Source: Desulfamplus sp. (GTDB lineage Bacteria > Desulfobacterota > Desulfobacteria > Desulfobacterales > Desulfobacteraceae). From it: a stretch of 47,859 nt of DNA. The DNA is taken from contig JADFZJ010000024.1 of the NCBI GenBank assembly GCA_015232555.1, forward strand, positions 1 to 47,859, given 5' to 3'. Each line of letters starts with the position of its first letter. The first letter of the stretch is position 1. This document shows positions 1 to 47,859 of this stretch, piece after piece. A program made the translations under genes and the position numbers. Under the pieces are notes generated by a model that had not been told where the DNA came from, ran no database searches, and saw only the letters and a list, made by a program, of their open reading frames with translations.

Positions 1-1315
1 TTATATTGATAGTCCATGAGTTTTCACTGTCAGCTTTTGTCTTTTGCAGTTCCACAAACTCAGCTAAATCATTTTCATTTAAAGGGTTGGTCTTGCCAAG
101 ATTACGGTCTAAGTTCAGTTGATAGAACCACACTTTTTGAGTTGAAGAACCTTTTTCAAAGAACAACACCACAGTTTTAACACCTGCACCTGTAAAAGTG
201 CCTCCGGGTAAATCCAGCACTGTATGAAGGTTGCAGTTCTCCAGCAAGAGCTTTCTCAGACTTATAGATGCATTATCGGTATTGCTTAAAAAGGTGTTCT
301 TGATAACAACTCCCGCTTTCCCGCCAGCTTTAAGTATTTTGATAAAGTGCTGCAAAAATAGAGAGGCAGTTTCACCTGTTTTTATGGGGAAATTCTGCTG
401 CACTTCAGCTCTCTCCTTGCCACCAAAAGGAGGATTTGCAAGAACAATGTCGTAACGGTCTTTCTCCTGTATGTCGCTAATATTTTCAGCAAGTGTGTTG
501 GTATGGACAATGTTTGGTGCTTCAACTCCATGCAGAATCATGTTCATTGTGCCAATGATGTAAGCCAATGACTTTTTCTCTTTACCGTAAAAGGTATGTT
601 TTTGAAGTATCTCTGTATCTTTAGTGGATAGACTTTTACTTTTTTTAAGATATTGAAAAGCCTCAACCAAAAAGCCAGCACTACCAGCAGCACCGTCATA
701 AACTGTATTGCCAATCTTTGGAGCTACGACCTTCACAATGGTTTTTATTAATGGTCTTGGAGTGTAATATTCGCCGCCATTACGACCAGCATTACCCATG
801 TTTTTAATCTTACTCTCATAAAGATGGCTCATCTCATGTTTTTCTGTGTATGTTCTGAAACGCAGCTCATCAATAAGGTTGATGACTTCACGTAAGTTAT
901 AACCACTCTGTATGCGGTTTTTCAACTCACTAAATATCTCGCCAATTTTATATTCAATGGTGTCAGCACTTTCAGCATTGGCTTTAAATTTCTTGAAGTA
1001 GGGGAAGAGTTGAATGTTTACAAAATCAGCAAGGTCATCACCTGTCAGGGCTTTGTGGTTATCAAGTTCGACAAGCTCACTATCCGCCTTTTTTTTCTTT
1101 GGTGCTGCCCAAACCGTCCACTGAAACTCAGGTGCAATGATATTTGTGTATGATTTTCCAGTAAGCTCGGCAGCAGTCGCTCTATCTTTTTCCAAATCGT
1201 CTAAATATTTCAGAAACAGTATCCATGAGGTCTGCTCTACATAATCTAATTCACTGCCACAGCCAGCGTCCTTGTGGAGTATGTCGTCTATATTTTTAAA
1301 GGTCTGTTCAAACAT
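1..1315 (-). CDS. hsdM: Type I restriction-modification DNA methylase subunit HsdM (partial, 3' end beyond window)
   Basis: Modification subunit of a type I restriction system, an N6-adenine methylase that works in a complex with HsdS and HsdR. The minus-strand frame is open from the ATG at 1315 to the window edge (438 residues, C-terminus missing). It begins MFEQTFKNIDDILHKDAG, a start typical of HsdM N-terminal helical domains. A methylase core follows, with GGEYYTPRPLI, the SAM-binding YDGAAGSAGFLVEAF stretch and the catalytic NPPFGG motif (complement of about 420-440). HsdS and HsdR are not visible and would lie to the left. Family assignment is firm; specificity cannot be told. Confidence 0.93.
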   Translation of the reverse strand, partial: MFEQTFKNIDDILHKDAGCGSELDYVEQTSWILFLKYLDDLEKDRATAAELTGKSYTNIIAPEFQWTVWAAPKKKKADSELVELDNHKALTGDDLADFVNIQLFPYFKKFKANAESADTIEYKIGEIFSELKNRIQSGYNLREVINLIDELRFRTYTEKHEMSHLYESKIKNMGNAGRNGGEYYTPRPLIKTIVKVVAPKIGNTVYDGAAGSAGFLVEAFQYLKKSKSLSTKDTEILQKHTFYGKEKKSLAYIIGTMNMILHGVEAPNIVHTNTLAENISDIQEKDRYDIVLANPPFGGKERAEVQQNFPIKTGETASLFLQHFIKILKAGGKAGVVIKNTFLSNTDNASISLRKLLLENCNLHTVLDLPGGTFTGAGVKTVVLFFEKGSSTQKVWFYQLNLDRNLGKTNPLNENDLAEFVELQKTKADSENSWTINI

Positions 1316-1617
1316 GGTTTATTTTCTTTTAAATTGGTTTCAAGGTTATAATTATAGTGTGCATTAGTATTATGATGTAAATATGACAATGTTTATTTTT
1401 TTGCAAATATTATTGTTGAAAATCTTAATGGATTAGCAAAAATGGAATTATGAGTAACTTTGTCCGAGTGAGACACTTGTATTATTGGAAGGAAAAGCAA
1501 ATAAGGCTATGGCTGATCAATTGGCAACTGTAAGCAAAGTAAGGCTTTTAAGCCGTGCGGGAGTTTTTTTTCTGATGATGAGATGCAAAAGATTGAAAAG
1601 GCAATTTTAAAAAAGTG
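1316..1617. other. Gap between hsdM and the GlcD-type gene
   Basis: About 300 bases with no intact gene. The half next to hsdM is very AT-rich and presumably holds the hsdM promoter, though I cannot point to clear boxes. The other half carries a degraded MazF/PemK-like coding remnant on the plus strand, annotated separately. Confidence 0.5.
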
Positions 1618-1620
1618 TCA
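1458..1620 (+). pseudogene. Remnant of a MazF/PemK-family toxin (C-terminal part, frameshifted)
   Basis: The plus strand encodes a stretch reading ...KAMADQLATVSKVRLLSRAG, then after a run of eight T at about 1564-1571 the reading continues in a shifted frame as SDDEMQKIEKAILKK. Together these resemble the C-terminal part of MazF/PemK mRNA interferases, where a D-Q-(I/L)-x-T-V-(S/D)-K-x-R-L stretch is followed by L-S-x-x-E-M-x-x-I-x-x-A-I. The N-terminal half is absent: an in-frame stop lies just upstream at about 1455. It is therefore a non-functional relic beside a type I restriction locus. The identification rests on a short segment recognised by eye. Confidence 0.5.
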
Positions 1621-3000
1621 GCTATTTTTGAATATCTTTCCTGGATTTAATATATTGTGAGGATCAAAAACCTTTTTGATTCCCCTCATAATTTCAATTT
1701 CACACTCGCCAAACTCTTTTGGAAGATACTTCATTTTGGTAATTCCAACCCCATGCTCTCCTGTTATTGTTCCTCCAAGCTCCAGCGTATGGGCAAACAG
1801 CTCGTCCATAGCAGATTCGGCAAGCGTAAGCTCTTTTGGGTCTTTACGATTATACATTATGTTGCAGTGGATATTGCCATCACCTGCATGACCAAAACTT
1901 ACAATGGGAAGTCCTGTTCTCTTTTGAATCTGCTCAATTCTTCTAACCATCTCAGGAATGGAGCTTAATGGTACCACAATATCTTCATTTATTTTATTTG
2001 GTGCAATCTTAAAAAGTGCTGTTGATAAAGCCTTTCTTGCACTCCAGATATCTGCTGTCTCTTTTGGATTAGAAGATAAAATTACCTGCTCAGCCCCTTT
2101 GGAAATGCAGAAATTCTTTATCTTTTCAGCCTCTTGTGCTGCTGCCTGAACGCTTCCATCAACCTCAATGATCAAAATTGCATTAATATAGTCAGGAACA
2201 GCAAAACCAAACTTATCTCTGACACAGTCAATTGAGGATTTATCAAGAAACTCAACACATCGAGGAACAATAGACTCTTTGATAATTGAAGAGACTGTAA
2301 TTGCTGCCTCTTCAATAGTCTGAAAAAGGACAGCCATTGTCTTTACAGACGCAGGAAGAGGCAGAATTTTTAAAGTTGCCTGAGTTACAACTGCAAGGGT
2401 GCCTTCTGAACCAACAATAAGACGTGTTAGATCATAACCAGCAACCCCTTTGGCAGTTCTAACACCAGTGTGGATAATTTCACCTGACGGCAGCACTGCT
2501 TCAAGTCCAAGAACATAATCTCGCGTAACTCCGTATTTAACAGCTTTAGGACCTCCTGCACACTCTCCTAAATTTCCCCCAAGAGTGCAAAATGCTGAAC
2601 TTGCAGGATCAGGAGGGTAAAAAAGACCGTGCTGCTCTACTGCTTTATGAAAATCACCTGTAACAACACCTGGTTCAACTCTTGCGATAAAATTGTTGGT
2701 ATCAATTTCAAGGATATGGTTCATTCTGCTCATTGCCATAACAATCCCGCCTTTAATGGGAAGCGAACCGCCTGTCATACCAGAACCGCTACCCCTCGGA
2801 ATAACAGAGATTTTATGGTCAGAGGCAAGAGCAAGAATTTGGGAAACTTCAGAAGTGGAAACAGGAAATACCACCACATCAGGCATAAATGTCTGTCCTG
2901 TTGCATCATAAGCATAACAGCACAGCTCTTCAGGCTCTATAGTGGCATTACCGTTAGTGATTTTATAAAGGGATTTGTAAAGAGAACTGATTAAACTCAT
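1618..3000 (-). CDS. FAD-binding oxidoreductase, GlcD / D-lactate dehydrogenase type
   Basis: Flavoprotein of the GlcD family (glycolate oxidase subunit D, D-lactate or other 2-hydroxyacid dehydrogenases), oxidising a 2-hydroxyacid to a 2-oxoacid. The N-terminal half has the FAD-binding PP-loop PRGSGSGMTGGSLP and GGNLGECAGG. The C-terminal half carries the conserved HAGDGNIHCN and TGEHGVG motifs and ends with FDPHNILNPGKIF, as in complete members. A longer frame begins at a TTG at 3018, but the ATG at 3000 has GAGGT eight bases upstream and is preferred (460 residues). No GlcE or GlcF partner is adjacent, so the electron acceptor and exact substrate are unknown. Confidence 0.9.
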   Translation of the reverse strand: MSLISSLYKSLYKITNGNATIEPEELCCYAYDATGQTFMPDVVVFPVSTSEVSQILALASDHKISVIPRGSGSGMTGGSLPIKGGIVMAMSRMNHILEIDTNNFIARVEPGVVTGDFHKAVEQHGLFYPPDPASSAFCTLGGNLGECAGGPKAVKYGVTRDYVLGLEAVLPSGEIIHTGVRTAKGVAGYDLTRLIVGSEGTLAVVTQATLKILPLPASVKTMAVLFQTIEEAAITVSSIIKESIVPRCVEFLDKSSIDCVRDKFGFAVPDYINAILIIEVDGSVQAAAQEAEKIKNFCISKGAEQVILSSNPKETADIWSARKALSTALFKIAPNKINEDIVVPLSSIPEMVRRIEQIQKRTGLPIVSFGHAGDGNIHCNIMYNRKDPKELTLAESAMDELFAHTLELGGTITGEHGVGITKMKYLPKEFGECEIEIMRGIKKVFDPHNILNPGKIFKNS

Positions 3001-3099
3001 CTTTTTGACCTCAATCAAATATTTTTTTGTTATTTTAACATTCAGATATTGGATTCTTGTTTATTCTCTTTACCATAGAATGTGATCTATATATTAAGA

Positions 3100-4695
3100 C
3101 TAAATTTTTTCGTTCTCAATCTTTTTATACAGATAGTTAAGCTGTTCGCAAAGAGAACCCTGCTGCTGGATTGCCTTTTCAACAGCATTGATTGAGTGGA
3201 TTGCTGTGGCATGATATCTATTAAAACTCTTGCCTATTGTTTTGATAGGCTGATCTGTATATTTGCGGGATAGATAGATTGCCATCTGTCTTGGATGTAC
3301 AAGTTTAGCCTTCCTTGATGTAGAGATAAGATCATCTTCAGAAATACCAAATTCAGTGCAAATAAGCCTCTTAATACTATCTATTGTAACGGCTTTTTTG
3401 CTTTTTGATATATTTGAAAGCACTTGACGGGCAAGATCAAGGTTAATTTTTTCCCCCATAAGCGAGCTTTTAGATGCGACTCCTGCAAGACCGCTTTCTA
3501 ACTGCCTGACATTATCACAAAGCTCTTGGGCAATGTAATCTGCTACCTCATTCGGGATTTTATAACCATTAATCTGAGATTTTTTCTTAAGAATTTTTAC
3601 TCTGGTTTCAAAATCAGGGGCTTCCATTTTTGTTACAAGTCCCATGGTTAATCTCGATTTTAACTGATCGTTCATCTTGGGAATATCATCAGGAAGGTAA
3701 CAGCCGCTGAATATAATTTTTTTTTCTGCATCAAGAAGATAATCCAATGTCATGGCAAGCTCCTTCTGAGTTGCCTCTTTGCCTGATAGGAAATGAATAT
3801 CTTCAAGGATCAGCACATCGCACTTCTTTCTATATTTTTCCTTAAAACTGCTTATTGTATGGTTTTGTATGGAGTGAACCATCTCATTTGTAAAATCTTC
3901 AGCGGTTACATAAAAAACTTTATTTGTAATACCCTGATTGATAACATGATGTCCTACAGCTTGAGATAGATGGCTTTTGCCAAGTCCTGTTCCAGCAAGC
4001 AGATAGAGAGCACCATTTGCATTATTGCCTCCCTGAGCTAAAGAGAGTGAGGCAGAGTAAGCAAAATCATTGTTATTTCCAACAACAAACTGGTCAAATG
4101 TATAATCTTTTTTTAACATTCTGCCAGTGTCAAATGCTCTGGTCAGTCCGGGCAGAGGAAGCTGGTCAGCAGTTGAGTTGCGTTTATAATTATCTGATCT
4201 TGCTTGATTTGTTTGATTGTTTTTTTGCAGCTCCCGCTCTCGAGTTGTTTGAAGATTGGCAACTAAAGAGGTGAAGTTAGTTGAGGAGATGGGTGTCAAC
4301 CCCTTTTTTTTATTTTTATGGGTATCTGCTTTTTGAGAGTCTGGTTTATTCGCATCTGCAATACCAAGTTCAATTTTGACATCTGTAAGTCCATGTTCTT
4401 GACCTAACTTCAAAAACTCCATGGTCATGCCTGCAAGGTAGTTATCTTTAATCCGCTTGTTGGAAAAAGAGTTAGGGCATGCAAGTTTTATCACAACAGA
4501 TTTTGTAGAATCTAAGCCTTGAGGTCCCTTAGACTCAATGGATTTAGCTTGATATTCTTGAGCCTGAATATCTGGATTGTGATCAGCAGCAATGTCAAAC
4601 CCCATAAACTGTATTGGCTGAATCCACATTCTGAAGCTGTGATCAGGCAGGAGGTCTTTCATATTTGCTTTAACTTGATTCCAGACAGATTCCAT
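3100..4695 (-). CDS. dnaA: Chromosomal replication initiator DnaA, divergent
   Basis: Initiator ATPase that binds the origin and opens it. Domain I starts at residue 1 (ESVWNQVKANMKDLL...WIQPI). A long linker covers about 100-195, which largely explains 531 residues against roughly 450-470 usually. The AAA+ domain has Walker A AGTGLGKS (234-241), Walker B VLILED (294-299, with Glu where Asp-Asp is usual), an Arg-finger segment LKSRLTMGL and sensor-II-like NVRQLESGLAGV. The C-terminal helix-turn-helix has HPRQMAIYLSRKYTD, then SFNRYHATAIHS (490-501) in place of the usual F-G-G-R-D-H-(S/T)-T. The start has GGAGGT just upstream. dnaN is not adjacent. The divergent signature may reflect lineage; identity is secure. 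Confidence 0.93.
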   Translation of the reverse strand: MESVWNQVKANMKDLLPDHSFRMWIQPIQFMGFDIAADHNPDIQAQEYQAKSIESKGPQGLDSTKSVVIKLACPNSFSNKRIKDNYLAGMTMEFLKLGQEHGLTDVKIELGIADANKPDSQKADTHKNKKKGLTPISSTNFTSLVANLQTTRERELQKNNQTNQARSDNYKRNSTADQLPLPGLTRAFDTGRMLKKDYTFDQFVVGNNNDFAYSASLSLAQGGNNANGALYLLAGTGLGKSHLSQAVGHHVINQGITNKVFYVTAEDFTNEMVHSIQNHTISSFKEKYRKKCDVLILEDIHFLSGKEATQKELAMTLDYLLDAEKKIIFSGCYLPDDIPKMNDQLKSRLTMGLVTKMEAPDFETRVKILKKKSQINGYKIPNEVADYIAQELCDNVRQLESGLAGVASKSSLMGEKINLDLARQVLSNISKSKKAVTIDSIKRLICTEFGISEDDLISTSRKAKLVHPRQMAIYLSRKYTDQPIKTIGKSFNRYHATAIHSINAVEKAIQQQGSLCEQLNYLYKKIENEKI

Positions 4696-5300
4696 AAACC
4701 TCCGGGTTCATAAATGGTGCGATTTTAATCATTTATCAGCAATTTGAATATATTGAGATTCTAATATATTAGTATTCCTATATTGTGTTAGCCTCTCTAT
4801 TTCATATCATTTTGCAAGTCAAATCTGATATCACTTTGTTAGGATTATATTAGAATTATAGTTATTTAATAGGGATAACCATTTGATTTTAATTGATTTT
4901 TATTTGTGAAACAGAACAACAGCCTTGAAATACAGGAACTTCTTCAATTGGCTGTTATCACATGAGATATTGGAGTTTTAACGAATTTAATTCCTTAGGC
5001 ATAAAACATGAAAATCTATCTTTTATCAGTTTTTTGCCTTTTTTCTTTGATTTAATCCTTTTTTCTCATTTAGGACTATATATATATTATTTTTCGATAG
5101 TTTCACAGCATAGGATACTCCTCTTTATTTACAGCAGGGTTTTTTATTTACACACTTTTTAGTCAGTAGTATATTGACAGCAATTTTAATTGTAACTTTT
5201 TTATCATTAAATAATTTAAATCCAACAATAATTGCAGTCCAACAATAATGGCAGCGAGGCTGCTTATTTTTCTATTAAATGAATTAGAGGTAAAACAGTC
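4696..5300. other. AT-rich gap between divergent dnaA and pdxA; possible replication origin
   Basis: 605 bases without a convincing gene, very AT-rich, placed upstream of dnaA, where bacterial origins often lie. Two copies of TTATTTACA (5125-5133 and 5144-5152, same orientation, 19 bases apart) each differ at one position from the DnaA-box consensus TTATNCACA; a near-box TTATCACA lies at about 4955. CTAATATATTAG at about 4764 is a perfect small palindrome. Promoters for dnaA and pdxA must be here, but none is clear. An origin is possible but weakly supported: no cluster of perfect boxes is visible. Confidence 0.3.
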
Positions 5301-6530
5301 ATGCAGAATCAGAGTGTTCACAAACATCTACAGCATAGATTAGAACAAAATTATGAGAATAATAGACCAGTCATTGGCATTACAATGGGAGATCCAGCAG
5401 GAATTGGTCCTGAAATCATTGTTTCAGCACTATCATCTGTTTCTATACATCAGATATGCAGACCCATTGTTATTGGAGATATTGGTGTTATTGAAAAGGC
5501 AGTTTTATTGAAAAACTGCAAACTAAATATTAATAAAATACCTTCTCATTATTATTACGATGAGAATAATGATGGTGGTGGTGACTTTTCTGATCTTAGC
5601 TTTTCCGCGGACACAATTAATGTTCTGAATCTATCTAATTTGAAATCTCCAAATGTATCTTTCAAAGACGTATCGAAAGAGAATCTAAAAGTGCAGAGTG
5701 CTATGATGGTATCTGCATTTAAGCCGTCTCAAGAGACTGGACAGGCAATGATAGACTACATCACAAAAGCAGTTGAGCTTTGCATGTCTCGAAAAATTAC
5801 CGCAATGGTTACCGCTCCTATCACCAAGACCGCCTTTCAAATGGCTGGCTCTCAATTTCATGGACATACAGAACTGATTGCTCATAGAACCTTCACCCAT
5901 GATTATGCGATGATGCTTGCAGGAGATCGGCTAAAAGTTGTGCTTGTAACTATTCATATTCCGCTTGCTCAAGTGTCAGGACAATTAACTATTGACAATA
6001 TTGTCAAAACAATCAGGATTGCAGGAACTGCATTAAAAAATAATTTTGGTATTAAAAAGCCGAGGATTGCAGTTGCTGGATTGAATCCGCATTCAGGTGA
6101 AAACGGGATGTTTGGCAATGAGGAGGAGCGTATTATCCTGCCTGCTGTTAAAAAGGCAAAAGAGATGCTATCTTTGGAATATGCAGACGAGGCTCTATCA
6201 TTGGAATGTACAAAAGATAGAGAAGTTAATAACATCAGCGGATTTGATATAGATGGACCGTTCCCCCCTGACACCATTTTTTATCATGCAGCACAGGGAA
6301 AATATGACTGTGTAATATGTATGTATCATGATCAAGGTCTTATTCCATTTAAACTGCTCCATTTTAGTGACGGGGTAAATACAACGCTCGGGCTTCCCAT
6401 TATCAGGACATCTGTTGATCACGGCACTGCCTACGACATAGCATGGCAAAACAGGGCAGATCACACAAGCCTTGTTCAGGCAATAAAAATGGCTGTATTA
6501 CAGGCGTGCAGTTTGAATAATCGGTCTTGA
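5301..6530 (+). CDS. pdxA: 4-hydroxythreonine-4-phosphate dehydrogenase PdxA
   Basis: NAD-dependent, metal-dependent enzyme of the DXP-dependent pyridoxal phosphate pathway, oxidising 4-phosphohydroxy-L-threonine. The start of the fold is GITMGDPAGIGPEII (26-40). Metal-ligand histidines are seen in FHGHTELIA, LVTIHIPL and CMYHDQGLIPFK. The C-terminal half has LNPHSGENG and DGPFPPDT, and ends near RTSVDHGTAYDIA. At 409 residues it is longer than the usual roughly 330: there is an N-terminal extension of about 22 residues, an Asn/Asp-rich insertion around 85-130 and a smaller one near 295-310. GAGGT precedes the ATG at about ten bases. It is transcribed divergently from dnaA and is followed by an acidic protein gene and valS. 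Confidence 0.94.
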   Translation: MQNQSVHKHLQHRLEQNYENNRPVIGITMGDPAGIGPEIIVSALSSVSIHQICRPIVIGDIGVIEKAVLLKNCKLNINKIPSHYYYDENNDGGGDFSDLSFSADTINVLNLSNLKSPNVSFKDVSKENLKVQSAMMVSAFKPSQETGQAMIDYITKAVELCMSRKITAMVTAPITKTAFQMAGSQFHGHTELIAHRTFTHDYAMMLAGDRLKVVLVTIHIPLAQVSGQLTIDNIVKTIRIAGTALKNNFGIKKPRIAVAGLNPHSGENGMFGNEEERIILPAVKKAKEMLSLEYADEALSLECTKDREVNNISGFDIDGPFPPDTIFYHAAQGKYDCVICMYHDQGLIPFKLLHFSDGVNTTLGLPIIRTSVDHGTAYDIAWQNRADHTSLVQAIKMAVLQACSLNNRS

Positions 6531-6629
6531 CACAATATTAACCCTTTGATATTTATCCTATAATAACATTTACATTTGAATAAAAACACTGGGTGCAGAA
6601 TCGGGACATCCGATTCAACAGGAGTCTTC

Positions 6630-7292
6630 ATGCACGATATAAAAGATATGAAAGATGATAACTCTGATAACCTTGATATAGATATCGATTTTTCTGATGG
6701 GTTATCTGATGAGCTATCTACTGAATCGTCTGATGAATTTATAGAACTTGAAGATATCTCAGATGGAAAGAATTTCTCTTTTGATGACATAACCGAAGAT
6801 GAATCAAGTAATGTAAAACTCCCTGAAGAGATTGAAGAGCTCACAATGGAGAGTGAAGATGATATTGATGGTGGGATAATTGAGCTTGTTAGTGTGGTGC
6901 AAGATAATTTAAGCGGTGCAAAAGCTGATGAAGATGATGAGATAATTGAGCTTGTTAATGTGGTGCAAGATAATTTAAGCGGTGCAGAAGCTGATGAAGA
7001 TGGTGAGATAATTGAGCTTGTGGATAAAATAGATGTATCTCAAGTTTTGTTAGAAAAAGAAACTTTGCCGTTAGAACCTCAGCATATATCATTGACACGA
7101 GAACCGCCGCCTTTATCATCAGAAACTGAGCCTTTGTTATCATCAGAAGAGCATATTACAGCTCTTCTTGAGAAAGTCATTGAAAATAGATATGGTGCAC
7201 AGTTAGATGCTATGTTTTCACAGGTTATGGAAAATATCCTGAACAGGCAAATGGATGATATTAAGAAAAAAATTTTAACTGCCCTGCAGTAA
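6630..7292 (+). CDS. Acidic low-complexity protein with 22-residue repeats and C-terminal helices
   Basis: I do not recognise a named family. The start is placed at the ATG at 6630, which has AGGAG five bases before it; a TTG at 6576 gives a longer frame but no ribosome site. The 220-residue product has an Asp/Glu/Ser-rich first half, then two full copies and a partial third of a 22-residue unit (IIELV-x-VVQDNLSGA-x-ADED). A Pro/Glu-rich spacer follows, and the last 45 residues (EHITALLEKVIENRYGAQLD..., ILNRQMDDIKKKILTALQ) are predicted amphipathic helix. No signal peptide or membrane segment is seen, so it is probably cytoplasmic. The layout of acidic disordered part plus helical C-terminus recalls PopZ-like scaffold proteins, but this is an analogy, not a match. 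Confidence 0.75.
   Translation: MHDIKDMKDDNSDNLDIDIDFSDGLSDELSTESSDEFIELEDISDGKNFSFDDITEDESSNVKLPEEIEELTMESEDDIDGGIIELVSVVQDNLSGAKADEDDEIIELVNVVQDNLSGAEADEDGEIIELVDKIDVSQVLLEKETLPLEPQHISLTREPPPLSSETEPLLSSEEHITALLEKVIENRYGAQLDAMFSQVMENILNRQMDDIKKKILTALQ
6875..7020 (+). repeat. 66-bp in-frame tandem repeat in the acidic protein gene
   Basis: Units begin GATAATTGAGCTTGTT at 6875 and 6941, and the same segment recurs at 7007, giving a period of exactly 66 bp (22 codons). The first two units differ at only a few bases, so the expansion is recent or maintained by recombination. Confidence 0.9.
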
Positions 7293-7344
7293 ACTACCGC
7301 TACCATTAAAGGGTAGCTTATTTAAGATGCTTAGGAGTTAGTAT

Positions 7345-10038
7345 ATGAGTTCTGATTCTCTTGAAAAAGGATATGACCCCAACGGGATTGAAGATAAATG
7401 GTACAGGTATTGGTTAGATAAAGGTTTTTTTGAGGCAGCAGATAAAAGCGATAAACAGTCCTATTCGATTGTTATTCCACCGCCTAATGTGACTGGCGTT
7501 CTTCACATGGGTCATGCCCTTAATATAACCATACAAGATATAATGTGCAGATTTAGAAGGCTTTGCGGGGATAATGTCCTCTGGATGCCTGGTACAGATC
7601 ACGCTGGTATTGCAACTCAAAATATTGTTGAAAAAAATTTAGCAAAAAAGGGCATTACAAGAGATCAGTTAGGAAGAGAAAAATTCATTGAAGCTGTGTG
7701 GGAGTGGAAAGAACAGTCAGGCGGTGCAATCATAAATCAGCTTAAAAAAATCGGTGCATCCTGTGACTGGGCAAGAGAACGATTTACAATGGATAAAGGA
7801 CTTTCAGATGCTGTAAGAAAGGTCTTTGTACGTCTTTATAAGGATAATCTTATCTATCAAGGTCAATATATAATTAACTGGTGTCCAAGATGCAGAACAG
7901 CTCTTGCTGATCTTGAGGTTGATCATGAAGAGAATGATGGATTTCTATATTATATAAAATATCCGTTTGTAAATGGCACAGATGGACTTGTTGTTGCAAC
8001 TACCCGTCCTGAGACCATGTTTGGAGATACAGCAGTTGCCATCAACCCGAATGATGAGAGATATAAAAATATTGAGGACAAGAGAGTTGTTCTGCCTCTT
8101 ACCAACCGAATTATTCCAATTATCCGTGATGAGTATGTTGATATTCAATTTGGTACAGGTGCACTTAAGGTTACTCCTGCTCATGATCCAAATGACTTTA
8201 ATCTTGGAGAAAAGCATGGTCTTGAGAGGCTAAAAGTCATTGATGATAATGGAAATATGAACGAAAATGCAGGTGATTATCAAGGTCTTGATCGGTTTAA
8301 ATGCAGGGAAATGGCAGTTGAGGCACTTGAAAAACTTGGTCTTCTTGTAAAAAAAGAGCCTTTAAAAAATAGTGTTGGGCACTGTTATCGCTGTAAAACA
8401 GTTATTGAACCTTCGCTTTCCCGCCAGTGGTTTGTAAAGGCTGCTCCGCTTGCAAAGGTGGCAGCAGATGCTGTTAGAGATGGCAAAACCAGGATTATAC
8501 CTGCCAACTGGGCAAAAACATATTTTGACTGGCTTGATAATATCCAAGACTGGTGTATCTCAAGGCAGATATGGTGGGGGCACAGAATTCCAGTTTGGAA
8601 ATGTTACACCTGCGGACAGGTTATAGTTGAAGAGGTTGATCCTGATAAATGTGACGGATGCGGTTCTCTTGATATCTCTCAGGAGACCGATGTTCTTGAT
8701 ACATGGTTCAGTAGTGCACTTTGGCCGTTTTCCACAATGGGCTGGCCAGAAGATACTGATCTGTTAAAGACATTTTACCCCACAAGTGCCCTTGTTACAG
8801 GCTTTGACATTCTATTTTTTTGGGTTGCCAGAATGATGATGATGGGTACCCGTTTTATGGGAGAAGTTCCATTTAAAGATGTTTATATTCATGCTCTTGT
8901 AAGAGATGAGCATGGCAAGAAGATGAGTAAATCCAAAGGCAATGTTATTGATCCGCTTAAAATAATTGACAATTATGGTGCTGATGCGTTCAGATTTACC
9001 CTTTCGGCATTTGCAGCTCAAGGCAGGGATGTTCGTATGTCAGAGGAGCGGGTTGAAGGATACCGCAATTTTGTCAACAAACTTTGGAATGCTTCAAAAT
9101 TTACATTAATGCACCTTGAAAGTGTCAAAAATGGAGAGTCACTCCCTTTACAGCTTCACATTACAAACATTGAAGACAAAGCCTATTCTATCAGCGAGCA
9201 TTGGATACTATCAAGATGTGCAGCAACTGCTGAGGCAGTAAGTGCAGGTATTGAAAATTACAGGTTTAATGATGCTGCTAACGGTATTTACCAGTTTGTA
9301 TGGCATGAGTTCTGTGACTGGTATTTAGAAGCTGCAAAGTCTGCCCTTTACGAAAAAGAGGGGCAGAAGAGGCGTGATGCTTCAAGAACTGTTATAGCAA
9401 AGGTTCTTAAAGATATTATTATAATGCTCCATCCGTTTATGCCGTTTGTAACTGAAGAGATATGGCATGCCCTTCCAACAGTTAGTGGTTCGATTATGGA
9501 AGCCTCCTTCCCAGCAGATAACGACCCTGATCATACATTCAGAAACCTTCAGGTTGAAAAGAACATGGAGTTTATTATTGCTTTGATTTCAGGCATCCGC
9601 AATATTCGCGGGGAGATGAATATTCAGCCTTCACTCCAGCTTAATGTGGTATTGCAAACATCAGACGATGCTGAGAGACGGCTTATCACAGATAACGAAT
9701 CTCTGATTGAAAATCTCTCAAGACTTGAGAGCCTTACTCTTTCTGATACTGGAGAGGCACCTGTCTCTTGTGCCACAGGCGTGGTTATGGGAACTACGAT
9801 TTATGTATCATTAAAAGGTGTAATTGATTTTGATAAAGAGGAGCAGCGTTTAGAGAAAGAGCTTGATAAGGTAACTAAAGAGTTGCTTTCTATTTCAAAG
9901 AGGCTTACCAATGAGAGCTTCCTTGATAAAGCTCCTGAAGATGTTGTGGAAAAGGTAAAAGAGCAGCAAATTATGCTTCAGGATAAGAGCGACAAGCTAA
10001 CTTTAAACCTTGATAAAATCAAACAGATGAAAATATAA
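7345..10038 (+). CDS. valS: Valyl-tRNA synthetase
   Basis: Class I aminoacyl-tRNA synthetase charging tRNA-Val. The HIGH signature appears as HMGH (54-57) within PPPNVTGVLHMGHALN and the KMSKS signature is at 526-530. The editing (CP1) domain contains ATTRPETMFGDTAVAINP. A zinc-type knuckle is seen in CYTCGQVIVEE...CDGCGSLD. The C-terminus has the ValS coiled-coil arm (FDKEEQRLEKELDKVTKELL, then NESFLDKAPEDVVEKVKEQ). The length of 897 is normal for the bacterial short form. AGGAG lies eight bases before the ATG. It follows the acidic protein gene by about 50 bases and may share its transcript. Confidence 0.97.
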   Translation: MSSDSLEKGYDPNGIEDKWYRYWLDKGFFEAADKSDKQSYSIVIPPPNVTGVLHMGHALNITIQDIMCRFRRLCGDNVLWMPGTDHAGIATQNIVEKNLAKKGITRDQLGREKFIEAVWEWKEQSGGAIINQLKKIGASCDWARERFTMDKGLSDAVRKVFVRLYKDNLIYQGQYIINWCPRCRTALADLEVDHEENDGFLYYIKYPFVNGTDGLVVATTRPETMFGDTAVAINPNDERYKNIEDKRVVLPLTNRIIPIIRDEYVDIQFGTGALKVTPAHDPNDFNLGEKHGLERLKVIDDNGNMNENAGDYQGLDRFKCREMAVEALEKLGLLVKKEPLKNSVGHCYRCKTVIEPSLSRQWFVKAAPLAKVAADAVRDGKTRIIPANWAKTYFDWLDNIQDWCISRQIWWGHRIPVWKCYTCGQVIVEEVDPDKCDGCGSLDISQETDVLDTWFSSALWPFSTMGWPEDTDLLKTFYPTSALVTGFDILFFWVARMMMMGTRFMGEVPFKDVYIHALVRDEHGKKMSKSKGNVIDPLKIIDNYGADAFRFTLSAFAAQGRDVRMSEERVEGYRNFVNKLWNASKFTLMHLESVKNGESLPLQLHITNIEDKAYSISEHWILSRCAATAEAVSAGIENYRFNDAANGIYQFVWHEFCDWYLEAAKSALYEKEGQKRRDASRTVIAKVLKDIIIMLHPFMPFVTEEIWHALPTVSGSIMEASFPADNDPDHTFRNLQVEKNMEFIIALISGIRNIRGEMNIQPSLQLNVVLQTSDDAERRLITDNESLIENLSRLESLTLSDTGEAPVSCATGVVMGTTIYVSLKGVIDFDKEEQRLEKELDKVTKELLSISKRLTNESFLDKAPEDVVEKVKEQQIMLQDKSDKLTLNLDKIKQMKI

Positions 10039-10083
10039 CAAAATAATAGTCATCTCCTTATAGGCACAGCTAAAGATGAAACT

Positions 10084-10111
10084 GTAGAGACGCAAAGCGT
10101 TGCGTCTCTAC
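10084..10111. repeat. Perfect 12-bp-stem palindrome overlapping a stop codon
   Basis: GTAGAGACGCAA and TTGCGTCTCTAC form a perfect 12-bp inverted repeat around the loop AGCG, between the convergent valS and receiver-GGDEF genes. The right arm contains the stop codon of the minus-strand gene. Neither side is followed by a T run, so it does not look like a simple intrinsic terminator. From memory, closely similar GTAGAGACG-type palindromes are dispersed in cyanobacterial and Bacteroidetes genomes, so an interspersed element is more likely. Confidence 0.75.
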
Positions 10112-11001
10112 TTAGAAACTCTGTTTCTTCCGCCCTGCTTAGATTTAAACATCGCCATATCTGCACGCTTTATAAAAGATGGAATGCTCTCATTTTCGTT
10201 AAACTGTGCAACTCCTACACTTATAGTCGCAGATGTCTGCTGCCCTTCCGCTGGAAAGAACCGTTTTGAAGCAAATAAGACTCTTATTCTCTCTCCTACA
10301 ACACAAGCACTGTCAAGATTAGTCTCAGGAAGAATAACTGTAAACTCCTCTCCTCCATATCTGTAGGCAGAATCCATATTTCTTAAGCAGGATTTAATCA
10401 TTACTCCAAGTTCCATAAGAATCTTGTCACCTTCAAGATGTCCCCATGTGTCATTAAAAATCTTAAAATGGTCAATATCCATAAGCAGGAGAGAGAGCGT
10501 TGTTTTATATCTGATATGCCGTTGTATCTCTGCATTTAGCTGCTGATAAAAATGTCTATGGTTATAAAGCCCTGTAAGTCCGTCTGTTATGGCGAGCATC
10601 TCAAGTGTCTGGACTAACTCCTCGTGCTGGCGTTTAAGATTCATCTCTCTGATTACCCGTTTTATCCTGAGACTTAACTCTTCAAATCTGAATGGCTTGA
10701 ATATAAAGTCACTTGCACCAGCCTGTATAGCCTCTTCGTATGAGTGCTCGGCAATGTACCCTGTCATCACAATAACTTCGACTGGATGGGTCTCTTTAAT
10801 GATTCTGGTCATATCAAGTCCGTTCATTCCCTCCATTGCTATATCTGTCAGTATAATATCTGGCTGAAAAAGATTAAGCATTGAGAGTGCATCTTCAGCA
10901 CTTGATGTAGAAATAGTTGAGTAACCTAAAAATTTAAGAAATTCTTCTGTAGTTTCTCTGATAGCATCGTCATCATCAACAATCATAATGGATGTATTCA
11001 T
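10108..11001 (-). CDS. Response regulator with GGDEF diguanylate cyclase output
   Basis: Receiver domain (about 1-120) followed by a GGDEF domain, expected to make cyclic di-GMP when phosphorylated. The receiver has the acidic cluster at 9-12, phospho-acceptor D53 (LTDIAMEGMNG), T80 and K102 (FKPF). A coiled linker leads to the cyclase domain, whose active site is GGEEF (216-220). The inhibitory I-site RxxD is present as RNMD (207-210), so product feedback is likely. The ATG at 11001 has AAGGA seven bases upstream. No cognate histidine kinase is adjacent; the PAS fragment at 13.0 kb lacks a kinase domain. A PilZ protein encoded at 23.7 kb is a possible effector in the same window. Confidence 0.94.
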   Translation of the reverse strand: MNTSIMIVDDDDAIRETTEEFLKFLGYSTISTSSAEDALSMLNLFQPDIILTDIAMEGMNGLDMTRIIKETHPVEVIVMTGYIAEHSYEEAIQAGASDFIFKPFRFEELSLRIKRVIREMNLKRQHEELVQTLEMLAITDGLTGLYNHRHFYQQLNAEIQRHIRYKTTLSLLLMDIDHFKIFNDTWGHLEGDKILMELGVMIKSCLRNMDSAYRYGGEEFTVILPETNLDSACVVGERIRVLFASKRFFPAEGQQTSATISVGVAQFNENESIPSFIKRADMAMFKSKQGGRNRVSK

Positions 11002-11195
11002 TTCGTTCCTTGTGAGCAGACAATATTATTTTATTTGTGTTTAGTATCCAATATGTTATATTTAATAGTTATGAATCATCTTTTTTTGATTCAGAAAAGC
11101 TACAAATTAAGAATGAAACTTTATTATAGATGACAATCAATCGTCAATCTTTTGTTTGAGAACATTTTTGTTTTAAATTGTTATTTGAGGTGAAT

Positions 11196-13001
11196 TTGGC
11201 TGTAAAAAGAAAGAATATAAGAAACTTTAGTATCATTGCTCATATTGATCATGGTAAATCGACCTTTTCTGACAGACTTATACAGCTTGCTGGTATAGTC
11301 GCTGAACGTGATTTTCAAGATCAAATTTTAGATTCAATGGATATTGAGCGGGAACGCGGTATCACCATAAAGAGTCAGACAGTATCTCTGCCATATAAAG
11401 GAGAAGATGGCACAGAGTATCTGCTTAATTTGATTGATACTCCGGGGCATGTTGATTTCTCTTATGAAGTCTCTCGTGCGTTAGCATCGTGTGAAGGGGC
11501 ATTTATTCTTGTAGATGCAAGTCAGGGAGTTGAAGCCCAGACCCTTGCAAATATGTATCTTGCAATGGAGCATAACCTTGAAGTAGTGCCTGTCATTAAT
11601 AAAATTGATCTTCCATCTGCTGATATAGAGTGGGCAAAAGATCAGATAAGGGAAGATTTGGGGCTTGACAGTTCGACAGCTCTATTAGTATCGGCGAAAA
11701 CAGGGGAGGGGATGGAGAGAGTGTTTGACGCAGCGGTCAAACTGATGCCTCCCCCAGCCGGTGACTTATCTGCCCCGTTACAGGCACTTATATTTGACTC
11801 CCATTATGATGCTTACCGCGGCACTATTGTACATGTACGTCTGTTTCAAGGCAGAGTAAAAAAGGGAGACAAGATAGTTTTCATGTCCAATAATGCAGAG
11901 TACAAAGTTGAGGAGGTGGGATTCTTTCAGATTGTACGCAATCCGCAGGAGGAGCTTGAGGCTGGACAGGTGGGATATATTATTGCAGGCATCAAGATGA
12001 TAAGTGATGTTAGATGCGGCGATACAATAACTTTGGTATCTAATCCTTGTGAAGCACAGATGCCAGGATTCAGAGAACCAAATCCAGTTGTCTTTTCTTC
12101 AATGTATCCTGTGGCTGCTGATGACTATGAGGCACTTTCCGAAGCACTGGAGAAACTAAAACTCAACGATGCCTCGTTAATTTATGAAAAAGACGCTTCG
12201 ACAGCACTTGGATTTGGATACAGATGCGGTTTTTTAGGTCTTCTTCATCTTGAGGTTGTTCAAGAGCGTCTTGAGAGAGAGTATGATATCTCTCTGATTC
12301 TCACATCTCCTTCTGTTCAGTATGAGATAACCCGCAATGACGGTACAGTGCAGATTGTTGACAACCCTGCTCTCTATCCTGACCCTACAGAGATTGCCAA
12401 AACTCAGGAACCTTTTATTGATGCAGCAATTATAATTCCTGACAAGTATATGGGGGCTGTGATGCAGCTCTGCTTAGAGCATCGGGGGGTTAGCACAAAC
12501 TACCAATATCTGACACGTAATCGAATAGAGATGAAATTTAATCTGCCTCTTGCTGAAGTTGTATATGAGTTTTATGACAGATTAAAAAGTGTTACTCAAG
12601 GGTACGGCTCGTTTGACTATGATATTGCAGGATATCAAGAGACTGACCTTGTAAAACTTGATTTTTTGGTTAATGGAGAGCGGGTTGATGCCTTATCTCA
12701 ATTGGTGCATCGAGATAAGGCGGTTGACAGGGCAAGAAATGCCTGTGAACAGCTAAGAGAGGAGATTCCACGGCAAATGTTCAAGATTGCTATTCAAGGG
12801 GCAATCGGCGGAAAAATTATTGCCCGTGAGACAGTATCTGCCTACAGAAAAGATGTTACTGCCAAATGTTATGGCGGAGATATCTCAAGAAAAAGAAAGC
12901 TCTTAGAGAAGCAGAAAAAAGGAAAAAAACGTATGAAGATGGTTGGCAATGTAGAGATTCCGCAATCTGCCTTTCTCTCCGTGCTTAAATCTGGCAAATA
13001 A
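11196..13001 (+). CDS. lepA: Elongation factor 4 (LepA)
   Basis: Ribosome-associated translational GTPase. G1 is AHIDHGKST (15-23), G3 is DTPGHVDFS and G4 is NKIDLPSAD. The C-terminal LepA-specific domain is present, ending KKRMKMVGNVEIPQSAFL. The open frame reaches back to a TTG at 11178, but a TTG at 11196 has GAGG five bases upstream and gives MAVKRKNIRNFSIIAHIDHGK, matching the family start and length (601 residues). Both candidate starts are TTG, so expression may be modest. Identity is certain; the start is probable. Confidence 0.96.
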   Translation: MAVKRKNIRNFSIIAHIDHGKSTFSDRLIQLAGIVAERDFQDQILDSMDIERERGITIKSQTVSLPYKGEDGTEYLLNLIDTPGHVDFSYEVSRALASCEGAFILVDASQGVEAQTLANMYLAMEHNLEVVPVINKIDLPSADIEWAKDQIREDLGLDSSTALLVSAKTGEGMERVFDAAVKLMPPPAGDLSAPLQALIFDSHYDAYRGTIVHVRLFQGRVKKGDKIVFMSNNAEYKVEEVGFFQIVRNPQEELEAGQVGYIIAGIKMISDVRCGDTITLVSNPCEAQMPGFREPNPVVFSSMYPVAADDYEALSEALEKLKLNDASLIYEKDASTALGFGYRCGFLGLLHLEVVQERLEREYDISLILTSPSVQYEITRNDGTVQIVDNPALYPDPTEIAKTQEPFIDAAIIIPDKYMGAVMQLCLEHRGVSTNYQYLTRNRIEMKFNLPLAEVVYEFYDRLKSVTQGYGSFDYDIAGYQETDLVKLDFLVNGERVDALSQLVHRDKAVDRARNACEQLREEIPRQMFKIAIQGAIGGKIIARETVSAYRKDVTAKCYGGDISRKRKLLEKQKKGKKRMKMVGNVEIPQSAFLSVLKSGK

Positions 13002-13020
13002 TAGATAAAGGTCTCTATTT

Positions 13021-13815
13021 ATGCGGTTCCCATATAATACAGCCTCTTATAAAAAAAATACAAAGAGGCAAAAAGAGACGGAAAATCTCTATTATGCTTT
13101 TTTTAATACAACCCCTGCTGGATCAGTTATAACTACACTTCATGAGGGAAAGATTATTGATATCAATGAGAGCATGGTAAAAATGATCGGATTCTCAAGG
13201 GAAGAGTGTATAGGCAGAACTATTATTGATATAGGGTTTTATCCTGATATAAAGGCAAGAGATAATATTATTAAACTGCTGATTGAGAAAAAATCAATTC
13301 ATAATCAAGAGATGCAATTCCTTACAAGCTCAGGCGATTGCCATTATGGGATTTTTTCTGCTGAATTGATTGAATTACAGAATCAACCGTGTATCTTCTT
13401 ATCTATATTTTCCATTACAGGTAAACTTGAAGTTAACGGTAATATGGAAGCCAAAACTTCCCTTGAGAACGGCGAGAACAGCGTAAACAAATTTGAGATG
13501 CTATTTGAATATATCCCTGATATGCTGTTTGTGATTGATTATACAGGCAAGATACTTCACACAAACAGAGCAGCAAGTGAGTGTTTAGGTTACAGTGATG
13601 TGATGTTTAAAAAGATGCACATTCTCAATATTCACCCTTCAGATAAAAAATATGATGTTGTCAATATTATGGGGCGGATATTATCAGGTGAGACAGATAG
13701 ATTCGATATCCCGCTGCTAACCTTTACTGGTGAGGTTATACCTGTAGATACAAAAGTTGTTTTAACTCATTGGGATGACAAGAAGGCTGTTCTTGGAATC
13801 TCAAGAGAGAAGTAG
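13021..13815 (+). CDS. Two-PAS-domain protein, probably a truncated sensor
   Basis: Two PAS domains: the first at about 24-125 (FFNTTPAGSVITTLHEGKI, then INESMVKMIGFSREECIGR), the second at about 158-262 (MLFEYIPDMLFVIDYTGKIL, then NRAASECLGYSD). The second ends at the usual boundary GISREK and stops there. No kinase, GGDEF or other output domain is present, and no signal peptide or membrane segment is seen. Just past the stop, another frame encodes what looks like the start of a third PAS domain, so the gene is probably a fragment of a larger sensor kinase or cyclase. It lies 19 bases after lepA, with AAGGT before its ATG. Confidence 0.75.
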   Translation: MRFPYNTASYKKNTKRQKETENLYYAFFNTTPAGSVITTLHEGKIIDINESMVKMIGFSREECIGRTIIDIGFYPDIKARDNIIKLLIEKKSIHNQEMQFLTSSGDCHYGIFSAELIELQNQPCIFLSIFSITGKLEVNGNMEAKTSLENGENSVNKFEMLFEYIPDMLFVIDYTGKILHTNRAASECLGYSDVMFKKMHILNIHPSDKKYDVVNIMGRILSGETDRFDIPLLTFTGEVIPVDTKVVLTHWDDKKAVLGISREK

Positions 13816-13817
13816 AT

Positions 13818-13895
13818 TATAGAATCGCAGCAGACAAAACCGTTGATGATATCTCAAACAAATGGGATTTTAATAATCAAATAAACATCAATTAA
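13818..13895 (+). pseudogene. Remnant of a third PAS domain after the PAS protein stop
   Basis: Shifted relative to the preceding gene, this frame reads YRIAADKTVDDIS, then NKWDFNNQINI and a stop. PAS domains in multi-PAS sensors commonly begin with (E)KYR-x-(I/L)-A-(D/E)-N and continue to an aromatic or aspartate-bearing strand, which this resembles. It suggests that a frameshift and a downstream deletion shortened the sensor gene. Confidence 0.5.
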
Positions 13896-13961
13896 AAATA
13901 CCCAAGCTGCATTAATATCAGCGTTCAATGCAAATTAACAATTTAATCACAAGGAGAGAGA

Positions 13962-14729
13962 ATGAAACGTATTATTTTGACAGTGTTGATTGTGCTTTTG
14001 AGTTTATCTATTTGTGTCGCAGAGGAGAAGAAACTGAATATCGTTACGGATGATTGGCCTCCGTATGAGTTTAAAGCTGGAGAGGCTGGAAACGAATACA
14101 TAACAGGATTTTCCACAGAAGTTATTATAGCTGTTCTTAAAAAAATGAATGTTGGCATTAATGAGCGTATAAAGCAGCACCCTTGGGCAAGAGGAGAAAA
14201 AATGGTGATAGATGGTTCTGCTGACATGCTTTATACGGCTGCAGATAATCCTGAGAGGGCAAAACTTACCCATTATCCAACTGAATCTCTTATGGAATCT
14301 TCATGGTCATTTTTCATCAGGGCAGAAGATGCAGGAAAACTTAAATACAACTCTTTTGAGGATCTGAAAGGTCAGAAAATAGGAGTAGTACGCGGATATT
14401 CATATACTCCTGAATTATGGCAATTTATGAAAGCTGAAAATAATTTCGAGGAGGTAGCTTCTGATGACTTTAATGTTAAAAAGTTAGTAGGAAAACGTTT
14501 TAATTACATAATAATGGACTATGGAAATGGAAAAAGTCTGCTTAAAAACATGGGATTATCTGATAAAGTAGTTCCAATAGAAAACCCTATAAAGTCAATT
14601 TCATTATACGCTATTTTCAGTAAGAATACAGTTGATAAAGACTTTGTAGATAAATTCTCAGCAGAGCTTAAGGCGTTTAAGGCAACTCAAGATTATAAAG
14701 CTATTTATGAGAAGTACATTGGAAAATAA
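13962..14729 (+). CDS. Periplasmic solute-binding protein, family 3 type
   Basis: Exported binding protein. The first roughly 20 residues are a clear signal peptide (MKRIILTVLIVLLSLSICVA, then EEKKLNIV). The mature part begins with the strand-loop VTDDWPPYEF typical of SBP_bac_3 proteins and has the hinge segment FEDLKGQKIGVVRGYSYTP. AAGGAGAGAGA precedes the ATG. No ABC permease or ATPase gene is adjacent, so the protein is either an orphan transporter subunit or a sensor ligand-binding protein. The ligand is unknown; polar amino acids are the usual cargo of the family. Confidence 0.88.
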   Translation: MKRIILTVLIVLLSLSICVAEEKKLNIVTDDWPPYEFKAGEAGNEYITGFSTEVIIAVLKKMNVGINERIKQHPWARGEKMVIDGSADMLYTAADNPERAKLTHYPTESLMESSWSFFIRAEDAGKLKYNSFEDLKGQKIGVVRGYSYTPELWQFMKAENNFEEVASDDFNVKKLVGKRFNYIIMDYGNGKSLLKNMGLSDKVVPIENPIKSISLYAIFSKNTVDKDFVDKFSAELKAFKATQDYKAIYEKYIGK

Positions 14730-14748
14730 CATTGATTCCCTTATAAAA

Positions 14749-14780
14749 GATTTGACAACTTTTAACAAAGTTGTCAAATC
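14749..14780. repeat. Perfect 14-bp-stem palindrome between convergent genes
   Basis: GATTTGACAACTTT and AAAGTTGTCAAATC are perfect reverse complements around the loop TAAC. The hairpin lies between the convergent binding-protein gene and ilvC and may stop transcription from both sides, although no T run of note follows. A second, imperfect copy of the same palindrome lies at 47023-47052, so this is an interspersed repeat family. Confidence 0.8.
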
Positions 14781-14800
14781 TCAAATGAAATCCCCCGCAA

Positions 14801-16273
14801 CTACATGATAGGCTTCATAGCACTCATGTAAGATCGAAGCTCCCTTCCAACCATCTCCACAACAGTATAACGGATAGCTTCATTTACCTGTATCAGCTCC
14901 ATATTATCAACTCCGTTATCTTTGAGATCAAGCCCTTTTCCAATCACATCAACATCAATAGTTCTCATAAAACTTTTAAGAAGAGGAAGAGCCTTTTGAG
15001 TAAAAAGATAACAGCCGTATTCAGCAGTATCTGAAATGACAACATTCATCTCATAGAGTTTTCTTCTTGCAATTGTGTTTGCAATGAGAGGAACTTCATG
15101 CAAAGACTCATAATAAGCAGACTCTTCTTTAATGCCTGCTGCAACCATAGTGTCAAAAGCCAGCTCCACGCCAGCTTTGACCATTGCTATCATTAGAATA
15201 CCGTTATCAAAATACTCTTGTTCAGCAATATCTGCATCTGTACAGACTGATTTTTCAAAAGCGGTTTCAGCAGTTTCTGCACGCCATTTTAGAAGATTTG
15301 CATCTGCATTGTCCCAGTCTTCCATCATGGTTCTTGAGAACTCTCCAGACATGATATCATCCATGTGTTTGTTGAACAGAGGTCTTAAAATATCTTTCAT
15401 CTCCTCGGCAAGAGTAAACGCAATGATCTTTGCGGGGTTGGATAGTCTGTCCATCATATTGGTGATTCCACCATGCTTGAGTGCTTCTGTAATTGTCTCC
15501 CAGCCGTACTGAATCAATTTTGAAGCATATCCTGACTCAATGCCTTTTTCGATCATCTTATCGTAACAGAGAAGTGAACCCACCTGAAGCATACCACACA
15601 AAATAGTCTGCTCACCCATAAGATCGGATTTAACTTCAGCAATAAAAGAGGACTCAAGCACACCTGCTCTGTCTCCGCCTGTACCTGCACAGTATGCCAT
15701 TGCGGTCTCCCAGCCTTCTCCACGAGGATCATTTTCACCATGAACAGCAATAAGCGTTGGAACGCCAAATCCTCTTTTATACTCTTCTCTAACCTCTGTT
15801 CCGGGCGATTTTGGTGCAACCATTATAACTGTCAAATCGTCACGGATTTTCATACCTTCTTCAACAATGTTAAAGCCGTGGCAATATGCCAAACAGGCGT
15901 TCTTTTTCATAAGAGGCATTATGGCAGAAACAACCCCTGTATGCTGCTTGTCAGGTGTCAGGTTGATAACAAGATCGGCAGACGGGATCATCTCTTTATA
16001 ACCACCCGCTTTAAAGCCGTTTTCTGTGGCGTTTTTCCATGATTTACGTTTCTCTTCAATTGCAGAGTCTCTTAAAGCGTAAGATACATCTAAGCCGCTG
16101 TCCCTAAGATTTAACCCCTGATGCAGTCCTTGAGCACCACATCCGACAATCACAATTTTTTTGCCAATTAAGACATCTACACCATCAAATTCTGAAGAAT
16201 CCATAAAACGGCATTTACCAAGCTCTTCAAGTTGACGTCTTAAAGGTAATGTGTTGAAATAGTTTTGACTCAT
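14801..16273 (-). CDS. ilvC: Ketol-acid reductoisomerase (NADP), long class II form
   Basis: Converts acetolactate or acetohydroxybutyrate to the dihydroxy acid in valine and isoleucine synthesis. At 490 residues it is the long enterobacterial-type enzyme rather than the roughly 330-residue class I form. The Rossmann start is [19 protein letters not shown]; the NADP-specificity loop is near [20 protein letters not shown], the [16 protein letters not shown] segment and the metal-site [15 protein letters not shown] follow. The duplicated C-terminal knot has [26 protein letters not shown] is seven bases before the ATG. Its regulator gene ilvY lies nearby, but another gene separates them. Confidence 0.97.
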
Positions 16274-16578
16274 TTCTTTCTCCTTAAATTATATTAGGTA
16301 TTTTGTTAAAAGTGTTGATTTGCACTTGATAAATATTTATCAAAAAAAATTTTTTAAGCCGCTTTTAAATTTATCAATATCTATTGCAATCTATTGCAAA
16401 AACAGATTTTTATACTATTGCATGAAATAGCATTTTTATTGTTGCGTCAAGTGAATTAATTGAGATATTGTGTTGCTATATTTGAAATGATAAGTTGTTA
16501 TGATATATTAGAATAACATTCTTATTATGATTTTTAATCAATGTTATTGGGGCTATAAATATTTTAAGGAGGTGCGAG
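16274..16578. promoter_or_regulatory. Divergent regulatory gap between ilvC and the beta-helix gene
   Basis: 305 AT-rich bases between divergent starts. They hold the ilvC promoter on the minus strand, the promoter of the beta-helix gene on the plus strand and a cluster of TTGCA half-sites around 16384-16425, described as a candidate IlvY operator. No small gene is apparent. Confidence 0.55.
16384..16399. promoter_or_regulatory. Candidate IlvY operator
   Basis: TTGCAATCTATTGCAA is an inverted repeat with 7-bp arms around a 2-bp centre. Another half-site, ATTGCA, follows at about 16417-16422 in the same region. IlvY of enteric bacteria binds tandem operators in the ilvY-ilvC gap, and as I recall its sites are built on TTGCAA half-sites. 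The position, between ilvC and the divergent transcript that ends in ilvY, fits this role. It was not tested against a site model. Confidence 0.5.
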
Positions 16579-18486
16579 ATGATGGTTATAATTCGTTATT
16601 GTTCTATTTTAAGTTTTTCCATTTATTTTGTAATAGGGGTAGCTTTAATCTCTCCAGTTTATCCAGACAGCCAGTATAACATTGGAAATCCTATTTTAAG
16701 TGAAATTTGGATAGACCCTGTAAATGGTGATGATAATAATACAGGCATCTCTCCTTCTTTGGCATTGCGTACTTTAACAGAAGGGTGGAGCAGAACCTCT
16801 AATCTAACAAATACAGGGTATCGTCTTAATCTTATGGCTGGTAATTACTCTTGTGAGCCTGACGATATTGACAATTGTCTAAATTATTTTGGAGATCGGC
16901 ATGGAACGTATGCACACCCTTTGATCATTCAAGCTGTGAATGGTCGCAAAAGTGTAATTATCCGTGGGGGATTTGATTTCAGAAATGTAAGTTACCTATA
17001 TCTGATTGATCTTGATTTGAGAGGAGGAGGTGAGCTTCCTGTGAATATCAGCGGTAATAATCTTATCCATTTTGCTTCTGCTGATCATATTCTCTTACGT
17101 GGTTTAAGTGTTAATGGACCAGACTGTGATAATGATCAGTGCAACAATTTACAAGAGGTTCTCAAGGTTAATCAGGCTCAACACTTTTACGTGGAAAATA
17201 GTGAGTTCAGCGGTGCATGGCACACAGTTGTGGACTATTTTTCTGTTCAGTATGGACACTTTATCAATAGCAATCTGCATACAGCGGGTCAGTGGTGCAT
17301 GTATGTCAAAGGTGGTTCTGCGTATCTGAATATTGAAAGTAATGAGATGCATCACGCTTTCTTAGGATTTCAAGCAGGACAATCTTCTAATTTAGCACTT
17401 ATGCAGACCCCTTGGCTTCATTATGAGGCTTATGACATAAAATTCGTTAATAATATTATGCACAATATTCAAGGCGTAGGTATGAGTGTGGCAGGGGGAT
17501 ACAATATTTTGATGGCACACAATACATTGTATAATGTAGGTATAGACAACAGTAACGGGTTCCCCCTATTTCAGGCTGTATTGGGTGAACGAGGTTGCAG
17601 TCCAACTGACGAACTGCCAAATTCAGTGGGAATTTGTCAAGCAGCACTTACAGCAGGAGGCTGGGGTACTGGCATTCAATCAGATAATATTGAATCTATT
17701 CCAAACCGCAATGTCTTTGTCTATAATAATATATTTTATAATTCACGTAATAATCAGACACTTTACACTCATTTTACTGTATGGTCTGAAAGAGAACGAC
17801 CGATTGGTTTTGAAAATATTCCTGATCCAATTCAAGCAGATAACAATCTTGTGATTCGCGGCAACCTTATCTGGAATGGTTCCTCAAATCACCCTCTTGG
17901 AGTCGATAATGATACAGGCTGCACAGATGCTAATCCAGCTTGTAACGCTGCAAGATTGATTGTCGAAAACAGTATCAACCAGATTGAACCTCAACTTATT
18001 AACCCAGCCCAAGGAGACTTTAGACCCCTTTCAGGAGGTAACCTTTTAAATAATAATATTACGTCTAATTCAGACTCCCCTGCTGTTATAACTTACATTC
18101 CTCCTGATTTTACATGGAGTGATCTTCCAGCCCAACCTGTTGTTCCACCAGGAACCGTTTCTAATCGTATAATTAAAGATCGTGATGGTGCAATCAGAAA
18201 AATTCCAGATATTCCAGGTGCTTATACAGGAGACATAGGAGTATTGTCTGACTCTGACAGAGTTTTTAACTGGTTAGAGAGCACGTTTCCTGATGTAATA
18301 AATCCATCAGGCGTATTGTCCCAGACTCTTGCAGGTTATTATTACCGATATTATACGGGTAGTGGTGCTTATTTGGCAGAGCACCATGGAAATCTCTATT
18401 ATTTAGGTGAAATAAGTGGGTGGCAGATTATTGAGCTTGGAACTATTACTCAATTTCTTGAAATGGCTATGGATGCAGGATATTAA
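16579..18486 (+). CDS. Secreted parallel beta-helix protein with C-terminal repeat-type module
   Basis: Exported protein: hydrophobic signal segment in residues 1-33, ending near PVYPDS. The body begins IWIDPVNGDDNNTGISPSLA, the usual opening of secreted right-handed beta-helix proteins (polysaccharide lyase-like or adhesin-like). It then has beta-helix coils with Asn-rich turns (for example VYNNIFYNSRNNQ). The last 75 residues form a separate module (RVFNWLESTFPDVINPSG, GYYYRYYTGSGAYLAEH, LYYLGEISGWQIIELG) that I recall at the C-termini of varied secreted proteins. AAGGAGGT precedes the ATG. The stop is six bases before ilvY, so the two are probably co-transcribed. Catalytic residues cannot be assigned. 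Confidence 0.85.
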   Translation: MMVIIRYCSILSFSIYFVIGVALISPVYPDSQYNIGNPILSEIWIDPVNGDDNNTGISPSLALRTLTEGWSRTSNLTNTGYRLNLMAGNYSCEPDDIDNCLNYFGDRHGTYAHPLIIQAVNGRKSVIIRGGFDFRNVSYLYLIDLDLRGGGELPVNISGNNLIHFASADHILLRGLSVNGPDCDNDQCNNLQEVLKVNQAQHFYVENSEFSGAWHTVVDYFSVQYGHFINSNLHTAGQWCMYVKGGSAYLNIESNEMHHAFLGFQAGQSSNLALMQTPWLHYEAYDIKFVNNIMHNIQGVGMSVAGGYNILMAHNTLYNVGIDNSNGFPLFQAVLGERGCSPTDELPNSVGICQAALTAGGWGTGIQSDNIESIPNRNVFVYNNIFYNSRNNQTLYTHFTVWSERERPIGFENIPDPIQADNNLVIRGNLIWNGSSNHPLGVDNDTGCTDANPACNAARLIVENSINQIEPQLINPAQGDFRPLSGGNLLNNNITSNSDSPAVITYIPPDFTWSDLPAQPVVPPGTVSNRIIKDRDGAIRKIPDIPGAYTGDIGVLSDSDRVFNWLESTFPDVINPSGVLSQTLAGYYYRYYTGSGAYLAEHHGNLYYLGEISGWQIIELGTITQFLEMAMDAGY

Positions 18487-18492
18487 GTAAAT

Positions 18493-19464
18493 ATGAATAT
18501 CCACGAACTTAAACTTTTCAGACATCTATCAGACTCTCTTCATTTTGGAAAGACCAGCCGTGCATGTAATATCACCCCATCAGCTTTGACAAGAATGGTG
18601 CAGCGAATTGAAAGTGAGCTTGGTCAACCTCTTTTTGTTCGGGATAATAGGACAGTAAAGCTGACACCTGCAGGAGAGGCATTTAAAAGGTATGCAGAGG
18701 ATGTTATGCAAAGATGGAGTCAACTGCAAAACGAGCTTGCATCAGAGCGTGATGGCAATTTAAGAGGAGACCTATCTCTTTATGGCTCTGTAACAGCAGT
18801 TTACACTATTTTGCCTGATATTCTTAAGCAGTACCGTAAGATGTATCCAGAGGTTCAGATAAATCTTGAAACAGGTGATGCTGCAAAATCATTGACCAAA
18901 CTTCAGAATGGAGAGGTTGATGTCTCTATTGCAGCAATTCCTGAAAAACAGTTGCCCGGGATAGAGATTATGAAAATAGTTGATACCCCACTGGTTTTCA
19001 TCGCTCCAATCAACTATCCTGAGACTGTCAGATATTTTGATAAAGAAAAAAAATATGGTGGGACAAAAGAAGCAGATGCCGATATGGACTTAAAAGATAG
19101 ATGTTTGGATTTGAATAGAGAAATATACTATAATAGAGAGATAGACTGGCAGAGGACTCCTATTATTATTGCAGATCATGGTTTGAGCCGTGAAAGGTTT
19201 GACAGATGGCTGTCAAATCATAATGTATCTCCTAATATCTATGCACAGGTAGCGGGTAACGAAGCAATAATTGCAATGGTAAGCCTTGGCTGCGGTGTTG
19301 GTGTAATTCCTGAACTTGTACTTCAGAAAAGTCCATTAAAAGAGGATATTGTAGTAATTAATGTCTCGCCTGCACTAACTCCTTTCTCCATAGGGGTCTG
19401 TACCATGAAAAAAAATATGGACAATCCAAGAATAGCGGCATTCTGGAAAATTGCAGCCAAATAA
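18493..19464 (+). CDS. ilvY: LysR-family regulator IlvY
   Basis: Activator of ilvC in response to acetolactate or acetohydroxybutyrate. The N-terminal helix-turn-helix (HFGKTSRACNITPSALTRMV, then RIESELGQPLFVRDNRTVKLT) closely follows the enteric IlvY pattern, including LGQPLFVRDNRTV. The effector domain has TGDAAKSLTKLQNGEVDVSI, NEAIIAMVSLGCGVGVIPE and ends AAFWKIAAK, again as in IlvY. About 25 extra residues lie near 180-210 (YFDKEKKYGGTKEADAD). In E. coli it is directly divergent from ilvC; here the beta-helix gene lies between. No strong Shine-Dalgarno is visible, so translation may depend on the preceding gene. Confidence 0.93.
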   Translation: MNIHELKLFRHLSDSLHFGKTSRACNITPSALTRMVQRIESELGQPLFVRDNRTVKLTPAGEAFKRYAEDVMQRWSQLQNELASERDGNLRGDLSLYGSVTAVYTILPDILKQYRKMYPEVQINLETGDAAKSLTKLQNGEVDVSIAAIPEKQLPGIEIMKIVDTPLVFIAPINYPETVRYFDKEKKYGGTKEADADMDLKDRCLDLNREIYYNREIDWQRTPIIIADHGLSRERFDRWLSNHNVSPNIYAQVAGNEAIIAMVSLGCGVGVIPELVLQKSPLKEDIVVINVSPALTPFSIGVCTMKKNMDNPRIAAFWKIAAK

Positions 19465-19517
19465 TTTGCGTTCTATAGTATTCCGGACAAATAAATTGGA
19501 AATGAATATCAGCCCCG

Positions 19518-19584
19518 CCCCAGCTCTCCCCAAAAGGAGAGGGGAGTGAATATTATAACTCCTTCCCCTTGGAGAGGGCTGGGG
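19518..19584. repeat. GC-rich imperfect palindromic element
   Basis: CCCCAGCTCTCC at 19518-19529 pairs with GGAGAGGGCTGGGG at 19571-19584 with a two-base bulge, and the left half has its own hairpin (CTCTCC/GGAGAG). The element is much richer in G and C than its surroundings. It lies between ilvY and the cyclase gene. It resembles dispersed palindromic repeats with CCCCAGCCCTCTCC-type arms seen in several phyla. It may also act as a transcription stop after ilvY. Confidence 0.7.
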
Positions 19585-19636
19585 TTGGATAAATTAGTGC
19601 GTAACATAACTGATAAATATAAGTGACGGTTAAAAT

Positions 19637-22600
19637 ATGGATATGGGTAGATTTGAGAGAGACTGGAGTCGTGCTGATGCCAACCAGCAGGTTGAGTGGC
19701 TCAATAATGCCCTTGAAATGCCTCTTGCTGACGGCGTGAAAGCTGTTATGGCTGGACTCACATCATTTCATACGTCAGTGAAGAACAAGGCAAAATATGT
19801 CCTTGGCAAGTTACAGGAGAATATCAAGGCTGGTCTTGCAAGTGATCATAAGAGTAGAGGACTGCTTGATTCTGCTCTGCTGTCAGTTAATGTGTATAAA
19901 AATATCCACAAAAACCTTTCAGCTGCGGAGCTTAAACTTTATCTTCAGATACTTCTTGAATCTGGCGGAAGAGGACCTTTCTATGCTTGGAAACTCTGCC
20001 AGAGTAAAATGTTTTCGATGCAGACTATAATTGCTACTGTTAATTTACTTACAGAGCCATGCCGTCTCACATTAGTCAATCAATATCTTGCCTCGCCACC
20101 TTCTGTGAGAAGGGAGTATGCAGATCAATTCGTCAAAATTCTAAGGGATATTACAGATCAGATAACAGTTTTGAGATTTTATGCAGATATGTTTGACAAG
20201 GAGAATCCTGCAGATATTTTCCTTGAAAACATAAAGCCCTCTTTAAGAAACTGCTGTAATCCAAAAGAGCCTGACGATCCGAATACTCTCATTGGAAAAT
20301 ATCTGAATAGCGATGAGCAGTCTGACAGTTACAGAATATATGCACTCAAGGCAGTTGCACTGTTGTCACCTGTTATTAACCCTTCTAAACTTCTCAGAAT
20401 AATAAAAAGCGACCGATCGCCTGAAATGAAACGAACAGCTTTTAAGGTCATTGAACGCTCTTCTGTAGGAACTTATGCTGTTTTGACAGACAGCATTATG
20501 GATATTATATGCAGCCCTTCTGAATTTTCCAAGACCAGCCTTATCGAGTTAATGGAGATGTTTAAAGCTGCTGTAATTTCTGCTCAAGCTAATCTTTCAT
20601 ACTCTTCTGACAGAGCTAATTTTGAAAAGAAATCAGGACTTGCTGATTTGATCCTAAGGATCAGACGAGAGATACCTGCACTATTGCCTCTTATATTAAA
20701 TGAGATTGCCTCTTTTTCAAGATTCTCTTTCTGTTTTATTCAGGATATGGCAGAAGACCCATCTGCCAGCCTTTTTCGGAACAGCGATATTGAACACGCC
20801 TTGATATGCGGTGTTATTCGTAAAAGACCTGAAAGGATGATTACAATTTTTGAGACCTATATGAATCACCCTGATCCAGTTATAAAAGATGCCCTCTCAA
20901 GGCTGGTTGAAAAGCTCAAAAAGACTCTTGCAGAAAAGAAAAATGATTTAAAACGAGAATTTGAACAGTTTGTTGCATCTGGAAAATTTATAACAAAAAA
21001 AAAGGAAAAGGAAAAAGGAAAGGGAGGTTTTTTTAAAAATCTGTTTACAGTAACATTAGAGAAGAAGATATCTCTTTTAAAGGAATCATCATCACCTGAT
21101 GGAGTTGATTTTAAAGATGAGGTGATCGAAGATGTTGATCTGTCATCCTACAATTTTATCTCCCCAGGAATATTTACAGGCTCTATAATAAGAGATGTTG
21201 ATCTCTCTCTTTCTTCTTTTGCTAACTGTTCATTCAATAAAACCTTTTTTTATAATGTAAAAATGAATGGCACTCTATTTGTCAATACATCGTTTGAACA
21301 GTCTGTATTTATTGATGTTAAAGCTGATGGGACTAAATTTAGTGGTTGTAACTTTACAGGAGCATCTTTTTTAAACAGCAGTTTCAAATCTTCTGATATG
21401 ACTGAGGCAGTTCTTGCAGATTGTACGATTGTCAAAACATATTTTGAAGAGACTGAACTTTCAGGAGCCACTTTTGTCAACTCTCGAATATCCATGGTTA
21501 CTTTTGCGGAGAGCAGACTTGAAAAAACCGATTTTTCAGGGGTTACAGGTAAATTTTGCCGTTTTTCTGCACATACGCTATCTCGGGCTGAAACTGAACA
21601 AGCTGATCTATACTCCAGAATTATTGAGATATCATATTCAGATATCCATAGGGATTTAACTTCGATATCTCAGGATAAACTACTGATGAATGAGATAAGA
21701 ATGCTCATTTTTACAGAGCTTATTCAGCATGGAAAGAATATGTTTCTGCTTAAAAACCAATATGCAATCCTATATGCTTTTGATCTTTTTCAGCCTGAGC
21801 AAGCTGATCTTTTTGAACTGATTCCTCTTTTGATACATGAAAATATAGACATTTACACCCCTTCATCAAGAAGTGCAGCACTTGCACAACTCATTGTATT
21901 TGATGGAGCAATAAGGGCAGATGGCAAATCAGTTGGAATCCAGAACCTTGACATACCTAATGGAATCGCAGGTTACCTGCCTAACTGTGAGACCCAGAGA
22001 ATTTGCAGGAAATATCTTGGAAAAGGATATATCCGTAAAGATGGAATTGTCTTTATTGAGAGGCATTTCTGTTATGTGGAAGCTCTGTTCACTATGGGTA
22101 GTATAGGATCAATTGCTCATACTACAGGTTCTGACATTGACTACTGGGTCTGTATCAGAGAAGAGCTTTTTGATAATGAAAAACGGGAGCTATTGCAGAA
22201 AAAACTTCATGCTATTGAAAAATGGGCAAAAAATGTGTTCAAAACAGATATTCATTTTTTTATTGTGGATATTGACAAAGCGAAAAGATCAGATTTTGGA
22301 GGTTCTGACAGCGAAAGTTCAGGTTCAGCTCAGGGCAGACTGCTTAAAGAGGAGTTTTATAGAACTATGATTCATGTAGCTGGACAACTTCCCTTTTGGG
22401 CAACTCTTCCAGTAGATGTGAGTAAAAACTATTACAATGAGCTGTTTGTTCGAGTCTGTCCCAATCCTGCAAAAGGGAGATTTATTGATTTTGGAGATAT
22501 CCATGATATTCCTGCTGGAGAGTATTTTGGTGCTTCTGTTTGGCAGATGTTCAAATATCTTAAAAGTCCTTTCAAGTCAGTCTTGAAAATGGGGCTGCTT

Positions 22601-23728
22601 GAAAAATACATCCATGAAAAAAAGCGTGATAGAGTGCTTTTATGCAATGATTTTAAAAAAGAGTGGATGAATCCAGGGCTGTCATTTAATTTGACCAAAT
22701 CTGATCCATACTATCTGTTACTGAGCAGCCTTGTTGCATACTATAAAAAAATTGATCCTGAACACCTTTTTGCAAAATTTGTTCAATCTTGCTTTTTTTC
22801 AAAAGTGTGCATTACAGATGAAAAAGAGCTTAAAAAAAGTGCATTTGGATTAAAAGAGATTCTAATCAAGCGATGTATGGATGAATGGGGCTGGAAAGAT
22901 ACAGAGGTATTTGAAGCTGGTAAATTTGAAACATGGACTTATAACAAAATTGCCGAAGAGAGTGTTAAAATCAGACGATATATGCTTCAAACCTATAAGC
23001 AGTGCAGAAGAATATGGACATCCTCTGATGCCTCTTATGAAAAGGAGTCTCTTTTAACACCAAGAGACAGAACCATTCTTGGACGAAAAATGGTTGTTCA
23101 GTTCAGCATGGATGAGAAAGCAAAGGTTGAGCCGCTTCTGTTAGTGTCAAAAAGCGGTCTGACCAAAGGGTTAAATCTGCAATACAATGATGATGTAAAA
23201 GATACTCAAAAGTGGCTTCTGATGCACAAGTGGCGTGATGATCAAAACCGTATGGAAAACAATGAGAAGTTAAAGGCAGCAGCATGCATTGAAGAGCTTG
23301 GGGCGTGGCTTATTCACAATGAGCTTTATCTCAAAGAGAACTATATAAAAATCGTACACAATCCGACTGTTGTAAGGTCTAACGACGTAAACCTGCTGTT
23401 TCAGTTCATATATGATTTTTTTATTGATGATATAAAAAGAGAGATTACTAACGATGCTCTCTGCTCAAAAAGCACGATTACCTCAATGCTTATATCTATT
23501 AACTTCACTGTTCCTCGAGATTCAAAACTGATGACAGAGTGGAGTGTTATATACAGAAATAGTTGGGGAGAGATGTTTTGCCACCTTTTTACAAGTAACC
23601 CAGGATTGCGTGACGTAAAAGATGTTGAAAACAGAGTTCAAAGAGAACTTCAGCTTTCGTCCTTTCCACTAAAAACAAAAATATTATCATACCCAAAATT
23701 AAAGCAAGAATTAAAAGGTGTATCATAA
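19637..23728 (+). CDS. Class I (CyaA-type) adenylate cyclase with HEAT-like and pentapeptide-repeat N-terminal region
   Basis: Very large protein of 1363 residues. Residues about 1-430 are alpha-helical repeats of HEAT type. A Lys/Glu-rich linker follows (about 430-480), then a pentapeptide-repeat beta-helix (about 498-660, for example CNFTGASFLNSSF). From about 720 the sequence follows the enterobacterial CyaA catalytic domain: DIPNGIAGYLPNCETQ, MGSIGSIAHTTGSDIDYWVC (820-839, with the catalytic pair D833 and D835), GSAQGRLLKEEFYRT, then PAGEYFGASVWQMFKYLKSP. The product would be cAMP. The EIIA-Glc-responsive C-terminal domain of E. coli CyaA is not obvious. A PilZ gene follows at once and ptsHI lies 1.6 kb downstream. 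No signal peptide or membrane segment is seen. Confidence 0.88.
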   Translation: MDMGRFERDWSRADANQQVEWLNNALEMPLADGVKAVMAGLTSFHTSVKNKAKYVLGKLQENIKAGLASDHKSRGLLDSALLSVNVYKNIHKNLSAAELKLYLQILLESGGRGPFYAWKLCQSKMFSMQTIIATVNLLTEPCRLTLVNQYLASPPSVRREYADQFVKILRDITDQITVLRFYADMFDKENPADIFLENIKPSLRNCCNPKEPDDPNTLIGKYLNSDEQSDSYRIYALKAVALLSPVINPSKLLRIIKSDRSPEMKRTAFKVIERSSVGTYAVLTDSIMDIICSPSEFSKTSLIELMEMFKAAVISAQANLSYSSDRANFEKKSGLADLILRIRREIPALLPLILNEIASFSRFSFCFIQDMAEDPSASLFRNSDIEHALICGVIRKRPERMITIFETYMNHPDPVIKDALSRLVEKLKKTLAEKKNDLKREFEQFVASGKFITKKKEKEKGKGGFFKNLFTVTLEKKISLLKESSSPDGVDFKDEVIEDVDLSSYNFISPGIFTGSIIRDVDLSLSSFANCSFNKTFFYNVKMNGTLFVNTSFEQSVFIDVKADGTKFSGCNFTGASFLNSSFKSSDMTEAVLADCTIVKTYFEETELSGATFVNSRISMVTFAESRLEKTDFSGVTGKFCRFSAHTLSRAETEQADLYSRIIEISYSDIHRDLTSISQDKLLMNEIRMLIFTELIQHGKNMFLLKNQYAILYAFDLFQPEQADLFELIPLLIHENIDIYTPSSRSAALAQLIVFDGAIRADGKSVGIQNLDIPNGIAGYLPNCETQRICRKYLGKGYIRKDGIVFIERHFCYVEALFTMGSIGSIAHTTGSDIDYWVCIREELFDNEKRELLQKKLHAIEKWAKNVFKTDIHFFIVDIDKAKRSDFGGSDSESSGSAQGRLLKEEFYRTMIHVAGQLPFWATLPVDVSKNYYNELFVRVCPNPAKGRFIDFGDIHDIPAGEYFGASVWQMFKYLKSPFKSVLKMGLLEKYIHEKKRDRVLLCNDFKKEWMNPGLSFNLTKSDPYYLLLSSLVAYYKKIDPEHLFAKFVQSCFFSKVCITDEKELKKSAFGLKEILIKRCMDEWGWKDTEVFEAGKFETWTYNKIAEESVKIRRYMLQTYKQCRRIWTSSDASYEKESLLTPRDRTILGRKMVVQFSMDEKAKVEPLLLVSKSGLTKGLNLQYNDDVKDTQKWLLMHKWRDDQNRMENNEKLKAAACIEELGAWLIHNELYLKENYIKIVHNPTVVRSNDVNLLFQFIYDFFIDDIKREITNDALCSKSTITSMLISINFTVPRDSKLMTEWSVIYRNSWGEMFCHLFTSNPGLRDVKDVENRVQRELQLSSFPLKTKILSYPKLKQELKGVS

Positions 23729-23732
23729 AATT

Positions 23733-25022
23733 ATGAAAACTCTTTTTAAGCCCATTAGCAGCATGTTTGGCAGAAAAAACGAAGCAGATACGACTCAGGA
23801 ACAAGTTTCATCAGCTTCTGCAGAACAGTCAAATTCTATGGTTCAAATGGATGATCATGGTCTGGCAAAACGGTATTGCGACACATTTTCAGCCGTTCAG
23901 ACAGTTCAGACAAAACTTGATAAACTGCTGGAGACAAAAGAGCTTATTGCAGAGGAGAGGTTTGCCTCTCTGCATGAGCAATACACATCTTTTTTAGATA
24001 AACATAAGCCGAGCCTAAAGAAATTATCTGATGAGATTAACAGAAGAATTGACTCTTGTATTGCAGATAAAAAGGATGCAGCAGACAAATTTACTGAAAT
24101 TAAAAAGCGTATTCAGCAAGAGGCAAAGCTGCTTGAGGTAGGTGCTATTTCAAAAGAGGAATATATAGAAAAGATACAAAATTTTAAACCTGAAGAGAAA
24201 GAGTGCAAAGAAAAATATAAAACATCTCAGGATCGCATTACCATCTTGAAAGACGCAAAAAACAATAAATACACTCCTCCTCCTGAGCCTTCTTCTGATG
24301 CGGCTAAAAATGATGGAGCAAAAGATGATGTTGCTGATAAAGATAGAACAGAGAGCAATAAGAAAGATGTGCAAGATAGTAGAAGTCAAATATATTCTGG
24401 CAAGGAGGTTGATATAAATTTTTCTTGCGGTACAAATCTTTCTGTAAAGATTGACGGTATTGCAATACCTATTATTGCAAATTTTGTAGGAACTGAAAAA
24501 TATGAGTATTTGCTGATAACCAATCCTTCACCCTATAGTACTATAAAACCTAAACTATTTCAGGGTAATAAACTTGTGATTGAGTGCATCTTTGAAGGGC
24601 AGCTTTTTGTTTTTTCATCTCCTATAATTGAAAATATTGCTAAACCTATCAGGGCTGTTGTGCTTGAGTATCCCAAAGAGGTTAGTGTAAAGCGGCTCCG
24701 TTCCTCCTCCAGAGTAACTTGCAGAATTCCAGCATCACTGATTTTCAAGGGTTCGGGCAAGGAATCCATAATCAGTGATATAAATCATAAAGGATGCCTC
24801 ATTGAAGTTACATATCAGATGTCAGAGAAAAATTACATTGCAAGATCAGATGATAATATAAAAATAGAGTGCTCTTTTCCGGGAAATGCTGAAGTTCATA
24901 CGATTAGCGGTATCATCAGAAATGTTAAAAAAAAGCAGCTTACACTTCTCTATGGAATTCAGTTTACTGAAGTATCTGAATCAGCTCAGAAGGCAATAGT
25001 AAAATATCTCTCAACACTTTAA
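23733..25022 (+). CDS. PilZ-domain protein with N-terminal coiled coil
   Basis: Likely cyclic di-GMP-responsive protein. Residues about 60-160 are predicted coiled coil (Lys/Glu-rich), followed by a charged low-complexity linker. A YcgR-N-like beta domain follows (KEVDINFSCGTNLSVKIDGI to about VFSSPIIENI). The PilZ domain has the RxxxR motif as RSSSR within KRLRSSSRVTCRIPA, while the second motif is degenerate (DINHKGC in place of D-x-S-x-x-G). The frame is open from a GTG at 23718, overlapping the cyclase gene; the ATG at 23733 looks more natural but neither has an ideal ribosome site. It probably shares a transcript with the cyclase gene. Binding of cyclic di-GMP is plausible, not certain. 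Confidence 0.8.
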   Translation: MKTLFKPISSMFGRKNEADTTQEQVSSASAEQSNSMVQMDDHGLAKRYCDTFSAVQTVQTKLDKLLETKELIAEERFASLHEQYTSFLDKHKPSLKKLSDEINRRIDSCIADKKDAADKFTEIKKRIQQEAKLLEVGAISKEEYIEKIQNFKPEEKECKEKYKTSQDRITILKDAKNNKYTPPPEPSSDAAKNDGAKDDVADKDRTESNKKDVQDSRSQIYSGKEVDINFSCGTNLSVKIDGIAIPIIANFVGTEKYEYLLITNPSPYSTIKPKLFQGNKLVIECIFEGQLFVFSSPIIENIAKPIRAVVLEYPKEVSVKRLRSSSRVTCRIPASLIFKGSGKESIISDINHKGCLIEVTYQMSEKNYIARSDDNIKIECSFPGNAEVHTISGIIRNVKKKQLTLLYGIQFTEVSESAQKAIVKYLSTL

Positions 25023-25165
25023 TCTTCAATATTAGTTCATATCTGTTCTGTACGACATTTATTATCCTGTATTATGTTATATAATCACAACTTTTATAAA
25101 CTATTTGTCATTTCTTTAGGCGTATCCTCATTTTTGCGATAACCCATATTGAATATTACAATTCA

Positions 25166-25194
25166 TTGACATTTTACACATAAAAGGCTATTCT
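25166..25194 (+). promoter_or_regulatory. Sigma-70-type promoter candidate upstream of ptsH
   Basis: TTGACA at 25166-25171 is followed after exactly 17 bases by TATTCT at 25189-25194 (four of six bases of the -10 consensus). It lies about 110 bases upstream of the HPr start, in a 282-base gap after the PilZ gene, and would give ptsHI its own promoter. Confidence 0.45.
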
Positions 25195-25304
25195 ATTAGA
25201 TTGAAATTAGAGACATAATCTAAAAGAATCGACTGGTAGATTGCTATGCCTTACATATTGGCACAACGATAATTTAATCTATACATATAAGCACACTGAT
25301 AGCA

Positions 25305-25586
25305 TTGAATAATAAAATTCGTAAAGTTATAATTAAGAACGGGCTTGGACTCCATGCCAGACCTGCTTCAATGATTGCAAAAATTACCCAAAATGCAGAG
25401 AACGCTGTGTGGCTCAATGATGGCAATAACAGAGCAGATGCTTCAAGTGTTATTGATATCCTGACCATAAACGGCAAAAAAGGTAAAACGCTTGTTCTTG
25501 AAGTTGAGTCAGAGAGGGATATTCATTTACTGGAGACTTTAGCAGATTTTTTTCAATCCGGATTTGGAGAAAATACCGATGGTTAA
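25305..25586 (+). CDS. ptsH: Phosphocarrier protein HPr
   Basis: Small phosphocarrier of the phosphoenolpyruvate phosphotransferase system. The active-site histidine is H17 in NGLGLHARPAS and the regulatory-serine region is ADASSVIDIL (S48 at the position of Ser46). The length of 93 residues is normal. The start is a TTG at 25305 because no ATG lies between the last upstream stop and the active-site segment; the ribosome site is poor. Its 3' end overlaps the ptsI start by eight bases, implying translational coupling. No sugar-specific EII gene is in the window, so a regulatory role or distant permeases are both possible. Confidence 0.93.
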   Translation: MNNKIRKVIIKNGLGLHARPASMIAKITQNAENAVWLNDGNNRADASSVIDILTINGKKGKTLVLEVESERDIHLLETLADFFQSGFGENTDG

Positions 25587-27384
25587 ACATCAAAAAGAGC
25601 AGACTATGATAAAGAAAAATGGTTGTGTTGCTGGCATATCTCATAAAGAACAGATTATTCTAAAAGGCATTGGTGGCTCTCCTGGTATATGTATAGGCAA
25701 AGCTTATATCGTTGACCGTGAAGGGGTGGCTCTTGTTAAACGATATCCTGTCTCAGAAGAGGATGTTCCATCTGAAATTAACAGGTTTAAAAATGCTGTA
25801 AAACATGCAAGTGATGAACATAAATCAATAATAGCGTCACTAAACAGTGATTTTAGAGATCAGCTTGATATTCTTGAAGCACACTTAGCACTTTTTAAGG
25901 ATAAGATGCTTTATGGTAAGACTATTAATACTATAAAAACTGATAAAATAAATGCTGAATGGGCGTTAAAAAAAGTTTTACGTCAGGTAAAACGGACATT
26001 TATGAAGGTAAACGATCCTTATCTCAAATCAAGAGTAACCGATATTGTTCAAGTATCAGAACAAGTTATGCGTCATCTGATTGGTGCTCAAGATATTAAA
26101 ATCTCTGATATCAATAAACGGGTTATTCTGATTGCCCATGACCTCTCTCCAGCAGACACTATTCAGATTCAGCTTGAGTTAATTAAAGGCTTTGTTACAG
26201 ATCGTGGCGGTAAAGATTCACATACTGGTATTATTGCTAAAGCTCTTGGTATTCCAGCTGTCATGGGACTTGGTAATGCCACACATAAGGTTGAAAATGA
26301 TGATATTGTTATTGTTGACGGCTTATCTGGTATTTTGATTGTCAATCCAGAAGAAGACACTCTTTTTACCTATGAAGAGAGAAGAGCACTATATGAAAAT
26401 CAACAAGCTATAAGAGCAAGGGAGAGCCATCTTCCAGCGGTTACTTTAGACGGTCAGCAGTTCAAGTTGATGGCAAACATTGAGCTTTTAGAAGAGGTTG
26501 TCTCTGTAAAGGATAATGGGGCAAAAGGTGTGGGGCTTTTCAGAACAGAATTTCTTTATATTGATCTTAAACGATTGCCATCAGAAGAGGAACTGTTTGA
26601 GAAATATAAAGAGGTAGTTGATCTGTTATCGCCTATGTCAGTTACCTTTAGAACTCTGGACATTAATGGTGATAAGGTTCTGCCTTATATGAAGAATGCA
26701 GAAGAGGAGAATCCTGCACTCGGTTTGAGAGCTGTAAGGTTTTGTCTTAAAAGACCAGAGATTTTTATTACCCAGATCAAGGCAATCCTCAGGGTAGGGG
26801 CTTTTGGAACGATAAAACTTCTTATCCCAATGATTTCATGTGTTGAAGAGATTATTCAGGTAAAGGTTATAATAAGCCGTGCTATTGAAGAGCTAAAAAC
26901 GGAACAGAAGGTTTTCAACGCTGATATTCCACTTGGAATAATGATTGAGGTGCCATCTGCTGTCATTATTGCAGAGGAACTTGCTGATTATGTTAATTTT
27001 TTCAGCATTGGAACAAATGATCTTATTCAGTATTCTATGGCTATTGATAGGAGTAACCGTCAAGTTGCACATCTGTATAATCCAATGAATCCTGCTGTTA
27101 TAAGAATGGTCAAAATGGTTGTTGATGCTGCAAAGAAGAAAAATATTGAGGTAGTTATGTGTGGTGAGATGGCAGGTGATACATTCAATCTGCCTGTTCT
27201 CATGGGTCTTGGATTGACACATCTCTCTATGAATCCCATGTCCATTCCTGCTATCCGTCAGATGGTTACACGACTTGACACTAATGAGACTAAGGAATTT
27301 GTGGGTAAAATATTGAATATGAGACAAGTAGAAGAGATAACAAATTTTTTGACAAATCGCTATGATAAGGTTCTTGCTGATTAA
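25579..27384 (+). CDS. ptsI: Phosphoenolpyruvate-protein phosphotransferase (Enzyme I)
   Basis: Transfers phosphate from phosphoenolpyruvate to HPr. The phospho-histidine is H215 in GGKDSHTGIIAKALGIPAV. The C-terminal PEP-binding barrel has LFRTEFLY, IGTNDLIQYSMAIDR and the catalytic Cys C528 in VVMCGEMAGD. The frame opens at TTG 25564, but the ATG at 25579 has GGAGA eight bases upstream and is preferred; it gives 601 residues, a little longer than usual because of about 30 extra N-terminal residues. No GAF domain is present, so it is the carbohydrate-type rather than the nitrogen-type Enzyme I. Confidence 0.96.
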   Translation: MVKHQKEQTMIKKNGCVAGISHKEQIILKGIGGSPGICIGKAYIVDREGVALVKRYPVSEEDVPSEINRFKNAVKHASDEHKSIIASLNSDFRDQLDILEAHLALFKDKMLYGKTINTIKTDKINAEWALKKVLRQVKRTFMKVNDPYLKSRVTDIVQVSEQVMRHLIGAQDIKISDINKRVILIAHDLSPADTIQIQLELIKGFVTDRGGKDSHTGIIAKALGIPAVMGLGNATHKVENDDIVIVDGLSGILIVNPEEDTLFTYEERRALYENQQAIRARESHLPAVTLDGQQFKLMANIELLEEVVSVKDNGAKGVGLFRTEFLYIDLKRLPSEEELFEKYKEVVDLLSPMSVTFRTLDINGDKVLPYMKNAEEENPALGLRAVRFCLKRPEIFITQIKAILRVGAFGTIKLLIPMISCVEEIIQVKVIISRAIEELKTEQKVFNADIPLGIMIEVPSAVIIAEELADYVNFFSIGTNDLIQYSMAIDRSNRQVAHLYNPMNPAVIRMVKMVVDAAKKKNIEVVMCGEMAGDTFNLPVLMGLGLTHLSMNPMSIPAIRQMVTRLDTNETKEFVGKILNMRQVEEITNFLTNRYDKVLAD

Positions 27385-27420
27385 ACAGGAGATGCAATAG
27401 CATATAGGAGCATAAACAGG

Positions 27421-27879
27421 ATGGAATCAGAAAGAATAAAAATTATCGCAAGCAATAAAAAAGCAAGGCATGATTATGATATTTCTGGCGAAATAGAAGC
27501 TGGAATAGTGCTTGTGGGTACAGAGGTCAAATCTATACGCCAAGGAAAGATAAATCTTAAAGATTCTTATGCCGAGATAAAAAATGGAGAGGTATTTCTA
27601 AGACAGATGCACATTACTCCATATCAAAATGCCTATTATGATAATCATGAGCCGCTTAGAAGCAGAAAACTGCTTCTTCACAACCGAGAGATAAAAAAGC
27701 TCATTGGCAAGGTAGCAGAACGAGGTTTTACAATCGTCCCTCTGAAAGTATATTTTAAAAACGGTAAAATTAAGGTGCAGATTGGACTTGCTAAAGGTAA
27801 AAAGCTTTATGATAAACGAGATACAATAAAGAAAAGAGATATTGAGCGGGATATGGACAGAGATTATAAAACCCGTTAA
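27421..27879 (+). CDS. smpB: SsrA-binding protein SmpB
   Basis: Partner of tmRNA in ribosome rescue. It has the family pattern: ARHDYDISGEIEAGIVLVGTEVKSIR near the N-terminus, then DSYAEIKNGEVFL, and a basic tail with LAKGKKLYDKRDTIKKRD. At 152 residues it has the normal length. AGGAG lies ten bases before the ATG. The tmRNA gene is not found in the neighbouring gap. It follows ptsI by 36 bases and may be in the same transcript. Confidence 0.96.
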   Translation: MESERIKIIASNKKARHDYDISGEIEAGIVLVGTEVKSIRQGKINLKDSYAEIKNGEVFLRQMHITPYQNAYYDNHEPLRSRKLLLHNREIKKLIGKVAERGFTIVPLKVYFKNGKIKVQIGLAKGKKLYDKRDTIKKRDIERDMDRDYKTR

Positions 27880-28153
27880 AGTAAGTCTCTTGATTTTAGT
27901 TTTAGAAACTCATAATGACAATTGTTTTTTATTGTATAGTTAAATAGTTATACATCCCAGCCCAAGGACTTCCTCACGTTTATCTTTAGCCCGCTTATAT
28001 TTTAATATAACATAAGTTAAAATTAGATTCTTTTATCACCTCAATATTCTAAAGTCCTTAAGAATGCTTACAAAAAAAATCAATTAACTAAAATGTCAAA
28101 TGGTTAATACAATAAAAGCAGATATAAACAGCCAAAAAACTCGGTGAACAAAT
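27880..28153. other. Gap after smpB
   Basis: 274 AT-rich bases. I looked for a tmRNA, which often lies near smpB, and saw neither its tRNA-like ends nor a tag reading frame. No clear promoter or terminator is seen. Confidence 0.4.
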
Positions 28154-29335
28154 ATGAAACAGATATTGCCAGCAAATAGAACTAAAGAGATTACCCCCTT
28201 TATTGTTATGGAGATCATGGAAAAAATCCGTGATATGGAGACAAACGGGGTTCACGTTGTGCATTTAGAAGTGGGAGAGCCTGATTTTAATGCACCCGAA
28301 TGTGTTAGGAGTGCGGTATCTCAGGCATTTGAGTGTAATGAGACTCATTACACGCATAGCCTTGGAGATATAAGGCTTAGAAATGCGATTTGTCAATATT
28401 ACAAAGAGACTTACGGAGTCAATATCACCCCAAACAGGATTCTTGTTACATCAGGAACCTCTCCTGCAATGATGCTGCTCTTTTCAGCATTGGTCAATCC
28501 AGGTGATGAAATTATTATTTCCAACCCTCACTATGCCTGTTATCCCAATTTCATTAAATTTGCACAAGGTCTTCCTGTCAGGGTAGATGTGCAAGAATCC
28601 GAAGGATTTCTCTACACTCCAGAGGCTATTGCTGAAAAAATCACCCCAAGAACCAAAGGGATTTTAATCAACTCGCCCTCCAACCCCACAGGCAATGTGA
28701 TGTCAAAAGAGAGAATGGCAGAGATAACAGCTCTTGCCGATTCACATGATATTGTCGTAATCTCTGACGAGATCTATCATGGTTTAGTTTACAGCGGAAA
28801 AGAGCACTCAATTCTTGAAATCACAGATCACGCATTTGTATTTAACGGATTTTCTAAACTTTTTGCCATGACAGGGTTGCGTCTTGGATATCTTATTGCA
28901 CCTGAATATTTTATCCGTCCTCTTCAGATTCTCCAGCAGAACTTTTTTATCTCTTCTAACTCTGTCATACAGATTGCAGGGGTAGCAGCCCTAAAAAACG
29001 CTAAAAAAGAGACCGAAGAGATGAGAATGATCTATAATCAGCGGAGAAAATATATGATTAAACGGCTTCGTGATATGGGATTTGGAATTACTGTAGAGCC
29101 AACCGGAGCATTTTATGTCTTTGCAAATGCAAAGCATATCTCAATGGACTCTTACGCTTTAGCTGTGGATATCTTGGAAAAGGCTCATGTTGGTGTAACT
29201 CCCGGAATTGATTTTGGACCTAACGGCGAAGGATATTTGAGATTTTCTTATGCCAACTCAATGGAGAACATTGCAGAGGGTATGGACAGGCTTGAAGGTT
29301 ATTTGGATAGTAAAAATTTAAACGTACTATTTTAA
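28154..29335 (+). CDS. Pyridoxal-phosphate-dependent aminotransferase, class I/II
   Basis: Aminotransferase of the aspartate/alanine-type fold I group. Residues include GEPDFNAPE near the N-terminus, NSPSNPTGNVMS, the cofactor-binding SDEIYHGLVY and the Schiff-base lysine in FNGFSKLFAMTGLRLGYLI. The C-terminal substrate arginine lies in GEGYLRFSYANS. The length of 393 is normal. The substrate cannot be fixed; aspartate-, alanine- and branched-chain-type enzymes share this pattern. The ATG has GGTGA before it. It starts a plus-strand run with engB and era. Confidence 0.92.
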   Translation: MKQILPANRTKEITPFIVMEIMEKIRDMETNGVHVVHLEVGEPDFNAPECVRSAVSQAFECNETHYTHSLGDIRLRNAICQYYKETYGVNITPNRILVTSGTSPAMMLLFSALVNPGDEIIISNPHYACYPNFIKFAQGLPVRVDVQESEGFLYTPEAIAEKITPRTKGILINSPSNPTGNVMSKERMAEITALADSHDIVVISDEIYHGLVYSGKEHSILEITDHAFVFNGFSKLFAMTGLRLGYLIAPEYFIRPLQILQQNFFISSNSVIQIAGVAALKNAKKETEEMRMIYNQRRKYMIKRLRDMGFGITVEPTGAFYVFANAKHISMDSYALAVDILEKAHVGVTPGIDFGPNGEGYLRFSYANSMENIAEGMDRLEGYLDSKNLNVLF

Positions 29336-29348
29336 AAAAAGATAAATA

Positions 29349-30005
29349 ATGATTATAAAACAGACCGAATTTGTAAAAAGTGCAGCAAACCCATCGCATT
29401 TTCCTGAACCTGAATTTCCAGAAGTAGCGTTTGCTGGAAGATCAAATGTTGGGAAATCTTCTCTTATCAACACTATATTGAATAGAAAAAATCTTGTAAA
29501 GACAAGCTCAAAACCAGGGTGCACACAGTTGATCAACTTTTTTAAGATCAACAACAACACCTTTTTTGTTGATCTGCCAGGGTATGGATATGCAAAGGTC
29601 TCAAAGTCCGTCCGCTCGCAGTGGGGGTCAATGATAGAGAAATATCTTAATCAAAGACCTAACCTGCTTGGAGTTGTGCTTCTGATTGACATAAGGAGAG
29701 AACCACAAAAAGAGGAGTTTGAACTGATGGAGTGGCTTGTCAGTCATGGGATTCCATGTTTGAGAGTGCTTACAAAGGCTGACAAGTTATCACGTCAGCA
29801 GCAGATTAACCGTGTTAGCAAACTTGGAAAGATAATGATGTGCAAAAAAGAGGATATTCTCTTGTTCTCTGCAACATCAAAACAGGGAAAAGATGAGATT
29901 CTTAAAGAGCTTAATCTCCTTTTCTATGGGGTTAAAAGTGTGGCTGAATCTCCATCTACTACTGACCATGAAGCCTATAATGACAACGCAGACGGAGAGT
30001 TATAA
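29349..30005 (+). CDS. engB: Ribosome biogenesis GTPase EngB (YsxC/YihA)
   Basis: Small GTPase needed for large-subunit assembly. It has G1 GRSNVGKSSLIN, G3 DLPGYGYAKVSKSVRSQW (the family hallmark), and G4 TKADK. The first residues, MIIKQTEFVKSAANPSHFPEPEFPEVAFAG, match EngB starts. An acidic tail ends in DNADGEL. It lies 13 bases after the aminotransferase and four bases before era, so the two GTPase genes are probably co-expressed. Confidence 0.95.
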   Translation: MIIKQTEFVKSAANPSHFPEPEFPEVAFAGRSNVGKSSLINTILNRKNLVKTSSKPGCTQLINFFKINNNTFFVDLPGYGYAKVSKSVRSQWGSMIEKYLNQRPNLLGVVLLIDIRREPQKEEFELMEWLVSHGIPCLRVLTKADKLSRQQQINRVSKLGKIMMCKKEDILLFSATSKQGKDEILKELNLLFYGVKSVAESPSTTDHEAYNDNADGEL

Positions 30006-30009
30006 ACTT

Positions 30010-30906
30010 ATGAAAAAAGCAGAAAATGAAACATTCAGATCAGGGTTTATTGCAATTGTTGGTGCTCCAAATGCTGGAAAATCGACTCTTCTAAATCGAG
30101 TTACTGGAGAGAAGATTTCCATTACATCAAGAAAACCTCAAACCACACGAGACAGAATTCTTGGCGTGGTTGAGCGTCCTATGTCCCAGATAATTTTTGT
30201 TGATACCCCGGGAATTCATAAGGCAAAATCTCTTCTGAACCGTAAGATAGTTGATCAGGCTCTCTCTGCTGTTGAAGATGTTGATGCCATTTTGTTGATG
30301 ATTGACGCTGCTTCAAAAGACAGCGAATCTGAACAGATAATCATTACACAGCTTGAAAGCACAAAAAAATCTGTAATTCTTGCCATTAACAAAACTGATA
30401 TTGTCGCACCAGACAGCATTCTTCCCCGTATTCAGGAGTGTGTATCTTTGCATGAGTTCAAGGCTGTGGTGCCAATATCTGCAAAAAACGGGGTTCAGAT
30501 AGACGAGCTTCTTGATGAAATTGAAAAATGCCTGCCAGAAGGTCCGAGGCTTTTTCCTGAGGATACTTTGACAGACCTGTCAGAAAAGTTCATTGCAGGC
30601 GAGATGATCCGTGAAAAGATATTCAGGCTCACAGGAATGGAGATACCATACTCAAGTGCGGTAACTATTGACTCGTTTAAGCCAGAAAGAAAGCTGATAG
30701 TTATACATGCAAGTATCCATCTTGATAAAGATTCCCAAAAAGGAATTGTGATTGGAAAAGGCGGGCAGATGCTAAAAAAGATCGGGGAGCAGGCAAGAAA
30801 AGATATTGAACGGATGACAGGTTCCAAAGTCCTTCTTCATCTTCTTGTAAAGGTTACAAAAAATTGGAGTAATAACGAAAATATGCTCAGGGAGTTTGGA
30901 TATTAA
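30010..30906 (+). CDS. era: GTPase Era
   Basis: Essential GTPase that binds 16S rRNA and helps small-subunit maturation. G1 GAPNAGKSTLLNR, G2-region RKPQTTRDRI, G3 DTPGIHK, G4 NKTDI. The C-terminal KH domain has GIVIGKGGQMLKKIG. The open frame extends upstream to 29893 inside engB, but the ATG at 30010 with GGAGAG about ten bases upstream gives the usual start and a normal length of 298. Confidence 0.96.
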   Translation: MKKAENETFRSGFIAIVGAPNAGKSTLLNRVTGEKISITSRKPQTTRDRILGVVERPMSQIIFVDTPGIHKAKSLLNRKIVDQALSAVEDVDAILLMIDAASKDSESEQIIITQLESTKKSVILAINKTDIVAPDSILPRIQECVSLHEFKAVVPISAKNGVQIDELLDEIEKCLPEGPRLFPEDTLTDLSEKFIAGEMIREKIFRLTGMEIPYSSAVTIDSFKPERKLIVIHASIHLDKDSQKGIVIGKGGQMLKKIGEQARKDIERMTGSKVLLHLLVKVTKNWSNNENMLREFGY

Positions 30907-30972
30907 TTTGAGACTCTCTTGTTTAAGTAGAGATGGCAACCCTTATGGCTTGCCTGTATTGGGTGATTGAGA

Positions 30973-31272
30973 ATGGAATTTTATTTTACACAGGACGAAG
31001 ATAGCCAGCGGCGTGAAAAGCACAAGGCAAGAGAGCTTAGAAACAGCCAGTGGTGGAAGCGGAAGAGATCAGAAGGTATCTGCTATTACTGTGGTGAGAG
31101 TTTCCCCCCAAAAGAGTTGACTATGGATCATATTGTTCCTATCTCAAGAGGCGGTACATCTTCTAAAAATAATGTGGTTCCATGCTGTAAAACGTGCAAC
31201 ACAAAAAAAAGAACAATGCTCCCTTTAGAGTGGGACGAATATATGAAAACACTTTCTGGAGCTTCTGAGTGA
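30973..31272 (+). CDS. Small HNH endonuclease
   Basis: 99-residue protein with a complete HNH fold: zinc knuckle CYYCGE...CCKTCN and the core MDHIVPISRGGTSSKNNVV (His-Asn-His/Asn arrangement). The basic N-terminus (REKHKARELRNSQWWKRKR) may contact nucleic acid. The ATG at 30973 is chosen over the TTG at 30967; neither has a strong ribosome site. No partner (restriction, intron or phage gene) is adjacent, so the target is unknown. It may be read through from era, 66 bases upstream. Confidence 0.88.
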   Translation: MEFYFTQDEDSQRREKHKARELRNSQWWKRKRSEGICYYCGESFPPKELTMDHIVPISRGGTSSKNNVVPCCKTCNTKKRTMLPLEWDEYMKTLSGASE

Positions 31273-31299
31273 TTTGTAATATAAAGGAGATAACACCCA

Positions 31300-31686
31300 A
31301 TGGATGAAAAAGAGATTGCCCGAAAAACCTCTGAAACTGCACAACTCTATTTTAATGGAGTAAAAGATGAAGATAAACCCTACAATCTATGGCGTACTTT
31401 TGATAAAGAGCTTGCAAAACAGATGTCCCTCTACATCACTGGACAGTTCTACTCAAGGGAAAAAATACCTCACCCAACACGCCAATTAGTCACGATTGCC
31501 GCTCTGACTGCACTATCAAAACCAGATGAGCTAAAACTTCACATTCATGCTGCTCTGAATGTTGGGTGTAGCCGTGAAGAGATTGCTGAGGTCATTTTTC
31601 AGACCAGTATCTATGCTGGTGTACCCGCTGCCAATACAGCTTTAAAGGTATTGAAAGATGTGCTGGAAGAGAAGAGTGCTATGTAG
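31300..31686 (+). CDS. Carboxymuconolactone decarboxylase (CMD) family protein
   Basis: 128-residue all-helical protein of the CMD/AhpD superfamily. The core HPTRQLVTIAALTALSKPDELKLHIHAALNVGCSREEIAEVI is typical of gamma-carboxymuconolactone-decarboxylase-like members. The AhpD redox motif C-x-x-C is missing; only a single Cys lies in the central helix, so peroxidase activity of that kind is unlikely. AAGGAGA precedes the ATG. Its true substrate is unknown. Confidence 0.88.
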   Translation: MDEKEIARKTSETAQLYFNGVKDEDKPYNLWRTFDKELAKQMSLYITGQFYSREKIPHPTRQLVTIAALTALSKPDELKLHIHAALNVGCSREEIAEVIFQTSIYAGVPAANTALKVLKDVLEEKSAM

Positions 31687-31715
31687 CCTTTTTGCATTTT
31701 TATTGAGCTATAAAT

Positions 31716-32840
31716 TTAATCACTTAGAAGTCCACATCGATTGATAACGCTTTTATCGAGCATCTCGCCTAACTCCCCTAACCTTTTTGGGAAAAAACCA
31801 AGAGTTTTCTCCCAAACCTCCTCATCTTCCATGCAAAAATATATAAGAACATTTGGGGCGTATTCACGGATAAAAGACGCAATCTTCTGATAAAGAGCGA
31901 TTCTTAACGGCTTGAAATATCTCATCTTATTATCAAGACCCGTTATAAATTCTCCGTAGGGTATTATAGATTTTGGAAATCTATTTTCAATAATCTGTTT
32001 AAGTTGTGGCATAAATCTAAATGTTCCAATGCTTATCCAGACTATGCTTTCAGGATTTATACCAGCAGAGCCATCAGAAGAGTTACTGGTAAAAATTGAT
32101 TTAATAACCTCTTTATACTCCTCTTCACAACCGTCATAAATCACAAGCGGGTCAAAATGAAATGCAAGTCTATAGCCCCACTGTTCGCACCGCTTTGCAG
32201 CTCTTAACCTTGCATTTAAAGATGCTGTGTTTCTCTCCTCAGATTTTATGATTGCAGGGGTGTTTAGCGACCATGCAACAACGGTCTTGCGATTATGGTC
32301 AATATTTTTAAGAGATTCAATATTGACCGTCTTGGTTTTAAGTTCAAGAATAGAGCGTTTCTGTTCGGCAAATTTTTTGACCAACTTTTCAGGCTGACCG
32401 CTCAATTTTTCCCAAATAAGACTGTCAGTAAATTCGCCTGTTCCAACTCGAAATGTTTTATTTTGCTCAAAAACAGCATCAAGAGCTGAATCAATCTTAT
32501 CCTGACCCGCAAAATACTGAAGTATCGGCGGGTGAAAATATGCTTGCAAAATACAGTATGAGCAATCCATAGTGCAAAAAGTGCCTGTATGCAAAATTGT
32601 ATAATCGCAGCAGGTGTAGTAGCTTGTGCCAGGACACTTTTTTATTACAGCACCATGATTTTCGGTGATATAAAGCGTCTGCTTTCCCTTTGTAACAGGA
32701 TCATCAGATGAATTTACATGCTCATAGACAACCTTGCTGTCAGTAACATATTCAGGCTCAAGCCCTGTTGCCGCAATGATGCGTTCTATTTCGTCACAAG
32801 GTTTAATGTGGCTGTCCATGAAAAGGGTCTCTATTTTCAT
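31716..32840 (-). CDS. Spore-photoproduct-lyase-like radical SAM protein
   Basis: Radical SAM protein of the spore photoproduct lyase (SPL) group. The cluster motif CxxxCxxC is C89, C93 and C96 in FCTMDCSYCILQAYFHPPI, and the flanking YYTCCDYTILHTGTFC and DPLVIYDGCEEEY segments match SPL-type proteins. The frame opens at TTG 32852, but the ATG at 32840 with GGAA upstream is preferred (374 residues). No sporulation gene is in view. It is the last gene of a minus-strand run that begins with uvsE, which encodes a UV-damage endonuclease. Repair of UV photoproducts is likely but the exact lesion is inferred. Confidence 0.86.
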   Translation of the reverse strand: MKIETLFMDSHIKPCDEIERIIAATGLEPEYVTDSKVVYEHVNSSDDPVTKGKQTLYITENHGAVIKKCPGTSYYTCCDYTILHTGTFCTMDCSYCILQAYFHPPILQYFAGQDKIDSALDAVFEQNKTFRVGTGEFTDSLIWEKLSGQPEKLVKKFAEQKRSILELKTKTVNIESLKNIDHNRKTVVAWSLNTPAIIKSEERNTASLNARLRAAKRCEQWGYRLAFHFDPLVIYDGCEEEYKEVIKSIFTSNSSDGSAGINPESIVWISIGTFRFMPQLKQIIENRFPKSIIPYGEFITGLDNKMRYFKPLRIALYQKIASFIREYAPNVLIYFCMEDEEVWEKTLGFFPKRLGELGEMLDKSVINRCGLLSD

Positions 32841-32888
32841 AACTATTTCCAATAAGATATTTTGCTGATCATTTGAAATATTTGATGA

Positions 32889-34019
32889 TTAAAGATTTGA
32901 TGAAATTATCTGATCAACCAGCCTGTTTTTACTCAAAGCTGAAATTGCATCTGCATTTTGTGCCAAATCATCAACATTTGAAAACTTAAAACTAATAGTA
33001 TAATCTCTCCCTTCAAAATCTGCTGGAGGTTCAAGTTTTATACCGCCTTTTAAATCGCCTTGCGAGTTTAAGAGCTTTAAGTTTATATTAAACTGCTCTT
33101 TTGCTTTGGACAGGTTGGGATATCTTTGTTCAAACAGAATAGATCTCAGCAGGTTTCCTTTTCGGTTTTCATCTGCACCGTCTGCACTATTATCAACAAT
33201 CTCTCTTATTTCTTTTGCGTTTATGACATCAGTAACTGAAATATTTTCTCTTGCAGCAATCTCATGGATATTGGTGATTATCTCTTTTTGCTTGTTTAGA
33301 CTGGTTTTTATTTTTGAAAAGAGTCTGACAAAGCTATCTATCACATCATCATCATAACCGTACTGCCTTAATTTTAACGCTGCCCCCATTGCAAGCCTCT
33401 CGTTCTCAACAACTCTGTGAACTGATGCTGGCATGTTGGCAATATCATCAAGCATATTAATTAAAGCTCTGTTCATGTTCATGTTAAATATGGCAGATGA
33501 GCTTCCTGCAATCTCCTCAACAGAGATAAATTTTTTTAACAGATGCACTCCTCTTGCCTGCTCCATTGTATTCAGCTCTCTTTGAAAAGAGTTTTCTGAT
33601 ATTGCAATAAATGCACAAGTTTTCTCATCACACTCTAATATATTTGCCAATATCTTGTTTGGGAGATTGGAATCTTTAGAAGAGATAAGGCTCTTAACGG
33701 CAGCCAGTCGTCTAAAACCGCTCACCACACGATATGGTTTGTGCTCTAACTCTCCATTGCAGATTTTATCATCTGAGCCTATCTTTTGTAATATCGGAAG
33801 ATTAATAAGACCAATTGAATTGATTGATGCAGCAAGAGAGGATAGAGATTTATCAAATGAGGCAGGGTCATTATCATACAAAGATTTGTCAGACGAAATC
33901 TTAAAAGTCTCGTCTGACAAATCTATATCATCTATGTTTATATTTGTTATGCACAGCCTCTCTTCAGCCCTCCTTGCGGGAAAGGAGGGAGTAATAATTG
34001 GATTTTTGCAGTTAGACAT
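32889..34019 (-). CDS. ParB-N-domain protein (stand-alone)
   Basis: 376 residues with a ParB/Srx-type N-terminal domain: SLAASINSIGLINLPILQK, then YRVVSGFRRLAAVKSLI, followed by AFIAISENSFQRELNTMEQA, the usual ParB order (boxes I and II). The helical middle (roughly 165-260) could be a DNA-binding helix-turn-helix. No parA is adjacent and the gene does not sit beside dnaA or a plasmid replicon, so a chromosome-partition role is not shown. The ATG shares its A with the purC stop (TGATG), so translation is coupled to purC. It may be a nucleoid or CTP-switch protein of other function. Confidence 0.75.
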   Translation of the reverse strand: MSNCKNPIITPSFPARRAEERLCITNINIDDIDLSDETFKISSDKSLYDNDPASFDKSLSSLAASINSIGLINLPILQKIGSDDKICNGELEHKPYRVVSGFRRLAAVKSLISSKDSNLPNKILANILECDEKTCAFIAISENSFQRELNTMEQARGVHLLKKFISVEEIAGSSSAIFNMNMNRALINMLDDIANMPASVHRVVENERLAMGAALKLRQYGYDDDVIDSFVRLFSKIKTSLNKQKEIITNIHEIAARENISVTDVINAKEIREIVDNSADGADENRKGNLLRSILFEQRYPNLSKAKEQFNINLKLLNSQGDLKGGIKLEPPADFEGRDYTISFKFSNVDDLAQNADAISALSKNRLVDQIISSNL

Positions 34020-34903
34020 CAGATAACACCAGTAATAAGATTAAGAGCCTCAAGGTATTTGGCAGAAGTTTTTTCAATAACATCTTGTGGAAGTTTTGGA
34101 GCAGGAGGCGTTTTATCCCAGCCAGAAGACTCTAACCAATCTCTTACAAACTGCTTGTCAAAGCTCTTTTGCGAACCGCCCGGAGAGTAGGAATCTTTGG
34201 GCCAAAAACGTGATGAATCAGGTGTCATAACTTCATCAATCAAGATAATCTCTCCATCAACCTCTCCAAACTCAAACTTGGTATCTGCAATAATAATGCC
34301 TTTGCTCAATGCAAGCTCTGCACCTTTTTTATATATTTTCAAACTTAAATCCTTGATCTTTTCCGCCTTTTTCTTGCCAAGAATTTTTACTGTCTCTTCA
34401 AAATCGACATTGATGTCATGATCACCCACTTCAGCTTTGGTTGATGGAGTATAGAGCGGCTCAGGAAGTCTATCAGACTCTTTTAACCCTTTTGGAAGTG
34501 TAATGCCGCACACATGACCCTCTTTCTGGTAAGATTTCCAGCCAGAACCAGAGATATATCCCCTGACAATACACTCAACAGGTAACGGCTCTGCTTTTTT
34601 AACCAGCATACTTCTGCCTTCGAGTATATCTGCGTATTTTTGGCATATTGGAGGAAAATCTCGCACATCAGCAGATATCAGATGGTTGCCCACAATATCT
34701 TCCATCACCTTAAACCAAAATACTGAAATCTGCGTCAAAACTCTGCCTTTGCCATCAATTCCATCAGGCATAACCACATCAAACGCGGAAAGCCTGTCGG
34801 TTGTTACCATTAAAAAGGCATCTCCTGTGTCATAAATATCTCTTACCTTTCCTTTTCTTACAAGTTTAAGCTCTTTAAAATCTGTCTCTCTAATTGTGTT
34901 CAT
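34019..34903 (-). CDS. purC: Phosphoribosylaminoimidazole-succinocarboxamide synthase
   Basis: Joins aspartate to CAIR in purine synthesis. N-terminal [30 protein letters not shown] is characteristic, followed by [17 protein letters not shown] and the ATP/Mg site [11 protein letters not shown], then [13 protein letters not shown]. Length 294 is normal for this longer (yeast-like) form. GGAG lies eight bases before the ATG. It overlaps the following ParB-like gene by one base. No other purine gene is in the window. Confidence 0.96.
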
Positions 34904-35051
34904 TAACTTTACTCCGATATGTTTTTAATTGTAAAATGTTGCCTTTAAAATATTTTAGGTTTTAAAGCCCGTCTAAAAATTGAAAAATTTTTTTATATGA
35001 AATTCTCTTAACTGACTTTCATTTTTTGTTGTGTAAGTCATTGCATGGGAG

Positions 35052-35990
35052 TTATATAAATTCTAACTCTTTCATCAACTTTAAAATTGCAACCTCTTTT
35101 GCCTTTGCCTCAACTTCAACTGTCATATCTCTATTTATAGATAACCAGAACTTTGGAAAATCATTAATATCAATGTAATCATGGTGCATTCTGATATCGT
35201 TTATTGGAATATTTTTTGTTATTATACCTTGATTTTGTGCTTTCCACCCGTTTTTAGGAGAAGAAAGATGAAACAAAGGCTCTCTATTCCATGTATCAAA
35301 ACACCGCTCAGTTGCCTGCTCAACTGTCAAACTGTCTCTTAAACATCTATGATGGTGAATATCATAGACAAATGGAATCTCCATATCTGAACAGAGCGGC
35401 AGCAGATCTTCTGGAGAGTAGCTTTTATCGTCATTTTCAATTGTTAAACGTCTTCGCACCCTATCCGAAAGCGTGTCAATGGTATTTCGCAGACGGTTTA
35501 AAGCAGATTCTTTATCTCCATAAACTCCGCCAGCATGAATATTTATCACATCACTATTTACCCATTCAGCCACCTCTGCCTGATATTCAAGGTCTGCAAT
35601 TGAACGGCTCACCACATCAGGATTTGGAGAGGATAAAATAATAAACTGGTCAGGATGAAATGTGGTTCTGATACCATGTCGTTTGCAAAATAGACCACAA
35701 TCTTTAAATATGCCTGCTATCTTTTCTCCTTCTGGCAAATCATAGATAGAGTAGCCGATATCATGATGGGTCTTTAACGGCAGAATTTGACTGTTAATTC
35801 TAAAACAGCCGATTTTATTTTGATAGCAGAAATCAAGAGCTTTTAATAAACTTTCAGCATTGTAAAGGCAAATTGCTGATAACCGTCTTTGCTGCTCCTC
35901 CAAAGAGAATTTTGACAGATATTTAACAGTTGTCCTTTTAAAATTTATAGGCTGCTCTTTAAATAGGCAGCAAAGACCAAATCTAATCAA
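35052..35990 (-). CDS. uvsE: UV-damage endonuclease UvsE/UVDE
   Basis: TIM-barrel DNA repair endonuclease that nicks 5' of UV photoproducts. It has the family opening IRFGLCCLFKEQPINFKRTT, then the metal-site segments TTFHPDQFIILSSPN, VINIHAGGVYGDK, RLTIENDDKSYSPEDL and VYDIHHHRC. 312 residues is normal. The start is TTG at 35990 with GGAT upstream; no in-frame ATG gives a complete N-terminus. It heads a minus-strand run purC-parB-like-SPL-like, separated from purC by about 150 bases. Confidence 0.94.
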   Translation of the reverse strand: MIRFGLCCLFKEQPINFKRTTVKYLSKFSLEEQQRRLSAICLYNAESLLKALDFCYQNKIGCFRINSQILPLKTHHDIGYSIYDLPEGEKIAGIFKDCGLFCKRHGIRTTFHPDQFIILSSPNPDVVSRSIADLEYQAEVAEWVNSDVINIHAGGVYGDKESALNRLRNTIDTLSDRVRRRLTIENDDKSYSPEDLLPLCSDMEIPFVYDIHHHRCLRDSLTVEQATERCFDTWNREPLFHLSSPKNGWKAQNQGIITKNIPINDIRMHHDYIDINDFPKFWLSINRDMTVEVEAKAKEVAILKLMKELEFI

Positions 35991-36066
35991 CTTGTTTATC
36001 CAAATTCATTATAATCAGTTATTTTTATAGCAATTTTAATTTGCATATTATGTATTATAGTTAATT

Positions 36067-36258
36067 TTATTTAACAGCGTCAAACTCATTATCTTTAAAT
36101 GGGCGTTCAGTATTTTTGTTTAAATCGTGCACAACAAAATCAGACCAGCCTTCCCGTGCTAAAGTCCGATGAGAACCCGTTTGCCGTTTTATGTGCCAAC
36201 CAATCTTAAATAAAGCGGCAAGTACTCGTTTTGCTTTTGAAGATGACCATTTACTCAT
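36067..36258 (-). CDS. HicA-type toxin with altered, shortened C-terminus
   Basis: 63 residues. The first 45 match HicA mRNA interferases of the SSSKAKRVLAALFKIGWHIKRQTGSHRTL type, including the catalytic histidine in GSHRT. Related HicA proteins then continue through a beta strand (about FVFAFHD) and a helix of the form IGPKMLARIAKKTGL. Here the sequence turns after FVVHD into an unrelated KNTERPFKDNEFDAVK and ends, so the last helix is lost. It starts inside the stop of the preceding hicB (ATGA overlap). It may be inactive. Confidence 0.7.
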   Translation of the reverse strand: MSKWSSSKAKRVLAALFKIGWHIKRQTGSHRTLAREGWSDFVVHDLNKNTERPFKDNEFDAVK

Positions 36259-36464
36259 GCTGCATCTGGTATTGATATATTGATATCAACAGGATTTAAT
36301 TCGCCATTTTCAAGCTGTTCAGCAAGAACTCTAAGAGCAAGAGCCTTAACTTTTGCCATAGCCTCATTTTGAGAACCTCCATAAGCAAGCACACCTGGAA
36401 GTTGGTCAATTTCTGCCAACCAGCGACCATCTTCTTCTTTTTCAGACTCTATGATTAAAATCAT
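36255..36464 (-). CDS. HicB-family antitoxin
   Basis: 69-residue HicB-like protein: IIESEKEEDGRWLAEIDQLPGVLAYGGSQNEAMAKVKALALRVLAE, the RNase-H-like HicB core with a characteristic LPGV turn. The acidic tail ends VDINISIPDAA. AAGGAA precedes the ATG. It overlaps the downstream HicA-like gene by four bases. It directly follows a fragment of the MmeI-like gene's 3' end. Confidence 0.85.
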   Translation of the reverse strand: MILIIESEKEEDGRWLAEIDQLPGVLAYGGSQNEAMAKVKALALRVLAEQLENGELNPVDINISIPDAA

Positions 36465-36506
36465 TTTTATATTCCTTCTTAAATTTAAGATTTGTTTTTC
36501 TGCTTC

Positions 36507-36596
36507 TTAACTTTTTTTAGAGTTCTCCAACGGCAGCTCATTCAAATATGTTTGATATAACTCAAACAGAAACGACACTCTTTCAGCTTCTGTTTT
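36507..36596 (-). pseudogene. 3'-end fragment of an MmeI-like gene (tail copy C)
   Basis: Read on the minus strand it encodes KTEAERVSFLFELYQTYLNE and then LPLENSKKS and a stop. This is the C-terminus of the intact MmeI-like protein (KTEAERVAFLFELYQKYVS), followed by a variable tail. It begins two bases past the stop codon of hicA and is followed by another hicB. It is closer to tail copy B (four mismatches over about 70 bases by eye) than to the intact gene. Confidence 0.85.
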
Positions 36597-36597
36597 A

Positions 36598-36783
36598 TCA
36601 AGGTTTTTGAATATCCAAATCTTTGCAAATCTTTTTTACCATTAACTGTTTAATTTCACTATGCCTTGGAACAGCGGTCATGCTTCCGAGCTCAATATTT
36701 TTCCATATAGAATGGCGTGAACCTTCACGCAATAACTCACATCCATTTCTTAAAAGATGCTGTATTAATTCATTTCTTTTCAT
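36598..36783 (-). CDS. hicA: HicA toxin (mRNA interferase)
   Basis: 61-residue complete HicA: ELIQHLLRNGCELLREGSRH with the catalytic histidine in GSRHSIW, then the strand TAVPRHSEI and the terminal helix KKICKDLDI. Expected to cleave or block mRNA as a double-stranded-RNA-binding-fold toxin. It overlaps the upstream hicB by four bases (ATGA), the reverse (antitoxin-first) order. Its stop is directly followed by tail copy C. Confidence 0.88.
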   Translation of the reverse strand: MKRNELIQHLLRNGCELLREGSRHSIWKNIELGSMTAVPRHSEIKQLMVKKICKDLDIQKP

Positions 36784-36992
36784 ACTACCAACAATAATTC
36801 TTCAAAATTATCTTTTATTTCGCTTCTCATTTGTTGCCTACGAAGATCAATAATATCTTTAACCGCTTCTTTCAGGCTAATTATTAACTCATCTTTTGTT
36901 CTTTCCTGAGCATTAGCTCCTGGCACTTCTTCAATCCAACCGAGCCACCAATCATCATCTTTTGTTATAATAGCTGTATATTCGGTATTCAT
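36780..36992 (-). CDS. hicB: HicB-family antitoxin
   Basis: 70-residue protein with the HicB core DDDWWLGWIEEVPGANAQERTKDELIISLKEAVKDIIDLR. It is encoded directly upstream of hicA with a four-base overlap. Its ribosome site AAGGAG lies inside what were codons of vapC, in a duplicated vapB/vapC junction fragment. Confidence 0.87.
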   Translation of the reverse strand: MNTEYTAIITKDDDWWLGWIEEVPGANAQERTKDELIISLKEAVKDIIDLRRQQMRSEIKDNFEELLLVV

Positions 36993-36998
36993 AATATT

Positions 36999-37113
36999 CT
37001 CCTTTTGATAAATATATAATGATGTTACTGTCCATTAGAATTTTACCACTCATTGCGTATTTCTCTCTCCCAAGATAATGGGTCAATGTTTTTAAATGGT
37101 TTTACCTCTTTAT
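36999..37113 (-). pseudogene. Duplicated vapB/vapC junction fragment
   Basis: 115 bases match 37933-38047 with a single mismatch (T at 37035, G at 37969). On the minus strand they encode the end of VapB (KPFKNIDPLSWEREIRNEW, stop) and the first 19 residues of VapC (MSGKILMDSNIIIYLSKGE). The vapC frame then runs out of phase into hicB. The near identity implies a recent duplication with a 934-base offset. Confidence 0.93.
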
Positions 37114-37133
37114 TTTGAGAGATGGATCGTTTT

Positions 37134-37436
37134 TCAAGATAGTTTATGCTGGCGTTTCACATTCTCAAGCATTTCTACAGTGGCAGCCCATTCAACAAAA
37201 TCCATTGAATCTGCTAACATGCCTTTTTCATATTTTTGATAGAAATCATCTGATTTTAAAACATACTGCTTTTCAAATTCAGATATATCATTTATCAGGC
37301 GGGCTTTGAGTTCAGATACACGCTCAAATTCACGAGCCAGCAATTTATTTATGGTTATCTCAATTACAGAATCGACAACTGAATTGTTGATAGCAACATA
37401 CTCTTCAAGGCATTTTATCTTTTCAAGTGTTGTCAT
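37134..37436 (-). CDS. Small antitoxin-like protein with FYxKYExGxLxDxMDFxEW motif, orphan
   Basis: 100-residue helical protein. The C-terminal motif FYQKYEKGMLADSMDFVEWA is one I recall from small proteins encoded beside TumE-type (DUF6516) toxins, where they are thought to act as antitoxins. Here no such toxin gene follows; instead the gene runs into the truncated vapB/vapC junction. AAAAGGA precedes the ATG. It directly follows tail copy B. The family link is from memory of the motif and is moderate. Confidence 0.65.
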   Translation of the reverse strand: MTTLEKIKCLEEYVAINNSVVDSVIEITINKLLAREFERVSELKARLINDISEFEKQYVLKSDDFYQKYEKGMLADSMDFVEWAATVEMLENVKRQHKLS

Positions 37437-37455
37437 AATTCTTTATCCTTTTGTA

Positions 37456-37603
37456 TTATGGATTTATTAATTTTGTTAGATTTTTTGATTTAGATTCCTC
37501 CAACGGCAGCTCATTCAAATATGTTTGATATAACCCAACCAAAAACGTCACTCTTTCAGCTTCTGTTTTAAAGTTTGTCTTACCGTAAGCAGCATCAGCC
37601 TCT
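37456..37603 (-). pseudogene. 3'-end fragment of an MmeI-like gene (tail copy B)
   Basis: On the minus strand it encodes ADAAYGKTNFKTEAERVTFL followed by VGLYQTYLNELPLEES and a short tail ending in a stop. It matches the C-terminus of the intact MmeI-like protein (YGKTNFKTEAERVAFLFELY). It overlaps the last codons of vapC, whose stop TGA lies inside the fragment. The antitoxin-like gene starts 17 bases past its stop. Confidence 0.87.
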
Positions 37604-37987
37604 CTGATTAATCACAAAAGGGTTTAACACATTCAGAGAATCATCAATATTATTAAAATCATTTATATTTCTTGTCATTAAATCACATTTTCTTACCATT
37701 GCAGTTGCTGCAATAATAGCATCAGGAAGTTTGATTTTCTTATGTTGTCTGATTTCAACAACTTTATCTGCTATCTGTTTATCAATATAAATCACTTTAA
37801 AAACCGCCAAAATCTGTTGGATGAATTTTTTCTCATTTAACGTTTCAAATTGAAAACCCAACGTCTCCATATATGTAATTACTGAGATAAAATACTTTTT
37901 TTTATCATCAAATAACTTATCTATGTTAAGCTCTCCTTTTGATAAATATATAATGATGTTACTGTCCAGTAGAATTTTACCACTCAT
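37595..37987 (-). CDS. vapC: VapC-type PIN-domain toxin
   Basis: 130-residue PIN ribonuclease. Acidic active-site residues appear in LLDSNIIIYL, ITYMETLGF and KLPDAIIAATA, with TRNINDF completing the fold. The upstream frame extends to 38020, but the ATG at 37987 starts the PIN fold properly. It overlaps vapB by 11 bases. Its natural end near VLNPF is followed by VINQRG, which comes from fusion into the MmeI-like tail copy B. Confidence 0.88.
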   Translation of the reverse strand: MSGKILLDSNIIIYLSKGELNIDKLFDDKKKYFISVITYMETLGFQFETLNEKKFIQQILAVFKVIYIDKQIADKVVEIRQHKKIKLPDAIIAATAMVRKCDLMTRNINDFNNIDDSLNVLNPFVINQRG

Positions 37988-38228
37988 TGCGTATTTCTCT
38001 CTCCCAAGATAATGGGTCAATGTTTTTAAATGGTTTTACCTCTTTATATTTTTCAAACACATCTGCAAGATTTTGTTTAAGTGAGTTTTTTTTGCTGATT
38101 TTAGGAATTATGATATCCGTATCTGATATAATAATTTCTACCTGCTTCCCTTTAAATTGTTGAACTGTATTAAAAGGTATAATAATCCCATCAGGTGTTA
38201 CAGTCTGTTTTATTCTAATAGCGTTCAT
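37977..38228 (-). CDS. vapB: VapB-type antitoxin
   Basis: 83 residues: an N-terminal beta-rich segment (IRIKQTVTPDGIIIPFNTVQQFKGKQVEIIIS) of the AbrB-like/DUF104-like kind that would dimerise and bind DNA, and a C-terminal toxin-binding tail (FKNIDPLSWEREIRNEW). The ATG at 38228 with AAGGAG seven bases upstream is chosen over longer starts inside the preceding gene. It starts 11 bases after the stop of the MmeI-like gene, so the TA pair is probably co-transcribed with the restriction enzyme gene. Confidence 0.83.
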   Translation of the reverse strand: MNAIRIKQTVTPDGIIIPFNTVQQFKGKQVEIIISDTDIIIPKISKKNSLKQNLADVFEKYKEVKPFKNIDPLSWEREIRNEW

Positions 38229-38239
38229 GGTTACGCTCC

Positions 38240-40996
38240 TTATTGATTTTTTGTTGATGATTTCTTGGTGCTTTTTGTTTTCTCTGGCAAACAACTCACA
38301 TACTTTTGATATAACTCAAACAAAAACGCCACTCTTTCGGCTTCAGTTTTAAAATTGGTCTTACCGTAAGCCGTGTCAACCGCTTTATCAAGTTTCTGGT
38401 GAGCTTTTAGAAGTATCGGAGGCATGGTGAGCGGGTCGTAAAGGTCAGCAAGCGATGAGTCAGGAAATTGAGCACGAGCATCAAGAACCTCTTGAGCTGC
38501 GGTTTCAATTGCCTGTTTCTGTTTTTCGGTGGGATTTTGAGGCCACAGGAAATTGTTGTAAACTATGCCCGCTGAATAGCGATAATCGCTTTTCAAACGC
38601 CCGCAAACAGTTCGCATCCAAGCATTGTGCATTAATGAAGTCAAAACTCCAAAATCATAAAAAGTGGCTTCTGGGATTTGAAAATTGGCATTGCCACAAA
38701 TAACATCAGAATCAAAGTATCCAACAGGAATATAAGTCCTGTTTTCAGATGTATGACAAGGAACCAACAAATAATTAGTCTTTGCTTGCCTTATTTCTGC
38801 AAATAGCGTGGGCATTAAGGCTAATTCACGAGTTGCTAACTTTGAACTGCCGATTCTCATATTGCGAACTTTTTCTATCCGTTTCATTACATACGGCATT
38901 TGTTGTAATTTTTGAGGAGGACAATCTACTAACCACAAGCAATATCTTGGAACGTTGTGGAGAAATTCTTCTGCGTTGAGAAAAGGTCTTATGTATTCTT
39001 CAGCTACTGGCTCGTGTTGTAAAATCTCTTTCTTTTCTGAATCAGATAACAGCAAATTACTACCGTCAACGGGTTTACTCCCATACCGCATCGGCAAGAC
39101 TTCACAAATTGGATGACGACGGTTTTGAAGGATAAAGGTTGGTGCATCAACCAAATATGGATTGATATTTTTAACCTGAACCTGATGCGGTTCGCCTTTT
39201 ATATCTTCGTATTCAAAAAGCCATTTTGGTGAAACTTCCTCAGCAGCAAAGCCAACAATCACACAGTGAACAGCCGCTTTGCCGCGTGCCTCACTGTTCC
39301 ATGCAAACGTGCGGTGAGCAAAAAATATTTTAATGCCTTGTGCCAACATCCAACTCCACAGCACGCCTACCTGTTCGCCTTGTGTGATTGAATTTGTTGA
39401 GACAAACGCACAACGGATTGGTGTTGTCTGAATAATCCGTGCCGCCTTCACATACCACCCAGCCACAAAATCAAGAACACCTGCACCATCCAAGCCTGAT
39501 AAAACTCCTTCAAGGTCTGCTTTTTGGTTTTTATTCTGATATGCGTATCCCACAAACGGAGGATTACCCATGATGTAGCTTAACTTTTCTGCTGGAATAA
39601 CCTCATTCCAGTCAATTTGAAGAGCATTACCACAGACAATAGTACTGCTGGAAATGAGCGGAATACGTGCAAAATAAAGCCCAAACTCTTCTGAAACCAT
39701 CTGATTCATCTGGTGATCTATAAGCCACAACGCAACCTGAGCAATTTGGGCTGGAAACTCCTCAATCTCAATGCCGTAAAACTGGTCAACATTCAGCTTG
39801 ATTAAAGATTGAATGTTAAGATCGAGAGTCTGCTGTTTATCGCCTTTCAAGGCTCTTAAAATATCAAGCTCTAAAAGTCTTAATTCTCGATATGTGATAA
39901 CAAGGAAATTTCCGCAACCACAGGCAGGGTCAAGAAAGGTTAAGCTGCGTAATTTGTTGTGAAAATCAATGAGCCGATTTTTGTTGTTTTTAATCTTTTC
40001 AAACTCTTCTCGTAAAGCATCAAGAAATAGAGGCTTTATGAGTTTTAAAATATTGTTTTCACTTGTGTAGTGTGCACCAAGGTTGCGTCTTGCGGTCTTG
40101 TCCATAATTGACTGAAACAGTGACCCGAAAATAGCAGGTGAAATTCTACTCCAGTCAAGTGCACAGCAATCAAGAAGATTCTGACGCATGGTATTGTCAA
40201 AACTTGCAGTTGGCAGCATCTCTTCAAAAAGTTTGCCGTTGATGTATGGAAATGCTGCAAGCTGTTCATCAAGATTTTTGAACCTTTTTTGTTCAGGTGT
40301 ATTGAGTATTTGAAATATTGTGTTGATATGGTGGGCAAGGTCAGAACCATCTTGACTGGTTCGCTCTTCAATGTAATCTTGAAACTGCTGCCGTTCAAAG
40401 ATGCCTGTATCTTCGGCAAACATGCAGAACAGAAGCCTCACCAAATACAGCTCAAGCTCGTGTCCTTCATAACCGACCTCTCGCATCAGGTCATGGAGTT
40501 TACCCATAAGTTCGGCAGCATGGATATTTACAGGGTCCTGCTCCTGAATTTTGTGGGTCTGATAACCAGCGACAAATCCAAACAATTTTACGTTTTTATG
40601 TAAATCTTGTAATTCAAATTCGTGGATATCGTTATTTTCCAAATCGTAAAGGCGTAGACGAACAAAATCAGATACTAAAATGTATTTAGGCAGATCCCGT
40701 TCTGCAATACCCGGAAAATAGTCAAGTGCCTGAGTGTAAGCCTTATCAAGATTTTTTCCGCGTGATTTGTGTTCAACTAAAAGCACGCCTTTCCAGAATA
40801 GATCGATAAATCCTTGTTTGCTGCCAAGTTTTTTTACAGGCTCTTCAAACGATGCAATGCGTCTGCGGCTGATTCCAAAGATATGAAAAAATCCGTCCCA
40901 GAAAGATTTTGCCTCTGCATCTTCGGAAGCTTCATCAGCCCACTCTTTTGAAAATGCAAAGGCACGGTTTTTGATTTCGTTCCAGCTTATTGGCAT
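38240..40996 (-). CDS. MmeI-like type IIL restriction-modification enzyme (single polypeptide)
   Basis: 918 residues, the length of MmeI. The N-terminus has a PD-ExK nuclease: D65 in FIDLFWKG and E75-x-K77 in LLVEHKS. A helical connector follows. The adenine methylase has motif I FLDPACGCGNFL (354-365) and motif IV NPPFVGY (478-484). The target recognition region follows (about 620-820), and a C-terminal helical part ends KTEAERVAFLFELYQKY plus a Lys/Ser/Thr-rich tail. One protein should both methylate one strand and cut at a distance. No separate specificity subunit is needed. Its 3' end is repeated twice downstream among toxin-antitoxin genes. Confidence 0.93.
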   Translation of the reverse strand: MPISWNEIKNRAFAFSKEWADEASEDAEAKSFWDGFFHIFGISRRRIASFEEPVKKLGSKQGFIDLFWKGVLLVEHKSRGKNLDKAYTQALDYFPGIAERDLPKYILVSDFVRLRLYDLENNDIHEFELQDLHKNVKLFGFVAGYQTHKIQEQDPVNIHAAELMGKLHDLMREVGYEGHELELYLVRLLFCMFAEDTGIFERQQFQDYIEERTSQDGSDLAHHINTIFQILNTPEQKRFKNLDEQLAAFPYINGKLFEEMLPTASFDNTMRQNLLDCCALDWSRISPAIFGSLFQSIMDKTARRNLGAHYTSENNILKLIKPLFLDALREEFEKIKNNKNRLIDFHNKLRSLTFLDPACGCGNFLVITYRELRLLELDILRALKGDKQQTLDLNIQSLIKLNVDQFYGIEIEEFPAQIAQVALWLIDHQMNQMVSEEFGLYFARIPLISSSTIVCGNALQIDWNEVIPAEKLSYIMGNPPFVGYAYQNKNQKADLEGVLSGLDGAGVLDFVAGWYVKAARIIQTTPIRCAFVSTNSITQGEQVGVLWSWMLAQGIKIFFAHRTFAWNSEARGKAAVHCVIVGFAAEEVSPKWLFEYEDIKGEPHQVQVKNINPYLVDAPTFILQNRRHPICEVLPMRYGSKPVDGSNLLLSDSEKKEILQHEPVAEEYIRPFLNAEEFLHNVPRYCLWLVDCPPQKLQQMPYVMKRIEKVRNMRIGSSKLATRELALMPTLFAEIRQAKTNYLLVPCHTSENRTYIPVGYFDSDVICGNANFQIPEATFYDFGVLTSLMHNAWMRTVCGRLKSDYRYSAGIVYNNFLWPQNPTEKQKQAIETAAQEVLDARAQFPDSSLADLYDPLTMPPILLKAHQKLDKAVDTAYGKTNFKTEAERVAFLFELYQKYVSCLPEKTKSTKKSSTKNQ

Positions 40997-41104
40997 TTTG
41001 ATTATTCTGCCTTTTTTGAATAGATAGAGAGTGATGGAAGGGAGGGGAGTTGAAGTTCCCCTCTCATTTTAGAAGATAGTTTGGGCGGGAAGATGCAAGT
41101 TTTT

Positions 41105-42130
41105 CTAAAGCAGATTCTCCATATACCACCTTGCAGCCTCATCTAACCCGTCATTTACTGAAAATAGCGGCTTATAATCCAAAAGTGTTGACGCATTTGA
41201 GATATCAGCTAAAGAGTGACGCACATCACCGGGTCTAAAATCTCGATATTGAGGCTCAACATTGATTAGTTCAGGGTATTGCACAGCTACACGCTCACGA
41301 ATCATGGTAAAAAGCTGGTTAAGGGAAGTTCTCTCTCCAAAGGCAACATTATAAACCCGATTTACTGCACTCTTATCTTGAGCCACTGCTGCCAAAATAT
41401 TTGCCTGAACGCAGTTGTCAATATAGCAAAAATCACGGCTGGTCTCGCCGTCTCCGTTGATATATACAGGCTCACCTTTTATGAGCGATGCAAACCAGAG
41501 AGGAATTACTGCTGCATAGGCACCGTGCGGGTCTTGTCGTCTGCCAAATACATTAAAATAGCGAAGTCCGACACTCTCTACATTATATGTTCGGGCAAAC
41601 ACATCAGCGTAAAGCTCATTTACATATTTTGTGACAGCATAGGGGGAAAGTGGACGACCTATTTTGTCCTCAACTTTGGGCAGATCAGGATGATCTCCGT
41701 AAGTTGAACTTGATGCAGCATAGACAAACCGTTTGACTTTAGCATCACGGGCAGCGATGAGCATGTTGAGGTGACCTGTGATGTTGTTGGCGTGGGTGTT
41801 GAGCGGGTCTGCAACTGAACGGGGAACAGAGCCAAGGGCAGCCTGATGAAGAACATAGTCTTTACCTTCACACACAGCCGCACACGTTTCAGTATCCCTG
41901 ATATCGCCTTTTATAAAGATAAAATTTTTCCACTGTTCAGGTGTAACAGCCTCTCGAACCTGGTCTAAATTATGCTGAAAACCTGTGGAAAAATTATCAA
42001 GTCCTGTTACCTTTTGGTTAAGGTTAAGCAGGTATTCTACAAGGTTGGATCCTATAAAACCAGCCGCACCAGTTACAAGCCAGTGTGCAGGGTATTTTGA
42101 TATCTCTTTACAAATATAGTTGTAACTCAT
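41105..42130 (-). CDS. wbpP: UDP-N-acetylglucosamine C4-epimerase WbpP-type
   Basis: Short-chain (extended) NAD-dependent epimerase. [15 protein letters not shown] is the NAD loop, and [10 protein letters not shown] with [16 protein letters not shown] provides the catalytic S/T-Y-K set. The chain follows Pseudomonas WbpP closely ([49 protein letters not shown]), and the preferred start (ATG 42130, GGGAGG upstream) gives 341 residues, the WbpP length. It would convert UDP-GlcNAc to UDP-GalNAc or act on the uronic acids. It lies 35 bases after wbpO. Confidence 0.93.
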
Positions 42131-42165
42131 TATTATAAAAACCTCCCAAATCAAAGATTAAATCT

Positions 42166-43458
42166 TTAAAGTCTCCAGAAAGAGATATCAGATTTTTGAG
42201 CCACTTCTTCTGGTTTTAAAATTGATTTAACATCAACAAGAGAGCCGTTTGGTCCGAGCATTGCAATGAAATCATTAGTTGTCATCTTTTTGTAAGCTGC
42301 ATGAGAAACGGCAAGAATAATAGCATCTAAATTTTTTAACTCGTCCCATGAACAGAGTTTGATGCCATAATATTTTAGTGCATCAGCAGGTTCTGCCATT
42401 GAATCGTGTACCAAAACATCAACACCATACTCTTTAAGTTCTCCAACAATATCAACAACTCTTGTGTTGCGAAGATCAGGGCAGTCCTCTTTAAATGTCA
42501 GTCCTAAAACCGCAACTTTTGCGTTTTTAATTGATTTTCCAGCATTGCTCATCATTTTTATGCACTTTTGAGCAACAAAATTGCCCATATTATCGTTGAT
42601 CTTTCTTCCTGCTAAAATAACCTCAGGATGATAACCTTCGGATTGTGCTTTAAAGGTAAGATAATAGGGATCAACGCCGATGCAGTGTCCGCCAACAAGT
42701 CCGGGGAAGAATTTTAAGAAATTCCACTTTGAACCAGCAGCTTCAAGCACATTTTTTGTGTCAATGCCAAGTCTGTCAAAGATCAGGGCAAGCTCGTTCA
42801 TAAGAGCAATGTTAAGGTCTCGCTGTGTGTTCTCAATTACCTTTGCAGCTTCTGCCTCTTTGATGTTTTTAGTGCGATGAACTCCAGCTTTAACAATTGA
42901 ACTGTAAAGATCAGCGACCTTTTCAAGAGTATCAGGATCATCACCAGAGACAACTTTTATGATTTTTGTTAATGTATGCTCTTTATCTCCAGGGTTTATT
43001 CTCTCTGGAGAGTATCCAACATGAAAATCGACTTTCCATTTAAATCCAGATTCTCTCTCAAGAATGGGTACACAAATATCCTCTGTAACACCTGGATATA
43101 CTGTGGATTCAAATATCACGATACACCCTTTTTTCATGTATTTGCCAGCAGTTACAGAGGCACTTTCAACTGGAAAAAGGTCTGGTCTTCGAGCTTTGTC
43201 AATCGGGGTTGGAACGGCAACTATAATATAATCTGCCTGACTTAACATAGTGGGATCGGTTGTAGGGGTAAACTTAACTGCACTTTTAAACTCTTCGGTT
43301 GAGACCTCTCCTGTGGGGTCTTTCATCTTTTTGCAGTTTTCAATGATGCTTGTTTTCAGATCAAAGCCGATGGTGTCATATTTTTCGCCAAAATGAACTG
43401 CAAGAGGCAGTCCGACATATCCAAGTCCAATTACAGCAATTTTAGAGTTCTGATTCAT
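42166..43458 (-). CDS. wbpO: UDP-N-acetyl-hexosamine 6-dehydrogenase WbpO/TviB-type
   Basis: NAD-dependent nucleotide-sugar dehydrogenase. AVIGLGYVGLPLAVHFGEKY is the Rossmann start; YSPERINPGDKEH, the catalytic-cysteine segment VGGHCIGVDPYYL and GLTFKEDCPDLRNTRV complete the family pattern. The 430 residues match WbpO/TviB. With WbpP it would make UDP-GalNAcA (or UDP-GlcNAcA) for surface polysaccharide. AGGAAAC lies before the ATG. No glycosyltransferases are adjacent in this window. Confidence 0.92.
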   Translation of the reverse strand: MNQNSKIAVIGLGYVGLPLAVHFGEKYDTIGFDLKTSIIENCKKMKDPTGEVSTEEFKSAVKFTPTTDPTMLSQADYIIVAVPTPIDKARRPDLFPVESASVTAGKYMKKGCIVIFESTVYPGVTEDICVPILERESGFKWKVDFHVGYSPERINPGDKEHTLTKIIKVVSGDDPDTLEKVADLYSSIVKAGVHRTKNIKEAEAAKVIENTQRDLNIALMNELALIFDRLGIDTKNVLEAAGSKWNFLKFFPGLVGGHCIGVDPYYLTFKAQSEGYHPEVILAGRKINDNMGNFVAQKCIKMMSNAGKSIKNAKVAVLGLTFKEDCPDLRNTRVVDIVGELKEYGVDVLVHDSMAEPADALKYYGIKLCSWDELKNLDAIILAVSHAAYKKMTTNDFIAMLGPNGSLVDVKSILKPEEVAQKSDISFWRL

Positions 43459-43583
43459 TATTTTTGTTTCCTGATTTTTTAGTCTTCTGATTCTTTTTGA
43501 AATTGAGCTGTTGATTTGCAGAGTATGACTTTACTAATTATTTTATTATTTAAGTCTTGTAAAGCTATTTACAACTGGGCAGT

Positions 43584-44060
43584 TTAATTAAGATCAAGCC
43601 AATACTGTCTCCACTCGCACCGCTCTTTATATGGATAATTCATAAGTTCTGTGGCAGTAGTTGAAAAATCTTTTTTCCGAACAACGTAATAAGAAACCTG
43701 TTCATGATCCAACACCTTTCTTATACCTAAAGCGACAAACAGTTTTTCATGTTTATCAACCACCCAGCAGTTCACCGCACCCGTAACAATAAGAAGGTCT
43801 CCTTCACGCACAACACTGAACAGATTGATCATCACAATCTTGAATGGTTTACCATCAAAGTGCTCATCTGCATCGGTTCGAGTCAATTCGCATTTAATAA
43901 AATTCTCGTAACAGACCCGTGTCTTCTCATACATCTGCTCTTCATCAAAAGAGAGAGCAGGAGATATAACCCAAAACGATAAAATCGTCAAACAGCATAA
44001 TAGAGCCATAGCTGATCTACAACCTGACATTACAACTATTTTCATTTTGGCATTTGGCAT
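43584..44060 (-). CDS. Small secreted protein of unknown function
   Basis: I do not recognise a family. The first 37 residues contain a signal peptide (MALLCCLTILSFWVISPALS, then FDEEQ), so the protein is exported. The mature part of about 120 residues is mixed alpha/beta with conserved-looking Cys at VCYENFIKC, VNCWVV and ERCEW, which could form disulfides. Which ATG is used is unclear: 44060, 44045 and 44030 are all possible and none has a good ribosome site. It lies between wbpO and the exported receiver-domain gene. Confidence 0.7.
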   Translation of the reverse strand: MPNAKMKIVVMSGCRSAMALLCCLTILSFWVISPALSFDEEQMYEKTRVCYENFIKCELTRTDADEHFDGKPFKIVMINLFSVVREGDLLIVTGAVNCWVVDKHEKLFVALGIRKVLDHEQVSYYVVRKKDFSTTATELMNYPYKERCEWRQYWLDLN

Positions 44061-44106
44061 CTGAAAAGTTTAAACCCTCAATAAAAGTATTGTTACTTAA
44101 AAAATA

Positions 44107-44901
44107 TCATACTTTTTTATCAAGCACCTGTAAAATGGTTTTTGAAAGTTCACTTAACACTAAAGGTTTTATAACCACACGGCTGAAACCAGCGAAGAAA
44201 TCAGTAAGCATAGCAGTTGTTTTCTCCTCTTTATAATCTGTTCCAAGAATCACGGATACATCTGGAGATGTTTCAAGTATGTTTTTGACAAGGCTTGTAG
44301 TGCTTACACCTTTATATGTATTGCCGTCAGCAATCACAAGGCTAAATTTGTCAGGCTGATTTTTGAAGATATTAAGAGCATCGTATGAATTGGAAGCAAT
44401 AGTAACTGGAAATCCCAATTTTTTTACTAACATCTGAATCAAATCTCTCCGTTTTTGATTATCATCTACAACCATTATATGTTTTTTGCCTTTAAACGGA
44501 GGCTTAACTTCTATCTCTACAATAATTTCAGGTTCTGGCTCTTTCCATTGGTTTTCAGCAATCGGATGTACCATTTTTACATCAATTGAGAACAGCTTGG
44601 AAATTCTGAACTGAGGATTTTCCTTTTCAGGGACAGTAACTATCAGTTTTTTTGCAGTTGCAAGGTATTGCCTAAGCCAGATTCGATAATCAATATCATC
44701 TCCTTTTAAAACAAGAACCCTTGTTCCAAGCTCCTCAGTCTCTACCTGAATTGTGTGGTAGATTTTGGGAGTGTCTGATTTTTCGGCATTACTCTCTTTA
44801 TAATTTTCCGAGATAAAATCGACAAGATAATCTGAGGCAAATAGATGGACAGGCAGACAGAGGATAGACAATAAAATTATTGTTTGGATAGTTTTTTTCA
44901 T
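44107..44901 (-). CDS. Receiver-domain protein with N-terminal signal peptide
   Basis: 264 residues. GGAGG six bases before the ATG at 44901 fixes the start, although an open frame extends to 45027. Residues 1-22 are a signal peptide (MKKTIQTIILLSILCLPVHL, then FASDYL). About 23-140 is an unrecognised domain. Residues about 143-262 are a response-regulator receiver: acidic pair in HIMVVDDNQ, phospho-acceptor Asp in LVIADGN, Thr in ILGTDYK and Lys in VVIKPL. All phosphorylation residues are kept. With the signal peptide, the receiver would lie in the periplasm, which is odd because kinases act in the cytoplasm. Domain calls are firm; location is inferred. Confidence 0.82.
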   Translation of the reverse strand: MKKTIQTIILLSILCLPVHLFASDYLVDFISENYKESNAEKSDTPKIYHTIQVETEELGTRVLVLKGDDIDYRIWLRQYLATAKKLIVTVPEKENPQFRISKLFSIDVKMVHPIAENQWKEPEPEIIVEIEVKPPFKGKKHIMVVDDNQKRRDLIQMLVKKLGFPVTIASNSYDALNIFKNQPDKFSLVIADGNTYKGVSTTSLVKNILETSPDVSVILGTDYKEEKTTAMLTDFFAGFSRVVIKPLVLSELSKTILQVLDKKV

Positions 44902-45031
44902 CAAAAGCCTCCGTGGAATATAATTCTTGTTGAGTTGAAATTTATGACTAATAAAATAGACTTCCTGCATAACTAATTTTTTATCCAATAAAATCAAGGG
45001 TTTAATCCAAGTTTTGCAGGAGGTCAAATAT

Positions 45032-45250
45032 ATGAATCAGTTTGAAGCTCACCTCTATACCATCTATTTTAGGATAAAAAGGGAGGCTGAGTTTGAGCCT
45101 TTCTCTCAAGACAGTATCGACAAGATTTGCATAGAACTTAACTCTGCACAATTATCCTCTCTCTTAATGCTCTGCCCTATTTTTAGTTTGATTTTATGCA
45201 GTCAGTATAATAAAACCTTAAACCATGGGAACAATAGATATTTCAAATAA
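45032..45250 (+). CDS. Small ORF with strong Shine-Dalgarno overlapping cheR
   Basis: 72 codons beginning MNQFEAHLYTIYFRIKREAE, with AGGAGGT seven bases before the ATG. It overlaps the cheR start by 26 bases in another frame. The product has no recognised domain; residues about 45-62 are hydrophobic. cheR itself has no ribosome site, so this ORF may serve to couple translation into cheR. GACTTCCTGCA at 44959-44969 is complementary to the ribosome-site region TGCAGGAGGTC at 45015-45025 apart from one mismatch, so the site could be masked in RNA. Confidence 0.5.
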   Translation: MNQFEAHLYTIYFRIKREAEFEPFSQDSIDKICIELNSAQLSSLLMLCPIFSLILCSQYNKTLNHGNNRYFK

Positions 45251-46025
45251 CGACTTCCAAAGATTATCACAACTGATTTATTCAGAATCAGGTATCAATA
45301 TTCATATTGGCAAAATGGAGCTTCTAAAATCCAAAATTGCCAAACGGATGAGGACTACACAAATATCCTCATGCCATGACTATCTTAACTACCTGATGAA
45401 CAATCAATCTGAAATTACAGAATTTATAGACACTGTAACCACCAACCACTCATTTTTTTTCAGAGAAAATAAAAGCATCCAGAATATGATAGAGGTTCTC
45501 TCTAATGAGAATAAAACTCACGCCAGAGTATTCAAGATATGGTGTGCTGCATGTTCTACTGGTGATGAGCCTTACTCTGTAGCAGTTCAGATGATTGAAA
45601 AGGGGCTTCAATTTTCAATTCTTGCTACGGATATTGCCCACTCTGTTTTAAATACGGCAATGCGAGGAGTCTATTCCCATGAAAGAGTTAAAAATGTTCC
45701 TATATCAATTCTTCATAAATATTTTCAAAAGGGAACAGGCAGGAGTACGGGTTATATCAGAGTGAAAAAAGAGGTTATGAAATATATTGAATTTAAAAAG
45801 TTCAACCTGATTACTGATGCCATACCTGATGAAAAATTTGACGTTGTTCTCTGCCGTAATGTTATGATCTATTTTGATGATCCAACAACAGAAAAGGTTA
45901 TAAATCGTCTCTATCATGCCCTGAAAATAGGCGGTTTTTTCATAATTGGTCAGGCAGAGAGCCTTATGAGCCTTCGTCACCATTTCAAATCTGTCAAAAA
46001 CACTCCAAGTACATTTATCAAGTAG
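45225..46025 (+). CDS. cheR: Chemotaxis protein methyltransferase CheR
   Basis: SAM-dependent methylase of chemoreceptor glutamates. N-terminal helical domain (DFQRLSQLIYSESGINI, then TTNHSFFFREN), then the SAM fold with WCAACSTGDEPYS, ILATDIAHSVLNTA and FDVVLCRNVMIYFDD. 266 residues is normal. No other che gene is in the window, so it may serve a distant or stand-alone system. The ATG has no visible Shine-Dalgarno and lies inside the preceding small ORF. Confidence 0.94.
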   Translation: MGTIDISNNDFQRLSQLIYSESGINIHIGKMELLKSKIAKRMRTTQISSCHDYLNYLMNNQSEITEFIDTVTTNHSFFFRENKSIQNMIEVLSNENKTHARVFKIWCAACSTGDEPYSVAVQMIEKGLQFSILATDIAHSVLNTAMRGVYSHERVKNVPISILHKYFQKGTGRSTGYIRVKKEVMKYIEFKKFNLITDAIPDEKFDVVLCRNVMIYFDDPTTEKVINRLYHALKIGGFFIIGQAESLMSLRHHFKSVKNTPSTFIK

Positions 46026-46105
46026 CCATCCGCCTTTTTAAAAGAACCTTCTCGTTGCTCTTTATCCTTAGGTAAGCCTTACTACCTTTTATCTTTATAC
46101 GCTTC

Positions 46106-46966
46106 TCAGATTATCTTTTTATGAGCCTGTGATTTAAATCTTCTTGTAATCATCTCAATTATCTCTTCTGCACTTGTCTCAATCGGCTTGTTGCTAACAT
46201 CTATCATTGAAAATCCATGTGTAATATAATATTTTCTTGCCTCCATCACCTCTTTTTCTATCTCGTCACGAGATGAGTATGCGTAGATATCTGAAGTTCC
46301 AAGACTCTCCTGCCGCAGTCTTCTGTGAGCCATCAACTGCTCCACATTGATGTTAAGTGCAATTATGCGTCTTCTGTCGATCTGTTTCATAACTTCAGGC
46401 ATAGGCACACCAATAACAAGCGGGACATTTGCAGTTTTCCAGCCCATAATAGCAAGATACATGGCAAGCGGAGTTTTTCCTGCTCTTGAGAGACCGACCA
46501 GAATAATTTCAGCCTGAGTAAGATTTTCAGGATTTACACCATCGTCATGGGCAAGGGCAAATTCAATCGCAGAGACCTGATCTAAATCAACATTCTGAAT
46601 CTCCCTGTAAAGTCCTGGTTTCTCTATGGGATCGCTTTCAAGGAACGACTGAACCTTGGATAGGACAGGTCCCATAAGGTCAATGGTTACAATATCCTGT
46701 TCGATTCCCTTGCGGGTGATATACTGCCTTAAATTATGTTTGACAATTGTATGAACGATCAGGCTCTCTGTATCACGAGCCTTTTCAATAATATCATCTA
46801 CCTGAGTTTCTGAACGGATATGAGGAACTTTAACTACAGTTATATCATGGTTTGGAAACTGTACCAGAGCACTTTGTACAAGATGATAGGCATTAATTCC
46901 CTCACCGCATGAGGCAATGTATATCATGTGAAAATTTTCATTGACAATTTTTTCAGTAATATTCAT
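46106..46966 (-). CDS. ppsR: Pyruvate phosphate dikinase / PEP synthase regulatory protein (DUF299)
   Basis: Bifunctional kinase/phosphorylase that switches pyruvate phosphate dikinase or PEP synthase off with ADP and on with phosphate. The P-loop is LVGLSRAGKTPLAMYLA; IYIASCGEGINAYHLVQSAL at the N-terminus and RLRQESLGTSDIYA near the C-terminus fit the family. The frame opens to 47032, but the ATG at 46966 with AAGGA seven bases upstream gives the usual 286-residue start. No ppdK or ppsA is adjacent. Confidence 0.9.
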   Translation of the reverse strand: MNITEKIVNENFHMIYIASCGEGINAYHLVQSALVQFPNHDITVVKVPHIRSETQVDDIIEKARDTESLIVHTIVKHNLRQYITRKGIEQDIVTIDLMGPVLSKVQSFLESDPIEKPGLYREIQNVDLDQVSAIEFALAHDDGVNPENLTQAEIILVGLSRAGKTPLAMYLAIMGWKTANVPLVIGVPMPEVMKQIDRRRIIALNINVEQLMAHRRLRQESLGTSDIYAYSSRDEIEKEVMEARKYYITHGFSMIDVSNKPIETSAEEIIEMITRRFKSQAHKKII

Positions 46967-47022
46967 TGTTTTATCCTTAAATATTTTGTTCTTAAAATAA
47001 ATATGCGTGATTGCAACTATCA

Positions 47023-47052
47023 GATTTGACAACTTTTAAAAGTTATCAAATT
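47023..47052. repeat. Second copy of the GATTTGACAACTTTT palindrome
   Basis: GATTTGACAACTTTT and AAAAGTTATCAAATT form an inverted repeat with two imperfect pairs and no loop spacer. The left arm repeats the arm of the hairpin at 14749-14780. It lies between divergent ppsR and the tandem-repeat protein gene, so it cannot be a shared terminator. Confidence 0.75.
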
Positions 47053-47078
47053 TCAGATTTTTAACAAGGGGAAAAAAG

Positions 47079-47510
47079 ATGGGACATGAAGATGCAGGGC
47101 ACTATGCAATGAAACATAATAACAAAACGACTGATCCCAAAATTGCCGCAATACTCGAAAAAGAGGCTGTAAACAGCACTATCACCTGTAAAAAATTACA
47201 CGCTATTGCCAAGAATCTTGGCATCAAACCCAAAGAGGTAGGTATTCAGGCTGACCTTATGGAGCTGAGGCTTAAAGAGTGCTCTCTTGGACTTTTTGGC
47301 TATGAGCCTGATGGTAAAAATCTTAATAAAGATATCGAAATTTCAGAGAGTCTCTCTTCAGAGATTCAGAAAATGGCACCAAACGGCAGAACAAGCTGTA
47401 TTCAATGCTGGGAAGTTGCCTCAAAGCTAAATATTGAAAAAAAAGAGGTGGGGTCAGCATGTGACAAGATGGGGATAAAGATCAAACAGTGTCAATTAGG
47501 TGCTTTTTAA
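47079..47510 (+). CDS. Tandem-repeat small protein with CxLGxF motifs
   Basis: 143 residues made of two similar halves. The first has ITCKKLHAIAKNLGIKPKEV and ends LRLKECSLGLFGY; the second has TSCIQCWEVASKLNIEKKEV and ends IKIKQCQLGAF. Each half looks like a helix-turn-helix (helix, LGI turn, KEVG helix) followed by a C-x-LG-x-F strand. I recall similar halves in small proteins of sulfate-reducing Desulfobacterota but know no function. AAGGGG precedes the ATG. No signal peptide; probably cytoplasmic. Confidence 0.78.
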   Translation: MGHEDAGHYAMKHNNKTTDPKIAAILEKEAVNSTITCKKLHAIAKNLGIKPKEVGIQADLMELRLKECSLGLFGYEPDGKNLNKDIEISESLSSEIQKMAPNGRTSCIQCWEVASKLNIEKKEVGSACDKMGIKIKQCQLGAF

Positions 47511-47541
47511 TTAAATGTCCAACTCTTTTTAAAGATTGTTT

Positions 47542-47859
47542 TTAACAGATTATAGATTCTAAAGCAGGATATTTTGATTGAGAACGTCTTTTCCGTCTCT
47601 GTTTCTGTTTTTTTAATCTGATAATTTTATCTGTAGCTAAAGGATTTTGACCTGAGCGTATCAGTTCAATCTGTTCGACAAGTCGTCTCATTGCAAGAAA
47701 TCGGTTAAGATATTGGGACCTTGCAGAGCCGCATTTTACCACAATACCCGTAGGAATATGTTTTAAACAGACAGCAGAGGAGGTTTTGTTGACCTTCTGA
47801 CCTCCTCTGCCTGACGATTTTATGAACTTTTCTTCAATATCGTGTTTAACGATACCAGC
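47542..47859 (-). CDS. Peptide-chain-release-factor-like protein (GGQ domain), partial
   Basis: The minus-strand frame is open from the window edge to the stop at 47542 (106 residues, N-terminus missing). It has the RF-1 domain core FIKSSGRGGQKVNKTSSAV with the peptidyl-hydrolysis GGQ motif, then CGSARSQYLNRFLAMRRLVEQI and a basic tail (LKKQKQRRKRRSQSK). It is a stop-codon-independent rescue-type or release-factor-like protein rather than RF1 or RF2 judging from the short basic tail after the GGQ domain, but the missing N-terminus prevents a decision. Confidence 0.82.
   Translation of the reverse strand, partial: AGIVKHDIEEKFIKSSGRGGQKVNKTSSAVCLKHIPTGIVVKCGSARSQYLNRFLAMRRLVEQIELIRSGQNPLATDKIIRLKKQKQRRKRRSQSKYPALESIIC

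Follow-up and report, generated by a model that had tools for sequence, protein, structure and literature searches.

Why should the 3' end of a restriction gene recur among the toxin-antitoxin (TA) genes that follow it? The question is raised by a contig of a Desulfamplus genome, 47,859 nt long (the window), in which a gene of the MmeI family is followed by an array whose genes and MmeI remnants, here called tails, all lie on the minus strand (Table 1). Two in-frame pieces, each from the terminal 30-50 codons of the gene, stand downstream of it in the same orientation, between TA genes. The main ORFs at 32.9-43.5 kb comprise a parB-like gene, purC, uvsE, the TA genes, MmeI, an epimerase gene and wecC; purC, the epimerase and wecC are probable assignments from sequence. 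The genes identified near the array in these main ORFs include no integron integrase, and on that ground we rejected a site-specific integrase.

Table 1. The MmeI gene, the array behind it and the flanking genes, with positions in the window.
Feature	Position	Strand	Basis or remark
NAD-dependent epimerase, left-hand flank of insertion site 1	41105..42154	-	
MmeI restriction-methylation gene, type IIL-like (predicted activity)	38240..40996	-	918 aa; Pfam MmeI_N, MmeI_hel, MmeI_Mtase, MmeI_TRD and MmeI_C, all five matched
Tail A, the intact MmeI gene's own 3' end	38240..38384	-	sequence comparison
vapB-like antitoxin, 83 aa	37977..38228	-	ORF; named from position ahead of PIN toxin; no Pfam or NCBIfam match at E 0.01
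vapC PIN-domain toxin	37595..37987	-	PF01850, E 1.3e-14
Tail B, remnant of another MmeI allele's 3' end	37480..37603	-	sequence comparison
TumA-like antitoxin without TumE toxin	37134..37436	-	NCBIfam NF045776, E 3.4e-9, below cut-off
Scrap, second vapB end / vapC start	36998..37116	-	98% repeat of 37932-38050
hicB1-like antitoxin	36780..36992	-	ORF; named from position ahead of hicA1; no Pfam or NCBIfam match
hicA1 toxin	36598..36783	-	PF07927, E 2.2e-10, full length
Tail C, remnant of MmeI allele's 3' end	36507..36597	-	sequence comparison
hicB2-like antitoxin	36255..36464	-	PF08972, weak, below cut-off
hicA2 toxin, C-terminal part lost	36067..36258	-	PF07927 positions 2-37 of 58; covers 47 of 70 residues of intact homologue in G006
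uvsE	35052-35990		between array and purC; Pfam and NCBIfam
purC, right-hand flank of insertion site 1	34019..34903	-	orthologues placed in relatives

Tail A is followed by vapBC, tail B by the TumA-like antitoxin and tail C by hicB2 and hicA2. The first of these modules has the VapBC arrangement of a PIN toxin with an overlapping small antitoxin gene upstream, and both hic pairs have the HicBA arrangement of a HicA toxin with an adjoining antitoxin, hicA1 being full length and hicA2 partial. A TumA with an adjacent TumE is not what the window holds, as TumE has no match in it; at locus L033 a relative of the window's TumA adjoins a TumE (PF20126; NCBIfam below cut-off). Between TumA and hicB1 lies a 119-bp repeat of the vapB-vapC junction, and the first hicBA pair (36992-36598) has no tail directly ahead of it.

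The sequence-only reading had described the MmeI 3' end as recurring twice in frame and in one orientation, with copies more alike than either is to the intact gene and hence from another allele, and each of these points was borne out. Tails B and C are open in frame for 51 and 42 codons without a stop, and are recovered as MmeI protein matches at E 1.4e-8 and 5.6e-4. The two are 93% identical (37489-37570 against 36516-36597), whereas tail C and the end of the intact gene (38270-38351) share 71% identity over 82 ungapped nt; local alignment to the own gene gives 83% over 89 nt for tail B and 87.5% over 56 nt for tail C. Both are closer to the intact MmeI end of the sister genome G007, which matches tail B (37597-37464) at 92.6% over 136 nt and tail C (36597-36516) at 96.3% over 82 nt. 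The joints are likewise confirmed: an antitoxin gene (vapB, TumA-like or hicB2) stands behind each tail, the DNA of tail B contains the vapC stop codon, and the hicA stop is followed at once by tail C. Across the genus, seven of eight displaced tails have their best match in the array of another genome; in G009 the middle tail is nearest to the tail that comes first in the same array (91.8% over 85 nt) and looks like a local duplication. Searches of the window's own genome with DNA, MmeI protein and a C-end profile found no tail fragments elsewhere.

Congeners carry MmeI with differing TA sets at two chromosomal sites. Nothing occupies site 1, between the epimerase and purC, in G007 and G008, where these two genes directly adjoin; in G003 and G004 it holds another gene. 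Site 2, between btuD and btuF, holds MmeI with three differing cargo sets in the window's own genome (G000), G004 and G007. The own genome has a second full MmeI gene (G000:C29:102199-105021), followed by RlaP, HEPN and MNT genes. Five modules (vapB, hicBA1, RlaP, DUF433 and TumA) are found at both sites, and modules are common to several genomes in differing order. The vapB/vapC scrap with hicBA1 is common to the window and G007, relatives of vapB are present in the G009 and G007 arrays, with its N-terminal half only in that of G004, and the hicB2 relative in G009 also stands behind a tail. Besides the first hicBA pair of the window, vapB and DUF433 in G007 are cassettes without a tail. Three joints are seen again in independent assemblies, and these three are therefore not assembly errors. 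Different TA genes at the same junctions, with MmeI tails between them, had been named by the sequence-only reading as support for its model; the second MmeI locus, the 119-bp scrap and the decayed toxins had no place in it.

The tails are themselves mosaics. T-type tail centres in the window have K-type counterparts elsewhere: behind them stand hicB2 (K-type in G009) and TumA (K-type in G004), and ahead of them hicA1 (K-type in G007). Tail centres and their neighbours recombine. The C-terminal tip and the TA genes are shared together for vapB and DUF433, and the tip of tail A is common to the tails preceding vapB in two other arrays. This linkage fails for hicB2, where the tips of the window and G009 are 63% identical and both are nearer to DUF433-type tips, and for TumA, with tips 43% identical.

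One explanation for changing neighbours around a tail centre is an integron-like store, in which pieces made of a tail and a TA module would cross over only at tails, by ordinary homologous recombination. Exchange would then be the dedicated role of the tail, and whichever cassette was in store could be moved next to MmeI, with the full-length gene restored. Some homology blocks do begin and end in tails (window 38303-37585 with G009 1827-2551; G004 5234-6014 with G009 1-795). However, a permutation test in which the tails were rotated placed 12 of 31 block ends in tails against 7.9 expected (P=0.11; these ends are not independent of one another, and any block with over 80% of its length in tails was excluded beforehand), which is no significant concentration, and we did not use breakpoint enrichment as support. 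Homology also breaks off within vapB and where toxins begin. The tails are also short and diverged, the first joint of toxin and tail would still require an illegitimate event, and in a pair of loci described below (L072 and L088) most of the gene was replaced and not just its end. We consider such a store unlikely.

We surveyed the flanks of 84 MmeI loci (87 were tried; L043, L080 and L090 had no usable gene end), using each locus's own MmeI protein as query. The DNA covered amounts to 414,528 bp upstream and 453,645 bp downstream, each side contributing no more than 8 kb and often less. Ten tail-only fragments were found in seven loci, every one of them downstream, together with one mid-gene fragment (L058) and one internally deleted second copy (L038). 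The upstream flanks held no MmeI fragment except a repeat within the gene of L089 itself. Downstream tail fragments exceed chance. One of the ten, at L079, is simply a tandem duplication of 324 bp with 96.6% identity. It would fit a model in which TA modules insert and duplicate a long target, as some restriction-modification (R-M) units do; for these, PMC3874152 describes duplications of about 100 bp. In the window, however, the copies flanking the insert do not share a target: they are differing alleles that show 71-87% identity with the end of the window's gene, and the MmeI end of G007 is the better match for tails B and C. We rejected this origin, which has very little probability left.

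Whole MmeI-TA units may instead once have adjoined in tandem and lost their inner MmeI bodies, of which just the stretch bordering the next TA genes survived; TA genes would be hard to delete. Internally deleted MmeI copies that retain both ends do exist (L038, G082, G400 and G084), but three of these four keep longer 3' parts than the tails, and no intact second MmeI gene was seen in the flanks, of at most 8 kb, of the 84 loci. No sigma-70-like promoter is listed on the minus strand within any tail (the region has 13 such sites on both strands, against 11.5 in shuffles), and decay of tandem units therefore gives no clear reason for keeping just that part; we regard it as improbable. The same search led us to drop the idea that a tail is the promoter, of the sigma-70-like kind, of the next TA module.

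Across the phylum, we searched 395 genomes with three profiles of similar length, made from the C, N and middle parts of MmeI. The C piece matched 18 genomes and the N piece 19; the middle piece also matches other methylases (104 genomes) and was unusable. Outside the window's own genome, short C-only pieces (G317, G273 and G209, the first not recovered with the window's MmeI as query) were no commoner than N-only pieces (G245, G315 and G234). A phylum-wide excess of tail fragments was thus not seen, and the process is therefore uncommon. By eye, most first ORFs behind MmeI outside the genus, as listed for the 84 loci, are not recognisable TA genes, with exceptions such as L055 and L098, and we rejected TA genes directly behind MmeI as a general rule. 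At E 1e-50, MmeI has relatives in 267 plasmid records and 5 phage records.

A before/after-like pair occurs in another phylum. L072 and L088 are two contigs of one Chitinophagales MAG, with identical ends (67 nt on the left, 99 nt on the right) that enclose about 1 kb at 93-97% identity followed by a part at 50-84%. After the diverged part, L072 has an extra tip and a 68-aa ORF and then the last 34 codons of the other allele; these codons and the DNA downstream are 97% identical between the two contigs over 179 nt. It looks as if the 3' two-thirds of MmeI and the ORF downstream had been replaced, leaving the last 34 codons of the other allele behind, and the direction of replacement could be the reverse. 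Homology on one side with an illegitimate joint at the 3' side may be what the pattern of this one pair reflects. The 68-77 aa ORF of L072 and L082 has no family match, and its L072 copy no plasmid match. Two further pairs of relatives, L041/L047 and L073/L077, differ by the presence of a cassette of roughly 0.5 kb right at the MmeI stop; the specificity region has diverged within both pairs, and neither has a tail left.

Because of the L072/L088 pattern, and because breakpoints are not significantly concentrated in tails, the tails would be better explained as scars of the replacement of MmeI or of its 3' part (which includes the specificity domain) than as a dedicated landing site. Of what the sequence-only reading proposed, exchange or accumulation of cassettes at the MmeI end stands, supported by the mosaics and the two sites; the dedicated landing site is the less likely account of the tails (P=0.11).

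We think it fairly probable that the array was built by sequential displacement through one-sided (homology-facilitated illegitimate) recombination, in which the restriction gene served as the anchor and the cargo was TA genes. A donor fragment bearing another MmeI allele and the TA module behind it would pair with the resident gene through homology on the 5' side and, lacking homology on the 3' side, be joined illegitimately just ahead of the resident gene's end. A new 3' part (specificity domain and C-terminal tip) and its TA module would then lie directly behind the conserved 5' part, and the old allele's last tens of codons and old TA module would be shifted downstream. Repeated rounds would yield MmeI, a TA module, an old tail, an older TA module, an older tail and the oldest TA module, with the newest material nearest MmeI if the events ran in this direction. 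Old cassettes may have been kept by TA addiction, and the tails could then act as homology patches for further cassette shuffling between the MmeI loci of the genus.

More speculatively, the array may be an ordered fossil record of the restriction alleles of its lineage, to which every overwriting of the 3' part of MmeI would add the former last codons and the TA or antitoxin genes linked to them. MmeI tip and TA module would form cassettes, starting inside the MmeI gene and ending with the TA pair, that circulate between two MmeI loci across the genus as an integrase-free counterpart of the integron, driven by the R-M gene and kept by addiction. This reading is less probable because the tip moves with its TA module in the case of vapB and DUF433, whereas hicB2 and TumA show no such linkage, and we propose it only tentatively. 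If true, past restriction alleles could be read from the tails of a genome. Sequential displacement, if true, would offer TA genes that have no integrase or transposase themselves a concrete way to build up beside the R-M systems of defence islands, and cassette exchange between two sites within one genus makes TA shuffling directly testable.

Chromosomal integron cassette arrays are ordered series of same-direction cassettes with a repeated element. The MmeI array is alike in order, direction and repetition; unlike an integron, it has no integrase among the genes identified nearby, and its repeat is an MmeI coding remnant. PMC5361080 compares integron arrays with effector-immunity arrays. Insertion of R-M units with duplication of a long target (Nobusato et al., 2000, as cited in PMC3874152) resembles the MmeI array in that R-M genes are involved and the junctions bear copies of about 100 bp, but the copies here come mostly from differing alleles. 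In Helicobacter pylori, hrgC replaced the PabI R-M genes and left 78 bp of one and 88 bp of the other (PMC4615327), and short R-M gene ends likewise lie beside a toxin-like gene; that case is a single replacement by a gene merely resembling a toxin, with no array.

Nearer likenesses are the orphan modules of T6SS, CDI and Rhs systems, whose marks of displaced anchor-gene 3' ends downstream in the same orientation, and of modules common to genomes in differing order, are both found here. A toxin delivered to other cells by the anchor is not: restriction domains run throughout MmeI, while HicA and the PIN toxin are encoded by genes of their own. In Acinetobacter, orphan cdiA-CT/cdiI modules stand behind cdiA (PMC6336857), and 3'-end fragments and toxin/antitoxin modules are stacked in one orientation as in the MmeI array; the CDI modules, as compared here, are remodelled stepwise and can recombine with the full gene, and their toxin is part of the anchor protein, not a separate gene. 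Sequential displacement gives rise to the effector-immunity arrays of the Vibrio cholerae T6SS (Kirchberger et al., 2017; PMC5361080). On the reading preferred here they would share with the MmeI array a homologous upstream anchor, illegitimate joining downstream, an old module shifted downstream with the old 3' gene end, and mosaics common to strains. Their cargo is secreted effectors with immunity genes, whereas the window has TA genes as cargo and a restriction-methylation gene as anchor; if the likeness is true, displaced modules, whose stacking is familiar from secreted toxins, also stack at restriction genes.

The window's array reads, on the minus strand, epimerase - MmeI - vapB - vapC - tail B - TumA-like antitoxin - scrap of the vapB end and vapC start - hicB1 - hicA1 - tail C - hicB2 - truncated hicA2 - uvsE - purC - parB-like gene. 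Here vapB, hicB1 and hicB2 owe their names to position, with family matches absent or weak, and the names purC, epimerase, wecC, rlmN and btu are presumed from the sequences. The sequence-only reading had described in-frame copies of the MmeI 3' end among toxin-antitoxin (TA) genes, and these were confirmed as what remains of an MmeI gene's last 30-50 codons (tails), with the frame kept. In the window TumE is gone, hicA2 is truncated and all four antitoxin genes are still open; by reading of the sequences, the stop codons of vapC, DUF5615 and, in the related genome G009, RlaP come from tail DNA.

MmeI arrays in the genus occupy two chromosomal sites with variable cargo. The window's genome (G000), with its array between epimerase and purC (site 1), carries a second full MmeI gene on contig C29; behind it lie an RlaP gene, a HEPN gene without its N-terminus and an MNT gene, and the whole is flanked by ABC-transporter genes called btuD and btuF (site 2). 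MmeI also occupies site 2 in two other genomes, with cargo different from that of G000: DUF433/DUF5615 - tail - vapB'/PIN toxin - tail - TumA/TumE - methyltransferase in G004, and an HTH gene, scraps, DUF433, vapB, hicBA1, a tail and a methyltransferase in G007, where a higBA pair precedes MmeI. Neither G007 nor G008 has anything at site 1, where G003 and G004 carry another gene. A reshuffled array is found beside rlmN-purC in G009 (tail - DUF433/DUF5615 - tail - hicB2 - RlaP - short tail - vapBC - tail remnant) and probably adjoins that genome's MmeI gene, which is cut by a contig end and lies on another contig (C57). Different TA sets at the same junction, with MmeI tails between them, are seen at both sites among the genus genomes, which the earlier reading had named as support for its model.

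Five modules were found at both sites: vapB (site 1 in the window and G009, site 2 in G007), hicBA1 (window; G007), RlaP (G009; G000), DUF433 (G009; G004 and G007) and TumA (window; G004). Of the DUF5615 copies, that of G009 is whole, that of G004 broken and that of G007 truncated; hicB2 was seen only at site 1 (window and G009), and HEPN/MNT, TumE, the second PIN toxin and the HTH gene only at site 2. The joint of vapC with tail B is common to the window and G009 assemblies, that of DUF5615 with a tail to G004 and G009, and that of the vapB/vapC scrap with hicB1 to the window and G007; assembly error is excluded for these three because each recurs between assemblies. Copies of hicBA with no detectable tail occur elsewhere in the genus (G006, G008).

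Features of the MmeI loci and contigs compared (L-handles; L033 lies in G004, L042 in G007)
Feature	Coordinates	Observation
MmeI	window:40996-38240	minus strand
vapB	L033:6066-6347; window:37977-38228	N-terminal half common; C-terminal half and PIN toxin differ
higBA	L042:6342-6962	directly upstream of MmeI; absent from that place in G004 and G000
RlaP-family nucleotidyltransferase gene (PF10127)	L132:1058-1834; L003:10107-10895	cassette-like behind MmeI at two different sites
68-77 aa ORF	L072:2953-3159; L082:9886-10119	overlaps MmeI stop, MmeI tail next; 43% identity between two Bacteroidota; no Pfam or NCBIfam match
324-bp duplication	L079:6474-7147	96.6%; spans MmeI 3' end and noncoding DNA behind
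MmeI residues 581-622 present twice	L089:8581-8933	8581-8706, again from 8808; internal repeat or break beside specificity region
MmeI copies with large internal deletion	L038:15725-16069; L141:3912-4811; L142:2970-3698; L146:2893-4376	N-terminal part and C-terminal end both kept; single uninterrupted frame in L038, L141 (299 aa) and L142 (242 aa)

Alignment of 13 tails gave two centre types, FELYQKYVSC (K) and FELYQTYLNEL (T), and several 3' tips. Tips agree at 77-92% before vapB (window, G004 and G009), 84% before DUF433 (G004 vs G009), just 63% before hicB2 (window vs G009, both nearer to DUF433-type tips) and 43% before TumA. Each of hicB2, TumA and hicA1 adjoins both K and T centres; this switching of neighbours, together with the tip comparison, shows that the tails or their immediate surroundings have undergone exchange, and in two modules the common stretch starts within the MmeI reading frame. 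Seven of eight displaced tails are best matched in another genome, the exception being the second tail of G009, whose nearest match is the first tail of the array in which it stands. The tip (21-53% identity) and specificity region (30-74%) are the most variable parts of the genus MmeI proteins, the segment between them being 84-92% identical, with the last two segments resting on four proteins since the G009 gene is cut. Further breaks fall within vapB, its C-terminal half and the toxin being exchanged as one, an apparent swapping of partners within the antitoxin gene. The idea that the MmeI 3' end is a recombination landing site for TA cassettes is thus upheld in part: exchange in or near tails speaks for it, but homology-block ends were not significantly concentrated in tails (12/31 against a mean of 7.9, P=0.11, randomisation test).

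Two contigs of one Chitinophagales MAG (WC_3), L072 and L088, match at their ends (67/67 nt left, 99 identical nt right), and share 93-97% identity in the first kilobase and 50-84% over the remainder of MmeI. L072 then carries a tip of its own and an ORF of 68 aa, and next come the final 34 codons of the L088-type gene, which with the following DNA are 97% identical to L088 over 179 nt. Such a pattern is predicted by one-sided replacement, which combines homologous exchange within the gene with a non-homologous joint a short way ahead of the resident stop. The change could have run in the reverse direction, and the two contigs might conceivably come from separate loci in a single genome. Two further pairs, L041/L047 and L073/L077, differ in the specificity region and in a roughly 0.5-kb cassette right at the MmeI stop, with no tail left.

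We screened the flanks of 84 MmeI loci with each locus's own MmeI protein, covering 414,528 bp upstream and 453,645 bp downstream; in three further loci the gene end was not usable. The screen yielded ten tail-only fragments in 7 of the 84, all downstream and in the same orientation (two each in the window, L033 and L068, one each in L064, L072, L079 and L082). A weaker tail lies in L042, at an E of about 0.002 with its own tail. The L079 fragment should be set aside, being a simple tandem duplication. Other downstream matches were one mid-gene fragment (L058) and one internally deleted copy (L038); such deleted copies may be products of decay or small derivatives with a function. The upstream flanks held no MmeI fragment, barring the repeat within L089's own gene. 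At phylum scale, comparing N- and C-end pieces of similar length, C-only fragments were not in excess outside the window's genome, and the MmeI-tail phenomenon is therefore real but uncommon.

The mechanism that fits best is sequential displacement by homology-facilitated illegitimate recombination, in which an incoming MmeI 3' part would carry a new tip and the TA genes behind it, and the resident MmeI end and TA genes would shift one step downstream. The decay fits this, with TumE lost and hicA2 truncated in the window, antitoxin genes open, and DUF5615 damaged in G004 and G007. Cassettes may be retained by addiction and may benefit the restriction system. In the open-licence literature, papers on MmeI and toxin-antitoxin do not point to such arrays, judged by the titles listed, three papers mention both Desulfamplus and toxin-antitoxin, and we found nothing joining homology-facilitated illegitimate recombination with toxin-antitoxin, or restriction-modification, target recognition domain, illegitimate recombination and toxin-antitoxin. 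Passages of PMC5361080 propose this mechanism for T6SS arrays, and passages of PMC6336857 discuss a sequential displacement model for orphan cdi modules. The process is of the kind known from T6SS and cdi module arrays; new here are a restriction gene as anchor, TA genes as cargo and exchange between two loci.
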